From an uncultured SAR86 cluster bacterium (GTDB taxonomy: Bacteria > Pseudomonadota > Gammaproteobacteria > Magnimaribacterales > AG-339-G14), in assembly GCA_902562135.1 (NCBI GenBank), contig CACESE010000006.1, forward strand, positions 1-64,000: a stretch of 64,000 bases of DNA, written 5' to 3'. Shown here piece after piece: positions 1 to 64,000 of the stretch. The notes below the pieces were generated by a model, which was not told the origin of the DNA, did not search any database, and was given only the letters and a program-made list of their open reading frames with translations. A program made the translations under genes and the position numbers. The number at the start of each line of letters is the position of its first letter. Positions within the stretch are counted from its first letter, which is position 1.

Positions 1-26
1 ATGAATTGATAGAATATTTGAAATAA

Positions 27-1205
27 ATGATGAATGAATTAGATAAAAATTTTGCTTCAATAGATAGACTTCCACCTTACATTTTTGAACAAATAAACAC
101 TTTAAAAATGGAAGCCAGAAGAAGAGGGGAAGACATAATTGATTTCAGTATGGGCAATCCTGATGGAGAGACTCCAAAATTTATCGTAGATAAAATGACT
201 GAAACCGTTCAGAGGGCTGATACTCATAGATATTCTCAATCAATAGGCATACCTAAGTTAAGACTAGCTATTTCGGACTGGTACAAAAGAAAATTTGGAG
301 TAAATTTAGATCATGAAACTGAAGCGATAGTTACAATTGGCTCCAAAGAAGGTTTAGGACACCTAGCAATGGCAACAGTAGATAAAGGAGACGTAATACT
401 TGTTCCTAATCCTGCTTATCCAATTCATCCTTTTGGCTTTGTGATTTCTGGCGCAGATATAAGACATGTTCCAATTGGTCCAAATACGAACTTTTTTGAT
501 AATTTAGAAGAAGCTATAAAGACTTCTTTTCCAAAGCCTAAGATGCTTCTACTAAATTTTCCAAGTAATCCGACGGCGTTATGCGTCGAAAAAGATTTTT
601 TTGAAAAAGTTATTCAGATCGCAAAAGAAAATAGCATCTGGGTAGTTCATGATTTGGCATATGCTGATCTTTGTTTTGATGGTTATAAAGCTCCATCAAT
701 ATTAGAAGTAGAGGGAGCTAAAGAAATAGCTGTTGAATTTTTCACTTTATCCAAAAGTTATAATATGCCAGGATGGAGATTAGGATTCTGCTGTGGTAAT
801 CCTGAATTAATTAGAGCCCTTGCAAGATTAAAATCATATTTTGATTATGGCCATTTCACACCTGTCCAAGTAGCAGGTATTGAAGCTTTGAATAAAGGAG
901 ATGAGTTTGTAAAAGAAGTATGCGAAGTTTATAAAGTAAGAAGAGATGTTTTATGTGAGGGTTTGAATGCTTTAGGTTGGGAAGTTGAAAAACCAAAAGC
1001 GACTATGTTTGTTTGGGCAAAAATACCAAAAAAATTCAATATGAAATCAATGGAGTTTTCTGAATTATTATTGAAGGAAGCTAAAATTGCGGTTTCACCT
1101 GGCTTAGGTTTCGGAGTATATGGAGATGATTTTGTAAGATTTTCTTTAATTGAAAATGAGCATAGAACTAAACAAGCTTTAAAAAATCTAAAGAAAATAT
1201 TTTAG
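27..1205 (+). CDS. alaC: Class I/II pyridoxal-phosphate aminotransferase, AlaC/YfdZ-like
   Basis: 392-aa ORF; PLP-lysine motif SKSYNMPGWRLGF and NFPSNPTA motif; directly upstream of hom-thrC. Confidence 0.8.
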   Translation: MMNELDKNFASIDRLPPYIFEQINTLKMEARRRGEDIIDFSMGNPDGETPKFIVDKMTETVQRADTHRYSQSIGIPKLRLAISDWYKRKFGVNLDHETEAIVTIGSKEGLGHLAMATVDKGDVILVPNPAYPIHPFGFVISGADIRHVPIGPNTNFFDNLEEAIKTSFPKPKMLLLNFPSNPTALCVEKDFFEKVIQIAKENSIWVVHDLAYADLCFDGYKAPSILEVEGAKEIAVEFFTLSKSYNMPGWRLGFCCGNPELIRALARLKSYFDYGHFTPVQVAGIEALNKGDEFVKEVCEVYKVRRDVLCEGLNALGWEVEKPKATMFVWAKIPKKFNMKSMEFSELLLKEAKIAVSPGLGFGVYGDDFVRFSLIENEHRTKQALKNLKKIF

Positions 1206-1209
1206 ATAA

Positions 1210-2478
1210 ATGAAAAAAATTAATATAGCGCTCTGTGGAGTTGGAAACGTTGGATCATCTTTTATAGATTTGCTATTTACTAGTAGAGAAAAAATAAAAT
1301 CAAATTTTGATATAGAAATTAATTTGATCCTCATTGGATCTAGAAAAGGGGAAATTGAAAATAATGACTTTCAAGGTCAAATAGAGAGAGACATTTTAAA
1401 AGTTCCATTACACAAAGATATTGATATTGTTGTTGAATTAATTGGAGGGACTGATATTTCTTATGAGTTAGCTAAATTGGCTCTACAGAATAACAAACAT
1501 TTCGTAACCGCTAATAAGGCTTTAATTGCCGAAAAAGGACCAGAGTTATTCAAGTTGGCATCTAAACAAAGCCTTCATATAGGTTTTGAAGCTTCTGTTG
1601 GAGGAGGTATCCCGATAATAAGAACTTTAAGAGATGGTTTAATTTCAAATAAAATAAATTGGTTTAAGGGAATATTAAATGGAACTTCAAATTACATATT
1701 ATCTAATATGTATCTTGAAGATCAAACCTATGAAGATGCCCTTAAATCGGCACAGGAATTAGGATTTGCAGAACCAGATCCAACTTTTGATATTGATGGG
1801 ACTGATTCGTCACAAAAAACTGCAATTTTATCCTTTCTATCTTTTAATGGCGAAGTTAGCCCATTAAAGATTTATAAAGAAGGTATTGATAAGATTGAAA
1901 GTTTAGATTTAGAGTATGGTAAAGAGCTTGGTTTTTCAATTAAGCCCTTATCTATAGGGGTTAACAATAAAGATGAATTATTTTTAGGTACTTTTCCAAG
2001 TTTTATCAAGAAGCATGAAATTCTCGCCAACGTAAATTTTGAAACAAATGTAATTGAAATTAATTCTGCGAATTTAAATTCGACCGCTTATCAAGGTCCT
2101 GGAGCTGGAGGTTATCCAACTTCAACATCCGTAATAAATGATATTTTAGATATTGCCAAAGGAAAAATATTTGATTACACAAACCTTCTTAATCCAATTG
2201 AAATCAGTGATTTTGATGCTTTTAAAACTAGTAGGTATCTTAGATTGATGGTGACTGATGAACCTGGGGTAGTAGCTGAAATATCTAAATTAATTGCCGA
2301 AAAAGGTTTATCTATAGATAATTTGATTCAAAAAGAAAATAAGAATCATGAGAATATAATTCCAATAATTGTTGTTTTAGGAGAATGTTCTGAGAAGATT
2401 TCTAAATCTTTAATACATGATTTGGAGAAATTATCTCAAGTTAGGGAACCCGTTCAGCATATTAGATTTATAGATTAA
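1210..2478 (+). CDS. hom: Homoserine dehydrogenase
   Basis: N-terminal Rossmann motif ALCGVGNVGSS, KGILNGTSNYIL motif, C-terminal ACT domain; followed by thrC. Confidence 0.93.
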   Translation: MKKINIALCGVGNVGSSFIDLLFTSREKIKSNFDIEINLILIGSRKGEIENNDFQGQIERDILKVPLHKDIDIVVELIGGTDISYELAKLALQNNKHFVTANKALIAEKGPELFKLASKQSLHIGFEASVGGGIPIIRTLRDGLISNKINWFKGILNGTSNYILSNMYLEDQTYEDALKSAQELGFAEPDPTFDIDGTDSSQKTAILSFLSFNGEVSPLKIYKEGIDKIESLDLEYGKELGFSIKPLSIGVNNKDELFLGTFPSFIKKHEILANVNFETNVIEINSANLNSTAYQGPGAGGYPTSTSVINDILDIAKGKIFDYTNLLNPIEISDFDAFKTSRYLRLMVTDEPGVVAEISKLIAEKGLSIDNLIQKENKNHENIIPIIVVLGECSEKISKSLIHDLEKLSQVREPVQHIRFID

Positions 2479-2480
2479 GC

Positions 2481-3860
2481 ATGCTTTATTCAAGTTCAAG
2501 AGGGCGATCTCAATCAGTTGATTTTCTAGAGGTCCTTACTTCTGGAGTAGCTCCTGATGGGGGGCTTTACTTACCAAATGAAGTACCTGTTTTTAAACCG
2601 GATTTGTTATCAAGCTTTGAAAGCCTTTCTTATAATGAACTTGCATTAGAGATACTTCATCCGTTTATGGATGATTTTCTAAATAGAGAAGACTTGGAAA
2701 GTATAATTAATGAAGCTTACTCTACCTTTAGAATAAAAAATGTAGTTCAGATTCAGAACCAAAAGCGTATAGGAAATATACTAGAGTTATTTCATGGGCC
2801 TACTTATGCTTTTAAAGATGTTGCAATGCAACTTCTTGCAGGCCTGCTTAGTAAAGCTTCTGAAAAAATTAATAAAAAAATTGTAATTTTAGGCGCTACA
2901 TCAGGAGATACTGGTTCTGCTGCTATTGAAGCGTGTAAGAGATTTACAGATCTGGATATATACATTCTTTTCCCAAATGAAAAAATATCGGAAGTTCAAC
3001 AGAGGCAAATGACAACTTCAGGTGCGGCTAATGTTCATACTCTGGCAATTGAGGGTGACTTTGATGATTGTCAAAGATATGTAAAAAAATTATTTTTAAA
3101 TCAGGATAAATTTGAAAAAATTAGATTTGTTTCTATTAATTCAATAAATTGGACTCGAATAATTTCTCAAAGCGTTTATTTTTTTTACGCAAGATACCTT
3201 TTAAACAATAAAAATTACGTTGCATCAATACCTTCAGGAAATTTTGGTCATGCTTATGCTGGATGGTTGGCTACAAAAATGGGTCTTAAATTAAATGGAA
3301 TCCATATTGCTACTAACAAAAATGATATCCTGCATAGACTATTTTCATCAGGTATATATTCCAAAAATAAAACAATTAAGTCATTAGCACCAAGTATGGA
3401 TATATCTGTAGCTAGTAATTTTGAAAGATTAATGGTCGATGTTTTAAATGAAGATAGAGCAAAAGTTAGCGAACTTATGAACAACTTCCCGGAGAACTCA
3501 ATTGACTTTAATAATTTGAAACATTGGAAAAAAATAAATTCCTTCTTCACAAGTAGCAAAACAGAAGATCAAGAAATAAAAGAGTGTGTCAAAAAGGTTG
3601 TCTCTGAAACAGGATACCTAATAGACCCCCACACAGCTACTGCAGTAAGCGGATGTCCTTCAATTCAAGATGAAAGTATTTTGACTTTTGCAACAGCTCA
3701 TCCTGCAAAATTTCCGGAAGTTTTTAACGATGTTGAAGGCTTTGAAGAAAACATTCCATTAGAATTAAAAAATATTTTTGAAAAACAGCAAAAATTTGTG
3801 AAACTAAATGATAAATATGAAGATATAGCTGACTTTATTTCATCCAATTACGCTGGTTAA
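2481..3860 (+). CDS. thrC: Threonine synthase
   Basis: SSRG start, FHGPTYAFKDVAMQ PLP site, GATSGDTGSAA motif. Confidence 0.95.
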   Translation: MLYSSSRGRSQSVDFLEVLTSGVAPDGGLYLPNEVPVFKPDLLSSFESLSYNELALEILHPFMDDFLNREDLESIINEAYSTFRIKNVVQIQNQKRIGNILELFHGPTYAFKDVAMQLLAGLLSKASEKINKKIVILGATSGDTGSAAIEACKRFTDLDIYILFPNEKISEVQQRQMTTSGAANVHTLAIEGDFDDCQRYVKKLFLNQDKFEKIRFVSINSINWTRIISQSVYFFYARYLLNNKNYVASIPSGNFGHAYAGWLATKMGLKLNGIHIATNKNDILHRLFSSGIYSKNKTIKSLAPSMDISVASNFERLMVDVLNEDRAKVSELMNNFPENSIDFNNLKHWKKINSFFTSSKTEDQEIKECVKKVVSETGYLIDPHTATAVSGCPSIQDESILTFATAHPAKFPEVFNDVEGFEENIPLELKNIFEKQQKFVKLNDKYEDIADFISSNYAG

Positions 3861-3865
3861 TATTT

Positions 3866-4961
3866 ATGACAGATAGATCGTTACAAGAGAGGTTAAAAGA
3901 ATCAAAAGCCGAGCTTAATGATTTAAGGGGGTTTCTTTGACTATGAGTCGAAACAGAAACGACTTGAGTCAATAAAAAAAGAATTTGAAAACCCTGAACT
4001 TTGGAAAAATCAGGAAAAAAGCCAATCTTTAGGAAAGGAAAAGTCGTCTTTAGAAAAATTAATAAGTTCTCTTGACGAGTTAGATAGTTCTCTAAATGAT
4101 CTTGATGAACTCTTAATTCTTTTAGAGAAGGAAAATGACAAAGATGAAATACAATCTTTATCAAATGAATTAAGTAATGTCGAACTTAAGATTTCAGACC
4201 TTCAATTTCAAAGAATGTTTTCTGGGAAAAATGACTCAAATAATGCTTTTCTCGATATACAGGCTGGCTCTGGAGGAACTGAAGCACAGGATTGGGCTGA
4301 AATGTTATTAAGAATGTATCTTATGTGGGGGGAAAAGAAAAATTTTAAAACTGAACTAATCGAGGTTTCGCCGGGAGAAGTAGCTGGCATCAAAAGTGCG
4401 ACAATAAGATTTGAAGGAGAATTTAGCTACGGCTGGTTAAGAACTGAATCTGGGGTTCACAGATTGGTAAGAAAATCACCTTTTGATTCAGGAAGCAGGA
4501 GGCATACTTCTTTTGCTTCCATATTTATATCTCCTGAGATTGAAGACAATATTGAGATAAATATCGATCCTTCAGATATTAGAATTGATACTTATAGAGC
4601 TAGTGGAGCGGGCGGTCAACATGTCAACAAGACCGATTCAGCTGTAAGATTAACTCATGAGCCAACGGGTGTAGTTGTTCAATGTCAGTCTGATAGGTCA
4701 CAACATAAAAATAAAGATAGGGCAATGAAACAATTAAGAGCTAAACTCTACGAATTAGAATTAAAAAAACAAGACGAAGCAATGAAAAATTTAGAAGAAA
4801 CTAAAGCTGACATTTCGTGGGGCAGTCAAATTAGGTCATACGTCTTAGATTCTGGAAGAATAAAAGACTTGAGAACAGGAACTGAAACTGGAAATTGTTC
4901 TGCAGTTTTGGATGGCAATATTGATATTTTTATAGAAGAAAGTTTAAAGGCTGGAGTTTAA
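3866..4961 (+). CDS. prfB: Peptide chain release factor 2, with programmed +1 frameshift
   Basis: ATG at 3866 reads [24 protein letters not shown] then TGA at 3938-3940 in AGG GGG TTT CTT TGA C; +1 shift continues [22 protein letters not shown] into the ORF ending 4961, which contains the GGQ motif ([18 protein letters not shown]). Confidence 0.96.
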
Positions 4962-4963
4962 TT

Positions 4964-6418
4964 ATGTCGGATTCTCAAGATGAAAATCATTTAATTGAAG
5001 AGAGAAAGATGAAGCTTGAGTCTCTAAAGGATCAGGGAATAAATTATCCTAATGACTTTAGAAGATCAAATTTATCAAAATCTTTAGTGGATGAATTTAC
5101 TAAATTTAATAAGGAAGAGTTAATAGGCAAAAACATTGAAGTTTCAGTAGCAGGAAGAATAATGCTTAAAAGAGTCATGGGCAAAGCAAGTTTCTGTACG
5201 ATTCAGGACATGACAGGAAGAATTCAGCTTTATTTGAGAAAAGACGCACTCGATAATTACGAAATTTTTAAAGACAGCGACTTAGGAGATATTGTCGGTG
5301 TTAAAGGAACTTTATTCAAAACTAACACCGGAGAGTTATCTATTCAAGTAAGTGAGTTTAATTTATTAACTAAATCTTTAAAGCCTCTTCCAGAAAAGCA
5401 CCTTGGGCTATCAGACGTTGAAATAAAGTATAGAAAAAGATATTTAGATTTATTAACGAATCCTGAAACTCGAGAAGTCTTTGAAATCAGAAGCAAAGTA
5501 ATAAACGAAATTAGACAATTTTTAATAAATGATGGTTTTACTGAAGTGGAGACTCCAATGATGCATTCAATCCCAGGTGGAGCAAGTGCAAAACCGTTTG
5601 TTACACACCACAATGCTTTGGATATGGATTTGTTCTTAAGAATCGCTCCAGAGCTTTACTTAAAAAGGCTTGTTGTTGGAGGAATGGAAAAAGTTTTTGA
5701 AATTAATAGAAATTTTAGAAACGAAGGTTTATCTACAAAACATAATCCAGAATTCACTATGCTAGAGTTTTATACAGCATTTGTAGATTATCAATATCAA
5801 ATGGATTTTACAGAGAACATGCTCAGAGAAATAGAAAATTTGTCAGGAATTAATACTAAAATCTTTTCTAAAAAATTTGAAAGACTGTCTATGGATGAGT
5901 CGATTTTAAAACACAACTCTTTAAATAATGAAGATTTAAAAGATATAAATGTTTTAAAAAAATTCTGTGATAAAAATTCAATTAAACTTGAGGGTGTCAA
6001 CACGGTTGGAAATATCAAGAACATTATTTTTGAAACAACTGTAGAAGAAAATTTAATAAAACCCACTTTTATTTATAACTATCCAATAGAAATATCTCCA
6101 TTAGCTAGGTCCTTAGATAAAGACGTTTCAATTGCAGAAAGGTTTGAGCTTTTTGTAAATGGAAAGGAATTAGGAAATTCTTTTTCTGAATTGAATGACC
6201 CAAAAGAGCAAGCCAAAAGATTTGATCTTCAGGTCGAAGAGAAGAATGCAGGAGATGAAGAAGCTATGCATTTTGATAAAGATTATATTGAGGCTCTGGA
6301 ATACGGTCTGGCACCCTGTGCCGGAGTGGGTATAGGCATAGATAGATTAATTATGCTTCTTTCAGGGAGGGAAAGCATTCGAGATGTCGTGCTATTTCCG
6401 CAGCTAAAAAACAAGTAG
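4964..6418 (+). CDS. lysS: Lysyl-tRNA synthetase, class II
   Basis: Full-length class II LysRS; motifs FRNEGLSTKHNPEFTMLEFY and GVGIGIDRLIMLL; adjacent to prfB as in many bacteria. Confidence 0.97.
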   Translation: MSDSQDENHLIEERKMKLESLKDQGINYPNDFRRSNLSKSLVDEFTKFNKEELIGKNIEVSVAGRIMLKRVMGKASFCTIQDMTGRIQLYLRKDALDNYEIFKDSDLGDIVGVKGTLFKTNTGELSIQVSEFNLLTKSLKPLPEKHLGLSDVEIKYRKRYLDLLTNPETREVFEIRSKVINEIRQFLINDGFTEVETPMMHSIPGGASAKPFVTHHNALDMDLFLRIAPELYLKRLVVGGMEKVFEINRNFRNEGLSTKHNPEFTMLEFYTAFVDYQYQMDFTENMLREIENLSGINTKIFSKKFERLSMDESILKHNSLNNEDLKDINVLKKFCDKNSIKLEGVNTVGNIKNIIFETTVEENLIKPTFIYNYPIEISPLARSLDKDVSIAERFELFVNGKELGNSFSELNDPKEQAKRFDLQVEEKNAGDEEAMHFDKDYIEALEYGLAPCAGVGIGIDRLIMLLSGRESIRDVVLFPQLKNK

Positions 6419-6420
6419 CT

Positions 6421-7722
6421 TTAATCTAAGTTAATCCAACTACCATGAAATCCAAAAGGCACTCTTGATGGTAACTGAATTCGCGCTAGAGGCTCTTCGG
6501 AAAAATTTTCTGCATCTATAATTATAAACTCGCTTTTATCTACCTCTTGATCATATACAAATCCAACAACATATCCTGAATCTTCTGATGTTTGATCTAT
6601 TTTCGGAATAAAAACTGGTTCAGCCCCTTTTTTATGTTCGCCTAAATGATGAACTTCATTTCGATCTTTCAAGAAATCATATTTAAATAAATTATTTAAT
6701 GCACCATCGTTTAAGATATAACTAAATCTATATTCTTTTCCTTCTAAATCAGGATGAATTCTTGCAAACTCCATTGGCCTGTCATCAAGAAGTTTTTCAA
6801 CACAAGTTTCTTTGACTATGTCAATTTCCCATCTTGTCAAAAAGGGTTTTTTTCCAAAGGGGAGAGGGTTATTAAAATCAAAAAGTTTGTCGTATCTACA
6901 AAAATCTAGAATAACTTTACCTGAACTGTCTTCATAGGAATTTACCACATGAAAAAGAAAGCAATTAGGCACTTCAATCCATTTTATTTCATTTGTATTT
7001 CTATTCAAAAGCCCCAACCTTGAAGAGTAATTATCATCCCAAACTACTGGATAATCTGAGGCGTTTTCATCTTTATTTCGTCTGCCAGTATTAAATGTGA
7101 CCGGAAGGTCAAAGATAAGAACATAATTATTTGTTATAGCACAATCATGAATCATTGGTTTTGAATTCAATATAATTGGAAGATCAGTTGTAATTTCTCC
7201 TGAACCATCGACAACACGGTAATGCACATGGTTAACATCTGATAAATATTCTGAAAAATCATAGCTTATAGCGTGTAATTCGTTTTTAGAAGAATCGAAT
7301 TTTGGATGTGCAGTAAACCTTTTATTATCATTCTTTGGGAATGGAATTTGATCGGTAAAATTTAAATTATCATCTAGAATAACTGGAGATACTCCTCCTT
7401 CAACTAATGCATAAATTTTCCCTGCATGTTTTAAAACATGGGTATTAGGGCCAAAGCCGAAAGATGATTCCACATATCTGTTTTTATACCAATGAGCTTT
7501 CCCATCTTGTATTTTTAAACCGTGGATCATACCGTCTCCAAAAAAAGGGTGATAATTCTTATGATCAATTGGCTCTCTAGGATTGGGTCCATTTCTCAAG
7601 AATAAGCCATTTAATTCCATAGGTATTTCTCCAACAATATTTAGATTGTTGGAAGAAGTTTCTTCAACGGGATACCAGTTACCTTTTAAGAATACATTTT
7701 CACTTTCTCTAAAATTTTTCAT
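6421..7722 (-). CDS. Carotenoid oxygenase family protein (RPE65/apocarotenoid or lignostilbene dioxygenase type)
   Basis: Four candidate iron-binding His contexts: FTAHPKFD, MIHDCAIT, FLFHVVNSYED, GFHGSW; N-terminal GLFLRNGPNP and FFGDGMIHGL motifs. Confidence 0.9.
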   Translation of the reverse strand: MKNFRESENVFLKGNWYPVEETSSNNLNIVGEIPMELNGLFLRNGPNPREPIDHKNYHPFFGDGMIHGLKIQDGKAHWYKNRYVESSFGFGPNTHVLKHAGKIYALVEGGVSPVILDDNLNFTDQIPFPKNDNKRFTAHPKFDSSKNELHAISYDFSEYLSDVNHVHYRVVDGSGEITTDLPIILNSKPMIHDCAITNNYVLIFDLPVTFNTGRRNKDENASDYPVVWDDNYSSRLGLLNRNTNEIKWIEVPNCFLFHVVNSYEDSSGKVILDFCRYDKLFDFNNPLPFGKKPFLTRWEIDIVKETCVEKLLDDRPMEFARIHPDLEGKEYRFSYILNDGALNNLFKYDFLKDRNEVHHLGEHKKGAEPVFIPKIDQTSEDSGYVVGFVYDQEVDKSEFIIIDAENFSEEPLARIQLPSRVPFGFHGSWINLD

Positions 7723-8714
7723 ATTAACTCCGAAACGGCTTCTTTTTCCTCTAATAATTCTCTAGTAGTAATTTCAAGTTTTTCCTTAGCATAAGAATTT
7801 ATTTCTAGCCCTTGGATTATTTCAATTTTACCTTCTTTGGTAGATCTTAATGGAAATCCATAAATTATACCTTTTGGCACATTATAGCTTCCATCGCTTA
7901 AAATCGCGGCGCTGAAGCAGTCACCATTTTTTGTTGGGGCTAAAGTAGCTTTGACCGTCTCTATTGCGGCATTAGCTGCAGAGGCAGCTGAAGAAGCTCC
8001 CCTTGCGTCAATAATAGCTTTTCCTCGTTGCTGAACAGTTTCTAAGAAGTCGTTTTTAATCCATCCTTCGTCCTTAATAATAGATGAAACGCTCTCATTT
8101 TTTACTAATGCATTATCCAAATCGGGATACATAGTTGGGCTGTGATTACCCCATATAATCATTTGATTAATTTCAGAAATTGGAACATTTATTTTACTTG
8201 AAACTTGAGCTTTTGCTCTATTTGCATCTAAAGCAGTCATGGCCATCCAAGTCTGACTTCTATTATTTGCATGAGTCATGCCAATTAAAGCATTTGTGTT
8301 AGCAGGATTTCCAACTACGAGAATTTTTGCATTATTTTTTCCTTTACTACCAATCGCTTTACCCTGATCAGTGAATATTCCTCCATTAATTTTTAATAAG
8401 TCGCCGCGCTCTTCGATTTTTTTGCCATTAATTGTTATTCCTCTAGGAATGCTTCCCACGAGCAAGGCCCAATCAACTTCTTCAGCCGCTTTGTAAATAT
8501 CAGAAAATGCTTCGACTTTTCCAAGAGTATTGAAGCCACAATCTTCTAATTCCATAATTGTTCCATTGAGCTTTTCTACAACTTGGGGAATCTCAACTAA
8601 ACGTAAATTTACAATAACATCGGAACCAAATGTTTCGCCACTAGCAAGTCTAGGCAGAAGAGCATAACCAATCTGACCAGCTGCACCCGTAACCAATACA
8701 TTAATTTCTTTCAT
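7719..8714 (-). CDS. mdh: Malate dehydrogenase (NAD)
   Basis: VTGAAGQIGYALL, VGNPANTNALI, WGNHSPTMYPD motifs. Confidence 0.95.
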   Translation of the reverse strand: MKEINVLVTGAAGQIGYALLPRLASGETFGSDVIVNLRLVEIPQVVEKLNGTIMELEDCGFNTLGKVEAFSDIYKAAEEVDWALLVGSIPRGITINGKKIEERGDLLKINGGIFTDQGKAIGSKGKNNAKILVVGNPANTNALIGMTHANNRSQTWMAMTALDANRAKAQVSSKINVPISEINQMIIWGNHSPTMYPDLDNALVKNESVSSIIKDEGWIKNDFLETVQQRGKAIIDARGASSAASAANAAIETVKATLAPTKNGDCFSAAILSDGSYNVPKGIIYGFPLRSTKEGKIEIIQGLEINSYAKEKLEITTRELLEEKEAVSELI

Positions 8715-10252
8715 AAAATTTCCGGTTTAAAAATATTTCTCTCTGAAGTGCATATCACTTCTCCTTTCGTACCTAATAATTCCAGTTCTGTCATTTTTTT
8801 TAATAAACTTTGATCGCCTAAAATGTTAGCAATGAATTGGGAGTTATCTTCTAATTCACCAATTACGATACCATACTCTAAATTTTTTCTCCCCTGTACG
8901 ATTGTATAAGATGTTATCTTACCAAGACCGTTAGGTGTTTGATTAAAATTTTTAATTTCTCTTGAATCTATTTCTTTTTGGAGCTTTTGGAAGTTTTGAT
9001 TCCAGTCAATCTCAGGAGGAGCTTTCGAGGAAAAAATATTAATTGCATGTTTAGTCAAAAACCAACTGTTAGCCGTAATCATTCCGTATTTGTTCTGATT
9101 TTTTCTTAACTTTCTTACCATCTCAGATGAAGAAAACATTGTGTATGCATTTCCTGGTCCTCCAAAATAAGGAAGTCCTCCAGTGACCGTAAGCGGGCGA
9201 TTATCGTCTAAATTTAAAGATAACTCTTTCATAGCAATCTGAACCGCAGAAGGGAAACAAGAATAAATATCAAAATAAGATATTGAATCCATAGAAACTT
9301 GTGCTTGTGAGAGAACCTCTTCTCCACATTTTTTTATTGCTGGAGATTCGATAAGTTTTGGGCGTTTAGAAACATTCCAAATATCATTCAAAATACATGA
9401 ACCATGTAAATAAATTTTTTTCTTTTGAGAAATATTCAATTCTTTAGAAAGTTTTTCAGACATGATTATCATAGATGAAGCCATATTTACTCTGATCATA
9501 GAATTTAAATATTTTGTGTAGGGAAAGCCTACTAATCTATTGGAATCTGTAACTTTTTCGATTTCCTCTGGCGACCGATATTTTGGAAACCATGAATTTG
9601 AATTTTTTTCTGCTACTTTAGAAAATTTACTAAATAACTCCGAACACTCTTTTAAATGCTCTTTACTAGATTGAGATTTTTCTGATCTTAATGCATTTGC
9701 AAAAATAGGATATACATTTGAGGGAAGATCCATAAAGTGTTTTTTTTCATCTGACGAGAAACCTTCGTCGTTTATTCCAACAATTTCTGGGTTTCCTCCT
9801 GGATGATCCTCCCAGTCTAAATGTTTTCCTGCTTTAAGTTTGGATATCATCGTTTGTAAAACCTCACCGCCAGAAATTAATGCGCATTGAACTTCATTGT
9901 TATAGATTCTTCTAGAAACTTCTTGAATTAAAACTTGAGGGGCATTGCCTCCCATTCCCGAATATAATTCAAAGATATCTTTATTTATGTTCAATTTTTT
10001 TGCTAGCGACCTAGGAAAATTACTATATCCAAAATTTGATTGGTTGGTCGCTGTAGAAAAATCCACAGAAAATCGTACAACACCGACAGCGTCTATATAA
10101 CTATGAAGATTGCTTATTCCTGTATCTTGAAATGATAGTTCGCTTGCCTTTACTAAGAAAGAAAGGGGATCCGGGCCGTCTTCTTTCCTTCTATCTATAA
10201 TATCTGCAACTCCAACAATTACTGGGGTATTTCCTGGAATATTTAAAGTCAT
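8711..10252 (-). CDS. Thiolase-family protein (acetyl-CoA acetyltransferase/SCP-x-like)
   Basis: Thiolase-like architecture: PVIVGVADIIDRR N-terminus, SGGEVLQT, VTGGLPYFGGPGNAYTMFSSSEMV. Confidence 0.82.
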   Translation of the reverse strand: MTLNIPGNTPVIVGVADIIDRRKEDGPDPLSFLVKASELSFQDTGISNLHSYIDAVGVVRFSVDFSTATNQSNFGYSNFPRSLAKKLNINKDIFELYSGMGGNAPQVLIQEVSRRIYNNEVQCALISGGEVLQTMISKLKAGKHLDWEDHPGGNPEIVGINDEGFSSDEKKHFMDLPSNVYPIFANALRSEKSQSSKEHLKECSELFSKFSKVAEKNSNSWFPKYRSPEEIEKVTDSNRLVGFPYTKYLNSMIRVNMASSMIIMSEKLSKELNISQKKKIYLHGSCILNDIWNVSKRPKLIESPAIKKCGEEVLSQAQVSMDSISYFDIYSCFPSAVQIAMKELSLNLDDNRPLTVTGGLPYFGGPGNAYTMFSSSEMVRKLRKNQNKYGMITANSWFLTKHAINIFSSKAPPEIDWNQNFQKLQKEIDSREIKNFNQTPNGLGKITSYTIVQGRKNLEYGIVIGELEDNSQFIANILGDQSLLKKMTELELLGTKGEVICTSERNIFKPEIL

Positions 10253-10346
10253 TATTATTGATTTATTAAATTAAAAAATAGAAGTAATATTACTCTTTTA
10301 TAAATTTTATTTTAATAAAAAAACTAGTCTGATAAGGAGAAAAAAA

Positions 10347-11252
10347 ATGTCTATAAGATTTGATGGAAAAGTTGCAATTGTTACCGGTGCAGGGGGAGGT
10401 TTAGGTAGATGTCATGCCCTCGACTTAGCTGCTAGAGGTGCAAAGGTTGTTGTAAACGATTTAGGTGGGGCTGTAGATGGTACTGGAGGTTCTCTCTCAG
10501 CAGCTGAGAAAGTTGTTGAAGAAATAAAATCTGCAGGTGGAGAAGCTATGGCAAATGGAGCTAGCGTTACAGATCTCAAACAAGTCGAAGACATGGTTAA
10601 GCAAACAATTGATACGTGGGGCAGAGTTGATATCTTGGTTAATAATGCTGGTATTCTGAGGGATAAAAGTTTTTCTAAAGTTACCGATGAAGATTTTAGA
10701 ATTGTTTTAGAGGTTCACCTTATGGGAACTGTAAATTGTTGTAAAGCAGTTTGGGACATAATGAAAGAACAAAATTACGGAAGAATTTTGGTTACATCTT
10801 CTTCCAGTGGTGTTTATGGAAATTTTGGTCAAACAAATTATGGTGCAGCTAAAATGGGAGTTTTAGGTTTGATAAATACATTAAAGCTCGAAGGTGCAAA
10901 ATATAATATTAAATGTAACGGGCTCACTCCTGTAGCTGGAACTAGGATGACAGAAGATTTAATGCCTCCTGAAGTAATTGAAAAAATACAACCAGAATGC
11001 GTAAGTCCTGCTGTAACATTTATGGTTTCTGAAGATGCTCCTACAGGGGTAGTTATGGCAGCTGGCGCGGGAGTATTTGCAAGAATCATGACTTTTGAAA
11101 CTATGGGTGTTTATTTCGGAACGGGAGATGAAATGAATGCCGATAGTATTGCCGAAAATTGGGAGAAGATTTCTGATATGACTGATGCAAGGCCTTGTAC
11201 CGAGGGGAACAGTCAAGCTGCAAAGATGTTTGAGTTGATCAGTAAATCTTAA
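10347..11252 (+). CDS. SDR family oxidoreductase, HSD17B4-like 3-hydroxyacyl-CoA dehydrogenase domain
   Basis: TGAGGGLG, NNAGILRD, S-YxxxK (NYGAAK) motifs. Confidence 0.87.
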   Translation: MSIRFDGKVAIVTGAGGGLGRCHALDLAARGAKVVVNDLGGAVDGTGGSLSAAEKVVEEIKSAGGEAMANGASVTDLKQVEDMVKQTIDTWGRVDILVNNAGILRDKSFSKVTDEDFRIVLEVHLMGTVNCCKAVWDIMKEQNYGRILVTSSSSGVYGNFGQTNYGAAKMGVLGLINTLKLEGAKYNIKCNGLTPVAGTRMTEDLMPPEVIEKIQPECVSPAVTFMVSEDAPTGVVMAAGAGVFARIMTFETMGVYFGTGDEMNADSIAENWEKISDMTDARPCTEGNSQAAKMFELISKS

Positions 11253-12175
11253 GGCTTTCCTGCGCTGGAATAATCTACTTCAATAGAGAAGATTTCGCCT
11301 TCTGCTTTTTTTCTACAGATTTCTGGAGCTGAACTGTTTGCCGTGAGGATAAATAAAGTTTTTCCTTCTTCACCGCCTAACATACATGCGTAAGCATTTT
11401 TAGGAGTTTCTATAACGTCTGTAATTTTTCCTCCTTGCTCAAATCTTACTACAGCTGATGAAGTCGGCGATGCAATCCAAATTCCATTATTTTCATCTAG
11501 GCAGATTCCATCAGGTACATGAAAATTTTTAGCTGCAGAGCCGGATTCAGAAATTTTAATCCCTATATTTCGCAGAAACTTGATGAGTGATATTCCAAAT
11601 TGTGACGAAGTATTAGCCCATTTTTTTCTATTTGTAAGCAAGCCTTTCGAATCAATATCAAAGCTCGTAAGTCTTGCTCCTAAGGTTTCCCCAACAATTA
11701 ATTTTTTTCCATCTTCAGAAATCACCGAGCCATTGGGAAAGTCTAAATTATCTGGACCTTTTTTAAACGATCCATCGGGAAAGACAATCATCAGATGAGT
11801 GCTTTTTACTTTATCTCTAGCATCAGCCATTCCAAAATTTCCAACATATGCAATCCCATCTTTCGAAACAACCATGTCGTTACACTGATATTTTACTTCT
11901 CCAGACAAATCGGCATGCACACTTAAATCTCCATTTGAAAGCTTAAGAATTTTCCTGTCTAACATGGAGACTATCAATAGGTCGCCATTAGGTAACCAAC
12001 CTAATCCCGATGGTTGGTTTTTAATTTCACAGACGGCCTCAAGATTATCATTTTCATCTAATGTGAAAACTTTGTCTCCATGCATATCAGAGAACCAAAG
12101 TTTATTTTCATGCCATCTTGGACCTTCGCCAAAGTAAATTCCATTGCACCTGCTTACTAAATTATTTTTGTTCAT
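11249..12175 (-). CDS. SMP-30/gluconolactonase/LRE family protein
   Basis: FGEGPRWHENKLWFSDM, QPSGLGWLPNGDLL, VPDGICLDENNGIW beta-propeller motifs. Confidence 0.87.
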   Translation of the reverse strand: MNKNNLVSRCNGIYFGEGPRWHENKLWFSDMHGDKVFTLDENDNLEAVCEIKNQPSGLGWLPNGDLLIVSMLDRKILKLSNGDLSVHADLSGEVKYQCNDMVVSKDGIAYVGNFGMADARDKVKSTHLMIVFPDGSFKKGPDNLDFPNGSVISEDGKKLIVGETLGARLTSFDIDSKGLLTNRKKWANTSSQFGISLIKFLRNIGIKISESGSAAKNFHVPDGICLDENNGIWIASPTSSAVVRFEQGGKITDVIETPKNAYACMLGGEEGKTLFILTANSSAPEICRKKAEGEIFSIEVDYSSAGKP

Positions 12176-12944
12176 TAATTCTTTCTAAAATCTTTGCTAA
12201 TTTTTTTGGGTAGTCAGTAATAATTCCATCTACCTTACTTTTAATTAATTTTTCCATAAATTTTTTATCATTAACAGTCCAAGTAAGCACAAAAAATTTT
12301 TCATTCTTCAATTTTTCTATGAGTTTAATTGATTGTTTAGAGTCTACGTGCAAGCTTACTCCATCTGAATTAGAATTTTTTATTTCTTCTTTTATTCTTT
12401 CCTCATCGTAATCAAATAAAGAAGGAATTAGATTTAAAGTAGCCATTTGGGTGGGAAATTTTTTTTTAATATTTTTTATTACTGAAGGCAGGTAACAAAG
12501 AAAATGAACTTGATTTTTTTTTAAATTTGAATTTGAAATTAATTTCATTAATTTATTTAAACTTTTAGTTACGCCTTTTATTTCGATAAATATTATTTTT
12601 CGGTTTGGTAATCTTTTTAGAACTTCTTCTAATTTAGGTACTCTTTGTGTTTTAAATTTTTGTCCTTTCCATGATCCTATATCTATCTTCAACAGGGACT
12701 TAAAAGTTGACTCTGAAATATTTTTTGTAGAACCTGATACTCTATTGAAATTGTTGTCATGAGCACAAATAAATACTCCATCTTTGGTTTTTCTAAGGTC
12801 TACTTCAATTGCATCTGCATTCTGCAACCAAGCAGTTTCATAGGAAATTATAGTATTCTCAGGTGCCTTCGAAGAGGCCCCTCTATGAGCAATTATTAGA
12901 GGGTTTTTAATCCCAGTTAAGCGCTCCACCGGTTTGATACTCAA
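12162..12944 (-). CDS. ugpQ: Glycerophosphodiester phosphodiesterase
   Basis: [14 protein letters not shown] and [17 protein letters not shown] motifs; 5' end overlaps nrdB 3' end so the start may be downstream. Confidence 0.88.
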
Positions 12945-14118
12945 TTACCCTTGTCTCAAAGAAATTCTTTTCTTTTCTTAGATCCATAATTTCTGACATC
13001 CAGGGGAAAGGATTAGAAGCATTAGGAAATGCTTCGTTAAGACCTATCTGAGTCAGCCTTCTATTTGCAATAAAATGCAGATATTCAGCCATCATTTCTG
13101 AATTCATGCCAAGAATTCCTTTAGGCATTGTGTCTTGGGCATATTCAATTTCTAATTGCGTCCCTTGAAGGATCATAGTTTCTGCTTGTTTTTGCATTTC
13201 TTCATCCCATAGATGAGGATTCTCAAGTTTAATTTGGTTGATCATGTCAATACCAAAATTTACATGCATAGACTCGTCTCTGAGAATGTACTGGAATTGT
13301 TCTGCTGTGCCAGTCATTTTATTTCTGTTTCCCATAGAAAGAATTTGAGTGAATCCACAATAAAAGAAAATACCCTCGAGCACACAGTAGAAAGCTATAA
13401 GATTTCTTAATAGAATTTTATCGTTTTCTACAGTCCCAGTTTCAAACGACTGATCAGAGAGAGATTGCGTGAAAGGAAGTGCCCAAGCAGCTTTTTTAGC
13501 CACAGAGGGTATCTCTTTATACATATTAAATATTTCACCTTCATCCATGCCCAATGATTCAATTACATATTGATAGGCGTGAGTATGAATAGCTTCTTCA
13601 AGCGCTTGTCTCAATAAATATTGACGACATTCTGGGTTTGTAATGTGTTTATATACAGAAAGAACAATATTATTGGCTACTAATGAATCAGCAGTAGAGA
13701 AAAATCCTAGATTTCTCATGACGATTCTTCTTTCATCCTCTGTTAAACCGTTTTTATCTTTCCAAAGCGCAACGTCCGCAGTCATGTTAATTTCCTGAGG
13801 CATCCAATGATTTGCGCTACCATCTAAATATTTCTGCCAGGCCCAATCGTATTTAAAAGGCACTAACTGATTGACGTCAGCTCTTGAATTAATCATTTTC
13901 TTTTCGCTGACGTCTACCCTTGCTGAGGCTCCTTCTAAATCAGCTAAACCTGCTTCTAGATCCAAAGAATCTAAATCTGGAACCTCGGTTGAGGTTTGCA
14001 TTTCTTCTTTGTCAGAAGGTTTAGCGTCTGTTAAGCCGTCTTCTTTTTTAAGAACTTCTTTTGCGATAGATTGTTCTGTTATTTTTTCTTTTTCATCGAA
14101 ATCATCCCAAGATAACAT
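12907..14118 (-). CDS. nrdB: Ribonucleoside-diphosphate reductase subunit beta (class I)
   Basis: Ferritin-like R2 motifs ([21 protein letters not shown]); start assigned to ATG at 14116-14118 with AGAGGT upstream, rather than the ORF-track start at 14142. Confidence 0.93.
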
Positions 14119-14132
14119 TTTAATACCTCTTT

Positions 14133-16940
14133 TTATTGACAAGCTTCACAGTCTGGATCAAGTATTGAGCAGGCTTCAGGAGCCTCGGATCCTTGATTTG
14201 CAGCAACAGCGTTGAGCTCTAGATTAGTAATAGTTGATTTCTCAGAAGTTGTGGCACTTCTTGAGCGTAAATAATAAGTAGTTTTCAAACCTCTTAGCCA
14301 TGCCATCTTGTACATCACATCAAGTTTTTTTCCATTCGGTTCTGAAACGTAAAGATTAAGAGATTGGCTTTGATCTATCCATTTTTGTCTTCTCGATGCG
14401 GCTTCAATTAGCCATTTTGGTTCAACTTCAAAAGACGTGGCGAAAAGCCTTTTTATATCGTCGGGGACTCTGTTGATACCTTCTAAACTACCATTCAAGT
14501 TTTTCAGATCGTAGACCATTACCTCGTCCCACATATCTATTTCTTTTAGCGCTTCTACTAAGTGCATATTGATAATTGTGAATTCCCCTGAAAGATTAGA
14601 TTTAACAAATAAATTAGAATAGGTAGGCTCTATTGATTGTGTAAGGCCGGTTATGTTTGCAATTGTGGCGGTTGGAGCAATTGCCATGACGTTAGAGTTT
14701 CTCATGCCTTGTTTCTTTACAGTTTTTCTTAAACCTTTCCAATCAAGCTTCGAAGCTGTATCAACCTCTAGATAATTTTCTCCTCTTTCTTTTTTAAGCA
14801 GTTCAATTGAATCTAAAGGAAGTATTCCTTTGCTCCATAATGATCCCTCGTAAGATGTATATGCTCCTCTCTCTGAGGCTAGGTCTGAAGACGATTTAAT
14901 TGCGTAATAACTAACCATTTCCATGGACTCGTCTGCAAAGCTGACAGCTTCTTCGGATGCATAAGGAGTTTTTTTGATATAGAGGGCATCTTGAAAGCCC
15001 ATAATTCCTAATCCTATTGGCCTATGTTTAAAATTAGAATTTTCTGCTTGTGGAACGGCGTAGTAGTTTATGTCTATAACATTGTCTAGCATTCTTATTG
15101 CAGTAGTTATAGTTCTTTCTATTTTTTCTTCATTTAGATCTCCATTTTCATTTAAATGGTTTGGAAGATTAATGGACCCTAAATTACAGACTGCAATTTC
15201 GTCTTGAGAAGTATTTAAAGTTATTTCTGTACAAAGATTAGAGGAATGAATTACCCCAACGTGTTGTTGTGGTGATCTTAAGTTACAAGCATCTTTAAAA
15301 GTTATCCAAGGATGGCCTGTTTCAAATAGCATGGAAATAATTTTCCTCCAAAGATCCTCGGCTTCTACTTCTTTAGAAACTTGGATTTTTCCTGTCTTTG
15401 CGTCATTTTCATACTCTTCATACCTGATTTTGAACGCTGAGCCCGTTAAATCATGTAGATCTGGTGTTTCATTAGGAGAAAAAAGAGTCCACTTACCACC
15501 GTCCATGACCCTTTGCATAAATAGGTCTGGTATCCAGTTCGCGGTATTCATATCATGAGTTCTTCTGCGATCGTCGCCGGTGTTTTTTCGAAGTTCTACA
15601 AATTCTTCAATATCTAAATGCCAAGTTTCTAAGTATGAACAAACAGCTCCTTTTCTTTTCCCTCCCTGGTTTACCGCTACTGCAGTGTCATTAACCACTT
15701 TTAAAAATGGAACAACACCTTGAGATTTCCCATTCGTTCCTTTTATGTGTGCGCCCATACCTCTGACAGGAGTCCAGTCATTGCCTAAACCTCCAGCCCA
15801 TTTTGAAAGCATAGCGTTATCACCTAACGCATCATAAATCCCTTTTAGGTCATCAGGGACGGTAGTTAGATAACAAGAGGATAGCTGAGAATGGATAGTT
15901 CCTGAATTAAATAAAGTTGGAGTAGAGCTCATGTAGTCAAACGAGGATAGAAGATTGTAAAATTCTATTGCTCTTTCTTCTCTATTTTCTTCTTCAATGG
16001 CTAAGCCCATTGCTACTCTCATAAAAAATATTTGAGGAAGCTCGAATCTTACTTCATCTTTATGTATGAAATATCTATCGTAGAGAGTTTGAAGACCTAA
16101 ATAAGAAAACATTAGGTCTCTTTCGGGCTTAAGATTATTTCCAAGTTTTTTTAAGTCCATCTTTCCTAATTCAGGATTAACCAACTCTAATTCAATTGCT
16201 CTTTTTATAAACACATCTAACGCTTGAGGATAAAGGTTTTCCATTTCTTTCTGTGTTGCATTTGGGGCTAAATTTAAAAAAGACAAGGCTTCTGTTCTTA
16301 AGCTGTCTAATAAAATTCTTGAGGTTGCATATGTATAGTTTGGTTCAGCCTCTACAAGGGATCTTGCAGAAAGAATCATCGCTTCTTTTATCTCGTCTTC
16401 CGATGCCCCTTCATAAAGGTTTTTATTTGCTTCTTGTATTATCGTCTCTGGATTAGTGCCGCTCAGGCCTTCACAGGCTTCCTTCGCTATCGTTTCCGTC
16501 CTTTCTGATGGGCTCAATACAGTCATTTCTTGGGCAGAAGTGTTTTCTTCCTGTCTTATTTTTGTTCTCTCGGCTCTATAGACAACATAGGCTCTTGCAA
16601 CCTTTAATTCCTCTGATCGCATGAGGGCTAACTCTACCTGATCCTGAATCTCCTCTATGTGAATTGTTCCGCCAGAGGGCATTCTTGATGAAAAAGTATC
16701 GTGGACACTTTTTGCAAGAGAATTTACTTTCTGTTGAACACTGGATGACGCCGCAGCTGCGCTAGTATGAACGGCTAGAAAAGCTTTTGTAATTGCTACT
16801 TCAATTTTTGATATATCGAAATTAACTACTGAGCCGTTTCTTTTAATAACTCTAAGAATTCCTGGCTCTATAGCAGAAGAAGGTCTTTCGCTTGATATAT
16901 TTATTTTATTCTTTTCGTTTTCTCTCTCAGTAATGTCCAT
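14133..16940 (-). CDS. nrdA: Ribonucleoside-diphosphate reductase subunit alpha
   Basis: N-terminal ATP-cone ([20 protein letters not shown]), [17 protein letters not shown]-terminal CxxC-like CEACQ; adjacent to nrdB. Confidence 0.96.
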
Positions 16941-16968
16941 ATTTGTCAGGTTAGTTACTTTTCTTGTA

Positions 16969-16984
16969 ACTCAATATATAGTGG
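16969..16984. promoter_or_regulatory. Candidate NrdR box 1 upstream of nrdA
   Basis: actcaatatatagtgg (reverse complement ccaCTATATATTgagt), fits the NrdR-box core CwAtATaTwg as I recall it. Confidence 0.65.
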
Positions 16985-16999
16985 GGCAAAAACTTAATT

Positions 17000-17015
17000 A
17001 CACAAGATACTGTGT
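17000..17015. promoter_or_regulatory. Candidate NrdR box 2 upstream of nrdA
   Basis: acacaagatactgtgt with acac/gtgt arms; starts 31 bp after box 1 (15-bp gap), as expected for cooperative NrdR sites. Confidence 0.65.
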
Positions 17016-17064
17016 TTTTATGAGAAAAGCAATAGAATAATTTATGAAATTTAAGTGGATTAAG

Positions 17065-17073
17065 TGTGGATAA
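17065..17073 (-). promoter_or_regulatory. DnaA box between nrdA and glpK
   Basis: TGTGGATAA = reverse complement of consensus TTATCCACA. Confidence 0.55.
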
Positions 17074-17092
17074 CTATATATAAATATAAAGC

Positions 17093-18541
17093 ATGAAAAA
17101 ATATTTTCTCTCTATCGATCAAGGCACAACTAGTACTAGAACAGTGCTTTACGATTCTAAATTTAAATATTTAGACCAGAAACAAATTGAAATTACGCAA
17201 TTTTATCCGAAATCTGGTTACGTAGAACACGATGCAGAAGAAATATGGGATAAAACGTATAAAACATTGCGTCAACTTTTAAGAAAATATGATTTGAAAT
17301 CAAATCAAATAATTTCAATTGGCATAACCAATCAAAGGGAGACAATATTAGGATGGGATAAAAGTTCAGGAAAGCCCATAGGAAAAGCCATTGTTTGGCA
17401 GGATAGAAGAACTAGTAAATTTTGTGAAATATTAAAAAATGAGGGCTTAGAGCCAGAAATTAATGAAAAAACAGGACTTTTACTGGACCCCTATTTTTCT
17501 GCTTCTAAACTGAGATGGATTAAGGATAAGTCAAAATCAATATTCAAAAGATCTACTACACTTTTCGGGACCATAGATAGTTTTTTGTTATGGAAATTGA
17601 CAGAAGGAAGGGTTTTTGCAACAGATATAACTAATGCTGCGAGAACATCACTTTTTAATATATCTAATCTTAAGTGGGACGATGATTTAATAAAAATTTT
17701 TGGGCTTGAAGGAATAAAATTACCAGATATAAAAAATAATGCAGATGATTACGGCACCACGTCTTTATTTGGTGGAGAAATTAAAATTTCTGGTATGGCT
17801 GGTGATCAGCAGGCAGCTCTTTTCGGACAAGCTTGTTTTGATACAGGTGAGGTTAAAAGTACCTATGGCACAGGTTGTTTTTTAATTTTAAATACAGGAA
17901 CTAAAATCTTGAGGTCAAATAATAAATTACTTTCCACTGTGGGTTATAAAATAGGTGGAGACGTTACTTATGCATTAGAAGGAAGCATTTTCGTTGCTGG
18001 TTCGTTAATTCAGTGGTTAAGAGACAAAATGAAATTTTTTTCTAATGCTCTAGAAACAGAAAAACTTGCAAAATCAGCAAATAAGAACTCTGAAGTTGTC
18101 ATAATTCCATCTTTTACAGGACTTGGCGCTCCACATTGGAAGCCTGATTTGAGGGGAGCAATCCATGGCCTTTCTCTAGAAACATCGAAAGAGGACATAA
18201 TTTTAGCTGCTTTAGAAGCTATATGCTTTCAGACGAAAGATCTAGTCACCGCGCTTAAAAATGATGGTGCAAAAATAAAATCAATTAAAATAGACGGAGG
18301 AATGGCGACCAATAATTTTTTTGGACAAACTTTGTCCAATATTTTATCTATGAAAGTTTTTAAGCCTAAAAATATCGAAAGCACTTCATTGGGTGCTGCT
18401 TATTTAGCCGGAATTGGATCAAATTACATAAATTTAAGCGAACTCAAAGATGTTTGGAAGATTGATAAATTATTTGAACCTAAAAAATCCTACGAAAAGA
18501 AATATTTAAAATATTTAGACAGTATCGAATCTTTAAGTTAA
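17093..18541 (+). CDS. glpK: Glycerol kinase
   Basis: SIDQGTTSTRTVLYD, GITNQRET, GMAGDQQAALFGQ motifs. Confidence 0.96.
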   Translation: MKKYFLSIDQGTTSTRTVLYDSKFKYLDQKQIEITQFYPKSGYVEHDAEEIWDKTYKTLRQLLRKYDLKSNQIISIGITNQRETILGWDKSSGKPIGKAIVWQDRRTSKFCEILKNEGLEPEINEKTGLLLDPYFSASKLRWIKDKSKSIFKRSTTLFGTIDSFLLWKLTEGRVFATDITNAARTSLFNISNLKWDDDLIKIFGLEGIKLPDIKNNADDYGTTSLFGGEIKISGMAGDQQAALFGQACFDTGEVKSTYGTGCFLILNTGTKILRSNNKLLSTVGYKIGGDVTYALEGSIFVAGSLIQWLRDKMKFFSNALETEKLAKSANKNSEVVIIPSFTGLGAPHWKPDLRGAIHGLSLETSKEDIILAALEAICFQTKDLVTALKNDGAKIKSIKIDGGMATNNFFGQTLSNILSMKVFKPKNIESTSLGAAYLAGIGSNYINLSELKDVWKIDKLFEPKKSYEKKYLKYLDSIESLS

Positions 18542-19429
18542 AAGCAGTGTTTCTAGTAAAGCCTGTTGAACATGTAGTCTATTCTCTGCCTGAATCCAAA
18601 CCTTACTAGATTCATGATCTAACATGTCTATAGATATCTCTTCTCCTCTGTGAGCTGGTAAACAATGAAGAAAAATTGCACTGTTATCAGCCAATTCCAT
18701 AGAGGCTTGATCAACAGTGTAACCTTTGAATAAATTAGTTTTTTCTAATGATTGATTTTCAGAGTGCATTGAAGTCCAAACATCAGTAGTTACTATTTTT
18801 GCATCTTTTAATGCATCTTTTTTTGTTTCAGTTAAGACAACGTTATTTTTTTTAGAATTCATTATTTCTGGATTAGGTTCAAAGCCTTTAGGGCAATATA
18901 TATTCAGATCAAAATTAAATATTTCTGCTGCTTCTATATAGGAATTGCATACATTGTTGCTATCTCCAATCCAAGCAACCTTAGATATCTCTAAGTCTCC
19001 ATTACATTCTTTGAATGTCATGAGATCAGCCAAAATTTGGCAAGGATGGTATAAATTGCTCAAGCCATTTATGACTGGAATTGAAGAGTTTTGACTATAT
19101 ATGTCTAATAGTTCATGGTTTGCGGTTCTAATTACTACAGCGTCTAACATTGAAGATAAAACACGAGCGGTATCTGAAATAGGTTCGCCTCTTGAGATTT
19201 GAAGGTCAGAACTCGACAAAAAGATAGAGTTTCCTCCGAGTGATTGAACCCCAATTTCAAAAGAAACCCTCGTTCTAGTTGAAGGCTTTTCAAAAATTAA
19301 GCCCAAAGATTTATTTTCTAAAGTTTTCGGTAAATTTTTCAAAGATTTCAATTCCAGCCCTCGTTCAATAATTGAATGAAGGAATTCTTTGGAAAAATCT
19401 TTAAAATTTAAAAAATGTTTTGGTGACAT
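18533..19429 (-). CDS. argF: Ornithine carbamoyltransferase
   Basis: EKPSTRTRVSFE, HPCQILADLMT, FLHCLPAHRGEE motifs. Confidence 0.95.
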   Translation of the reverse strand: MSPKHFLNFKDFSKEFLHSIIERGLELKSLKNLPKTLENKSLGLIFEKPSTRTRVSFEIGVQSLGGNSIFLSSSDLQISRGEPISDTARVLSSMLDAVVIRTANHELLDIYSQNSSIPVINGLSNLYHPCQILADLMTFKECNGDLEISKVAWIGDSNNVCNSYIEAAEIFNFDLNIYCPKGFEPNPEIMNSKKNNVVLTETKKDALKDAKIVTTDVWTSMHSENQSLEKTNLFKGYTVDQASMELADNSAIFLHCLPAHRGEEISIDMLDHESSKVWIQAENRLHVQQALLETLLLT

Positions 19430-19472
19430 AGTATATGCGTTATAGAATTGATTTTTTTAAAATCAAATTAGT

Positions 19473-20663
19473 ATGAATTTTAAAGTAAAAACTTACAATG
19501 CCATAGCAGAAACAGGACTTTCTCTTCTGAAAGATTCAGATTTTGAAATTTCTGAAAATCTTGAAGCTCCTGATGCTTTGATTTTGAGAAGTTATAAATT
19601 GACCAACAACGACATTGAAAGTTCAATCAAAGCAATTGCAAGAGCGGGCGCAGGTGTTAACAACGTTCCAGTCGATTACTGCTCTGATCAGGGTATAGTC
19701 GTTTTCAATACACCAGGCGCGAATGCAAATGCAGTCAAAGAGATTGTACTGGCGGGGTTACTTTTATCATCAAGAGGAATTTATAGTGGAGCAAATTACA
19801 TAAATGACATTCAAGGAGTTGATCAAGGCGATCTGAAAGGTCATATTGAGCAAGGAAAGAAAAGTTTTAAAGGGCGTGAATTAAAAGATGGAGTTTTAGG
19901 TGTAATAGGTATGGGGGCTATTGGCTCTAAAGTTGCAGATATGGGTGTTATGTTAGGTATGGAGGTTATAGGGTATGATCCAGCAATATCCGTTGAAGCC
20001 GCTTGGAAGTTGCCAAATATGGTTTCTAGAAGAGATAATCTAGCGGATGTATTCAAAGAATCAGATTACTTAACTTTACACATTCCCGCTATTGAAGAAA
20101 CAAAAAATCTTGTAAATAAAGATCTTTTACAAAACGCAAAAGAAGGGCTTAAATTGATCAATTTCGCAAGAGATGAGATTGTCAATTCACAAGATGTAAT
20201 TGATGCATTGACATCCGGTAAGTTAGGAGGTTATGTGACTGATTTTGCTGATTTAGATCTTATAGAAAGAGCGAAAACTATGGGCGACGTCATCATATTG
20301 CCTCATATTGGCGCCAGCACTAGACAAGCAGAAGAAAATTGTTCGATTATGGCAGCAGAACAACTGAAAGATTTTCTAGAGAACGGAAATATAACTAATT
20401 CCGTAAATTTTCCTGATTTAATTGAGCCCAGAAAGTCAAAATTTAGAATCACCCTATCAAATAATAATATTGCTGGAATGATTGGTCAGATAACAACAAT
20501 TCTAGCTGAGAATAACCTTAACATTTTAAATATGATCAATAAAAGTAAGGGTGAAATTGCTTACAACGTAATTGATACGGACTCTGAGCCCTCAAATGCT
20601 GTTGAAGAAGGTCTCAAGAAATTAGAAGGCGTAATTAATGTCAGAGTAATTAAAGATGAATAA
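19473..20663 (+). CDS. serA: D-3-phosphoglycerate dehydrogenase
   Basis: GVIGMGAIGSKVADMG Rossmann motif, LPHIGASTRQAEENC, C-terminal ACT domain. Confidence 0.9.
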   Translation: MNFKVKTYNAIAETGLSLLKDSDFEISENLEAPDALILRSYKLTNNDIESSIKAIARAGAGVNNVPVDYCSDQGIVVFNTPGANANAVKEIVLAGLLLSSRGIYSGANYINDIQGVDQGDLKGHIEQGKKSFKGRELKDGVLGVIGMGAIGSKVADMGVMLGMEVIGYDPAISVEAAWKLPNMVSRRDNLADVFKESDYLTLHIPAIEETKNLVNKDLLQNAKEGLKLINFARDEIVNSQDVIDALTSGKLGGYVTDFADLDLIERAKTMGDVIILPHIGASTRQAEENCSIMAAEQLKDFLENGNITNSVNFPDLIEPRKSKFRITLSNNNIAGMIGQITTILAENNLNILNMINKSKGEIAYNVIDTDSEPSNAVEEGLKKLEGVINVRVIKDE

Positions 20664-21411
20664 ACCGGTAGCCATTATAACAGGCGCAAGTAGGGGGGTA
20701 GGAAAAGCTGTAGCTATAATGCTTGCAGAAAAGGGCTGGAATCTTACTTTGACATGTTCTAACTCTTTAAAAGAGGCAGAAGAAGTTGCAAAAGAATGTA
20801 ACGATCTTGGTGCAGAAACACTAGTTTTAGTCTCTGATGTTTCCGATGACTTAAAATGTCGTGAAACTGTAGATAGGACAATTGAAAAATGGAATAAATT
20901 AGATACTTTGATAAATAACGCAGGTAGAACAGTATTTAATGCACATGAAAATATGTCTGGACTAACCACAGAAGATTTTGTTGAAATTTATAAAACAAAT
21001 ACAGTTGGACCATATATGATGATTAAGGAATCTGAGAAATATTTAAGAAAAAGTCCAATTGCGTCTGTTGTAAATATTGCGTCCATTGCCGGAGTTATCG
21101 GTGTGGGAAGCTCCATAGCTTACGTGGCTTCAAAAGGGGCGCTTGTCATGATGACTAAATCTCTAGCTAAAGCTTTGGGCCCCATCCGAATCAATGCGAT
21201 TTGTCCAGGTTTCATTGAAGGAGAGTGGTTAAAGTCAGGATTGGGTGATGAGGCGTATGAGGCTACAAAAAGTTTTATTGAATCTAGTACTCCTTTGAGT
21301 ATGGTTTGCAATCCTGAGAAAGTAGCTAAAGGAGTCTTCTTTTTTGTCGAGGATGCTATTGCAACCACAGGTGAAACATTAATTTTAGATGGTGGATTCC
21401 ATTTAAAGTGA
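20656..21411 (+). CDS. SDR family oxidoreductase
   Basis: ITGASRGVGKAVA, NNAGR, YVASKGAL motifs. Confidence 0.87.
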   Translation: MNKPVAIITGASRGVGKAVAIMLAEKGWNLTLTCSNSLKEAEEVAKECNDLGAETLVLVSDVSDDLKCRETVDRTIEKWNKLDTLINNAGRTVFNAHENMSGLTTEDFVEIYKTNTVGPYMMIKESEKYLRKSPIASVVNIASIAGVIGVGSSIAYVASKGALVMMTKSLAKALGPIRINAICPGFIEGEWLKSGLGDEAYEATKSFIESSTPLSMVCNPEKVAKGVFFFVEDAIATTGETLILDGGFHLK

Positions 21412-21597
21412 TTTTTTCATAGTTCGATCTAAGTTATCAGAAACTTTTAAATACTTTAAAAAAAATCAATTAATTTTTTTTATTTTTTAGATTTTTAATT
21501 GATAAAAAAATATTCTTTTAGATAAAAACTTAACTATTACTTAAAAAGTTACACACATATAAACAGAAATTATCGCTTAACCAAAAAAAATAAACTT

Positions 21598-21629
21598 AAA
21601 GTGCACTTTTTTAGAACATAAAGTACTTT
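21598..21629. repeat. Paired palindromes AAAGTGCACTTT and AAAGTACTTT
   Basis: Two near-identical palindromic words (21598-21609 and 21620-21629), each followed by TTTA, in AT-rich intergenic DNA. Confidence 0.6.
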
Positions 21630-21732
21630 TTTATTTAAGATATTGATTTCATTGAACTTTTTAAGTTGATCAATTTTTGTACAATTTAAAAAAAACCTTT
21701 TCACATTAAGGCTTTAGAACATTTGAGCCATT

Positions 21733-21767
21733 TTATCCAAAGAGTTATCCACAGTTTCTGTGGATAA
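21733..21767. promoter_or_regulatory. DnaA-box cluster including a perfect inverted pair (TTATCCACAG-TTT-CTGTGGATAA); candidate oriC element
   Basis: TTATCCAAA at 21733, TTATCCACA at 21745, TGTGGATAA at 21759, beside about 320 bp of very AT-rich noncoding DNA. Confidence 0.55.
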
Positions 21768-21794
21768 AAAAATTGGGTTTGTTAGCATTAGATT

Positions 21795-22466
21795 ATGCTA
21801 CAAGATCTTCCAAAAAATTGGTTAGGTTTTTTAAAAAATCATGACTTGAAAAAGCAACTGCTATCAATAGAAGCAAGATTGGAGGAAGAAATTAAATTAG
21901 GGAAAATAATTTTTCCTAAAAGAGAAAACATTTTTAGATCTTTACAACTTGTTCAGCCTTATGAAGTTAAGGTTGTTATTCTTGGCCAGGATCCTTACCA
22001 CAACTTTAATCAAGCTGACGGTTTAGCTTTCTCTGTTAGTAACTTCCAATCTCTTCCACCATCTTTAAGAAATATTTTCATTGAAATTGAAAATGATTTA
22101 AATATCAAGATAGAAAAAAAGGGGGATTTAGAGAATATAGCGAAACAAGGAGTGTTGCTTTTAAATTCTATTCTTACTGTAGAAAAAAATAATCCAGGAT
22201 CGCACAAAAATATAGGTTGGGAAAAATTAACAGACATAATAATTAGCTCTTTGAGTTTGATGGGAAATATTGTTTTTATTCTTTGGGGAAATTTTGCAAA
22301 GAAAAAATCAAATCTTATTGATAACAATATTAATTTAGTAATAAATTCCTCCCATCCTTCTCCTTTTTCTGCCCATAAAGGTTTTTTTGGGTCAAAACCT
22401 TTTAGTAAATGTAATGATTATTTAATTAGCAAAGGCAAGGAGCCTATTAAATGGAATTTAAAATAA
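21795..22466 (+). CDS. ung: Uracil-DNA glycosylase
   Basis: VVILGQDPYHNFNQADGLAFSV and SSHPSPFSAHKGFFG motifs. Confidence 0.96.
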   Translation: MLQDLPKNWLGFLKNHDLKKQLLSIEARLEEEIKLGKIIFPKRENIFRSLQLVQPYEVKVVILGQDPYHNFNQADGLAFSVSNFQSLPPSLRNIFIEIENDLNIKIEKKGDLENIAKQGVLLLNSILTVEKNNPGSHKNIGWEKLTDIIISSLSLMGNIVFILWGNFAKKKSNLIDNNINLVINSSHPSPFSAHKGFFGSKPFSKCNDYLISKGKEPIKWNLK

Positions 22467-23174
22467 TTTTAGCCTTTTGAAGTTTATTTTTTCGCCCGAG
22501 TCTTTATAAATATCTTTTAAATTACTTTTATTTTTAAGAAAAATTAAACTATTTGTTTCAAATTTTGAGGCAATCTTACCCAAAACTTTATTTTCTTGGT
22601 CATAAAGGCTAGAACCTTCTTCCATAGAGTTTAAGTCCGAGGAATAAATAAGAAGGAGACCAGTTTTTAGTTTAGCCCTGTAGTGCATTCTAGCCACAAC
22701 TTCTTGACCTGTGAAACATCCTTTTTCAAAATTAATAACATCAAGGTTTTGATATCCAAGGTCGTGAGGTGTAAATAATTCGGAAGTGAGAGAATTGATT
22801 TCACAGAGACCATTATTAATACAGTTAGATTTCCATTTGGCAAAATCTACAATTTCGGCATTTTTTGACACTTCATCGATAATGAACATTTCAGATTTAA
22901 AAAAAACTTTGTATTTTTTTAATGTGTCAAAGGTTTTATCAATTATTGATCTGTCTAAAATGAGGTCAAAACTTTCTTCGCTTTGTTTTTTTAGCCATAT
23001 AAGAGAAATGATCTGTCCTCTTAAATTACAAATCACATTTTTTTGCAAAATGTCTTTATTTGCTAAATTTAAATCATTAGATAATTGTCCTTGAAGAAAC
23101 TCTAGAGAGTCTATTCCTTCTACTCTTATGATTTTGTGACTTGAAGATAACTCCATACTCTTATATTTTATCAA
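22458..23174 (-). CDS. ygfZ: Folate-binding protein YgfZ (GcvT-like)
   Basis: KGCFTGQEVVARMHYR motif, which is diagnostic for YgfZ; divergent to sdhE. Confidence 0.9.
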   Translation of the reverse strand: MIKYKSMELSSSHKIIRVEGIDSLEFLQGQLSNDLNLANKDILQKNVICNLRGQIISLIWLKKQSEESFDLILDRSIIDKTFDTLKKYKVFFKSEMFIIDEVSKNAEIVDFAKWKSNCINNGLCEINSLTSELFTPHDLGYQNLDVINFEKGCFTGQEVVARMHYRAKLKTGLLLIYSSDLNSMEEGSSLYDQENKVLGKIASKFETNSLIFLKNKSNLKDIYKDSGEKINFKRLKLF

Positions 23175-23192
23175 TAATAGTAAATTTAACCT

Positions 23193-23441
23193 ATGAATGA
23201 CTTAATTGAAGAAGCTAGATTCAGAAGCAGAAGAGGGCTAAATGAGTTAGATTTAGTGCTAGAGCCATTTTCGAAAAATAACCTACATAAATTAAACTCA
23301 AAGGAGTTAGAGTCTTATCTCGAGATACTTTCATGGGAAGATAACGATTTAGCTGATGCAATACTTTATGGCAAAGTCTGTGAAGATAAAGAATTACAAA
23401 ATGTAATTACAAAAATAATTGATTTTTTTAGTGAAATTTAG
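23193..23441 (+). CDS. sdhE: FAD assembly factor SdhE (YgfY)
   Basis: Small protein with RSRRGLNELDLVLEPF motif. Confidence 0.9.
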   Translation: MNDLIEEARFRSRRGLNELDLVLEPFSKNNLHKLNSKELESYLEILSWEDNDLADAILYGKVCEDKELQNVITKIIDFFSEI

Positions 23442-23485
23442 CTGAACTTATGCACAATGCACATGTCAAATGAAAAGGGACAGAG

Positions 23486-24067
23486 ATGAACTCAGAAAAA
23501 AGCCTTATAAACTTGGTCAAAAAGGGCGACAAAAAGGCCTACGAAGTACTTGTTTTGCAATATCAAGACAGGCTTGTTTTCTCTGTTTACAAATTTCTTA
23601 AGGATTATGAACTTGCACAAGACATAGCCCAAGAGGCTTTTGTAAAAGCTTTTAAAAATATTGAAAAATTTCGCGGTGATAGCTCCTTCTATACTTGGAT
23701 TTATAGAATTGCTATAAACACTGCAAAGAACTTTTTATCTTCTAAATCTAGAAAATCTGAAATTTACGATGATGAGATTATGGAGTTAAAACTGTCTGAA
23801 TCAGCAGTAACTTCAGAAAATCCTGAAAATATTTTAGAAGCTGAAGAGTTACGATCTTTAATGATGGACGCCATACAAGACCTTCCTGATGATATTAGAA
23901 CAACTTTAAGCTTAAGAGAATTTGATGGTTTAAGCTATGAAGAAATAGCGGAAGTTCAGAATTGTCCTATTGGAACAGTTAGATCTAGAATTCATAAAGG
24001 TCGTGAAATTTTAGATAAAACTTTTTCTAAATATAATATGTCTAATTTGGAGACAAATTTAATATGA
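23486..24067 (+). CDS. rpoE: RNA polymerase sigma factor RpoE
   Basis: ECF sigma: region 2 DYELAQDIAQEAFVKAFKNIEKFRGDSSFYTWIYRIAINTAKN; region 4 LSYEEIAEVQNCPIGTVRSRIHKGRE; followed by RseA-like ORF. Confidence 0.95.
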   Translation: MNSEKSLINLVKKGDKKAYEVLVLQYQDRLVFSVYKFLKDYELAQDIAQEAFVKAFKNIEKFRGDSSFYTWIYRIAINTAKNFLSSKSRKSEIYDDEIMELKLSESAVTSENPENILEAEELRSLMMDAIQDLPDDIRTTLSLREFDGLSYEEIAEVQNCPIGTVRSRIHKGREILDKTFSKYNMSNLETNLI

Positions 24068-24750
24068 GTAAATTATTTGAACAAAAATTATCCCTACTAA
24101 TGGATGGGGAGATAACTCCTTTTGAAACTAAGAGGTTAGTAGATGAAATTCATTCAAACTCGCATTTAAGGAGCCTCTGGCTCAGAATGAATAAGCATAA
24201 AGCTGCCATGCATGGCGAATTATTAGATCAAAATCTAGACCTCTCCAAAAAAATAATATCTCAAATTAACAAATCTACACAAAATACAAAAACTTTAAAA
24301 ACATGGCCTAAGTTTAACTTTTTATCTCCGACTTATATGAAGGCGTGTTGTTATCTGATTGGTTTTTTCTTTATCTTATCTCTGCCCCTCCTAAATCTGC
24401 CGTCTCCTTCATCTACAGTCTCTTCAAAACAAAATCTCCTTTCCCTAAACAATGAAGCTTTATTGCTAGATTTAGGTGCAAATTTTAACGGTAACTTAAA
24501 AGACTACAGAATTACATCGTCTTCAAGTATGGAAGCAAACTATTTTATTCCCGGAGATGAAAAATCTGTGAGATTAAAAGTCTTTTTTGATCGTATTCCA
24601 GAACAAGAATGGCTTGGGACGATAAACAACGGAGTCACAGTTCATACCAAATCAGGCTCTACTCCACTAATCCTCAACCTCTCTAGCGAAAATCTCCCAA
24701 ATCAAAGACTCATTAAAATATCAAACACTTTCTTGGAAAAAAATAAATAA
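24064..24750 (+). CDS. rseA: Anti-sigma-E factor RseA-like
   Basis: N-terminal EQKLSLLMDGEITPFETKRLVDEI, single TM segment, position after rpoE. Confidence 0.82.
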   Translation: MSKLFEQKLSLLMDGEITPFETKRLVDEIHSNSHLRSLWLRMNKHKAAMHGELLDQNLDLSKKIISQINKSTQNTKTLKTWPKFNFLSPTYMKACCYLIGFFFILSLPLLNLPSPSSTVSSKQNLLSLNNEALLLDLGANFNGNLKDYRITSSSSMEANYFIPGDEKSVRLKVFFDRIPEQEWLGTINNGVTVHTKSGSTPLILNLSSENLPNQRLIKISNTFLEKNK

Positions 24751-26162
24751 TGCGAAAAGTCCGTTTTTTTCTTTTCATCTGTATATTAATTATCCCAAAC
24801 TTAAGTTTCTCAGATGATAAATTCTTGCCTAATATAGCTGAGCTAGTTGAGGACACTTCAGCGGCTGTTGTAAACGTAAGCGTCACTAAAACCGTTAAAA
24901 CTCAGTCAAGACAAAGCCCTTTTCCAGGGTCTCCAAGAGGTTTTCCTTTTGATGATTTCTTTAACTTTCCTTTTGAAGAACCTAAACAACAAAGAGAAAG
25001 AAAAATAAGTTCAGGCGGCTCAGGCTTCATAATATCTAAAGATGGCTATATTCTCACTAACCATCATGTTGTTGCAGATGCTTCAGAAATAGTCATTAGT
25101 CTCAATGATAGAAGAGAATTTAAAGCAAATTTAATAGGTAGCGATGAAAAATCTGATGTTGCCCTTCTTAAAATTAATACCAATGAAGCCTTGCCTTATT
25201 TATCACTTGGCAATTCCGATGAAATCAGAGTGGGCGACTGGGTTGTAGCAATAGGTTCTCCATATCGTTTGAATTTCTCGGTCACTGCTGGAATCGTAAG
25301 CGCGAAGTCTAGAAGCATTCCGGATCAAGGAACTTCTTATATACCTTTTATACAATCAGATGTTGCAATAAATCCAGGTAATTCAGGCGGTCCATTATTT
25401 AACCTCAAAGGCGAAGTTATAGGGATTAACGCAATGATTTATTCAAGCGGCGGAGGTTACATGGGAATTTCCTTCACAATTCCAATTAATTACGCTTCAG
25501 AAATTATAGATCAATTAAAAAATAATGGCGTAGTGTCAAGAGGCTGGTTAGGTGTTAGCGTTCAAGAGGTTACTAAAGATTTAGCTGATTCTTTTAAATT
25601 AGGCAATCCACGTGGAGCATTGATTGGAAATGTACTAAAAAATAGCCCTGCAGAAAGAGCTGGTTTAAAAAATGGAGACGTTATTTTAAGTTTTAACAAA
25701 CAAAAAATTATTTATTCAGGTGATTTACCTTTAATTGTTGGAAGGATTAAACCAGACACTACAGTTGATGCGGTAATTTTTAGATCAGGTATAGAAAAAA
25801 AGATGAGAGTTAAAGTAGGGGTTCTTGAAGAAATTACAACAGAAAATATTATCCCTGCTGTAGAAGATAAGATTGACGATTTATTGGGTCTGAAATTGGT
25901 ACCAGTTAAGGAGTTATCAAGTGAGAAAGTTGAACAATTAAAAGTTGAATCAGGCGTTTTCGTCGAAGAGGTTAAAGATGGACCTGCAAAAGACGCTGGA
26001 ATCAAGGTTGGAGATGTTATAACTACAATGGCCTTCAAAGAGGTTTCAAATTTAGAAGATTACAATTCAATTCTCTCTGAATTAAGTACAGAAGATAATT
26101 TGGCTGTCAGAATTGTTAGAAATGGTAATGGTTCTTTTATTACTATAAAACTAAAAAAATAA
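24750..26162 (+). CDS. degP: Periplasmic serine endoprotease, DegP/MucD-like
   Basis: HtrA triad (TNHHVV, DVALLKI, GNSGGPL) plus two PDZ domains. Confidence 0.93.
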   Translation: MRKVRFFLFICILIIPNLSFSDDKFLPNIAELVEDTSAAVVNVSVTKTVKTQSRQSPFPGSPRGFPFDDFFNFPFEEPKQQRERKISSGGSGFIISKDGYILTNHHVVADASEIVISLNDRREFKANLIGSDEKSDVALLKINTNEALPYLSLGNSDEIRVGDWVVAIGSPYRLNFSVTAGIVSAKSRSIPDQGTSYIPFIQSDVAINPGNSGGPLFNLKGEVIGINAMIYSSGGGYMGISFTIPINYASEIIDQLKNNGVVSRGWLGVSVQEVTKDLADSFKLGNPRGALIGNVLKNSPAERAGLKNGDVILSFNKQKIIYSGDLPLIVGRIKPDTTVDAVIFRSGIEKKMRVKVGVLEEITTENIIPAVEDKIDDLLGLKLVPVKELSSEKVEQLKVESGVFVEEVKDGPAKDAGIKVGDVITTMAFKEVSNLEDYNSILSELSTEDNLAVRIVRNGNGSFITIKLKK

Positions 26163-26176
26163 GCGATAATCCTTAA

Positions 26177-27973
26177 ATGGAGGATAACTCTTTAGATAAA
26201 ACTAGGAATTTTTCCATAATCGCTCACATCGATCATGGTAAATCTACTTTGGCCGACAGAATCATTGAGTTATGTGGCGGCTTGTCTAATAGAGAAATGC
26301 AAAGTCAAGTCTTGGATTCTTTGGAAATAGAAAGAGAGCGAGGTATAACTGTTAAAGCTCAATCCGTTGCACTTAAATTCAAAAAAAATGGTTCAAACTA
26401 TAATTTAAATTTAATAGATACTCCTGGACATGTAGATTTTGCTTACGAAGTATCTCGTTCCTTAGCCGCATGTGACGGAGCTATTTTGTTAATCGATGCC
26501 TCACAAGGAGTAGAAGCTCAAACTTTATCGACCTGTTATAATGCTATAGAGCAAGGATTAACCATTTTGCCTGTTTTAAATAAGATTGATCTTCCTCAAT
26601 CTGATCCAGATAGAGTAAAAAAGGAGATAGAAGAAATAATAGGGATTGACGCTAGTAATGCTCCTTGTATTAGTGCAAAAAACGGGGATGGCGTTGAAGA
26701 GTTATTAAATATAATTATTGATGAAATTCCTTCGCCAGAAGGAGAAATTAATTCAGCCTTAGAAGCGCTAATTATTGATTCTTGGTTTGATCAATACCTT
26801 GGCGTAGTTTCCTTAGTGAAAGTAATGAATGGGAAAATTATTCAAGGCGAAAAAATAAAATTTAATTCATCTGGAAATGTTCACTTGGCAGAAAAAATAG
26901 GTTTTTTTACTCCAAAGCGACAAGAAAAAAATCAATTAAGTGTTGGAGAGGTTGGATTTGTTTGTGCCGGTGTAAGAGACATAAGAGGTGCACCAGTTGG
27001 AGATACCCTAACCCATCAAAGTCACAACGCAGCACTTCCAGGTTTTAAACCAATAAAGCCTCAAGTTTTTGCTGCTTTATACCCCCTAGATTCTTCAGAA
27101 TTTGAACTTTTTAGAGAATCTTTGGAAAGATTGTCATTAAATGATGCTGCTTTGAGTTATCTACCTGAACAGTCTTCAGCACTAGGTTCTGGATTCAGAT
27201 GCGGTTTTTTAGGAACGCTTCACATGGAAATAGTAATTGAGCGTTTAGAAGTAGAGCACGGTATTGAATTGCTCGCAACTGCACCTACAGTTGCATATCA
27301 GATTATCGATTCGTCAAATAACCTTTTGGAAATAGAAAATCCGAGTAAATATCCAGAACCAAATCACATAAACGAAGTTAAAGAGCCTATAGCAAAAGCG
27401 ACGATGCTTGTTCCTGAAAAATTTATTGGAAATGTAATATCTTTATGTGAAGAAAAAAGAGGTATTCAAAAATCCTTAAGATACGTAGGAGGTCAAATAG
27501 AACTAATTTATGAAATGCCAATGAACGAAATTGTCTTAGATTTTTTTGATAGATTGAAGTCTTGTAGCAAAGGGTATGCCTCTTTAGATTACGACTTTTT
27601 AAGATTTCAAAATAGCGATATGGTTAAAGTCGATATTTTGCTAAATGGTGAAAAAGTTGATGCATTAAATTTTATGGTTCATCGATCAAAGGCAGATCAA
27701 AAGGGAAGAGAATTAGCAAAATCTCTCAGAGAAGTAATACCAAGACAGATGTATGACATAGCCATCCAAGCAGCAATAGGAGGAAAAATTTTGGCTAGAG
27801 AAACTGTGAAAGCGTTTCGTAAAGACGTAACAGCGAAATTATATGGAGGTGATGTTACTCGAAAAATGAAACTTTTAGAAAAGCAAAAGAAGGGTAAGAA
27901 AAAAATGAGACAAATTGGAAAAGTTGAAGTCCCTCAAGAAGCTTTTCTATCAATCTTAAAAGTGTCAAAGTGA
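26177..27973 (+). CDS. lepA: Elongation factor 4 (LepA)
   Basis: GTPase motifs [23 protein letters not shown]; full-length LepA; followed by lepB. Confidence 0.97.
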
Positions 27974-28950
27974 ATTTTCATTTTATTTTTTACCTTGTCT
28001 TGATATTTTCAGTGATTTTAATAAGTTTCTGGATTTACTCAGAAAAGAAACTGAATGGAAAATTTAATAAATCTATAAATTATTTTTCATTTCCTCTTGC
28101 AATACTCGGGCTGTATTGCGTTTTTAGATTGAATTTAGATTTTGGATATATTCTGGTTGGATTGACCCTAATTTCACTTTTTCTTTGGGTCTTAGGGAGA
28201 ATACTTTACTTGGAAAAATTAATTAAGGAATCCAGATCTTTCTTTTTAATTCTTACAGTGATTACAGTTTTTAGATCTTTTGTGTTTGAGCCATTTCAAA
28301 TTCCTTCAGAGTCAATGATTCCTGGATTAGAAGTTGGAGATTTTGTTTTAGTTAATAAATTTGAATATGGTTTAAAAAATCCTATAGGTAATAAAACGCT
28401 TATTTTAAATAATACTCCAGAAAGAGGAGATGTTATTGTTTTTACTCCTCCGCATACATCTTGTTCATCAAAGATAGAAGATGCTTATCCCGAAGGCAGT
28501 CTAAATCTAACCTTGCCGGATCAGTTTATTAGATGGAACAGTTTAAATAAAAATTGCTCAACTTTTGGTTTGAAATATGTAAAAAGGGTTATTGCGGTGC
28601 CAGGAGACACTTTAGAATTAAAAGGGAAAGAATTTTTTATTAATGGAAAGAAGATAGAGAAGAAATTGATTGAATCAAATTTAAATCAATCTATCTATAC
28701 AGAAACACAAAACTTGAAAGAATATTTTGTAGGCAATTCGAATTTAAGAGAATTAAAATTTTACCAGTCGTGGGTTATTCCGGAAGGGTATTTTTTTGTT
28801 GTAGGAGACAACAGAGATAACAGTTTAGACAGCAGAAGTTGGGGCTTGGTTCCTGAGAAAAATGTAACTGGAAAAGCTCAATTGATTTGGTTGCATTGGC
28901 CTTCGTACGGATCTATTCCGAGCTTATCCAGAAACAAAATAATTAAATGA
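27970..28950 (+). CDS. lepB: Signal peptidase I
   Basis: [52 protein letters not shown]. Confidence 0.95.
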
Positions 28951-29612
28951 AGAAAAAATTAGCTAATTTAGAAAAAGATTTGGATTATACTTTCAAAGAT
29001 AAGAATTTATTAATTAAAGCACTTACTCACACAAGCAGTTCCCAAGAAAATAACGAAGTCCTAGAGTTCTTAGGAGATTCAGTTTTGAATCTAATCGTCA
29101 CAGAATTGTTACTTGAAAAATTTCCTAACGAGAATGAAGGGTTTCTTAGCTTGATGCGTTCGAAATTAGTTAGCAGAAAGATACTTAATAAGATAGCTAA
29201 TGGTTTTAAATTGGAGGAATTTCTAATTTTAGGAGAGTCATTTAAAAACCAAAAAATTCCAGAAGATTTATTGGGAAATGCTCTGGAAGCAATTCTTGGG
29301 TCAATTTTTTTAGAAAAAGGATTGCAGCCTCTGAGAAAAATTTTTAAAAAAAATTTTAATAAAGAAATTTCATTACTTTCGAAATCTGACTTGAAAAATA
29401 GTAAGACTATTTTGCAAGAATATTGTCAAAAAAATAAGTTTAACTTACCAACATATAATCAAATAAAGAAAGATGAAAAATTAAATTCTTTTATTGTGAT
29501 TTGTCGCTTAAATAAAGACCTACAAAGTCTAGGTCATGGAAAAAATTTAAAATGTGCTGAACAAGATGCAGCTGAAAAGTTAATTAAAGAAATAAAAATC
29601 ATAAATGGATAA
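28947..29612 (+). CDS. rnc: Ribonuclease III
   Basis: NNEVLEFLGDSVLNLIVTELL signature, C-terminal dsRBD; between lepB and era. Confidence 0.95.
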   Translation: MKKKLANLEKDLDYTFKDKNLLIKALTHTSSSQENNEVLEFLGDSVLNLIVTELLLEKFPNENEGFLSLMRSKLVSRKILNKIANGFKLEEFLILGESFKNQKIPEDLLGNALEAILGSIFLEKGLQPLRKIFKKNFNKEISLLSKSDLKNSKTILQEYCQKNKFNLPTYNQIKKDEKLNSFIVICRLNKDLQSLGHGKNLKCAEQDAAEKLIKEIKIING

Positions 29613-30489
29613 AAAATTTGGGTTCGTTTCTTTGACCGGAAGAACTAACGTAGGAAAGTCGACTCTTCTAAATGCTTTTTTCCAAAAAAAAATTGCGATA
29701 ACTTCAAGGAAACCACAAACGACCAGAAATAGAATTTTAGGTATTTTCTCAAGAGGAAGTAATCAAATTGTTTTTCTTGACTCTCCAGGCGTTCATACTG
29801 GATATAAAAGAGCTCTAAATAAATATATGAATAAAACAGCCAAAGCGTGTTACGAGGAAGTCGATTTAGTAGTTTTTGTCGTAGACAGAGATAAGTGGCA
29901 AATTGAAGAGGATAATATTTTAAAAAATCTTAAAGAACTAAAGAAACCTGTATTATTAGTAATTAATAAAATTGACAGAATAAAAAATAATAACAACATT
30001 TTGCCAATTATAAATGAGCTTAGCTCTAAGCACTCTTTTGAAGCAATTATGCCCGTCTCAGCTTTAAAAAAAATGGAAGTCGATTCATTGCTTTCAAAAA
30101 TAATTGAAACTATTCCATCTGGAGAATTCCATTACCCAATTGAAAATGAAAAAGAGTTTTCTAAATCTTTTTATATATCAGAAATAATTAGAGAAAAAGC
30201 AATCAACAGGTTAGGTGACGAATTACCTTACAGAATTAATGTAGAAGTGGAAAAGATTGACGAAGAAAAATCTATTCAACATATTCACTCAAACATTTAC
30301 GTTGAGTCTTCAAGTCAAAAGGCTATTTTGTTAGGAAAGAATGGAACAATGATTAAATCAATTGGAATATCTTCAAGAAAAGAGCTGGAAAGAGAACTTG
30401 AATCAAAGGTAAATTTGCAGTTGAGAATAAGAGTTAAAAAAAATTGGACTAACGACGTCAATCTTTTGTCTAAATATGGGTACGAATAA
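29605..30489 (+). CDS. era: GTPase Era
   Basis: GRTNVGKSTLLN, FLDSPGVH, NKID, KH domain. Confidence 0.96.
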   Translation: MDKKFGFVSLTGRTNVGKSTLLNAFFQKKIAITSRKPQTTRNRILGIFSRGSNQIVFLDSPGVHTGYKRALNKYMNKTAKACYEEVDLVVFVVDRDKWQIEEDNILKNLKELKKPVLLVINKIDRIKNNNNILPIINELSSKHSFEAIMPVSALKKMEVDSLLSKIIETIPSGEFHYPIENEKEFSKSFYISEIIREKAINRLGDELPYRINVEVEKIDEEKSIQHIHSNIYVESSSQKAILLGKNGTMIKSIGISSRKELERELESKVNLQLRIRVKKNWTNDVNLLSKYGYE

Positions 30490-30492
30490 ATA

Positions 30493-30521
30493 TTGTAATT
30501 TTTGGCAGTTTGTACTAGAAT
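30493..30521 (+). promoter_or_regulatory. Candidate sigma-70 promoter TTGTAA-N17-TAGAAT
   Basis: -35 at 30493-30498, 17-bp spacer, -10 at 30516-30521, predicted start just before the structured leader at about 30531. Confidence 0.5.
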
Positions 30522-30530
30522 TGCACAGTA

Positions 30531-30665
30531 ATCGTTCATCTTTTGCACTATTTAAATGCATGAGACGGAAGTAGGAAGATAGGAAAACCTCTTTCTTCCA
30601 ATGGGAGGAAAGGTTAGCAAGTACCGAATGCGGGAACGAGACCGAATATCTAACGAAGGAACGCG
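30531..30665 (+). promoter_or_regulatory. Candidate glutamine riboswitch (glnA/Downstream-peptide class)
   Basis: CGTTC (30533-30537) pairs with GAACG (30659-30663); conserved-looking GACGGAAGTAGG after the second hairpin and CGAAGGAACGCG at the 3' side; upstream of a small ORF, as is typical of Downstream-peptide RNAs. Identified from memory of the consensus, no covariance search. Confidence 0.72.
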
Positions 30666-30677
30666 TTGAGAAGGGTG

Positions 30678-30697
30678 TACGTCGGGAGACGTATGTA
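30678..30697 (+). other. Hairpin between riboswitch core and ribosome-binding site
   Basis: TACGTC-GGGA-GACGTA (30679-30694), 4-nt loop, about 22 nt upstream of the GGAG Shine-Dalgarno. Confidence 0.5.
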
Positions 30698-30727
30698 CGA
30701 AATCGATACGAAAACTGGAGGCACGAT

Positions 30728-30892
30728 ATGGCTACTTACTATAGAGGCGTTAAAGTAAACTCTGATAACTCTAATTCTGAAGGAAGCACTTCAAAGGGTG
30801 GAATTTACAGAGGCATTAAACACGACGCATTACAAAACAATAAGTCAGCTAAAAATCCTGGGATTTATCGCGGGACTAAAACAGCTGCATGA
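30728..30892 (+). CDS. 54-aa YRG-repeat small protein (possibly DUF4278-like), not in supplied ORF track
   Basis: ATG 30728 to TGA 30890-30892: MATYYRGVKVNSDNSNSEGSTSKGGIYRGIKHDALQNNKSAKNPGIYRGTKTAA; GGAG Shine-Dalgarno 7 nt upstream; three YRGxK repeats; followed by strong terminator. Confidence 0.87.
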   Translation: MATYYRGVKVNSDNSNSEGSTSKGGIYRGIKHDALQNNKSAKNPGIYRGTKTAA

Positions 30893-30913
30893 CTTTGTTT
30901 TAAGTTAAAAATT

Positions 30914-30943
30914 AGGGAGGCTTAACAGCCTCCCTTTTTTTTT
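30914..30943 (+). terminator. Intrinsic terminator of YRG-peptide transcript
   Basis: AGGGAGGC-TTAACA-GCCTCCCT perfect 8-bp stem followed by T-run. Confidence 0.93.
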
Positions 30944-30963
30944 GATAAATTAATCAGAAAAAA

Positions 30964-31689
30964 TTGAAACATTCAAGGTTCTCATCTAAGGCTATACTTT
31001 TACATTCAGCTAATTTTAAAGAAACTAGTTTAATTGGAACTTTTTTTACAGATACATACGGTCTAATTAAATTAGTCGTAAAGGGAGCAAAAGCAAAAAA
31101 AAGTAGATTTTCAAACATAAAAGTTCCTGGAGCTGTTTTTGAAATAGAATTTGGCGGAAGAGGAGAATTAAAAAATCTTTATACATCTGAAATTATCGAC
31201 TCTGTAGTTATAGATGAATCTAATTTAAAAATTCATCTTTACTTGCATGAAATAATAATTAGAACCTTAGAATTGGAAGCGCCAGTAAAACCAATTTTTG
31301 AAAGTCTATTAACTATACTCAAAGAAATAGAAAAGATAAGTGATGCATCTCAAAAGGAGATTAAATTGAGACAATTTGAATTTCAATTGATTTCAGAGTT
31401 GGGTTACGAGTTTAGTCTATTAAATGATTGCAATGGAAAAATGATTAAAAAAGATTCTTTTTACGAATTTATTCCAAATCAAGGCTTAAGAGAAACCAAA
31501 GAAACTAGTGAAATTAGTCGTTTGAACGTTTCTAAGGGAAGTTCAATCTTAAAATTTAGTGAGGGAGCTTTTGAAAATGATCAGTCAAAAAAATTTATTA
31601 AATATATAATGAGATCTTCGTTGGATACAATATCGACAAAACCTTTAAATTCTTCAAGATTTTTTAGATTAAAAAAAGATGCAAATTAA
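30964..31689 (+). CDS. recO: DNA repair protein RecO
   Basis: TTG start; SSKAILLHSANFKETSLIGTFFTDTYGLIKLVVKGAKAKKSR; position after era. Confidence 0.83.
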   Translation: MKHSRFSSKAILLHSANFKETSLIGTFFTDTYGLIKLVVKGAKAKKSRFSNIKVPGAVFEIEFGGRGELKNLYTSEIIDSVVIDESNLKIHLYLHEIIIRTLELEAPVKPIFESLLTILKEIEKISDASQKEIKLRQFEFQLISELGYEFSLLNDCNGKMIKKDSFYEFIPNQGLRETKETSEISRLNVSKGSSILKFSEGAFENDQSKKFIKYIMRSSLDTISTKPLNSSRFFRLKKDAN

Positions 31690-32065
31690 AAATGGAATAG
31701 ACCTGATAGAAATAAGCAGGATAAAAAAATCTTATGATACTTTTGGAGATAGATTACTTAATAGAATTTATGACAAATCAGAAATAAATGTTTTTTTAAA
31801 AAAAAGTTTAGTTGCTAAAGCTCCATTCCTTGCTAAGAACTTTGCAGCTAAGGAGGCAGTATCAAAAGTTTTAGGCACTGGTTTTACAAAAGGAATAAGG
31901 CCTAAAGATATTGTTATCAAAAGAAAGTATGGTGGCCCAGAAGTTGAGTTAAAAGGTAAAGCTGCAACATTTGCAAAAGAAATTGGTTTAAAACATATCA
32001 GTCTCAGTTTGACCGATACGAATTACAACGCTGCTGCGGTGGCAACAGGAATTTTTGAAGCGTGA
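31679..32065 (+). CDS. acpS: Holo-[acyl-carrier-protein] synthase
   Basis: GIDLIEISRIKK and FAAKEAVSKVLGTGF motifs. Confidence 0.92.
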   Translation: MQIKNGIDLIEISRIKKSYDTFGDRLLNRIYDKSEINVFLKKSLVAKAPFLAKNFAAKEAVSKVLGTGFTKGIRPKDIVIKRKYGGPEVELKGKAATFAKEIGLKHISLSLTDTNYNAAAVATGIFEA

Positions 32066-32706
32066 AGTTAATATTACTAGGACCGCCTGGTGCGGGAAAA
32101 GGAACTCAAGCCGAGTTAATCTCAAAAAAATTAAACATTCCTCATATTTCAACTGGCGATATTCTTAGAGAATCTATAAGGAATAATACTTCGCTTGGCG
32201 AGCAAGCAAAAAAAATTATGGATCAAGGTAATTTGGTATCTGATGAGATAATTCTCGGCATTATAAAGGAGAGAGTGTCTTTGAGAGATTGTAAAGATGG
32301 GTTTTTATTTGACGGATTCCCAAGGACTATTGGACAAGCCGATGGTTTAAAAAAATTAAATATTGATATTAATTTAGTTATCGAAATCAGTCTTCCTGAA
32401 GAAACTATCATTTCAAGAATGTCAGGAAGACGTATACATCCTCCTTCTGGAAGAAGTTATCACATAAAATTTAACCCTCCAAAGATTGATGGGAAAGACG
32501 ACGAAACCGGTCAGGATTTAATACAAAGAGATGATGACAAGCCTGAAACTGTTCTTGCAAGATTAGAAGTTTATAAAAAACAAACTGACCCTTTAATCGA
32601 CTATTATCTAAATCTTCAAAAAAATTCAGATCTCAAGTTTATTAAAATCAATGGAGCCAACTCACCCCAAGAAGTGAGTGAAGAAATCTTTAGAAGCTTT
32701 GAGTAA
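32062..32706 (+). CDS. adk: Adenylate kinase
   Basis: LLGPPGAGKGTQAELI, FDGFPRT, SGRRIHPPSGRSYH; GTG start. Confidence 0.97.
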   Translation: MKLILLGPPGAGKGTQAELISKKLNIPHISTGDILRESIRNNTSLGEQAKKIMDQGNLVSDEIILGIIKERVSLRDCKDGFLFDGFPRTIGQADGLKKLNIDINLVIEISLPEETIISRMSGRRIHPPSGRSYHIKFNPPKIDGKDDETGQDLIQRDDDKPETVLARLEVYKKQTDPLIDYYLNLQKNSDLKFIKINGANSPQEVSEEIFRSFE

Positions 32707-33376
32707 ATTTAAAAATATTTTAGCGATTGAAACTTCCGGACTTTATTGTTCAGTAGCTTTAAAATCAAATGGATTGATAACGCAAAAGGCGACTAAAGAA
32801 GCAAATAAACATGGGCAAGTAATATTAGATTTTATAGAAGATTTGTTAACTAAATCTAATGTTAATAAAGCGGATATAGATTTAATTGCTGTGAGTAATG
32901 GTCCAGGATCATTTACAGGATTAAGAATAGGTTGTTCAGTTGCTCAAGGTCTAGCTTTTGCTAACAATATTCCACTCTTACCAATCTCAAGTTTAGCGAA
33001 TTTAGCCTTTCAAGCTAATTGCGAATTTAAAAAAAGTAATATTTTTGTAATAACAAACGCACACATGAAAGAACTTTATATTGGCCACTATGAATTTTAT
33101 AAAGATCAAATCAAAATACTAAAAAAAGAAAGCTTGATTAATCTTGAAGAACTTTCTGACCACATAGATGAAAATTCTAAAGAGACAATTTATGTAGGCG
33201 ATGGGGTTGGCTTTTTAAGTAAAATTTCAAAAACAAATATATATGAAAATTTATATTCTCAAGCCAACAATATGTTCGGATTAATTAAAATTGCTTTAAT
33301 AGATAAAAATTTTTATCTAGCTGAAGAGTTATCTCCAAATTACCTATCGGGCGAAGATCATTGGCAAAAAAGTTAA
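32678..33376 (+). CDS. tsaB: tRNA threonylcarbamoyladenosine biosynthesis protein TsaB
   Basis: ILAIETSGLYCSVAL and SNGPGSFTGLRIG motifs; 5' start uncertain (overlaps adk). Confidence 0.93.
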   Translation: MKKSLEALSKFKNILAIETSGLYCSVALKSNGLITQKATKEANKHGQVILDFIEDLLTKSNVNKADIDLIAVSNGPGSFTGLRIGCSVAQGLAFANNIPLLPISSLANLAFQANCEFKKSNIFVITNAHMKELYIGHYEFYKDQIKILKKESLINLEELSDHIDENSKETIYVGDGVGFLSKISKTNIYENLYSQANNMFGLIKIALIDKNFYLAEELSPNYLSGEDHWQKS

Positions 33377-33377
33377 T

Positions 33378-34145
33378 TTGATGGATATTTTAAGTATTTT
33401 TATTCTATCCTTGCTTCAAGGATTTACTGAATTTTTACCTGTATCTAGCTCAGCTCATTTAATTCTTTTCTCAGAGCTTTTTGGGAACTCTAATCAGGAT
33501 ATTACTGTTGATGTTTTTGCTCACTTTGGAACCTTGCTAGCAGTAATTTGGTATTTTAGAGAGGAACTTAAAAGAGTTATTAAAACCTATAAATTTTACG
33601 AAATAAATAATCTTGGTAATTGTTTGATATTCAGTACCTTGCCGATATTATTTGTTGGATTTATCTCTAGAGACTTCATTGAAGCTAGTCTCAGAACCCA
33701 AAATGTAATTATTTTTTCGATGATATTTTTTGGAGTTCTTTTACTAATTTTTGAATACTTTAAAGGAAAAAAGACTTTGAATGACCTCAATTGGAAAGAT
33801 TCAATTATCATTGGATTTTTTCAAGTACTTGCTCTAATACCAGGTGCTTCAAGATCAGCGGTAGTAATCATGGGCGCTATGTATTTAGGCTATCGAGCTA
33901 GAGACGCTCTTAAAGTAAGCTTTTTACTTGCGGTCCCAACTTTAGCAATGATTTTTCTTGGAGAAAATATCATTTTGGGATTTAGATACAATATTAATTT
34001 TTTTGAGCTAATATCTGTAACTTTCTTTTCTTTTTTGACTGCTTTATTAACCATTCATTTTTTTCTTAATTTGATTGATAGAATAGGGCTAATGCCATTT
34101 GTGATTTATAGATTTATCTTGGCAGGTATATTATTTTTTATTTAA
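33378..34145 (+). CDS. uppP: Undecaprenyl-diphosphatase
   Basis: LLQGFTEFLPVSSSAHLIL and PGASRSAVVIMGAMYLGY motifs. Confidence 0.95.
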   Translation: MMDILSIFILSLLQGFTEFLPVSSSAHLILFSELFGNSNQDITVDVFAHFGTLLAVIWYFREELKRVIKTYKFYEINNLGNCLIFSTLPILFVGFISRDFIEASLRTQNVIIFSMIFFGVLLLIFEYFKGKKTLNDLNWKDSIIIGFFQVLALIPGASRSAVVIMGAMYLGYRARDALKVSFLLAVPTLAMIFLGENIILGFRYNINFFELISVTFFSFLTALLTIHFFLNLIDRIGLMPFVIYRFILAGILFFI

Positions 34146-34997
34146 AAAAGTTCTAAGACTCTGATTAGTGAGATTAAGATAAATTTTGTAAATAGAAGAA
34201 ATAATTTTCAAGGGGATTGGCAAAGAAGTTTCTTTTAGAAAGTTTTTATTTTTTTTAAGTTCCTCGAACCATTTGTAAAGATTGGGATAATTTTTCTTGA
34301 AAGAAAACCCTACGGTCTCAAGTCTTCTCAGATAAACAAACCAGGCAATATCAACAATGGTTATATGTTCTGATATTATAAATTTGTTCTCTGATAATTT
34401 TTTATCAATTTTAGTAAGTTTTTTTTTGAATACATTAATTGAATTAAGAACAGATTCTTCAGTAACTCCATTGTTTTCTATAAAATTTTTATGATATTCA
34501 AGTTGCATATTTTTTTCTTTATCTTCTAAACCTTCAACAAAATTCGAAGCGCTTTCAAAATTCTTTATGTCTTTGTCTTTTTTCTTCATTAAGAAAGTAG
34601 GAGCTACAAATTTCATTGTGAGATTTCTCAAGTCAAAATGAATTTCATTTTCTTCTTCGAGAAATTCTTTAATCTTTTCATTTAAATTTTCGGGCCATAA
34701 GAAATTCGATTGAAACTTTTTATCCAAATGTTGAATTATGTCATTACTTTCTATGTAAACTTCTCCATTGTCTACAAGGACCGGCACAACACCCCTTGGA
34801 TTAATACCTAAAAACCATTTAGTAAAATTGTCACCTTTGACTAAGTCTATGTGATAACTTTTCCAATCTATTTTTTTTTCATTTAAAAAAATTCTTAACT
34901 TTTGAGAACAACTGGACCCTTGAAAATGAAGGATATTTATTCCATGCCAATTTTTTACTTCATCAGTTGTTACATCAGTTTCTAAAAGTTTAACCAT
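34131..34997 (-). CDS. Glutathione S-transferase family protein
   Basis: N-terminal thioredoxin-fold (FQGSSCSQKLRIFLNEKKIDW, GVVPVLVDNGEVYIESNDIIQHLD), C-terminal helical domain. Confidence 0.85.
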   Translation of the reverse strand: MVKLLETDVTTDEVKNWHGINILHFQGSSCSQKLRIFLNEKKIDWKSYHIDLVKGDNFTKWFLGINPRGVVPVLVDNGEVYIESNDIIQHLDKKFQSNFLWPENLNEKIKEFLEEENEIHFDLRNLTMKFVAPTFLMKKKDKDIKNFESASNFVEGLEDKEKNMQLEYHKNFIENNGVTEESVLNSINVFKKKLTKIDKKLSENKFIISEHITIVDIAWFVYLRRLETVGFSFKKNYPNLYKWFEELKKNKNFLKETSLPIPLKIISSIYKIYLNLTNQSLRTFLNKK

Positions 34998-35035
34998 AAT
35001 TAATGTTTGTAAAGAATATATTAATATAGATAATC

Positions 35036-35767
35036 ATGAAATCTATTCAAGAACCTTTTGTGTCTTATCTCTCTGAAAAATCTAGAAAAAAAGCTGAAAC
35101 TTTTTCTAAGAAGCATGGCTTGTTCTTGCAATCTCCCAGGGAGGTAAGAAAATTTCATAACGATAAACTCATAATTTGGATAGGTCAGGAAGATACATAC
35201 TTGCAAGATCTTTCAATAAAGAATTCAAAACCGTTCAGTTTAAATTTTAGTAAGCATCAAAGCAGAAACAATAATAAAAATCTCCTACAAAGGTGTTTTT
35301 CTAAGTTCGATACTAGTTTTTCGGTCTACGATCTTACTGCTGGATTTTGTTTAGATTCTTTTTTGATAAGCGAGCTCGGATTTAAAGTTAAAGCTTACGA
35401 GAAAGAATCATGGCTTTGTGAATTTACAAAAGAAAAATTGAAAGATCAAAAAATATTCAACATAAAAATAAAAAATAAGAACTCTTTAGATGTTATGGGT
35501 GAAATTGAAAATAAATCTATTATTTATCTCGACCCTATGTTCGGCGTCGACAATAAAGCATTTGCAAAAAAAGAGATGCATTTTTTGAGAAAATCTCTTA
35601 ATGATGATCCAGATAAGGTAATCAACGCTTCTTTAGAATCTAAAGCGTGCTTGATAGTTGTTAAAAGGCATAAAGTAGATAAATTTAAAATAAAAAATAA
35701 TCCTTCATTTGAGCTTCAGGGGAAAGTTGTCAGTTTTCAAGTTTATGATAGAAGAGAAAAATTATAA
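35036..35767 (+). CDS. rsmJ: Class I SAM-dependent methyltransferase, RsmJ-like (16S rRNA m2G1516)
   Basis: VYDLTAGFCLDSFLISELGFKVKAYEKE and IIYLDPMF motifs. Confidence 0.72.
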   Translation: MKSIQEPFVSYLSEKSRKKAETFSKKHGLFLQSPREVRKFHNDKLIIWIGQEDTYLQDLSIKNSKPFSLNFSKHQSRNNNKNLLQRCFSKFDTSFSVYDLTAGFCLDSFLISELGFKVKAYEKESWLCEFTKEKLKDQKIFNIKIKNKNSLDVMGEIENKSIIYLDPMFGVDNKAFAKKEMHFLRKSLNDDPDKVINASLESKACLIVVKRHKVDKFKIKNNPSFELQGKVVSFQVYDRREKL

Positions 35768-36256
35768 CCATCGTCTTGTTTTTGAAGAATAATCCTGCCA
35801 ATCCTCCTTAAAAATTTTGGATAATTTGTTTTCTTCATGTTTTATCCAAGTAAAGTTAATTATTAAAAAGAAAACAGCTGCAACCATTAAAGAAGATAAT
35901 GATTGGAGAGAAAGTGCTGTTCCTAATAGAATCAAAAGCATGCCTAAATAAGTTGGGTTTCTCGAAATTCTAAAAGGCCCATCCACTACTAACTTTATAG
36001 GTTCGCCATCAGGTATAAATGTAGTTTCCATTTTTGAAAGTTTTTTCAAGGAAATGTAAACCAATATGATTCCTAGCAAAACGACAAAAATTCCAAAAAA
36101 GATGCTTAAATTCAAGAGTACTGGATAAGTAAAATAAAGAACAGATTGAACGATTAGTGCAGATAATAAAATAACAGGTGGGTATGTAATTTTCATATTT
36201 AAATTATATAAAATTTTTTTAATCGGCTGGAAGACTTTCCAACCAAAGAGATGCAA
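35762..36256 (-). CDS. Isoprenylcysteine carboxyl methyltransferase-family membrane protein
   Basis: Multi-TM; VDGPFRISRNPTYLGMLLILLG and HEENKLSKIFKEDWQDYSSKTRRW motifs. Confidence 0.85.
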   Translation of the reverse strand: MHLFGWKVFQPIKKILYNLNMKITYPPVILLSALIVQSVLYFTYPVLLNLSIFFGIFVVLLGIILVYISLKKLSKMETTFIPDGEPIKLVVDGPFRISRNPTYLGMLLILLGTALSLQSLSSLMVAAVFFLIINFTWIKHEENKLSKIFKEDWQDYSSKTRRWL

Positions 36257-38300
36257 GCATTCCCGCTACGTCCCTCTTATTTTCTGACCACGAAATTTCA
36301 TCATTTGAATTAATCTTTAATAAATTAATCTCTTCAAGATCATCAAGAATTTTGCACATTCGTTCTTCCGCGTTGCTTAAGGAAAGGTCTATAAAGAAAT
36401 CTTTTTTTATTTGAGGAAAAATTTCTATAAAGTCATTAATTAGATCATTTTTTTTAATTTTTTTTCTAGATTTATACATTACATAAGCCTGTAAAATTAA
36501 AAGATGTAAGATATTATTTTTATAAAACTCCATAAGGTTTTTTTCATTTTTACTTATTTCTAAAGTTTTGGGCATATCTGATTTATAAAATTTTAATTTT
36601 TTTATTTTTTCTATTATTTCGCTTGATGAGATATTCGGTAGTTTTATTAATTCTGAATATTTAGAAATTTCTATTACTTTCCTTAGAACATCGAGGCGAA
36701 AGACGAGTCTTTCTTTATCAATTTCTTTGTCAGAAATATCACAAATGCTTGCAGCAAACAAACCTGAAGAAGTCACCACGGTTGCCTTATTTATATTGGT
36801 CATGATTTTACTTCCAAGTAGGGGGGTGACTTCAAAAAGCCATGATTTTTTGTCAGTATCTTCACTTAAATCTATGGTATCTTTTTGCCAATTTGGTGCG
36901 TGCTTATCAAGAAAAGATTTTAGGTCTACAGGCTCTCCAAATTGAAGATATGCATTGCCTAAGTAACCTCTAAAATCACTTATAGTAGATAAAATTGAAG
37001 TTAAGTTTTCTTTTTTCTTTTTTTGTCCTTTAGCTTCTTTCAAATGTGATTTGCCTTCTAAAACTTTTTCATAGCTAATGGATATTGGTAAAAACTTTAC
37101 ATCTCTATCATCCATATCTTGAAAAGATTTGATAATCATAGAGATTATTCCCGGTCGCGGCGGAAGTAATCTACCAGTTCTTGTTCTTCCTCCTTCAGGA
37201 AAGAATTCTATTGAATACCCTCTTTGAAAAAGTTTTCTCAAATGTTCAAAAAAAACTTTAGAATACAATTTGTTCGGTCCAAATGATCTTCTCATAAAGA
37301 AAGCGCCCCCATTTCTTAGAATTCTTCCTAGAAAGGGCAGGTTAAGGTTTTTACCTGCAACAATTTGAGGGAGCATTAAATTATTTGTGTAGAGTTCATA
37401 AGATAAAGCGAGATAATCGATATGACTTCTATGCGAGGGTGTATAAATTAAAGAATTTCCAACTGCTAAATTATTGATTTTTTCTATGCCTATGATTTCA
37501 AGTCCATCATAACGATTGTTCCAAAACCAATTTAATGCCTTGTCATAAAGGTAAATAACAGGATAGGAAATATCCGAACAAATTTCCAAAGCATATTTAT
37601 AAGCCTTTCTTTTTTGAATATTTTCTAACCTTGCAGATCCTTTTGACGTGACCTTTATTTCTTGTTTAACTGAAGATGAGTTAAGAATTGCATGTATGAG
37701 CGTTCTTTTATTGGAAATGTCTGGACCGATCTTCGCTTGTCTGTTTTTTCTAAACCTAGCTCTCAAAAGTCTATCTGTTTTTAAAACTAAATGATCAGAA
37801 CTTCTCTTTTGAGTAAATATTTCTTCTGTTTCTAGGGGCTTATGAAAAAAAACACTTGTTTGCCTTCCATTGAAAATAACTTTTAGAAAGTTTCTTAAAA
37901 AAGACCCTGCTTCCCAAGAATCTCTGAAGATTAACTTTACCCAGTGATCTTGTCTGTCAGGTGCCTTGCCCCAAAAAACGTCCACAGGGATGATTATTTT
38001 GTCTTTACTTTTGGAGTCTCTAGCGAGCTCATGCAATTCTCTCGGGCTTCTTCTTCTTGGCTTTTGCCATGGAAAAAGTCTTTTAGCTCCTTTAAGTTGA
38101 AAGAAATTTTTTTTATTTCTTTTTGGTAGAGAAAAATTGTTTCGTTTAGCAGTTTTTATTAAAGCGTTCAGATCAAAGGAAGACCCTGTAGAAAGAGCGT
38201 ATACAACTTTTCTAGACTGGACAAGGCGTTTCACTTCCTCTGTCTCGAACTCAGCATCAGGGTTTATTAGAAAATTCAGCATCTTCTTTAAAATTACCAA
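36219..38300 (-). CDS. plsB: Glycerol-3-phosphate 1-O-acyltransferase
   Basis: YTPSHRSHIDYLALSYELY, GAFFMRRSFG, FFPEGGRTRTGRLLPPRPG acyltransferase motifs. Confidence 0.93.
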   Translation of the reverse strand: MVILKKMLNFLINPDAEFETEEVKRLVQSRKVVYALSTGSSFDLNALIKTAKRNNFSLPKRNKKNFFQLKGAKRLFPWQKPRRRSPRELHELARDSKSKDKIIIPVDVFWGKAPDRQDHWVKLIFRDSWEAGSFLRNFLKVIFNGRQTSVFFHKPLETEEIFTQKRSSDHLVLKTDRLLRARFRKNRQAKIGPDISNKRTLIHAILNSSSVKQEIKVTSKGSARLENIQKRKAYKYALEICSDISYPVIYLYDKALNWFWNNRYDGLEIIGIEKINNLAVGNSLIYTPSHRSHIDYLALSYELYTNNLMLPQIVAGKNLNLPFLGRILRNGGAFFMRRSFGPNKLYSKVFFEHLRKLFQRGYSIEFFPEGGRTRTGRLLPPRPGIISMIIKSFQDMDDRDVKFLPISISYEKVLEGKSHLKEAKGQKKKKENLTSILSTISDFRGYLGNAYLQFGEPVDLKSFLDKHAPNWQKDTIDLSEDTDKKSWLFEVTPLLGSKIMTNINKATVVTSSGLFAASICDISDKEIDKERLVFRLDVLRKVIEISKYSELIKLPNISSSEIIEKIKKLKFYKSDMPKTLEISKNEKNLMEFYKNNILHLLILQAYVMYKSRKKIKKNDLINDFIEIFPQIKKDFFIDLSLSNAEERMCKILDDLEEINLLKINSNDEISWSENKRDVAGMLASLWLESLPAD

Positions 38301-38378
38301 TTGGTGGTATTATCCACAAAAATTTAGTCTATTTAACATTGAAATCCATGTAGTATATGAATTTTACAATTTAATTTA

Positions 38379-38464
38379 GCCGAAGTGGCGGAATTGGTAG
38401 ACGCGCTCGATTCAAAATCGAGTGCCCAAAAGGCGTGAGAGTTCGAGTCTCTCCTTCGGTACCA
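38379..38464 (+). tRNA. tRNA-Leu (CAA)
   Basis: Acceptor GCCGAAG/CTTCGGT, anticodon stem CTCGA-TTCAAAA-TCGAG (CAA), long variable arm, GTTCGAGTC T-loop, encoded CCA. Confidence 0.95.
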
Positions 38465-38473
38465 GAGAAAATT

Positions 38474-38785
38474 ATGAACGAAATACAATTAATTACTGCC
38501 CAATCCTCTTCTTTTTTAGGCCCTCAATTAATTTTGATAGGTGGATTTTTTCTTTTTATCTATTTTCTTATCATTAGACCACAAAACAAAAGAATGAAAG
38601 CTCAGAAAGAGATGATAGAAAATTTATCTGTAGGAGATGAAATTGTTATATCCGGAGGAATCGTGGGATCAATTTTAAAAATTTCTGAAAACTTTCTAAC
38701 CATTAGAGCAAATAATTCAGAATTAATTATTCAAAGGTCAGCCGTAAGCAGCGTCCTTCCAAAGGGAACAATCAAATCTTTATAA
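38474..38785 (+). CDS. yajC: Preprotein translocase subunit YajC
   Basis: FFLFIYFLIIRPQNKRMKAQKEMIENLSVGDEIVISGGIVG; true start at ATG 38474 (the 38435 start lies in the tRNA). Confidence 0.93.
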   Translation: MNEIQLITAQSSSFLGPQLILIGGFFLFIYFLIIRPQNKRMKAQKEMIENLSVGDEIVISGGIVGSILKISENFLTIRANNSELIIQRSAVSSVLPKGTIKSL

Positions 38786-38789
38786 GGTA

Positions 38790-40604
38790 GTGAGATTTCA
38801 GTTTTCGAAAATTTTATTTGTTTTATTGGTTTTAACAATAGGCATAATTTTTTCACTGCCAAATATATTTCCACCAGATCCATCTGTACAAATAACTACT
38901 TCAAGTGTAGGAGATGGATTCTCAGAAAGATTTGTTGAGGATTTAGAAAATAAAACTCGAATTACAGACATTCAGAACTTAGTTTTCGAGAAAAATGATA
39001 AATCTATACTAATAAGAACAAAAAGTTATCAAGATCAAATCAAACTAAAAGATTTTCTTCAAAAAGAGCTAGATGAAAATTTTGTGGTAGCTTTAAATTT
39101 GGCTGCCAATACGCCAAATTGGCTCAAGTCTTTAAATGCAAAACCAATGAAATTAGGGCTTGATTTAAGAGGGGGTGTAAATTTCCTTATGGAAGTTGAC
39201 ACAGATTTACTAATAGAAACAAAACTTGAATCGACAGCTTCCGTTTTGAGAAATTCTTTGAGAGACGCAAGAATAAAAGTTAATTCGATCAATGTTGAAA
39301 GAAACAAAATAGTTTTAAATTTGAGCGATGAAGAAAAACTAGAAAATTTCAATAAAATTGTCTCAGATATAGGAATATTGGATGTAAGTTTTTCTCAAAA
39401 TTTAAACTATGAGCTCTCGTTTTCTGATCAAGAAATTGAAGATACTATCGAATATGCTGTTCTTCAAAATTTGACTACACTAAGGAATAGAGTTAATGAA
39501 TTGGGGGTTTCTGAGCCCGTAGTTCAAAGGGAAGGAGAAAAAAGAATATCAGTTCAATTGCCGGGCATTCAAGATACTGCTGAAGCAAAAAAAATAATTG
39601 GTAAAACGGCAAATTTGGAGTTTCGTTTAGAAGCAAAAAATAATTCGTTAGCTTCCAGAGTAGAAACTTTTCCATATCGTGGCTTAAATACAAAATTAGA
39701 AAAAAAAATAATTATTTCTGGAGATCGAGTCTCTGATGCAAGTGTTGGTTTCGATGAAAATGGATTCCCTCAGGTTAACATCTCTCTAGACTCAGATGGC
39801 GGAGCTCAAATGCATAGAGCTACTCGAAACAATGTAGGCGTAAGAATGGCCGTTTTATTTGTTGAAAAAAAAATTAGATCATTAAATGATAACGGAGCAA
39901 CCTCAATCAAAAACTATTACGATAAAAAAATTATAAGTCTTGCGACCATTCAATCTGCTCTTGCAAATCAATTTAGGATAACTGGATTGGACTCTCCTGC
40001 AGAGGCTTCTGAGTTGGCTTTGCTTCTGAGAGCTGGAGCGCTCGCAGCGCCTATGAACTTTGTTGAAGAGGGGACCATAGGACCATCACTCGGAGCTGAC
40101 AATATAAGGCTAGGTATAAATTCTTTAATTTTAGGTCTTTCATTAGTACTAATATTTATGGTGTTTTATTACAAAGGGTTTGGTTTAATTGCAAATCTAG
40201 CTGTCCTTTTAAATCTAGTTTTAATTGCTTCAGTAATGTCAATTTTATCAGCAACCTTAACCCTACCTGGCATTGCCGGAATAGTTCTAACCATTGGTAT
40301 GGCGGTAGACGCAAACGTACTTATTTTTTCCAGAATACGAGAAGAATTACAAAGAAATTTAAAACCTTTAGAAGCTATTACATCGGGATATGATAGAGCA
40401 TTTATTACAATTGTAGATGCAAACTTAACAACCTTAATTGTTGCTTTAATTTTATATATTGTTGGAACAGGCCCTATTCAGGGCTTTGCAATTACTCTTT
40501 CAGTTGGAATTTTAACTTCAATGTTTACTGCGATCTTATTTACCAGAATGCTTGTTTTTTTTGTTTATGGCAGAAGACGTAATGTAGAAAAAATTTGGAT
40601 ATAG
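38790..40604 (+). CDS. secD: Protein translocase subunit SecD
   Basis: LGLDLRGGVNFLMEVD, GIVLTIGMAVDANVLIF motifs; yajC-secD-secF order; GTG start. Confidence 0.96.
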   Translation: MRFQFSKILFVLLVLTIGIIFSLPNIFPPDPSVQITTSSVGDGFSERFVEDLENKTRITDIQNLVFEKNDKSILIRTKSYQDQIKLKDFLQKELDENFVVALNLAANTPNWLKSLNAKPMKLGLDLRGGVNFLMEVDTDLLIETKLESTASVLRNSLRDARIKVNSINVERNKIVLNLSDEEKLENFNKIVSDIGILDVSFSQNLNYELSFSDQEIEDTIEYAVLQNLTTLRNRVNELGVSEPVVQREGEKRISVQLPGIQDTAEAKKIIGKTANLEFRLEAKNNSLASRVETFPYRGLNTKLEKKIIISGDRVSDASVGFDENGFPQVNISLDSDGGAQMHRATRNNVGVRMAVLFVEKKIRSLNDNGATSIKNYYDKKIISLATIQSALANQFRITGLDSPAEASELALLLRAGALAAPMNFVEEGTIGPSLGADNIRLGINSLILGLSLVLIFMVFYYKGFGLIANLAVLLNLVLIASVMSILSATLTLPGIAGIVLTIGMAVDANVLIFSRIREELQRNLKPLEAITSGYDRAFITIVDANLTTLIVALILYIVGTGPIQGFAITLSVGILTSMFTAILFTRMLVFFVYGRRRNVEKIWI

Positions 40605-40608
40605 ATTT

Positions 40609-41511
40609 ATGAATATTCAATTTATGAGATTTAGAAAAGTTGCCTTAATGATTTCAGGAGCTTTGTTAATTACTTCTGTAATTTCTTTAACATTTAAAAA
40701 TTTAGAGTTAGGCCTTGATTTTACCGGTGGCGTGCTACTAGAGATCAAGCTTAATGAAAACTTAGAGAGCTTAGAAGAGATTCGAACTCTTCTTATTGAG
40801 AAAAAGATCGAAGATTTTATTTTAAATTTTTCTGGTTCTCAAAATGATGTGATCATAAAAATACCAGGACAAATAGAAAGTGAAAGTTCTGAGCTTCTTA
40901 AATCTGTTTTACGTGAGAACTTCGAATTTGACCTGAGAAAAGAAGAGTTCATTGGACCGCAAATTGGAGAAGAATTAAGAGACCAAGGTGGACTGGGATT
41001 ACTTTTAGCTTTGGCAATAATGACTATTTATATAATGTTTCGCTTTCAATATAAATTTGCAATTGGAGCAATTTTTGCCCTTGTTCATGATGTTTTAATA
41101 GTCTTAGGCTTGTTCTCTTTATTCTCTATAGATTTTGATTTAACAGTTTTGGCGGCGGTTTTGGCGGTAATAGGATATTCATTGAATGACACCATAGTTG
41201 TTTCAGACAGAATTAGAGAAAATTTCAGAAAAAAAAGAAGATCAGAAACTATTCCGCTTATAGATAGATCTTTGAATCAAATGCTAGGAAGAACTCTTAT
41301 TACTTCCTTAACCACTTTATTAGTCCTTTTAGCTTTATTGATATTTGGTGGGGATGCAATTCAAAATTTCTCAATTGCGCTAATAATTGGTGTGATTGCT
41401 GGAACTTACTCTTCTATATACGTCGTGTGTAATACCTTAATTTCATTAAATGTGATTGCAGATGACTTGGCAATTAGAAAAGCTGAAAGATTTGATGATG
41501 GAATGCCTTGA
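40609..41511 (+). CDS. secF: Protein translocase subunit SecF
   Basis: LGLDFTGGVLLEI and GYSLNDTIVVSDRIREN motifs. Confidence 0.96.
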   Translation: MNIQFMRFRKVALMISGALLITSVISLTFKNLELGLDFTGGVLLEIKLNENLESLEEIRTLLIEKKIEDFILNFSGSQNDVIIKIPGQIESESSELLKSVLRENFEFDLRKEEFIGPQIGEELRDQGGLGLLLALAIMTIYIMFRFQYKFAIGAIFALVHDVLIVLGLFSLFSIDFDLTVLAAVLAVIGYSLNDTIVVSDRIRENFRKKRRSETIPLIDRSLNQMLGRTLITSLTTLLVLLALLIFGGDAIQNFSIALIIGVIAGTYSSIYVVCNTLISLNVIADDLAIRKAERFDDGMP

Positions 41512-41512
41512 C

Positions 41513-42310
41513 TTACTTAAAGGAGTTTTTTACATCTTTTAAAATCATTTCAACGCACTTTTTATTGCCAGCAATTAAGTGGTGAGAATTATCAACAAAA
41601 TCTTCTCCAAAAAAATTAGAAACATAGCCACCAGCTTCTTGGACAAGTAAAACTCCTGCGGCAAAGTCCCAATGTTTCATTCCATACCCTACAAAAGCAT
41701 CTAGCCTCCCTGCGGCAACATAAGCTAAGTCAATTGCAGTCGAGCCAGTACGCCTTAGAGTTAGATTGTGACTGTATAGCTTTCTTATTACACTCAATGT
41801 ATCTAATTCCGGCTCAATCTTACCCGAATGAAAAGAGTTACAAAGCAAAGAATTTTTTAGGGATTTAATTTTTGAAACTCTTAGCCGTTCTTGATTTAGA
41901 TAGGCTCCTTTTCCTTTTGATGCAAAGTATTCGTCGTCCCTAGTGATGTCATAGATAACTCCATGAGACAAAATATCATTTTCATAGCAAGCTATTGAAA
42001 TTGAATAGTATGGGAAACCGTGAATAAAATTTGTTGTTCCGTCAATTGGGTCTATGACCCAAAGTAATTCAGCGTTATCTTTCCCAGATCTTCCCGATTC
42101 TTCGCAAAGAAAAGCGCTGTTTGGAAAAGCTTCGCTTATAGACGAGATAATAATGTTTTCAGCAATAGTATCTACTTGTGTGACAAAATCGGTAGGCCCT
42201 TTTTCATAAATTTTTACCTTATCCATCCTACGAGAAAATTTATGAATTTCTTTAGCTGCCAATCTTGCTGCTTTAATAGCTATATTTATTTTTGGTTCTT
42301 TCGATTGCAC
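41513..42310 (-). CDS. suhB: Inositol-1-monophosphatase family protein
   Basis: EESG, WVIDPIDGTTNFIHGFPYYSISIA, KHWDFAAGVLLVQEAGG motifs. Confidence 0.93.
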   Translation of the reverse strand: MQSKEPKINIAIKAARLAAKEIHKFSRRMDKVKIYEKGPTDFVTQVDTIAENIIISSISEAFPNSAFLCEESGRSGKDNAELLWVIDPIDGTTNFIHGFPYYSISIACYENDILSHGVIYDITRDDEYFASKGKGAYLNQERLRVSKIKSLKNSLLCNSFHSGKIEPELDTLSVIRKLYSHNLTLRRTGSTAIDLAYVAAGRLDAFVGYGMKHWDFAAGVLLVQEAGGYVSNFFGEDFVDNSHHLIAGNKKCVEMILKDVKNSFK

Positions 42311-42346
42311 AAAACAATTGTAAACTATTGCTCAAGTTACGGCAGA

Positions 42347-43078
42347 ATGAATAAAAAAAATAATATTGATATCGAATTTATTTTGGTTGAACCTTCTCAT
42401 CCAGGAAATATAGGCGCTTGTGCAAGGGCTATCAAAAATATGGGTTTTAAAAAATTGGCGTTAGTTAATCCTAGAAAAAAAATTACCGAAGAAGCATTTC
42501 ACAGAGCAAAAAGTGCAAAAGATATTTTAGAGAATACAGTTATTTATAAATCATTTGACCTAGCTATAGGAGAAAAAAATTTAATTTTAGCGACTAGCGC
42601 TAGAGAAAGAACTATTCCTTGGCCCACTTTTTATGTGGACAAAATAAGCGACGAGGTTAAGCGTCAAATAAAAACAAAAACAACCAAAACAGGAATTGTA
42701 TTCGGAAGGGAAGATAATGGACTCTCAAATGAAGAGCTTCAAAAATGTCATTACCATTTAATTATTCCAGCTAGTGAAGAGTATTCATCTTTAAATCTTT
42801 CTCATGCTTTGCAAATTGTTGCTTTTGAAATAAGAAAGATTGTTTTTGATAATAAAATTTTAAAGACAGAGGTTAGAGAGGTTGTCTCAAACTTAGAGAA
42901 TGAGAAATTATTAGAACATTTGATGGAAGTTTTAAAAAAAATTGATTTTTATGATCCTAAAAGCTCTAAACAAGTTAAAACGAGAATTGACAGACTAATA
43001 AAAAAAACTAGATTAGATAAAATCGAAATGGGTATTCTTAGAGGATTTCTTTCTAAGATTATAGACTTTGAAAAATAA
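42347..43078 (+). CDS. trmJ: tRNA (cytidine/uridine-2'-O-)-methyltransferase TrmJ
   Basis: FILVEPSHPGNIGACARAIKNMGF and FGREDNGLSNEEL SPOUT motifs; start set to MNKKNN at 42347, divergent from suhB. Confidence 0.92.
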   Translation: MNKKNNIDIEFILVEPSHPGNIGACARAIKNMGFKKLALVNPRKKITEEAFHRAKSAKDILENTVIYKSFDLAIGEKNLILATSARERTIPWPTFYVDKISDEVKRQIKTKTTKTGIVFGREDNGLSNEELQKCHYHLIIPASEEYSSLNLSHALQIVAFEIRKIVFDNKILKTEVREVVSNLENEKLLEHLMEVLKKIDFYDPKSSKQVKTRIDRLIKKTRLDKIEMGILRGFLSKIIDFEK

Positions 43079-43108
43079 TTCATTCTGATACAATCGATTC
43101 TTCGTTGA

Positions 43109-43183
43109 GTCCCCTTCGTCTAGCGGTTAGGACACCGGGTTTTCATCTCGGCAACAGGGGTTCGATCCCCCTAGGGGACGCCA
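43109..43183 (+). tRNA. tRNA-Glu (UUC)
   Basis: GTCCCCT...AGGGGAC acceptor, loop TTTTCAT (anticodon TTC), encoded CCA. Confidence 0.96.
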
Positions 43184-43351
43184 TAAAATCCGCTCTTTTT
43201 AGGTGCATTCTGTAAAATTTTAGTAAAAAAATGTACGATTTCCTTACGTTTTATGTTTTTTTAGATTCCTTCTGGTCAAAATTGTTGCCTTTTGCAAAGT
43301 TTTAAAATAGCTCAATAAATTGTATGAATGCTGTGCATTTGTTAAATATTT

Positions 43352-43702
43352 ATGAAACTTATGTCAATTGTTGTGAAACCATCAAAAGTCGAAGCTGTTA
43401 AAAGTGCTATTTCATCTGTAGGTGTAAGCGGCGCCACTATCTTAGATGCAAGAGGTTTCGGTTCAACAAAGGGGCACACAGACTCTTATAGGGGAGCTCA
43501 ATATCAAGTGGATACAAATCCCAAAGCTATGTTGCAGGTCGCATGTAAGGACGAGAGTGTTAATGACATTATAGAAGCGGTTCGTAGTGTAGCTAATACC
43601 AACACTATTGGGGATGGAAAAATTTTCATCACAGAACTTTTAGATGTAATACGCATTAGAACTGGTGAAACCGGTGAAGGTGCAATTAACGGAGAATATT
43701 AA
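43352..43702 (+). CDS. glnK: P-II family nitrogen regulatory protein (GlnK)
   Basis: T-loop KGHTDSYRGAQYQVD, C-terminal TGETGEGAI; adjacent to amtB. Confidence 0.94.
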   Translation: MKLMSIVVKPSKVEAVKSAISSVGVSGATILDARGFGSTKGHTDSYRGAQYQVDTNPKAMLQVACKDESVNDIIEAVRSVANTNTIGDGKIFITELLDVIRIRTGETGEGAINGEY

Positions 43703-44940
43703 TGGAAGAAATTAAATTTTCATTAGACACATTCTATGCTCTTATGTCGGGAGCTTTAGTTATGTGGATGGCTGCTGGTTTCACAATGTTGGAAGCTGGT
43801 TTAGTTCAGAAGAAGGATGTCTCTGAGATCGTTACTAAGAATTTAGGATTGTATTCAATCGCATGTGTCATGTATTTGGCTTGTGGATTTATTCTTATGT
43901 ATCCTGGCTCAGCATTGATTGACGGAATTCTTCCAGGAATAGGAACTTCATGGTGGTTATCTACCGCAGATCCTATAGAAGAGATTGGTATACCTTATGG
44001 TATGGATTATTCACAACAGGCTGATTTCTTTTTCCAAGTTGTTTTCGTTGCAACAGCTATGTCGATTGTTTCAGGAGCGGTTGCAGGTAGAATGAAACTA
44101 TTACCTTTTTATTTATTTGCTGTAATTCTTACTGCATTTATTTACCCAATCCAAGGTTACTGGAACTGGGGTGGTGGTTTCTTAAGTTCAGGTGGTTATT
44201 CTGACTACGCTGGATCAGGAACAGTCCACTTATGCGGTGCTGCTGCAGCGTTAGCTGTTGTTACAGTTTTAGGTCCTAGAAAAGGCAAATATAATGCTGA
44301 CGGTTCTGTAAACCCTATGCCTGGATCAAATATTCCATTAGCTGCTTTAGGAGCTTGGATTCTTTGGTTAGGTTGGTTCGGATTTAATGGCGGTTCAGAG
44401 CTTGTAGTTAGTTCTGAAGCTAGTGCAATTGCTGTAAGTCAAGTATTTTTAAATACTAACATGGCAGCTGCTGGTGGAGTAATCGCTGCATTATTAACAA
44501 GTTTATTTGCAACAGGAAAAATGGATGTCACCATGGCAATTAATGGTGCCATTGCCGGTCTAGTTGCAATCACAGCAGGTCCAAGTGCTCCTACTGGCGG
44601 AGAAGCCGTATTCATCGGTGCAGCTGGTGGTGTGTTGGTTTACTTCTCAATTCTTTTCTTTGATAAGACATTGAAAGTTGATGACCCTGTTGGCGCAATT
44701 TCAGCTCACGGAACTGTAGGTATTTTAGGTGTAATGGTTGTTCCTTTCACTTCAGATGCTTCTTTCCTATGGCAGTTATATGGCGTACTAGCTATCGGTG
44801 GATTCACTTACATAGCAAGTTTAATAGTTACATTTATTATAAATATAATTATGCCAATCAGAGCAACTGATGAAGAGCAAGATGCAGGTCTTGATTCTAC
44901 AGAAGTTGGGGTATCAGCTTACCCAGAATTCTCAGATTAA
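43702..44940 (+). CDS. amtB: Ammonium transporter
   Basis: AGFTMLEAGLVQKKDV, GSGTVHLCGAAAAL, WFGFNGGSEL, ISAHGTVGILG motifs. Confidence 0.95.
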   Translation: MEEIKFSLDTFYALMSGALVMWMAAGFTMLEAGLVQKKDVSEIVTKNLGLYSIACVMYLACGFILMYPGSALIDGILPGIGTSWWLSTADPIEEIGIPYGMDYSQQADFFFQVVFVATAMSIVSGAVAGRMKLLPFYLFAVILTAFIYPIQGYWNWGGGFLSSGGYSDYAGSGTVHLCGAAAALAVVTVLGPRKGKYNADGSVNPMPGSNIPLAALGAWILWLGWFGFNGGSELVVSSEASAIAVSQVFLNTNMAAAGGVIAALLTSLFATGKMDVTMAINGAIAGLVAITAGPSAPTGGEAVFIGAAGGVLVYFSILFFDKTLKVDDPVGAISAHGTVGILGVMVVPFTSDASFLWQLYGVLAIGGFTYIASLIVTFIINIIMPIRATDEEQDAGLDSTEVGVSAYPEFSD

Positions 44941-44954
44941 TTTCTCCCTAATAA

Positions 44955-44986
44955 AAAGCAGGCAAGCCTCCCTTGCCTGCTTTTTT
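44955..44986 (+). terminator. Intrinsic terminator downstream of amtB
   Basis: AAAGCAGGCAAG-CCTCC-CTTGCCTGCTTTTTT. Confidence 0.93.
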
Positions 44987-45028
44987 CTTTTTTGTTTATA
45001 ACTAAAGTTAAAAGCTAAAATTAGATCA

Positions 45029-47035
45029 ATGAAATTTTTTTTCGTACCACTATTTTTTTTGTTTCCTTTAATTCTGTCCTCAACGATAGAGGAAGAGATA
45101 ATAGTTACAGAATCAAATTGGCTTTTTTTACCTTCTATTGACCAAATAAATCAAGAGGAAATAGAATTATACAATTCTCATCATTTCAAAGAATTATTGA
45201 ATTTGTCATCAGGCGCTTGGATAAGTCGAGGGTCTGGACAGGAAAGTTTAATTTCATTGAGATCGCCTGTTTTAACGGGATCAGGAGCTTGCGGATCTTT
45301 TCAGATTTTAGAGGATGGAATTCCAATTAGGCCTGCGGGCTTTTGCAATGTAAATAATCTTTTTGAGGTTGCAGAAAACTTATCCTCAGAAATTGAGGTG
45401 GTTAAAGGTCCTTCTAGTTCCATGTTTGGCGGTAACGCTATGCATGGCGTAATAAATGTTAAATCTACAAATATTGACGGAAACAATAATTTAAATTTTC
45501 AAGTAGATAAAAATGAATCAGTGAGAAGTAAATTTCTTTATAAAAGTTTAGAAAATACTGCAGTAGGATTTGAATTAGTAAGTGATAATGGATTCAGGAA
45601 TCATTCTGGATTTGATCATCAAAAAATTATTTTAAAAAACTTTAATAATATTCAAGATTTGTCATTACAAACATTAATTAGTTTTACTAATTTGAACCAA
45701 GAGACTGCAGGCTATATAAATTCATATTTTTATCCCACCAGAATAGAAAATATTAATCCCGAGGCTTATAGAGATGCCAAATCTTTGAGGATTAAGACAG
45801 AAATATCAAGAGGTTTAAAAAAATATAACATTTATTTTACGCCTTATTTAAGATTTAGTTCGATGGAATTTATTCAGCATTATTTGCCTGGAAAGCCTAT
45901 TGAAAAAAATGGCCAGAAAAGTACAGGCCTTACAATCAAGTTATCAGAAATAGAAATAAATGATAATTTTTTTGAAATAGGTAGCCAGGTAGAAATAGCT
46001 TTTATTAATCTAGATCAGTTTCAACCAGATGTATTGAATTCTCCTAATGCTTTTAACAATGCAGTTAGGCCACAGGGTTATCACTATGATTTTGAGGTTG
46101 TAACTAATTTTTTTGCTGGTTTTATTTCTCACGAAATTGAACTCAAGAATAACTACAATTTTTTTTCGAATTTACGTCTAGAATATCTCAATTACGATTA
46201 TGACAATTTAATGTCTGACGGTCGTTTAAAAGACGATGGAACCGCATGCGCTAGAGGCGGGTGTTTTTATTCAAGACCGGCAGATTCTGAATTAAGTTTT
46301 AAGGATTATTCTTATAGACTAGGACTCTCAAAGATTACAAGTATCGGAAATATTTTCCTTCAATTTAGTAAGGGGCATCGTCCTCCCCAGATTAACGAAT
46401 TATTTAGGCTTCAAAAATCTCAGGTTCTTGCAGAGTTAGATTCAGAAAAAATAGACTCAATTGAATTAGCCTTGGAAAATAAAGGAAATGATTTTTTTAA
46501 TAAATTAGTTTTCTATTATTCAAAAAAGAAAAATTACATATTTAAAAATTCTGATTCTAGTATGGTGCTTGGCGGAAAGTCTAGGCATAAAGGAATCGAA
46601 ATTAAAGGGGCAAAAGTTCTGAATAATTCTTTTTCAGTAAAATATGCCCTAAATTTAGCTGGACACTACTATGATTTTACTAACCAAGATATAGGAGTGG
46701 CTTCTGGAAATGAAATTGATACTAGTCCAAATCTTTTTGGTAGCATTTTTATAAATTTTCAAGCTTCGAATAAATTAAATATTGAGATAGAGCAAGAATT
46801 TATGGATGAATATTTTACTGAGCCCTCGAATGCTTATATTTATAAAGGGCACAACTTAACAAATCTTAGAACTTCTTTTGAAATGAGTGATGCCATTAAT
46901 TTAAATCTCAGTATTTTAAATCTTTTTGATAAAGAGTACGCTGAAAGAGCAGACTATTCTTTATTTACTGGAGAAAGATTTTTTCCAGGAATTCCTTTAA
47001 AGTGGCGTTTGGGAATTAACTACAAATTCAATTAA
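45029..47035 (+). CDS. TonB-dependent outer-membrane receptor
   Basis: Signal peptide, plug domain (SLRSPVLTGSGACGSFQILEDGIPI... IEVVKGPSSSMFGGNAMHGVINV), C-terminal beta-barrel ending WRLGINYKFN. Confidence 0.92.
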   Translation: MKFFFVPLFFLFPLILSSTIEEEIIVTESNWLFLPSIDQINQEEIELYNSHHFKELLNLSSGAWISRGSGQESLISLRSPVLTGSGACGSFQILEDGIPIRPAGFCNVNNLFEVAENLSSEIEVVKGPSSSMFGGNAMHGVINVKSTNIDGNNNLNFQVDKNESVRSKFLYKSLENTAVGFELVSDNGFRNHSGFDHQKIILKNFNNIQDLSLQTLISFTNLNQETAGYINSYFYPTRIENINPEAYRDAKSLRIKTEISRGLKKYNIYFTPYLRFSSMEFIQHYLPGKPIEKNGQKSTGLTIKLSEIEINDNFFEIGSQVEIAFINLDQFQPDVLNSPNAFNNAVRPQGYHYDFEVVTNFFAGFISHEIELKNNYNFFSNLRLEYLNYDYDNLMSDGRLKDDGTACARGGCFYSRPADSELSFKDYSYRLGLSKITSIGNIFLQFSKGHRPPQINELFRLQKSQVLAELDSEKIDSIELALENKGNDFFNKLVFYYSKKKNYIFKNSDSSMVLGGKSRHKGIEIKGAKVLNNSFSVKYALNLAGHYYDFTNQDIGVASGNEIDTSPNLFGSIFINFQASNKLNIEIEQEFMDEYFTEPSNAYIYKGHNLTNLRTSFEMSDAINLNLSILNLFDKEYAERADYSLFTGERFFPGIPLKWRLGINYKFN

Positions 47036-47045
47036 AAAATTTTAG

Positions 47046-48416
47046 GTGAGTCATTCTAAAAGCTCTGAAGAGTTAGCTGATAATATTGAAAGCGTTTCTA
47101 GTCCAGAAACCTTATCGATATGGGGATTAGCATGGCCTTCAATTTTGGCAAATATTTTATTTGCTGCAGCAGGAGTAGTTTCTATTAAAGCCGTTGGCGT
47201 TCTTGGAACTGAAGCAGTTGCTGCTGTAGGAACTGGACAGAGAATTTTATTTGTCATTCAATCAATAATTATGGCGGTTTCTACTGGGACTGCTGCACTG
47301 GTGGCTAGAGCTTTTGGTTCCGGTAATTATAAAGAAGCTTCACAGGTACTGTTAGACTCTCTATGGATTGGTTCCGCATTAAGTTTACTTGCATCTTTAT
47401 CAATGTGGTTCTACGGAGAATCAATTATTTCATTCTTTGGTTTAGATCCCGAGTCAAAAAAATTGGCGGTTATTTATATTAAGTACACCATGTTGTTTTC
47501 AATAACTTTTTCTTGCTCATTTATTTTCAGCTCGGCTTTAAGAGCTGCAGGCGACGCTAAAACACCTTTGGCAATTATGATTTTTCAAAATCTTTTAAAT
47601 ATATATTTACTGATTGGTTTGGTTAATGGGCAATTTGGATTTCCAAAATTAGGAGTTTTGGGAGCTTCATATGCGTGGGGTATATCATTTACTGCCGGAA
47701 CGATTATCTATCTGATTCTTTGGCTTTCAAAAAAGACAATTATTCCTGTTCCCAATATAAGGGGCATAATATATGAAAGAGTTAAGTCAATAATTAGAAT
47801 TGCAACTCCTGCCACCTTAGAATCTGGCGTTTTTCAATCGGGGTTACTATTTTACTTCTGGATAATTTCTTTATACGGAACTGCACCCAGCGCTGCATAC
47901 AACATTGGAATAAATATTCTTATGCTGTCTTTCATGATTGGTCAGGGCTTTTCTATCGCTGGAGCAACACTAACTGGACAATTTTTAGGAGCCAATAATC
48001 CAAGAGAAGCAAAGCGAAGTGGTTGGAGATCTGCAGGATTATCGATCATTTCTATGGGCTTTGTTGGACTTTTAATTGCTGTATTTTCTAATGACATATC
48101 AAGATTTCTTGTCGATGATGATGAAGTTGTAAGATTGACAGTAATATTTGTATGGTTTTTAGGCTCTATGCAACCATTGATGGCAATCGAGTTTGCGATA
48201 GGCGGAGCTTTGAGAGGAGCTGGCGACACAAAATCACCATTAGTCATAACTTTAATAGGACTAGTATTCTTTAGGTTATCTATTGCTTTGTTATTTTTAT
48301 TATTTAATTTACCCGTTGAATACATCTTTGCTAGTTTAATGATTGATTATCTTGTTAAAGCAATTTTATTTGCCTATAGGTTTAATTCTGGTAAGTGGAT
48401 AAAAATTAATATATAG
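47046..48416 (+). CDS. MATE family efflux transporter
   Basis: 12-TM MatE protein with duplicated ALRAAGDAKTPL / ALRGAGDTKSPL motifs; GTG start. Confidence 0.92.
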   Translation: MSHSKSSEELADNIESVSSPETLSIWGLAWPSILANILFAAAGVVSIKAVGVLGTEAVAAVGTGQRILFVIQSIIMAVSTGTAALVARAFGSGNYKEASQVLLDSLWIGSALSLLASLSMWFYGESIISFFGLDPESKKLAVIYIKYTMLFSITFSCSFIFSSALRAAGDAKTPLAIMIFQNLLNIYLLIGLVNGQFGFPKLGVLGASYAWGISFTAGTIIYLILWLSKKTIIPVPNIRGIIYERVKSIIRIATPATLESGVFQSGLLFYFWIISLYGTAPSAAYNIGINILMLSFMIGQGFSIAGATLTGQFLGANNPREAKRSGWRSAGLSIISMGFVGLLIAVFSNDISRFLVDDDEVVRLTVIFVWFLGSMQPLMAIEFAIGGALRGAGDTKSPLVITLIGLVFFRLSIALLFLLFNLPVEYIFASLMIDYLVKAILFAYRFNSGKWIKINI

Positions 48417-48489
48417 CTAATTATTTATATTTTTTGCTTTTTTAATGTATTATTTACGTAATTATTAATAATTATCTGGGAGAGATATT

Positions 48490-49191
48490 ATGGAATATGT
48501 TCTAGCTACCAACGATTATGTTGGTATTTCTTTTTGGCTAGCCACAGCTATAATGCTTGCTTCTACTGTATTTTTCTTTATTGAAAGATCTGACGTTAAA
48601 GGTAAGTGGAAAACTTCTTTGACTGTTGCAGGTTTAGTTACTGGTATAGCTTTTTGGCATTATTTGTATATGAGAGACGTATGGGTAATGGTTGGTGATA
48701 CACCTACTGTCTACCGATACATCGATTGGTTAATTACCGTACCTCTACAAATAATTGAATTTTATTTAGTTATTGCTGCTGTTACAGCAATTAGCGCTGC
48801 CATCTTTTGGAAGCTTTTAACTGCATCAATTGTGATGCTTGTTTTTGGTTATCTCGGAGAAACTGGATTAATGGATGTAACTCTTGGTTGGGTGATCGGA
48901 ATGATTGCTTGGCTATACATCATTTATGAAATCTTCTTTGGAGAAACTGCTAAAGCTAATGCCGGAAGTGGAAATGCAGCCAGTCAACAAGCATTTACAA
49001 CAATTAAATGGATTGTGACTGTAGGTTGGGCAATATACCCATTGGGATATGCAATTGGATATTTCGGTGGCGGAGTAGATGCTAATTCATTGAATATTAT
49101 CTACAACTTGGCTGACTTAATTAACAAAACAGCATTTGGTTTAGCTATCTGGGCTGCTGCTAAAGCAGATTCAGAAAGTTCCTACGCTTAA
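48490..49191 (+). CDS. Proteorhodopsin (blue-absorbing type proton pump predicted)
   Basis: RYIDWLITVPLQIIEFYLV (Asp97/Thr101/Glu108 equivalents; Gln at the 105 equivalent), Schiff-base lysine in NLADLINKTAFGLAIW, 7 TM. Confidence 0.97.
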   Translation: MEYVLATNDYVGISFWLATAIMLASTVFFFIERSDVKGKWKTSLTVAGLVTGIAFWHYLYMRDVWVMVGDTPTVYRYIDWLITVPLQIIEFYLVIAAVTAISAAIFWKLLTASIVMLVFGYLGETGLMDVTLGWVIGMIAWLYIIYEIFFGETAKANAGSGNAASQQAFTTIKWIVTVGWAIYPLGYAIGYFGGGVDANSLNIIYNLADLINKTAFGLAIWAAAKADSESSYA

Positions 49192-49210
49192 AGGAAAAAA
49201 AACCAAAAAA

Positions 49211-49240
49211 AACTCCGGCATAAAGCCGGAGTTTTTTTTT
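49211..49240 (+). terminator. Intrinsic terminator downstream of proteorhodopsin
   Basis: AACTCCGGC-ATAAA-GCCGGAGTT followed by T-run; A-run upstream makes it potentially bidirectional. Confidence 0.93.
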
Positions 49241-49243
49241 GGA

Positions 49244-49276
49244 GCTTCTTGTGAATCTCCCCCGTACACAAGAAGC
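49244..49276. other. Perfect 10-bp inverted repeat with C-rich loop
   Basis: GCTTCTTGTG-AATCTCCCCCGTA-CACAAGAAGC, immediately after the proteorhodopsin terminator. Confidence 0.7.
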
Positions 49277-49404
49277 AATATAAGATATAAAAAAAATCTA
49301 TCAAGGTCAAAACTTTTATTAATTTTTTTTTATTTTGCATTTCATATTTTTTATTTAAAGTAAAGGTTGATTCGGATTTTCATAATATGTAAATTAATAG
49401 GCCT

Positions 49405-49480
49405 GCGATTGTAGCTCAGTTGGTAGAGCGCGACCTTGCCAAGGTCGAGGCCACGGGTTCGAACCCCGTCAATCGCTCCA
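49405..49480 (+). tRNA. tRNA-Gly (GCC)
   Basis: GCGATTG...CAATCGC acceptor, anticodon loop TTGCCAA, encoded CCA. Confidence 0.96.
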
Positions 49481-49494
49481 ATTTCAAAAAAATA

Positions 49495-50424
49495 ATGAAA
49501 CCATTTTTAATTTCTTTATTACTTATCTTTAGTTTCTATTCATATAGCGATGCTTGTGAACATTCTAAGTGGGGAGAAGGTGATGAATTGGGTAATGCGA
49601 ACCTACTTACAAAAGAATTAGTTCTTGAGGCTTCAGATTTAATTAAAACTGGAAAAGTATATAGTTTAGGCTTAGTCATAGATCAGAATACTCCAGCTTA
49701 TCCTCCAAGATCTTTAAGTTTGAGTGTGGTTCAGCCTACCCAACAGTTTGGTAAATTAGGGTTACCCAATGCGACTTACAACGACGACATGTTTCATGGT
49801 TGGTTAGGTATAGGTTCTCAAATTGATGGTCTTGGACACATCGGAGGGACCGATGCAATTTTTTATAATTGTCATGATGGTAAAGAATTTTCTGAAACAA
49901 CCGGGTTAACCAAGTTAGGAATTGAAAAAATTCCTCCAATTGTTACAAGAGGTGTTTTAGTAGACATGGCTAGATTCTTTAAAAAAGATTTTCTAGAGGC
50001 TGGAGAGACTTTCGATGTTGAAGATGTGATTGAAGCTCTTGAACTTCAAGACGTCACAATTGAAGAAGGAGATGTCGTTATATTCCACACTGGTTGGACC
50101 GAAGCAAAATATTTTTCCGATCCTGAATTATGGGGTTCAGGAACGCCAGGGCCTACCGGAGAGGTTTCTTCATTCCTAGCCTCAAAAAATGTTGTTGCAG
50201 CTGGAGCAGATACTTGGTCATATGATGTTGTTCCTCCAATTGATTTAAATGAGCCTTATCCCGGACATCAAATACTTTTAAAAGAAAATGGGATATACAT
50301 CTTAGAAGCTATGAGTACAGGCGAGCTTGCGAAAGATAATGTTTATGAGTTTTTGTTTGTACTAGGTCAGGCTAAGGTTAGGGGAGCGGTTCAAATGATA
50401 ATTAATCCTATAGCTATAAATTAG
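49495..50424 (+). CDS. Cyclase family protein (kynurenine formamidase-like), exported
   Basis: Signal peptide MKPFLISLLLIFSFYSYSDAC; HGWLGIGSQIDGLGHIGG and VIFHTGWTEAKY motifs; true start after tRNA. Confidence 0.85.
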   Translation: MKPFLISLLLIFSFYSYSDACEHSKWGEGDELGNANLLTKELVLEASDLIKTGKVYSLGLVIDQNTPAYPPRSLSLSVVQPTQQFGKLGLPNATYNDDMFHGWLGIGSQIDGLGHIGGTDAIFYNCHDGKEFSETTGLTKLGIEKIPPIVTRGVLVDMARFFKKDFLEAGETFDVEDVIEALELQDVTIEEGDVVIFHTGWTEAKYFSDPELWGSGTPGPTGEVSSFLASKNVVAAGADTWSYDVVPPIDLNEPYPGHQILLKENGIYILEAMSTGELAKDNVYEFLFVLGQAKVRGAVQMIINPIAIN

Positions 50425-51062
50425 ACAGAATCCAAATCATCCGCAATTAAGTGATTTTTATCACGATGCCCAGCTTCATCATTTCTAACTGCAATGACTA
50501 CGTCTCTCAAAGTTGCGTCTTTTGATAAATTCCAATAGTTGATAGCAATTTCAGGAGCTTGGGTATTTTCTATTTGACCTTTATCAATTTCATCTAAATA
50601 TTCGGTATAGGAGATAACAGCCTCTTCTTCAAAATATCCAATCATTCTGTGAGCGGTTCGGTTGAAGAAAATGTATAAAAAAGTATAAAAAGTTCCAAAT
50701 CCTATTTGGGCAAGAAAGATTAAAAATCTTTCGAAAGTTGATGGTTGTGCTATTTCTATAAAAGTCATTAGATGCATTCTTTCATTTTCAGCTTCCTCTA
50801 ACATTTCTCTAATTAAACCATTATCATCTTGCATTCTTCTTAAGGAGCGTAAATGGTGAACTACTCCGGCAACCATTCCTGGGACTGCAGCAACAGTTTC
50901 TAAAACAACTGCTCGGTGACCATATCTTTTTTTAAAAAGGAAATCGGCTGAGTTCCTTAGAAACTTTGTGATCCCAAGGGCAAAGGAATCACTAATGGAT
51001 ATAGGTAACTTGTGTCCAGCTATTTCGTTTTTCATATTTGGAGGTAATTCCTGATTTAACAT
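50421..51062 (-). CDS. aox: Alternative oxidase (AOX family, di-iron ubiquinol oxidase)
   Basis: Di-iron motifs LETVAAVPGMVAG, EEAENERMHLMTF, NRTAHRMIGYFEEEAVISYT, RNDEAGHRDKNH. Confidence 0.92.
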   Translation of the reverse strand: MLNQELPPNMKNEIAGHKLPISISDSFALGITKFLRNSADFLFKKRYGHRAVVLETVAAVPGMVAGVVHHLRSLRRMQDDNGLIREMLEEAENERMHLMTFIEIAQPSTFERFLIFLAQIGFGTFYTFLYIFFNRTAHRMIGYFEEEAVISYTEYLDEIDKGQIENTQAPEIAINYWNLSKDATLRDVVIAVRNDEAGHRDKNHLIADDLDSV

Positions 51063-51217
51063 GATTGTATTTTATATAAGTGAAAGTTATATAAAATATT
51101 TTCAACCTTTTCTGTTGATATATATATCTAAAAGCTATATATAAAATATTCTCTCTATTAAAAAGATATATAAAAAACCACATTGCTTCAGATAATATAA
51201 ATAAAAAAGGAAAAATT

Positions 51218-52021
51218 ATGAGCGAAGTAGTAAATGAAATTAACGAATCTGGAGTAATGGTGGTTAAGTTAAATAGACCAGAAAGCTTAAATAGTTTGAA
51301 CTATGGTCTTGTTACTGGAGTAATCGAAGCTTTTGATGAAGCATCATCTAATGAAAAAGTTAGGGCAGTTATTCTAACTGGTGAAGGTAGAGGGTTTTGT
51401 TCAGGCGCTGATTTAAGCGGCGGTGGATGGCCAACTGAACCAGAATGGTCTACAGGTGAAATTTCAGCAAAAAACATGGAGTTTTATTTAAATCCAATGA
51501 TAAAAAAAATAGTTAACTGTCCAAAGCCCGTTGTTAACGCCATAAATGGTATTGCCGCCGGAGGAGGAGTAGGTTTGGCTCTGAGTGGAGATATTTTAAT
51601 AGCTGCTAAGTCAGCTAGGTTTAAGTTAGTATTTGGTAAACAACTAGGAATTATTTCTGATGTTGGCGCTTCTTGGTTCGTTCCGAAATTAATTTCCAGA
51701 GCTAGAGCAAACGCTCTTGCTTTACTCGGAGAAGACCTTCATGCCGAGCAAGCAGAAGATTGGGGACTCATTTGGAAAACTTACGAAGATGATTCTTTAA
51801 TGGATGAAGCGATGAGAATTGCTTTACAAATTTCTGATAGTGCAATCGAAGGATTAAAAGCATGCGTCCATGCTCACGACAATGCTTCTAATGTCTCTCT
51901 TGACGAACAATTGGAGTATGAAATTAAAACTCAAAGAGTGCTCTGTGATGAACCAGCATTTAAAGAGGGAGTTTTAGCTTTTTTAGAAAAAAGAAAGCCA
52001 AATTTTAGGAATTTGAAATAG
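51218..52021 (+). CDS. Enoyl-CoA hydratase/isomerase family protein
   Basis: ILTGEGRGFCSGADL and AINGIAAGGGVGLALSGDILIA crotonase motifs. Confidence 0.9.
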   Translation: MSEVVNEINESGVMVVKLNRPESLNSLNYGLVTGVIEAFDEASSNEKVRAVILTGEGRGFCSGADLSGGGWPTEPEWSTGEISAKNMEFYLNPMIKKIVNCPKPVVNAINGIAAGGGVGLALSGDILIAAKSARFKLVFGKQLGIISDVGASWFVPKLISRARANALALLGEDLHAEQAEDWGLIWKTYEDDSLMDEAMRIALQISDSAIEGLKACVHAHDNASNVSLDEQLEYEIKTQRVLCDEPAFKEGVLAFLEKRKPNFRNLK

Positions 52022-53141
52022 AGATTTTATTTAATATTTCTAGATAAATTTTACTAAGTTCTTCTAAATCTTTCACAGAAACATTTTCATCAATTTTGTG
52101 AATTGATTCATTTAGAGGTCCTAGCTCAACTATTTCAGCGTCCATAACAGGCATAAATCTTCCATCTGATGTACCGCCCCCGTTATTGATTACAGGTTCC
52201 CTGCCCAAAACCTTTTTTATTGAATCAATCACTAAGTCTACAAAAAAGGTTTTTGTAGTTAAAAATGGAAGCCCACTGAGATTCCATTCAACTTTGTAAT
52301 CAACCTTATGAGAATCTAAAATCTTTTCAAATTCACTTATCAAACCTTCACTAGTTGATTCTGAACAGAATCTAAAATTAAAATCCATTTCTAATTCTCC
52401 GGGCACAATATTTCCAGCTCCAGTTCCAGATTTAATATTGGAGATTTGAAACGAAGTAGGTTGGAAATGATCATTACCAGCATCCCATTTCTTCTCTCTT
52501 AGTTCTGTGATGATGTCGGAAATTAAAAAAATTGGATTAATTATTTTCTCTGGATATGCAATGTGGCCTTGCTTCCCAATAACTTTTAACTTTCCGCTTA
52601 AAGAGCCTCTTCTACCAATTCGAATTGTGTCTCCAACCTTTTCAGAGGATGAAGGTTCTCCGACCAAGCAGTAATCTATTTTTTCTCCTCTTTGAATGAG
52701 TTTATCAAGCAGCACATCTATGAAACCATCAGATGATTCTCCTTCCTCATTACTAGTTAATAAAATAGCTATTCTGAAGTTTTTATCCTCTTTAGTTTTA
52801 ATAAATTCACTGAGGGCTTTTATGAAAGCGCAAATATTCCCTTTCATATCTGCTGCTCCCCGACCAAAAATTTTTCCATCAACTTTTTTTCCAGAAAATG
52901 GAGGATGGGTCCATAATTCTTCTGGCCCTGTCGGCACAACATCGGTATGCCCAAGAAAACAAAATGTAGGACCGTCATTACCGTAAACAGAATAAAGGTT
53001 TTCAACGTTTTTGTAGTCGATTCTTTCAGACTTGAAACCAAGATCAGTCAAAATTGGTTCAATAATATCGAAACATCCTTTATCTCTAGGAGATATAGAC
53101 TCAATTTTTATTAGGTCGGTTATTAAATTTTCAAGGTTCAT
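52005..53141 (-). CDS. dapE: Succinyl-diaminopimelate desuccinylase
   Basis: FLGHTDVVPTG, GRGAADMKGNICAF, NNGGGTSDGRFMP M20 motifs. Confidence 0.95.
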   Translation of the reverse strand: MNLENLITDLIKIESISPRDKGCFDIIEPILTDLGFKSERIDYKNVENLYSVYGNDGPTFCFLGHTDVVPTGPEELWTHPPFSGKKVDGKIFGRGAADMKGNICAFIKALSEFIKTKEDKNFRIAILLTSNEEGESSDGFIDVLLDKLIQRGEKIDYCLVGEPSSSEKVGDTIRIGRRGSLSGKLKVIGKQGHIAYPEKIINPIFLISDIITELREKKWDAGNDHFQPTSFQISNIKSGTGAGNIVPGELEMDFNFRFCSESTSEGLISEFEKILDSHKVDYKVEWNLSGLPFLTTKTFFVDLVIDSIKKVLGREPVINNGGGTSDGRFMPVMDAEIVELGPLNESIHKIDENVSVKDLEELSKIYLEILNKISISNS

Positions 53142-53233
53142 TTTTTGTAAGTCTAAAACATTTTTAACTATTTATTAAAAAAATTTTTTTTCACTGGTAG
53201 AATATTTTTTTAACTTATAAAAGAAGGGAATAT

Positions 53234-55402
53234 ATGACTGAATATGTAGATAAAGGTAATTTAAAAGTTTCTAAAAACTTAGACAATCTGATAAGCGAAA
53301 AAGTTTGTCATTCTATTGACCTCACACCAGAAGCTTTTTGGGGCAAATTTGAAGAAATTCTTAATAAGTTTTCACCCGTTAACAAAGAGCTTTTAGAAAA
53401 AAGAGAATCCCTTCAGAAACAAATTGATAGCTGGCATATAACTAATAAAGACAAGAATTTTGATAAAGAGGCCTACAAAGACTTTCTTAAAGAGATTGGA
53501 TATCTATTAGACGAGGGAGATGATTTTTCTATTGAAACAGAAAATGTAGATCCAGAGATATCTACAATCGCCGGACCTCAACTTGTAGTTCCAGTAATGA
53601 ATGCAAGGTTTGCTTTGAATGCTGCAAATGCCAGATGGGGAAGTTTATATGATGCATTATATGGAACCGATGTTATTTCTGAAGCAGGTGGTGCAGAGCG
53701 GGGAAGTGCTTACAATTCGACTAGAGGGAATAAAGTAATTGAATTTTCAAAAAAGTTTCTTGATGAGACTTTTCCTTTGACGTCTGGAAGCTTTGCTGAC
53801 ATTACGGCATTCCAAGTTAAAGACGGAAAGTTGCAAATAACTCTTGCAGATCAAAGTCAAGTTTCTATTGACGATGATTCAAAATTTGTCGGCTTCGTAG
53901 GAACAGAAGATAACCCAACTGGTATTTTATTAAAAAATAATAATCTTCATATGGAAATTCAAATCGATCGAACTGATAACATTGGATCAGAAGATCCAGC
54001 TGGTATCAAAGATGTTTTGGTAGAGAGTGCAATAACAACAATTCAAGATTGCGAGGATTCGGTAGCAGCTGTTGATGGGGAAGATAAAGCTCAAGTTTAT
54101 GAAAATTGGTTGGGTTTGATGAAAGGCGATTTAGCAGAAACTTTTCAAAAAAATGATCAAACTATGACGCGAGTTCTCAATCAGGATAGAGATTATTTAA
54201 AACCCGAAGGAGATTCCTTTTCTTTACCTGGTAGAAGTACATTATTGGTTAGAAATGTTGGACACTTAATGACTAATCCAGCTATTTTAGATCAAGACGG
54301 AAATGAAGTTTTTGAAGGAATTATGGATGCGATGTTCACCATTGCTATTGCAAAACACGATCTTTTGAATACAGGAACAACAATAAATAGTAAAACCAAA
54401 AGTATTTATATTGTGAAACCTAAAATGCACGGTCCTGAGGAGGTTAAATTTACTTGTGATTTATTTGCTGCTGTCGAATCTGCTTTGGGCTTAGAGCCTC
54501 TGACTGTAAAAATTGGAATAATGGATGAGGAAAGAAGAACTACTGTGAATTTAAAAGAATGTATCAGAATAGCTAAGGATAGAGTTATTTTTATTAATAC
54601 TGGCTTTTTAGACAGAACTGGTGATGAAATTCATACAAGTATTGAAGCTGGTCCGATGATAAAGAAATCTGAGATGAAGCAACAAACTTGGATAAATGCT
54701 TACGAGAATTGGAATGTTGATACTGGCTTGGAAACAGGTTTCAAAGGTAAAGCTCAAATTGGAAAGGGGATGTGGGCAATGCCTGATGAAATGCTGGCAA
54801 TGTATGAAGGTAAAACTAACCATCCCGAAGCAGGCGCTAATTGCGCATGGGTTCCGTCGCCAACAGCAGCAACACTGCATGCGTTGCACTATCATCAAAT
54901 AAGTGTCTCAAAAGTCCAAGAAAATCTTTTGACACAACAAAAAGCAGATCTCGACGATATTCTTGAAATTCCTTTGCTAAAAAATCCCGACTCATTAACG
55001 TCTGATGAGATTCAAAGTGAATTAGATAATAACGCTCAAGGTATTCTAGGATATGTTGTTCGTTGGATTGATCAAGGCGTTGGTTGTTCAAAAGTACCTG
55101 ACATAAACAATATAGGCCTTATGGAAGATAGAGCTACGTGCAGAATCTCTAGCCAACACATAGCTAACTGGTTATTACATGGCTTATGCGATGAATCTCA
55201 AGTTATAGAAACCATGAAAAAAATGGCTGTTGTTGTAGACCAACAAAATTCTGGAGATCCTAAGTACATACCCATGGCTCCAAATTTTGACGGTGAAGCT
55301 TTCAAGGCTGCTTGCGCTTTAGTTCTAGAAGGAAGAAATCAGCCAAGCGGTTATACAGAACCAATTTTACATTCCAAGCGTTTAGATTTTAAAGCTCAGT
55401 GA
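53234..55402 (+). CDS. glcB: Malate synthase G
   Basis: Full-length [71 protein letters not shown]. Confidence 0.97.
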
Positions 55403-56403
55403 GCTCATTAGAAGATCATCTCAAATGGTTAAATCTTCATAATGAAGAAACTATTGATCCGGAAAGACCAATAATTGACCCCCACCATCATTTTTGGCCA
55501 GGTGACTTACATTATCTCCTTGATGATCTAAGGTTAGATACAGAGAGCGGCCATAATATAAAGAAGACAGTTTTTATTGAATGTTCCCAAGAATACTTAG
55601 AAGAGGGCGATCAGGATTTTGCACCTGTTGGAGAAACAATATTTGTAAAAAAAATTTGTGATGCCGCAAAAGAGGAAAGCCAAAGAACTCAGATCGAAGG
55701 GATTGTAGGCCATGTTAATTTACTAATTGGAGCTGAAAAAACTAAGTCTGTCCTCAAAAGTCATCTCAAAGAGGGCGGGGATTTATTTAAAGGAATACGT
55801 CACGCAGGAGGTTGGGATCACCATTATGAATTGTCTAACTCACATCACAACCCTCCAAAAAATCTATATTCTGATGAGACTTTTCTCGAGAGTCTTAATG
55901 AACTAAGCAACATGAATCTGTCCTTTGAAGCTTGGCAATACCATCATCAAGTTAATCAAGTGAGAAAAATAGCAGAAACCCTCCCAAATTTGAAAATCGT
56001 ATTAAATCATTTCAGTGGGCCTATAGGAATTGGCCCCTATGCAACGAAAAAAGAAGAAATTTTTGAGGTATGGAAAACTGACATACTTAAGCTATCTAAA
56101 TGTGAAAACGTTTATGCAAAGTTAGGCGGAATGGCAATGCCTATAAATGGCTACGAGTTTCATAAACAAGCATCGCCAACAACTTCCGACCAATTGATCC
56201 AAGAACAGGAACATTATTACCATTTTTTAATTAAGAGTTTCGGGGCAGAAAGATGTATGTTTGAAAGTAATTTTCCAGTCGATAAGCAATCCATTTCTTA
56301 TAACGTTCTTTGGAATGCTTTTAAAAAAATGGCTGACAGATACAACAGTGAAGAAAAAGACCAAATGTTTTATAAAACTGCTCAGAGTTTTTACAAGCTT
56401 TGA
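55399..56403 (+). CDS. Amidohydrolase family protein (2-pyrone-4,6-dicarboxylate lactonase-like)
   Basis: [38 protein letters not shown]-barrel hydrolase motifs. Confidence 0.86.
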
Positions 56404-57501
56404 TTACTGATTAAAACCTTGTAATTCAGCGGCTTCTTCTCTGACAATTTCGGGCGCTCCAAGAATTTGACGATTCAAGCCAATTCTTTTAAACCAATAA
56501 TGAAGTCCCAGAAGGTCAGTAAAGCCCATACCCCCATGAACTTCTGTAGCCTTCTTTGAAATCATTTTCCCAACTTCAGAGGTATGTGATTTTGACTGAC
56601 AAGCGAGTAATCTTGACGAGCTAACTTCTTCGGTATCGAACGAATGGGCAGCTTGCCAAACTAAAGAATAACAAGGTTCCAGATCTGCAGCCATTTCAGC
56701 ACACATGTGTTTTACTGCTTGAAAAGAACCTATAGTTCGATTGAATTGTTTACGTTCTTTAGAATAAGTAACAGCTTTTTCTACCATAGCTTCGGATGCA
56801 CCTACCGTATCTGCAGCAAGAATTATTCTTCCTGCGTCAACAACTTTTTTTGCAATTTCATTGTTTTCTTCAGTTAAAGCCAAAATTTCAGCGTTCACAT
56901 TCTCTAGTAAGATTTCATGAAATGAGCGTGTTTTATCAACTGTAGTCAATTTGTTTATTTTCACTCCTTTTTCTTTAGCATTGATGATAAAAATATTTCC
57001 TGACTTATTTGAAAGAATTATAAAGTCTGATTTTTCTGCGTCTAAAACAAATAAAGCTCGACCATTTAATTTATTTTTAGAAAATTCAATTCCTGCGTCT
57101 TCTCTAGCCCCGACAAATTCGGTCATGCCAACGCCAAACCTTATTTCGTTATTAGCAATCTTAGGTAAGTAATTATTTTTTTGTTCCTCATTTCCGCCAA
57201 GATTAATTGCAATTGGAGCCATAACATATGATCCTACAAAAGGAATTGGACCAACTCCAGACCCCAAAGCTTGTGCCACCGCCACCGCATGCAAAAGACC
57301 AGCGCCTAATCCATTATGCTTTTCTGGAATAAGAAGGGTATTAATACCAAGACTCAAAATACCCTCAATAATGTTTTTTTCTAATTCCTCACCTTCACCA
57401 TTTGCAATTTTACGAATTTCGTCAACAGTTGAGTTGTCGGCAAGAAATTTTTTTACAAAATCTTGGATAGATTCTTGTTCTTCAGATAACCCAAAATACA
57501 T
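56404..57501 (-). CDS. Acyl-CoA dehydrogenase family protein
   Basis: ACAD fold; YSKERKQFNRTIGSFQAVKHMCAEMA, EVHGGMGFTDLLGLH. Confidence 0.9.
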   Translation of the reverse strand: MYFGLSEEQESIQDFVKKFLADNSTVDEIRKIANGEGEELEKNIIEGILSLGINTLLIPEKHNGLGAGLLHAVAVAQALGSGVGPIPFVGSYVMAPIAINLGGNEEQKNNYLPKIANNEIRFGVGMTEFVGAREDAGIEFSKNKLNGRALFVLDAEKSDFIILSNKSGNIFIINAKEKGVKINKLTTVDKTRSFHEILLENVNAEILALTEENNEIAKKVVDAGRIILAADTVGASEAMVEKAVTYSKERKQFNRTIGSFQAVKHMCAEMAADLEPCYSLVWQAAHSFDTEEVSSSRLLACQSKSHTSEVGKMISKKATEVHGGMGFTDLLGLHYWFKRIGLNRQILGAPEIVREEAAELQGFNQ

Positions 57502-57503
57502 TT

Positions 57504-58748
57504 TTAGACCTCTACTTGAACTTTTGGTTCCCTAGGCATTCCAAGGCCTCTTTCTGAGATGATATTTTTCTGAATCTGATTGGTACCTCCACCAATAATA
57601 AGACCCAGGAAATACATGTAAGTGAATTGCCAGGAGCCACCACCTCGAACATTTGGGTCGTCTTCATATAGAGTTCCTAGTTCCCCCATAATGTCGATAG
57701 CAAGACCCTCCAATTCGTGACGTAATTCAGTACCAACCAACTTTTGAATCATGCCCCCAAGTTTCACATTTTGTCCTGGATTAATTTTTGCAGAAAGTAG
57801 TCTTAAAGAATGCGCTTGAGCTGCCAAAACTTTCCCTTGCACTTGAAGTAATCTGTCTCGATAAGAAGCCACATCAATTAATCTTCTACCATCAATAGTT
57901 TCTTCTTTCATAAGATTAATTAGAGAATTTAATCTATTAAGAGTTACGTTTGGATTTGCAAGTGAACCTCTCTCGTGTCCCAGCACAGAGTTCGCTACGG
58001 ACCAGCCTTCACCTCTCTTCCCGACAATATTTTCTTCTGGCACTGTGACATCGTCAAAAAAGACCTCGTTAAATCCGGCTTTTAAGGTCATATCAACTAA
58101 AGGCCTAATTTCAATACCAGGAGTATCCATAGGAATTAAAATAAAGCTAATACCAGCATGTTTAGATGCTTCTGGTTCTGTTCTAACCAAACAAAACATC
58201 ATTTGAGAGTATTGAGCCGTACTTGTCCATATTTTTTGACCGTTTATCACCCAGTTTCCATCAATTAGCTCTCCTTTTGTCTGCAAGCTTGCCAAATCGC
58301 TTCCGGCGTTAGGTTCGGAATATCCCTGACACCAAATTGTTTCACCATGCAGTGTGGATTCAATGTATTGTTTTTTTTGTTCCTCAGTTCCCCACTCTAG
58401 AAGGGTGGGAACTAGCATATCTATTCCTTGACCGCCCATAGCATTTGGCACTTTGTACTTTGCAAATGCTCCAGCAATAATTCTGCTTTTTATAATATCT
58501 GGTTCTCCTCCATAGCCACCGTATTCTTTTGGAATAGATCGTGCAAAATAGCCTTTTTCAATAAGCAGTTTTTGCCATTCTGATCGCCCAACTGACTTAC
58601 CTGATTTTTTTGATGCATTACCAGACAAAGCATCATGCATTTCGAATTTTTTATCATTGGTAGTGATAGTGGCTCCACTATATTCTTTACAAAAATCTTC
58701 TACTTCTTTGGTGAACTCGTCGTATTCAGAACCAAACTCTAGATTCAT
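57504..58748 (-). CDS. Acyl-CoA dehydrogenase family protein
   Basis: GYSEPNAGSDLASLQT, INGQKIWTSTAQ, GGGTNQIQKNIISERGLGMPREP motifs; adjacent to a second ACAD. Confidence 0.92.
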   Translation of the reverse strand: MNLEFGSEYDEFTKEVEDFCKEYSGATITTNDKKFEMHDALSGNASKKSGKSVGRSEWQKLLIEKGYFARSIPKEYGGYGGEPDIIKSRIIAGAFAKYKVPNAMGGQGIDMLVPTLLEWGTEEQKKQYIESTLHGETIWCQGYSEPNAGSDLASLQTKGELIDGNWVINGQKIWTSTAQYSQMMFCLVRTEPEASKHAGISFILIPMDTPGIEIRPLVDMTLKAGFNEVFFDDVTVPEENIVGKRGEGWSVANSVLGHERGSLANPNVTLNRLNSLINLMKEETIDGRRLIDVASYRDRLLQVQGKVLAAQAHSLRLLSAKINPGQNVKLGGMIQKLVGTELRHELEGLAIDIMGELGTLYEDDPNVRGGGSWQFTYMYFLGLIIGGGTNQIQKNIISERGLGMPREPKVQVEV

Positions 58749-58849
58749 AATAATCTCCTACATTTAAAGCAAAGTTATTTTATAGGTTTCCAATCAAAAA
58801 AACATTTAATTGTAATTGTTATTTTTTAAAACAATTGTTTCTTTATTTT

Positions 58850-61306
58850 TTAAAGCGTTATTTCATAGCCTAGCGAAATATTTTTTTGAGTATTTCCTAA
58901 ATCGAAATTAAAGTGTATTGATGAATTTGAAAATTCCTTTTTTAGTTGAAATTCTAATCCATATTGATCTTCAACCACTTCCTGATTGTTCATTCTAATA
59001 AGGCCTAAATTTTCATCAAAATATGATTCAATCGATCCAGTTGATGAAATTAGATGGTAGTTAACATTTGATGAAAATTTTACAGAAGAGTCGTTAAATA
59101 CAATCAAATCCTTTATCAAGCTTGCTTCTATTGAAGCAATTAAAAAAGTTTTTGAAAAATCTTTAGTAGTCAGATTTAAACCTCTAGGATGTCCAGTTTC
59201 TGAAAATCCATCTTGAGCATAATTGACTACATCAAATCCTATTTTGTTTATATATTTCCAAAAAATATTTTCATTTCTTTTAGATTCATCCGGATAAACA
59301 TCAACACCGATCATTAAAATCCTTGAATCAAAACTGGATCTTATGCTGAAATTCTGTAATGAAGATGAAGTATTCAAAGATATTGACCTTGTTCTCTCTA
59401 AATCAGAATTACTTTCCGATAAGATCAGTCTAAAGTCTAAATTTTTATTTCTACTAATTTCATTAGATGTAAGAAAAAAACTAGAAGATTCTATTTTGTC
59501 TTGACTGGACACATCTAGTTTACTTCTCGCAAAATTAAAACCTGCGGTAAATTTTTCAAAACTATAAGAACCAATGAATTGATTAGATTTGGCATTCAAA
59601 TTATTTTTTTGATTAATATCACTTTTGGTGATGAATGCATTAAAAGATTTTTTTGGTGGATTAAATCTAATATTATTTTTTAGAAAAATAATATTAGAAG
59701 TATTTATGCCAATAGTTGAATTGTAGTCAGGTGCAAAATATAAAATTTGTTCGTTAAGACTAGCTATCGAGGAGCTTAAATTAACTTCATCTAAAATGGA
59801 TTGAATATTGTTGTAAAGAGATGGATTAGAGTTACTTATTAATTCAAGATTGTCTAAAATTTTAGAAACTGCTTCTGTTTGATGCGAATTAGACAAATTT
59901 TGATAATTTGGATTTGCCAACACGAAACTCTTACTGTCAGTACTCAAGTTGATAGATAAAAATCCTAAGTGCCCACTAGGATCTATAATTTGCGTCGATG
60001 AGAAATTTCCATTCAAGGTTATGTAATTAAGAAAGTCGTAAGAAAGCCCTTTTTTATAGAGAGCCCCCCCAGTTAAAGGCGCTATAGCGAGATTTCCGTT
60101 TAGAGAAGCTGTTCCATTCACATTAATTAAACCAGAGTCTCCAGATGAATTTATTTTAATCTCAATGGTTGCATCAGAATCCATCATTAAATTACCTGAA
60201 AGAGCTAAATTAGCAGTAGTATCCAAAGACAATTTTCCAGATGAGTTTATGTCTAAATTATCAACCGCGATTGCTGCAGCTTGTAAATTTATTGCGTGAG
60301 AAATAGAAACGTTGTAATACCTTGCGGATTGAGTAACTAACACAAAACCAGAAAGTACATTATAAAAATTATTTGGTATGAATTGATCGTGAGTCCCCGC
60401 ATGACCTGAATAAGTCCAAGTGTTCAAAGATGACCAATCACCATCGCGATCTGATATAGAGGTTTTCAATGGCATCACCCGTTCCAAACCGTTTAGTTGA
60501 GAAAAGTTTCTAACATCTGACCAATAAGCAGCGGTCCCATAAAGGCCTCCAACACCGTTAACCAGTGAAATACAGCATGCAGCTCCTAAAAATTGATAAG
60601 AAGCAACACCATTATTGATAGTTTCCAAAAATATAGGACCGCCTGAATCTCCGGGCGCAACCGTGCCTTCATAAGTAGTCGCAGATGCTTCATTTGGATT
60701 ATTGAAAGATGCCTGATAATAGTCTTTTTGAAATCCACCCGATGTTGTAGGCACGTTAAACACTTTATTTGTGACATATCTTCTTTTGCCATCAGGGAGA
60801 TTAGCCACACCAACATTGCCATATTCATAACCGGAATTATCTCCTTTGGTTCCATACCCAACTATGTAAACTTCTTGCTCGCCTTGAAAGTTTCCTCCAG
60901 AATAAATAGTTGGAAACTCTGTAACGGAGTAAACAGGAGTTTCTAAACTTAAAACTGAAAAATCTGTACCTGTGGTGGAAGTACCCGGATTACCTAGTCC
61001 ATTACTTTCAAATCTAAAATGCACATCGCTGGTAACGTTTACTTTTGTGACAGAGCTAGACACATCTGAACCTATCCAAATTTGTTGCGGCAGAGAAGTT
61101 GTACAATGTGCTGCAGTAAAAACCGTTCTCGGATTAATTAAAGTCCCAGTACAAAACATTGACCCATCAGTCAGGGTTCTTTGGACAACAAAGGGGAATT
61201 TATCTGTTGAATCATACCAGTTATTTACGTCTCCCATATTTTCATTGATTATTATGGAAAAGAGATTTGGCGGTAAAAGCAGAAGTAAAAGAAAAAGCTT
61301 TTTCAT
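58850..61306 (-). CDS. Trypsin-like serine protease autotransporter
   Basis: Signal peptide MKKLFLLLLLLPPNLFS; S1 triad FTAAHC, DFSVL, GDSGGPIF; C-terminal repetitive beta-barrel-like region; start set to M at 61306. Confidence 0.85.
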   Translation of the reverse strand: MKKLFLLLLLLPPNLFSIIINENMGDVNNWYDSTDKFPFVVQRTLTDGSMFCTGTLINPRTVFTAAHCTTSLPQQIWIGSDVSSSVTKVNVTSDVHFRFESNGLGNPGTSTTGTDFSVLSLETPVYSVTEFPTIYSGGNFQGEQEVYIVGYGTKGDNSGYEYGNVGVANLPDGKRRYVTNKVFNVPTTSGGFQKDYYQASFNNPNEASATTYEGTVAPGDSGGPIFLETINNGVASYQFLGAACCISLVNGVGGLYGTAAYWSDVRNFSQLNGLERVMPLKTSISDRDGDWSSLNTWTYSGHAGTHDQFIPNNFYNVLSGFVLVTQSARYYNVSISHAINLQAAAIAVDNLDINSSGKLSLDTTANLALSGNLMMDSDATIEIKINSSGDSGLINVNGTASLNGNLAIAPLTGGALYKKGLSYDFLNYITLNGNFSSTQIIDPSGHLGFLSINLSTDSKSFVLANPNYQNLSNSHQTEAVSKILDNLELISNSNPSLYNNIQSILDEVNLSSSIASLNEQILYFAPDYNSTIGINTSNIIFLKNNIRFNPPKKSFNAFITKSDINQKNNLNAKSNQFIGSYSFEKFTAGFNFARSKLDVSSQDKIESSSFFLTSNEISRNKNLDFRLILSESNSDLERTRSISLNTSSSLQNFSIRSSFDSRILMIGVDVYPDESKRNENIFWKYINKIGFDVVNYAQDGFSETGHPRGLNLTTKDFSKTFLIASIEASLIKDLIVFNDSSVKFSSNVNYHLISSTGSIESYFDENLGLIRMNNQEVVEDQYGLEFQLKKEFSNSSIHFNFDLGNTQKNISLGYEITL

Positions 61307-61420
61307 AAAAGAACCTTTATTTTCGGTTAACCAAAAGTAATAACTTAAATTCCACAATATTTTTATCCCCACTTGAACATTCTATGCTTTTAATTAGAAT
61401 TATCCTCGGTTTTTTTAAAT

Positions 61421-61819
61421 ATGGATAAATTAGTAACGGTTGTAATGGTTTCACTTCTGACTTTTACCATTCCAGTATCAATAATTAACTTATTCTGGCC
61501 AGAACTGAATGCTTCCTTTCCCTTTTCCGGCTTAACAAGCGAAGAAATGAATTTATGGAGGTTGAAAACAATAAATCCTGCAATTTTTTTAACCGTTAGT
61601 TATTTTATATATAGATATTTTGCTGGATTAAACCCCACCTCCACGATCTGGCCAGTATACGTCGTATGCATGTTTTTTTGTTTGACGCAGTTTGTTGGTT
61701 TTTTTACAGGAACACCGGTTTCTGTTGGATCTAGCATCTGTTTTGTTCTTTCACTTTTTTCTCTTTTCGTACTACGAATTGCTCACGAAAAAAGAAAAAA
61801 AGAAATATCTACTTTTTGA
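61421..61819 (+). CDS. Hypothetical multi-pass membrane protein
   Basis: 132-aa ORF with about 4 hydrophobic segments, lies between annotated genes; family not recognised. Confidence 0.6.
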   Translation: MDKLVTVVMVSLLTFTIPVSIINLFWPELNASFPFSGLTSEEMNLWRLKTINPAIFLTVSYFIYRYFAGLNPTSTIWPVYVVCMFFCLTQFVGFFTGTPVSVGSSICFVLSLFSLFVLRIAHEKRKKEISTF

Positions 61820-61837
61820 TAAAAAAAAGATCAAATA

Positions 61838-62035
61838 ATGAATAACAACCAAATTCCTGATAAGGAAATATGTGGTCCAAATGCTATTTTTTCAAAAGTT
61901 TTTTTGCTTTTGAATAAGTACCAGGTAATACCTGATAGCGAAGAAACTAATAAAATATTAAGAGTAAATTCACACTTAAATAACTTTAATATAGCTTTTA
62001 TATTAGATAATATGAACTTGCAAAATTTTTTTTAA
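61838..62035 (+). CDS. Small hypothetical protein (65 aa)
   Basis: ATG-initiated ORF just upstream of and co-oriented with the GspC-like gene; no recognised motif. Confidence 0.3.
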   Translation: MNNNQIPDKEICGPNAIFSKVFLLLNKYQVIPDSEETNKILRVNSHLNNFNIAFILDNMNLQNFF

Positions 62036-62048
62036 AATTTAGTTCAAG

Positions 62049-62879
62049 GTGAATATAGATCTTTTAGATATTTATAAAAAAATTGTCAGTTTTGTTGCCA
62101 ATAGGACTAAGATTATTTTGATCAGCGTTGTTGTTCTCGTATTTTCTTTTGAAACATCAAATGTAATTTTAAAAATCGCTTTCGCTGACAAACCTGTAAT
62201 CAATCATTCTGCTTCTTCTAAAATTCAGATAAAAAAAGTCAATAGTAATCCTTTTCAGGCAAATTATTCTCAAACTATATCTTTGACTTCTAATTTAGCT
62301 AACAAGGCTCAAGAGACATCCTTGTCTCTTAAATTATTTGGAGTCACATCTTCGAAGGATAAAAATTTTGCAATAATAGGTTTAGATAAAACAGATCAAA
62401 AAGAGTATCAAGCAGGAGATCAGGTTTTAGATAATGTTTACTTGGAAGCCATTCACAAAGATTACGTTACAATCAATAGAGCAGAAACTTCGGAGAGTCT
62501 CTCTTTTGATAAATCAAATTACATTTCGGGCATAGGAAATAAAACTCAGATAAATTCTTCTAATAAAAATCAATATAATCCAATCTCCGCTGATTGGCTT
62601 TCGAACCAAAACATTCTGGAGGCTGTTTCATTCACTCCAATTTTTACTAATGGCGCACTAACAGGTTTGGAAGTAAATCCTGGAGAAAATAAAGAGTCTT
62701 TCGTTGACTTGACTTTTATGCCTGGCGACATTCTTTACTCCATTAATGGTTCACCAGTTTCGGATTTAAGTGAAAATTATCTTACTAATTTAGAGAATTT
62801 ATTCAATGAGCCTCAAAATCTAAATTTCACGGTATTGAGGAATAGCTATCCTTTGTCAATTGGAATAAAAATTAATTAA
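62049..62879 (+). CDS. gspC: Type II secretion system protein C-like (GspC/PulC family)
   Basis: Cytoplasmic N-terminus, one TM, LSLKLFGVTSSKDKNFAIIGLDKTDQKEYQAGDQV homology-region-like domain, C-terminal PDZ-like segment. Confidence 0.78.
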   Translation: MNIDLLDIYKKIVSFVANRTKIILISVVVLVFSFETSNVILKIAFADKPVINHSASSKIQIKKVNSNPFQANYSQTISLTSNLANKAQETSLSLKLFGVTSSKDKNFAIIGLDKTDQKEYQAGDQVLDNVYLEAIHKDYVTINRAETSESLSFDKSNYISGIGNKTQINSSNKNQYNPISADWLSNQNILEAVSFTPIFTNGALTGLEVNPGENKESFVDLTFMPGDILYSINGSPVSDLSENYLTNLENLFNEPQNLNFTVLRNSYPLSIGIKIN

Positions 62880-62971
62880 ATTATAAGAATGTTTTTAAGG
62901 AATTGCCTAAAATTTTATAAATATTTATTGATTAGTTTTTATCTAATTTATAAGGTCTTAATTAATAATTT

Positions 62972-64000
62972 ATGCTAAAAAAATATAAAAAGTCTGTAAA
63001 AACTTTTTTTATCTCTTCTTTTTTTCTTTTCTTGGTAAGTTGTGGCGGTGGCAGTTCACCCAGCTCGGAAAGCCCAAGTTCAACTTTTAAACCCTATACT
63101 TGGCAAACTGCTGAACCAGAAGCAGTTGGCCTTACTTCGGACAATATAAATTCTGCCCTTAATTATGCTTTAGGTGCCGCTGAATCTAATTTTAGATTTT
63201 CACAATCAGCTATTATTGCAAAAGATGGATTAATTGTAGGTGAAGGATACAAAGGTATTTCTACTGCGGAAAAAAATAGTATCCTTGCAGCTTCAAATAC
63301 TCTTACTAATGCTGAATTAGATGCAGGATGGGGAACTCGAACTACCGCGTCTTTGGTGCATAGCTGGTCTATGGGTAAATCGTTCACGAGTATACTTATT
63401 GGCATCGCACAAGATCAGGGGATTTTATCTATTAATGATGCAGCATCGACTCATATAAATGAATGGAACAATGCGGGTGATCAGAGACAATATATAACGA
63501 TTAAAAATCTTTTAGACATGAGCTCTGGGTTGCATCAAGGATGTTACGATGCCGTGCAGACAGACAATATAGGAAACTGTACTGATTCACCTCTTTTCCC
63601 TCAAAACGCTAATTCTGGCGGTGATTTTGCTAAAGCCAGCGATCAATTAACTGGCTGTATTAATCAAACATACAATGATGCGAAGCATGGAGCACATGAC
63701 GTGGATACGCCATATGTCGAATATTTTCTTTATTCAAATTGCGACACCATGATTCTTGGTGAAATTCTTTACCGAGCAAGTGGTAAGAATATCTATAGAT
63801 TTGGCCAAGAAAATTTATTTAATAAATTAGGCATTACCGCATATTGGTGGAGAGACAATGCAACCAATGGTCAGGACAATGGAAATTACGTTAGCTATGC
63901 CGGACTTGACATGACGGCAAGGGATTTTCTAAAAGTCGGTCAATTACTTTTAAACGACGGAATGTGGGAAGGCGAGCAAGTTTTGTCATCAGCATACGTT
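62972..64000 (+). CDS. Beta-lactamase-fold serine hydrolase lipoprotein (partial, truncated by window end)
   Basis: Lipobox LFLVSC near N-terminus; SxxK motif SMGKSFTS; LLDMSSGLHQ; open to the window edge, absent from ORF track. Confidence 0.85.
   Translation, partial: MLKKYKKSVKTFFISSFFLFLVSCGGGSSPSSESPSSTFKPYTWQTAEPEAVGLTSDNINSALNYALGAAESNFRFSQSAIIAKDGLIVGEGYKGISTAEKNSILAASNTLTNAELDAGWGTRTTASLVHSWSMGKSFTSILIGIAQDQGILSINDAASTHINEWNNAGDQRQYITIKNLLDMSSGLHQGCYDAVQTDNIGNCTDSPLFPQNANSGGDFAKASDQLTGCINQTYNDAKHGAHDVDTPYVEYFLYSNCDTMILGEILYRASGKNIYRFGQENLFNKLGITAYWWRDNATNGQDNGNYVSYAGLDMTARDFLKVGQLLLNDGMWEGEQVLSSAYV

Follow-up and report, generated by a model that had tools for sequence, protein, structure and literature searches.

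A very probable glutamine riboswitch with a three-way junction nested in its P3 helix precedes a small YRG-repeat gene in SAR86 bacteria and T4-like phages

INTRODUCTION

Between era and recO of a SAR86-cluster gammaproteobacterium lies a short unit in which a structured leader precedes a 54-aa open reading frame. What does this leader sense, and what is the long arm that extends one of its helices? A sequence-only reading of the window (i.e., the whole stretch of DNA analyzed, 64,000 nt) had related the leader to the glnA and Downstream-peptide RNAs, and had inferred that a heterotrophic, proteorhodopsin-bearing gammaproteobacterium uses a glutamine-sensing RNA to control a small regulatory peptide. 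The glnA motif was described in 2010 as cyanobacterial and marine, with tandem copies mentioned (PMC2864571). A 2018 review regarded glutamine riboswitches as restricted to cyanobacteria, and assigned the aptamers found upstream of GS, PII, and Amt genes to environmental sequences from strains that are uncultured (PMC6316151).

The reading that we favor, and hold to be very likely, is that a type 1 glutamine riboswitch with an additional nested domain controls a stand-alone 54-aa YRG gene in SAR86. The aptamer identity rests on covariance-model matches, covariation, gene linkage, and the distribution across hosts and phages, while the ligand, the ON direction, the expression platform, the target of the protein, and the role of the nested domain are inferred.

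RESULTS

Identity of the aptamer

Inspection of the window sequence located CGTTCA at 30533 to 30538, GACGGAAGTAGG at 30564 to 30575, and CGAAGGAACGCG at 30654 to 30665, together with a P1 helix closed by CGUUC and GAACG (Table 1); the sequence-only reading had reported these motifs and this helix, all in the right places. A cmscan search against Rfam matched RF01739 (i.e., the type 1, or glnA, family) at 30531 to 30667 with 37.0 bits, compared with a gathering score of 35 (E = 2.8e-6 for 801 nt; 2.2e-4 for the whole window). The invariant core of the family is present in full (CGUUCA, CGGAAGUA, and GAAGGAACG), P3 covaries (GAU/AUC, AAC/GUU, GAC/GUC, and AAA/UUU), P2 still folds although its sequence varies, and the RNA is positioned in the 5' leader of a DUF4278-type gene in a nitrogen-related setting. 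Covariation is uninformative on P1, since this helix is invariant. An opposition of AGUA (30570 to 30573) and GAA (30655 to 30657) in a loop-E-like arrangement is inferred from sequence alone. At the window leader, RF01704 (Downstream-peptide) gave no match even at E 10, and a type 2 identity was rejected on this ground. The kinship proposed earlier therefore held for glnA and failed for Downstream-peptide RNAs. Two checks that had been suggested with it were positive, i.e., a covariance-model search (RF01739 above the curated cut-off) and a search for covariation (found in P3 and the inner helices, with P1 invariant).

TABLE 1 Features of the unit between era and recO (positions in the window)
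Feature	Position	Strand	Support
Sigma-70-like promoter, TTGTAA-N17-TAGAAT	30493..30521	+	-10-like box recurs in orthologues
Type 1 (glnA) glutamine riboswitch aptamer (very probable), nested domain in P3	30531..30667	+	RF01739, 37.0 bits; orthologues, 35-46
P1 5' strand, CGUUC	30533..30537	+	Invariant
P2 hairpin	30539..30565	+	Variable sequence, folds in nearly all members
Aptamer core, CGGAAGUA	30566..30573	+	Invariant
P3 5' strand, AGAU	30577..30580	+	Pairs with AUCU 30648-30651; covaries
Nested domain, AGG-AAAACC-UC-[P3a]-GG-UU-AGCAAGUACC-[P3b]-GGGAACGAGACCGAAU	30581..30647	+	Conserved core, 98 distinct RNAs
P3a hairpin, CC-UC-UUUC... / ...GAAA-GG	30588..30613	+	14 outer-stem combinations
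P3b, AGUA-CC / GG-GAA, loop-E-like motif	30620..30636	+	Helix changes, AGUA/GAA constant
Segments AAAACCUC, AGCAAGUA, and GAACGAGACCGA, which a second ligand, if any, would be predicted to protect			
P1 3' strand, GAACG	30659..30663	+	Invariant
Third conserved leader element, P4, CGU 30664-30666 / ACG 30708-30710	30664..30710	+	P4 covaries
Hairpin inside P4, ACGUC-GGGA-GACGU	30679-30692	+	
Shine-Dalgarno, GGAGG	30717..30721	+	
54-aa DUF4278-type protein, three YRG repeats	30728..30892	+	PF14105, E 5.2e-5; relatives
Intrinsic terminator	30914..30944	+	Conserved in the window's genus

A chance resemblance, or a structured leader of some unrelated kind without a glutamine aptamer, would be the simplest alternative. 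Single-sequence folding is indeed unremarkable (shuffled versions of the whole window leader fold just as well; z, -0.63), and some Rfam scans fall below the cut-off: stricter-filter scans of whole genomes misalign the window RNA because of the insert in P3 (23.4 bits) and report no match at an E value of 0.001 or less. Against this alternative, RF01739 was matched upstream of the YRG gene in 18 of 18 orthologous loci scanned (35 to 46 bits, up to 45.8; the loci were drawn from the 34 YRG-positive genomes among 61 relatives), as well as in phages and in a Halieaceae-labelled contig, and sister lineages carry canonical aptamers of 60 to 71 bits upstream of GS and GOGAT genes. The alternative is all but excluded. 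By these computational tests, the window RNA is very likely a type 1 glutamine riboswitch; ligand binding and switching are inferred, with no binding or expression data.

A conserved three-way junction nested in P3

The long P3 arm proved to be a three-way junction, nested within the aptamer and strictly conserved, that is absent from Rfam (no match of the domain to any of 4,227 families). Its length had been singled out as unusual in the sequence-only reading; this held, and the arm is conserved, but that reading had missed that the arm is a separate conserved domain common to phages. Viral P3 lengths are bimodal, i.e., 8 to 16 nt in 104 distinct canonical aptamers and at least 48 nt in the others; the nested domain comprises approximately 75 nt. 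The order of its elements is P3, AGG or CUG, AAAACC-UC, P3a, GG, AGC(A/U)AGUA, P3b, GAACGAGACCGA, and P3.

Three helices (P3, P3a, and P3b) vary and yet stay paired across 98 distinct RNAs (61 viral and 37 bacterial). The 14 different combinations of the P3a outer stem are nearly all complementary, and P3b occurs as CC/GG, GG/CC, AG/CU, and GC/GC with AGUA/GAA unchanged. Every cell pairs in a 27-sequence alignment, which has a covariation score of 0.230 (shuffles, 0.089 ± 0.011; slid structures, 0.02 to 0.07), while sliding the strands lowers pairing to 21 to 58%. The core of the insert is identical even where the YRG protein is only approximately 40% identical, and the leader is far better conserved than the protein.

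The domain was never found on its own, outside a glutamine aptamer, with either of two patterns. With a core pattern in which the aptamer was not required, 38 loci were retrieved from genomes and 31 from viruses; once the 30 orthologous loci are added, all of these (99 of 99) lie inside a glutamine aptamer. A looser viral pattern yielded 115 matches, five of which were GC-rich chance matches, the remainder being in glutamine aptamers or cut at contig ends.

Phages also carry a second kind of P3 insert (type A; 48 to 63 nt), arranged as AGCCGACGCGGAACG-GAU-CGUUCAU-[P2]-ACGCAAACGCCGACU (viral loci L234-L347, e.g., L235, L250, and L271). We infer a resemblance to a circularly permuted or rearranged glutamine aptamer.

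Linkage of the inserts to YRG genes

The nested domain (type B) precedes a YRG gene in 59 of 59 typable viral leaders, compared with 18 of 121 canonical viral aptamers (Fisher's test, 7e-30, uncorrected for relatedness). Type A viral inserts likewise precede YRG genes (about 80 of 83, of which 74 have at least two motifs). This strict linkage bears on what the domain might do, for which we considered two sensing or binding roles.

According to the first, the domain would serve as an additional aptamer that binds glutamine or another nitrogen or carbon metabolite such as 2-oxoglutarate, making the whole a composite RNA with two inputs or a cooperative one. The nested junction has long invariant unpaired segments of the sort that typically form ligand pockets and, like the glutamine aptamer, contains a loop-E-like motif; in addition, the DUF4278 gene of SAR86 genus g14 (L501) has two tandem canonical aptamers upstream and the phage type A insert is aptamer-like, suggesting that a pair of sensing units may be frequent at YRG genes. 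On the other side, the domain matches nothing in Rfam, is never found alone, unlike most aptamers, and 13 of 15 canonical viral YRG leaders have a single aptamer. There is no ligand evidence, and we consider this role less likely than not. A rule of two aptamers for all YRG genes was rejected on the basis of the same 13 single-aptamer leaders.

According to the second, the domain is a binding site for the YRG protein or another protein and provides autoregulatory feedback. The strict linkage just described speaks for this, as does the nature of the protein, a small, K/R-rich polypeptide for which three beta hairpins are predicted with low confidence. However, DUF4278 is known from a protein-binding GS inactivating factor and not from an RNA binder (PMC6316151), and common descent of the RNA and its gene could also explain the linkage. 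Without binding data, such feedback is no more than a possibility.

Distribution among SAR86, phages, and other bacteria

A covariance model of the whole RNA matched 43 of 204 SAR86 genomes (103 to 137 bits), including all seven genomes of the window's genus and 33 of the 40 of its family (counted by hand from the search table), and none outside SAR86 in 369 sampled genomes of the class. Among 38 contigs with the insert pattern, 36 were titled SAR86 or matched genomes of the same set of relatives. The closest relatives are SAR86-cluster genomes, and SAR86 is assigned to the Gammaproteobacteria; the host previously described as gammaproteobacterial and proteorhodopsin bearing was confirmed as a SAR86-cluster bacterium with a rhodopsin gene. 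The other two of the 38 contigs include the only non-SAR86 bacterial case found, which belongs to a Halieaceae-labelled MAG (L068; CAJXDE010000026.1); here amt and PII genes lie a few kilobases from the nested riboswitch and its YRG gene, which encodes 59 aa. The second of them, 884 nt long with a Flavobacteriales label (L064; NZWA01000048.1), carries an RNA identical to that of phage contigs L087 and L092 and is probably a misbinned phage fragment.

The viral contigs are T4-like (i.e., they encode the major head protein, tail sheath, head protease, DNA polymerase, and ribonucleotide reductase), and among named phages they are closest to Pelagibacter phage HTVC008M, Methylophilales phage Melnitz, and cyanophages. 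Because some SAR86 copies are nearer to a phage copy (85% protein identity) than to that of the window (42%), exchange between T4-like phages and SAR86 is likely. A phage-like YRG gene with its leader is present near glnK-amtB at four loci (L026, L027, L029, and L030, compared with L090) whose relatives have their own version, an apparent host-phage replacement.

The YRG protein

The 54-aa protein aligned with PF14105 over residues 1 to 50 (E = 5.2e-5; 24.0 bits, compared with a curated cut-off of 25.3), and a phage homologue scored 29.7 bits. The open reading frame and Shine-Dalgarno sequence claimed previously were upheld, given this DUF4278-type match and the retention of the protein in 34 of 61 related genomes. 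A Pfam search at E 10 detected no second domain, such as the GS-inactivating one expected of an IF17 (GifB) protein. AlphaFold2 predicted three short YRG beta hairpins with low confidence (pTM, 0.21), too weak for a fold search, and we found no solved DUF4278 structures. Homologues of the window or phage YRG protein were not found in cultured phages.

Elsewhere in the Gammaproteobacteria, DUF4278 gave only two doubtful matches in 369 genomes, both without the core aptamer motifs. One DUF4278 match in a gammaproteobacterial MAG (L232; G135) is accompanied on its contig by cyanobacterial GCGATCGC-type sequences (7% contamination) and is probably a contaminant.

The PII protein of the window (43352-43702) retains a YRG-containing T-loop, GHTDSYRGAQY, despite the missing GlnD. 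Since the repeats of the 54-aa protein look similar to this T-loop, mimicry of it is conceivable, if speculative.

Nitrogen-related gene context

The window also contains a rhodopsin gene (48490-49191), glnK-amtB (43352-44940, with a marine-type ammonium transporter), era, and recO. The YRG unit lies between era and recO in the window's genus, and in sister genera it adjoins glnK-amtB or is approximately 2 kb away. Canonical glutamine aptamers are common in other SAR86 genomes, often in tandem. They precede genes for GlnII glutamine synthetase (L497 and L503), GltB, the large subunit of glutamate synthase (L493, L506, and L509), and a Gcw_chp porin (L494, L496, L507, and L508), and likewise small open reading frames.

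GlnD and GlnE are the usual protein glutamine sensors. GlnE was found in none of 61 relatives and GlnD in none of 37 genomes of the window's family; these are incomplete MAGs, yet the absence is uniform. PII and GlnII are present in this family, and no type I GS was found in the window's genome. A GlnII-type glutamine synthetase gene is located beside an NtrB-like kinase gene in that genome (L104:2361-3341; G000 contig 1).

Remainder of the transcription unit and expression platform

The strong terminator that had been claimed was confirmed: at 30914 to 30935 it belongs to a class of matches that exceeds chance (2 found; 0.2 expected). Support for the promoter is weaker, since matches of this type alone are near chance (2 found; 1.6 expected), although a -10-like box lies at the corresponding spot in the leaders of relatives. 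The transcription start is inferred to lie near 30528, at the 5' edge of P1. P4 shows several covariants (CGU/ACG, CUA/UAG, CUU/AAG, and CAUAG/CUAUG). This third element lies just 5' of the Shine-Dalgarno sequence; it is common to SAR86 and many phage leaders and absent from several phage leaders. A spacer (ACGAU, 30723 to 30727) is able to pair with AUCGU at 30531 to 30535, with weak support.

No common platform masking the ribosome-binding site emerged: when the aptamer was imposed in folding, Shine-Dalgarno accessibility rose in only 41% of 96 leaders. Pairing between the P1 5' arm and the start region is stronger than background (means, -5.7 and -6.0 kcal/mol, compared with -3.5 and -4.0 for 79 gene starts from the window and related loci). 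As a platform it is nevertheless only a possibility, given that mismatched sequence pairs do equally well and that full-leader ensembles show no consistent unmasking.

A third role for the nested domain would be that of a mere structural strut or of a switchable anti-Shine-Dalgarno, in which the invariant CCUC would pair with GGAGG as long as no ligand is bound. Such pairing appears to be present in the minimum-energy fold calculated for the window leader (pairing probability, 0.2 to 0.6 in the genus), and the complementarity of the P1 arm to the start region points the same way. However, the pairing averages 0.11 over the 96 leaders, the imposed aptamer does not consistently free the Shine-Dalgarno sequence, and the other invariant nested segments are left unexplained. 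We regard this role as unlikely; CCUC as a general anti-Shine-Dalgarno was rejected, being seen in the window fold and not across the leaders.

DISCUSSION

Proposed mechanism

Under the preferred reading, i.e., a type 1 glutamine riboswitch with a nested domain, transcription would begin at the edge of P1, and P1, P2, and P3 would fold around L-glutamine. In cyanobacteria, the genes downstream of glutamine aptamers are mainly DUF4278 genes, and the response to glutamine is activation (PMC6316151). By analogy with the cyanobacterial DUF4278 and gifB riboswitches, glutamine binding is predicted to raise translation of the YRG protein, which would accumulate under nitrogen plenty as a signal of nitrogen sufficiency and may act on nitrogen assimilation through GlnII, PII/Amt, or a partner. 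The nested domain may tune or gate the switch for YRG genes, as a second sensor or as a site for a binding partner (e.g., the YRG protein). The earlier proposal that glutamine sensing controls a small regulatory peptide is thus supported, with glutamine binding and the regulatory role of the peptide inferred.

Comparison with known systems

The window RNA shares the P1-P2-P3 junction and the CGUUCA / CGGAAGUA / GAAGGAACG core with type 1 RNAs of RF01739 and, as in cyanobacteria, precedes a gene of the DUF4278 type (PMC6316151 and PMC2864571). It differs from them in carrying a nested domain of approximately 75 nt in a P3 that spans 8 to 16 nt in the 104 canonical viral aptamers, and in its host, a heterotrophic gammaproteobacterium. 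Type 2 RNAs (RF01704) of marine organisms also precede short open reading frames, several of which are DUF4278-like, but the window has no covariance-model match to them. Cyanobacterial gifB, which encodes IF17, likewise has a type 1 aptamer before a DUF4278-domain gene in a nitrogen-assimilation context; in contrast, the SAR86 protein comprises the DUF4278-like part only, without a detected second domain, and the SAR86 GS is of the GlnII type.

Glutamine riboswitches are also carried by Methylophilales phage Melnitz and by pelagiphages (PMC9004378), T4-like phages whose hosts are streamlined marine heterotrophs and which are closely related to the phage contigs analyzed here. Those riboswitches were reported with a tmRNA gene, and in the isolates that were checked, neither the nested domain nor a YRG gene was found at the corresponding position. 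As in tandem riboswitches, the window leader possibly has two sensing units, but the second would be nested in a helix of the first and not placed after it. Our literature search found no report of SAR86 glutamine riboswitches or of the nested domain; Klahn et al. 2018 and supplements were outside this search, so priority is not fully excluded.

Implications for SAR86 and its phages

Since such aptamers lie upstream of genes for glutamine synthetase, glutamate synthase, and DUF4278 proteins in SAR86, this lineage of uncultured ocean bacteria is a likely host of the environmental sequences noted in the 2018 review. The nested domain is a candidate new RNA element that is common to phages and bacteria and tied to one gene family. 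A bolder reading, which remains possible, is that an undescribed second aptamer within a helix of the first, together with canonical switches on GS and GOGAT genes, constitutes RNA-based nitrogen sensing in SAR86 and its phages that replaces the missing GlnD and GlnE. Within the window's family, RNA may perform part of the glutamine sensing that usually belongs to GlnD.
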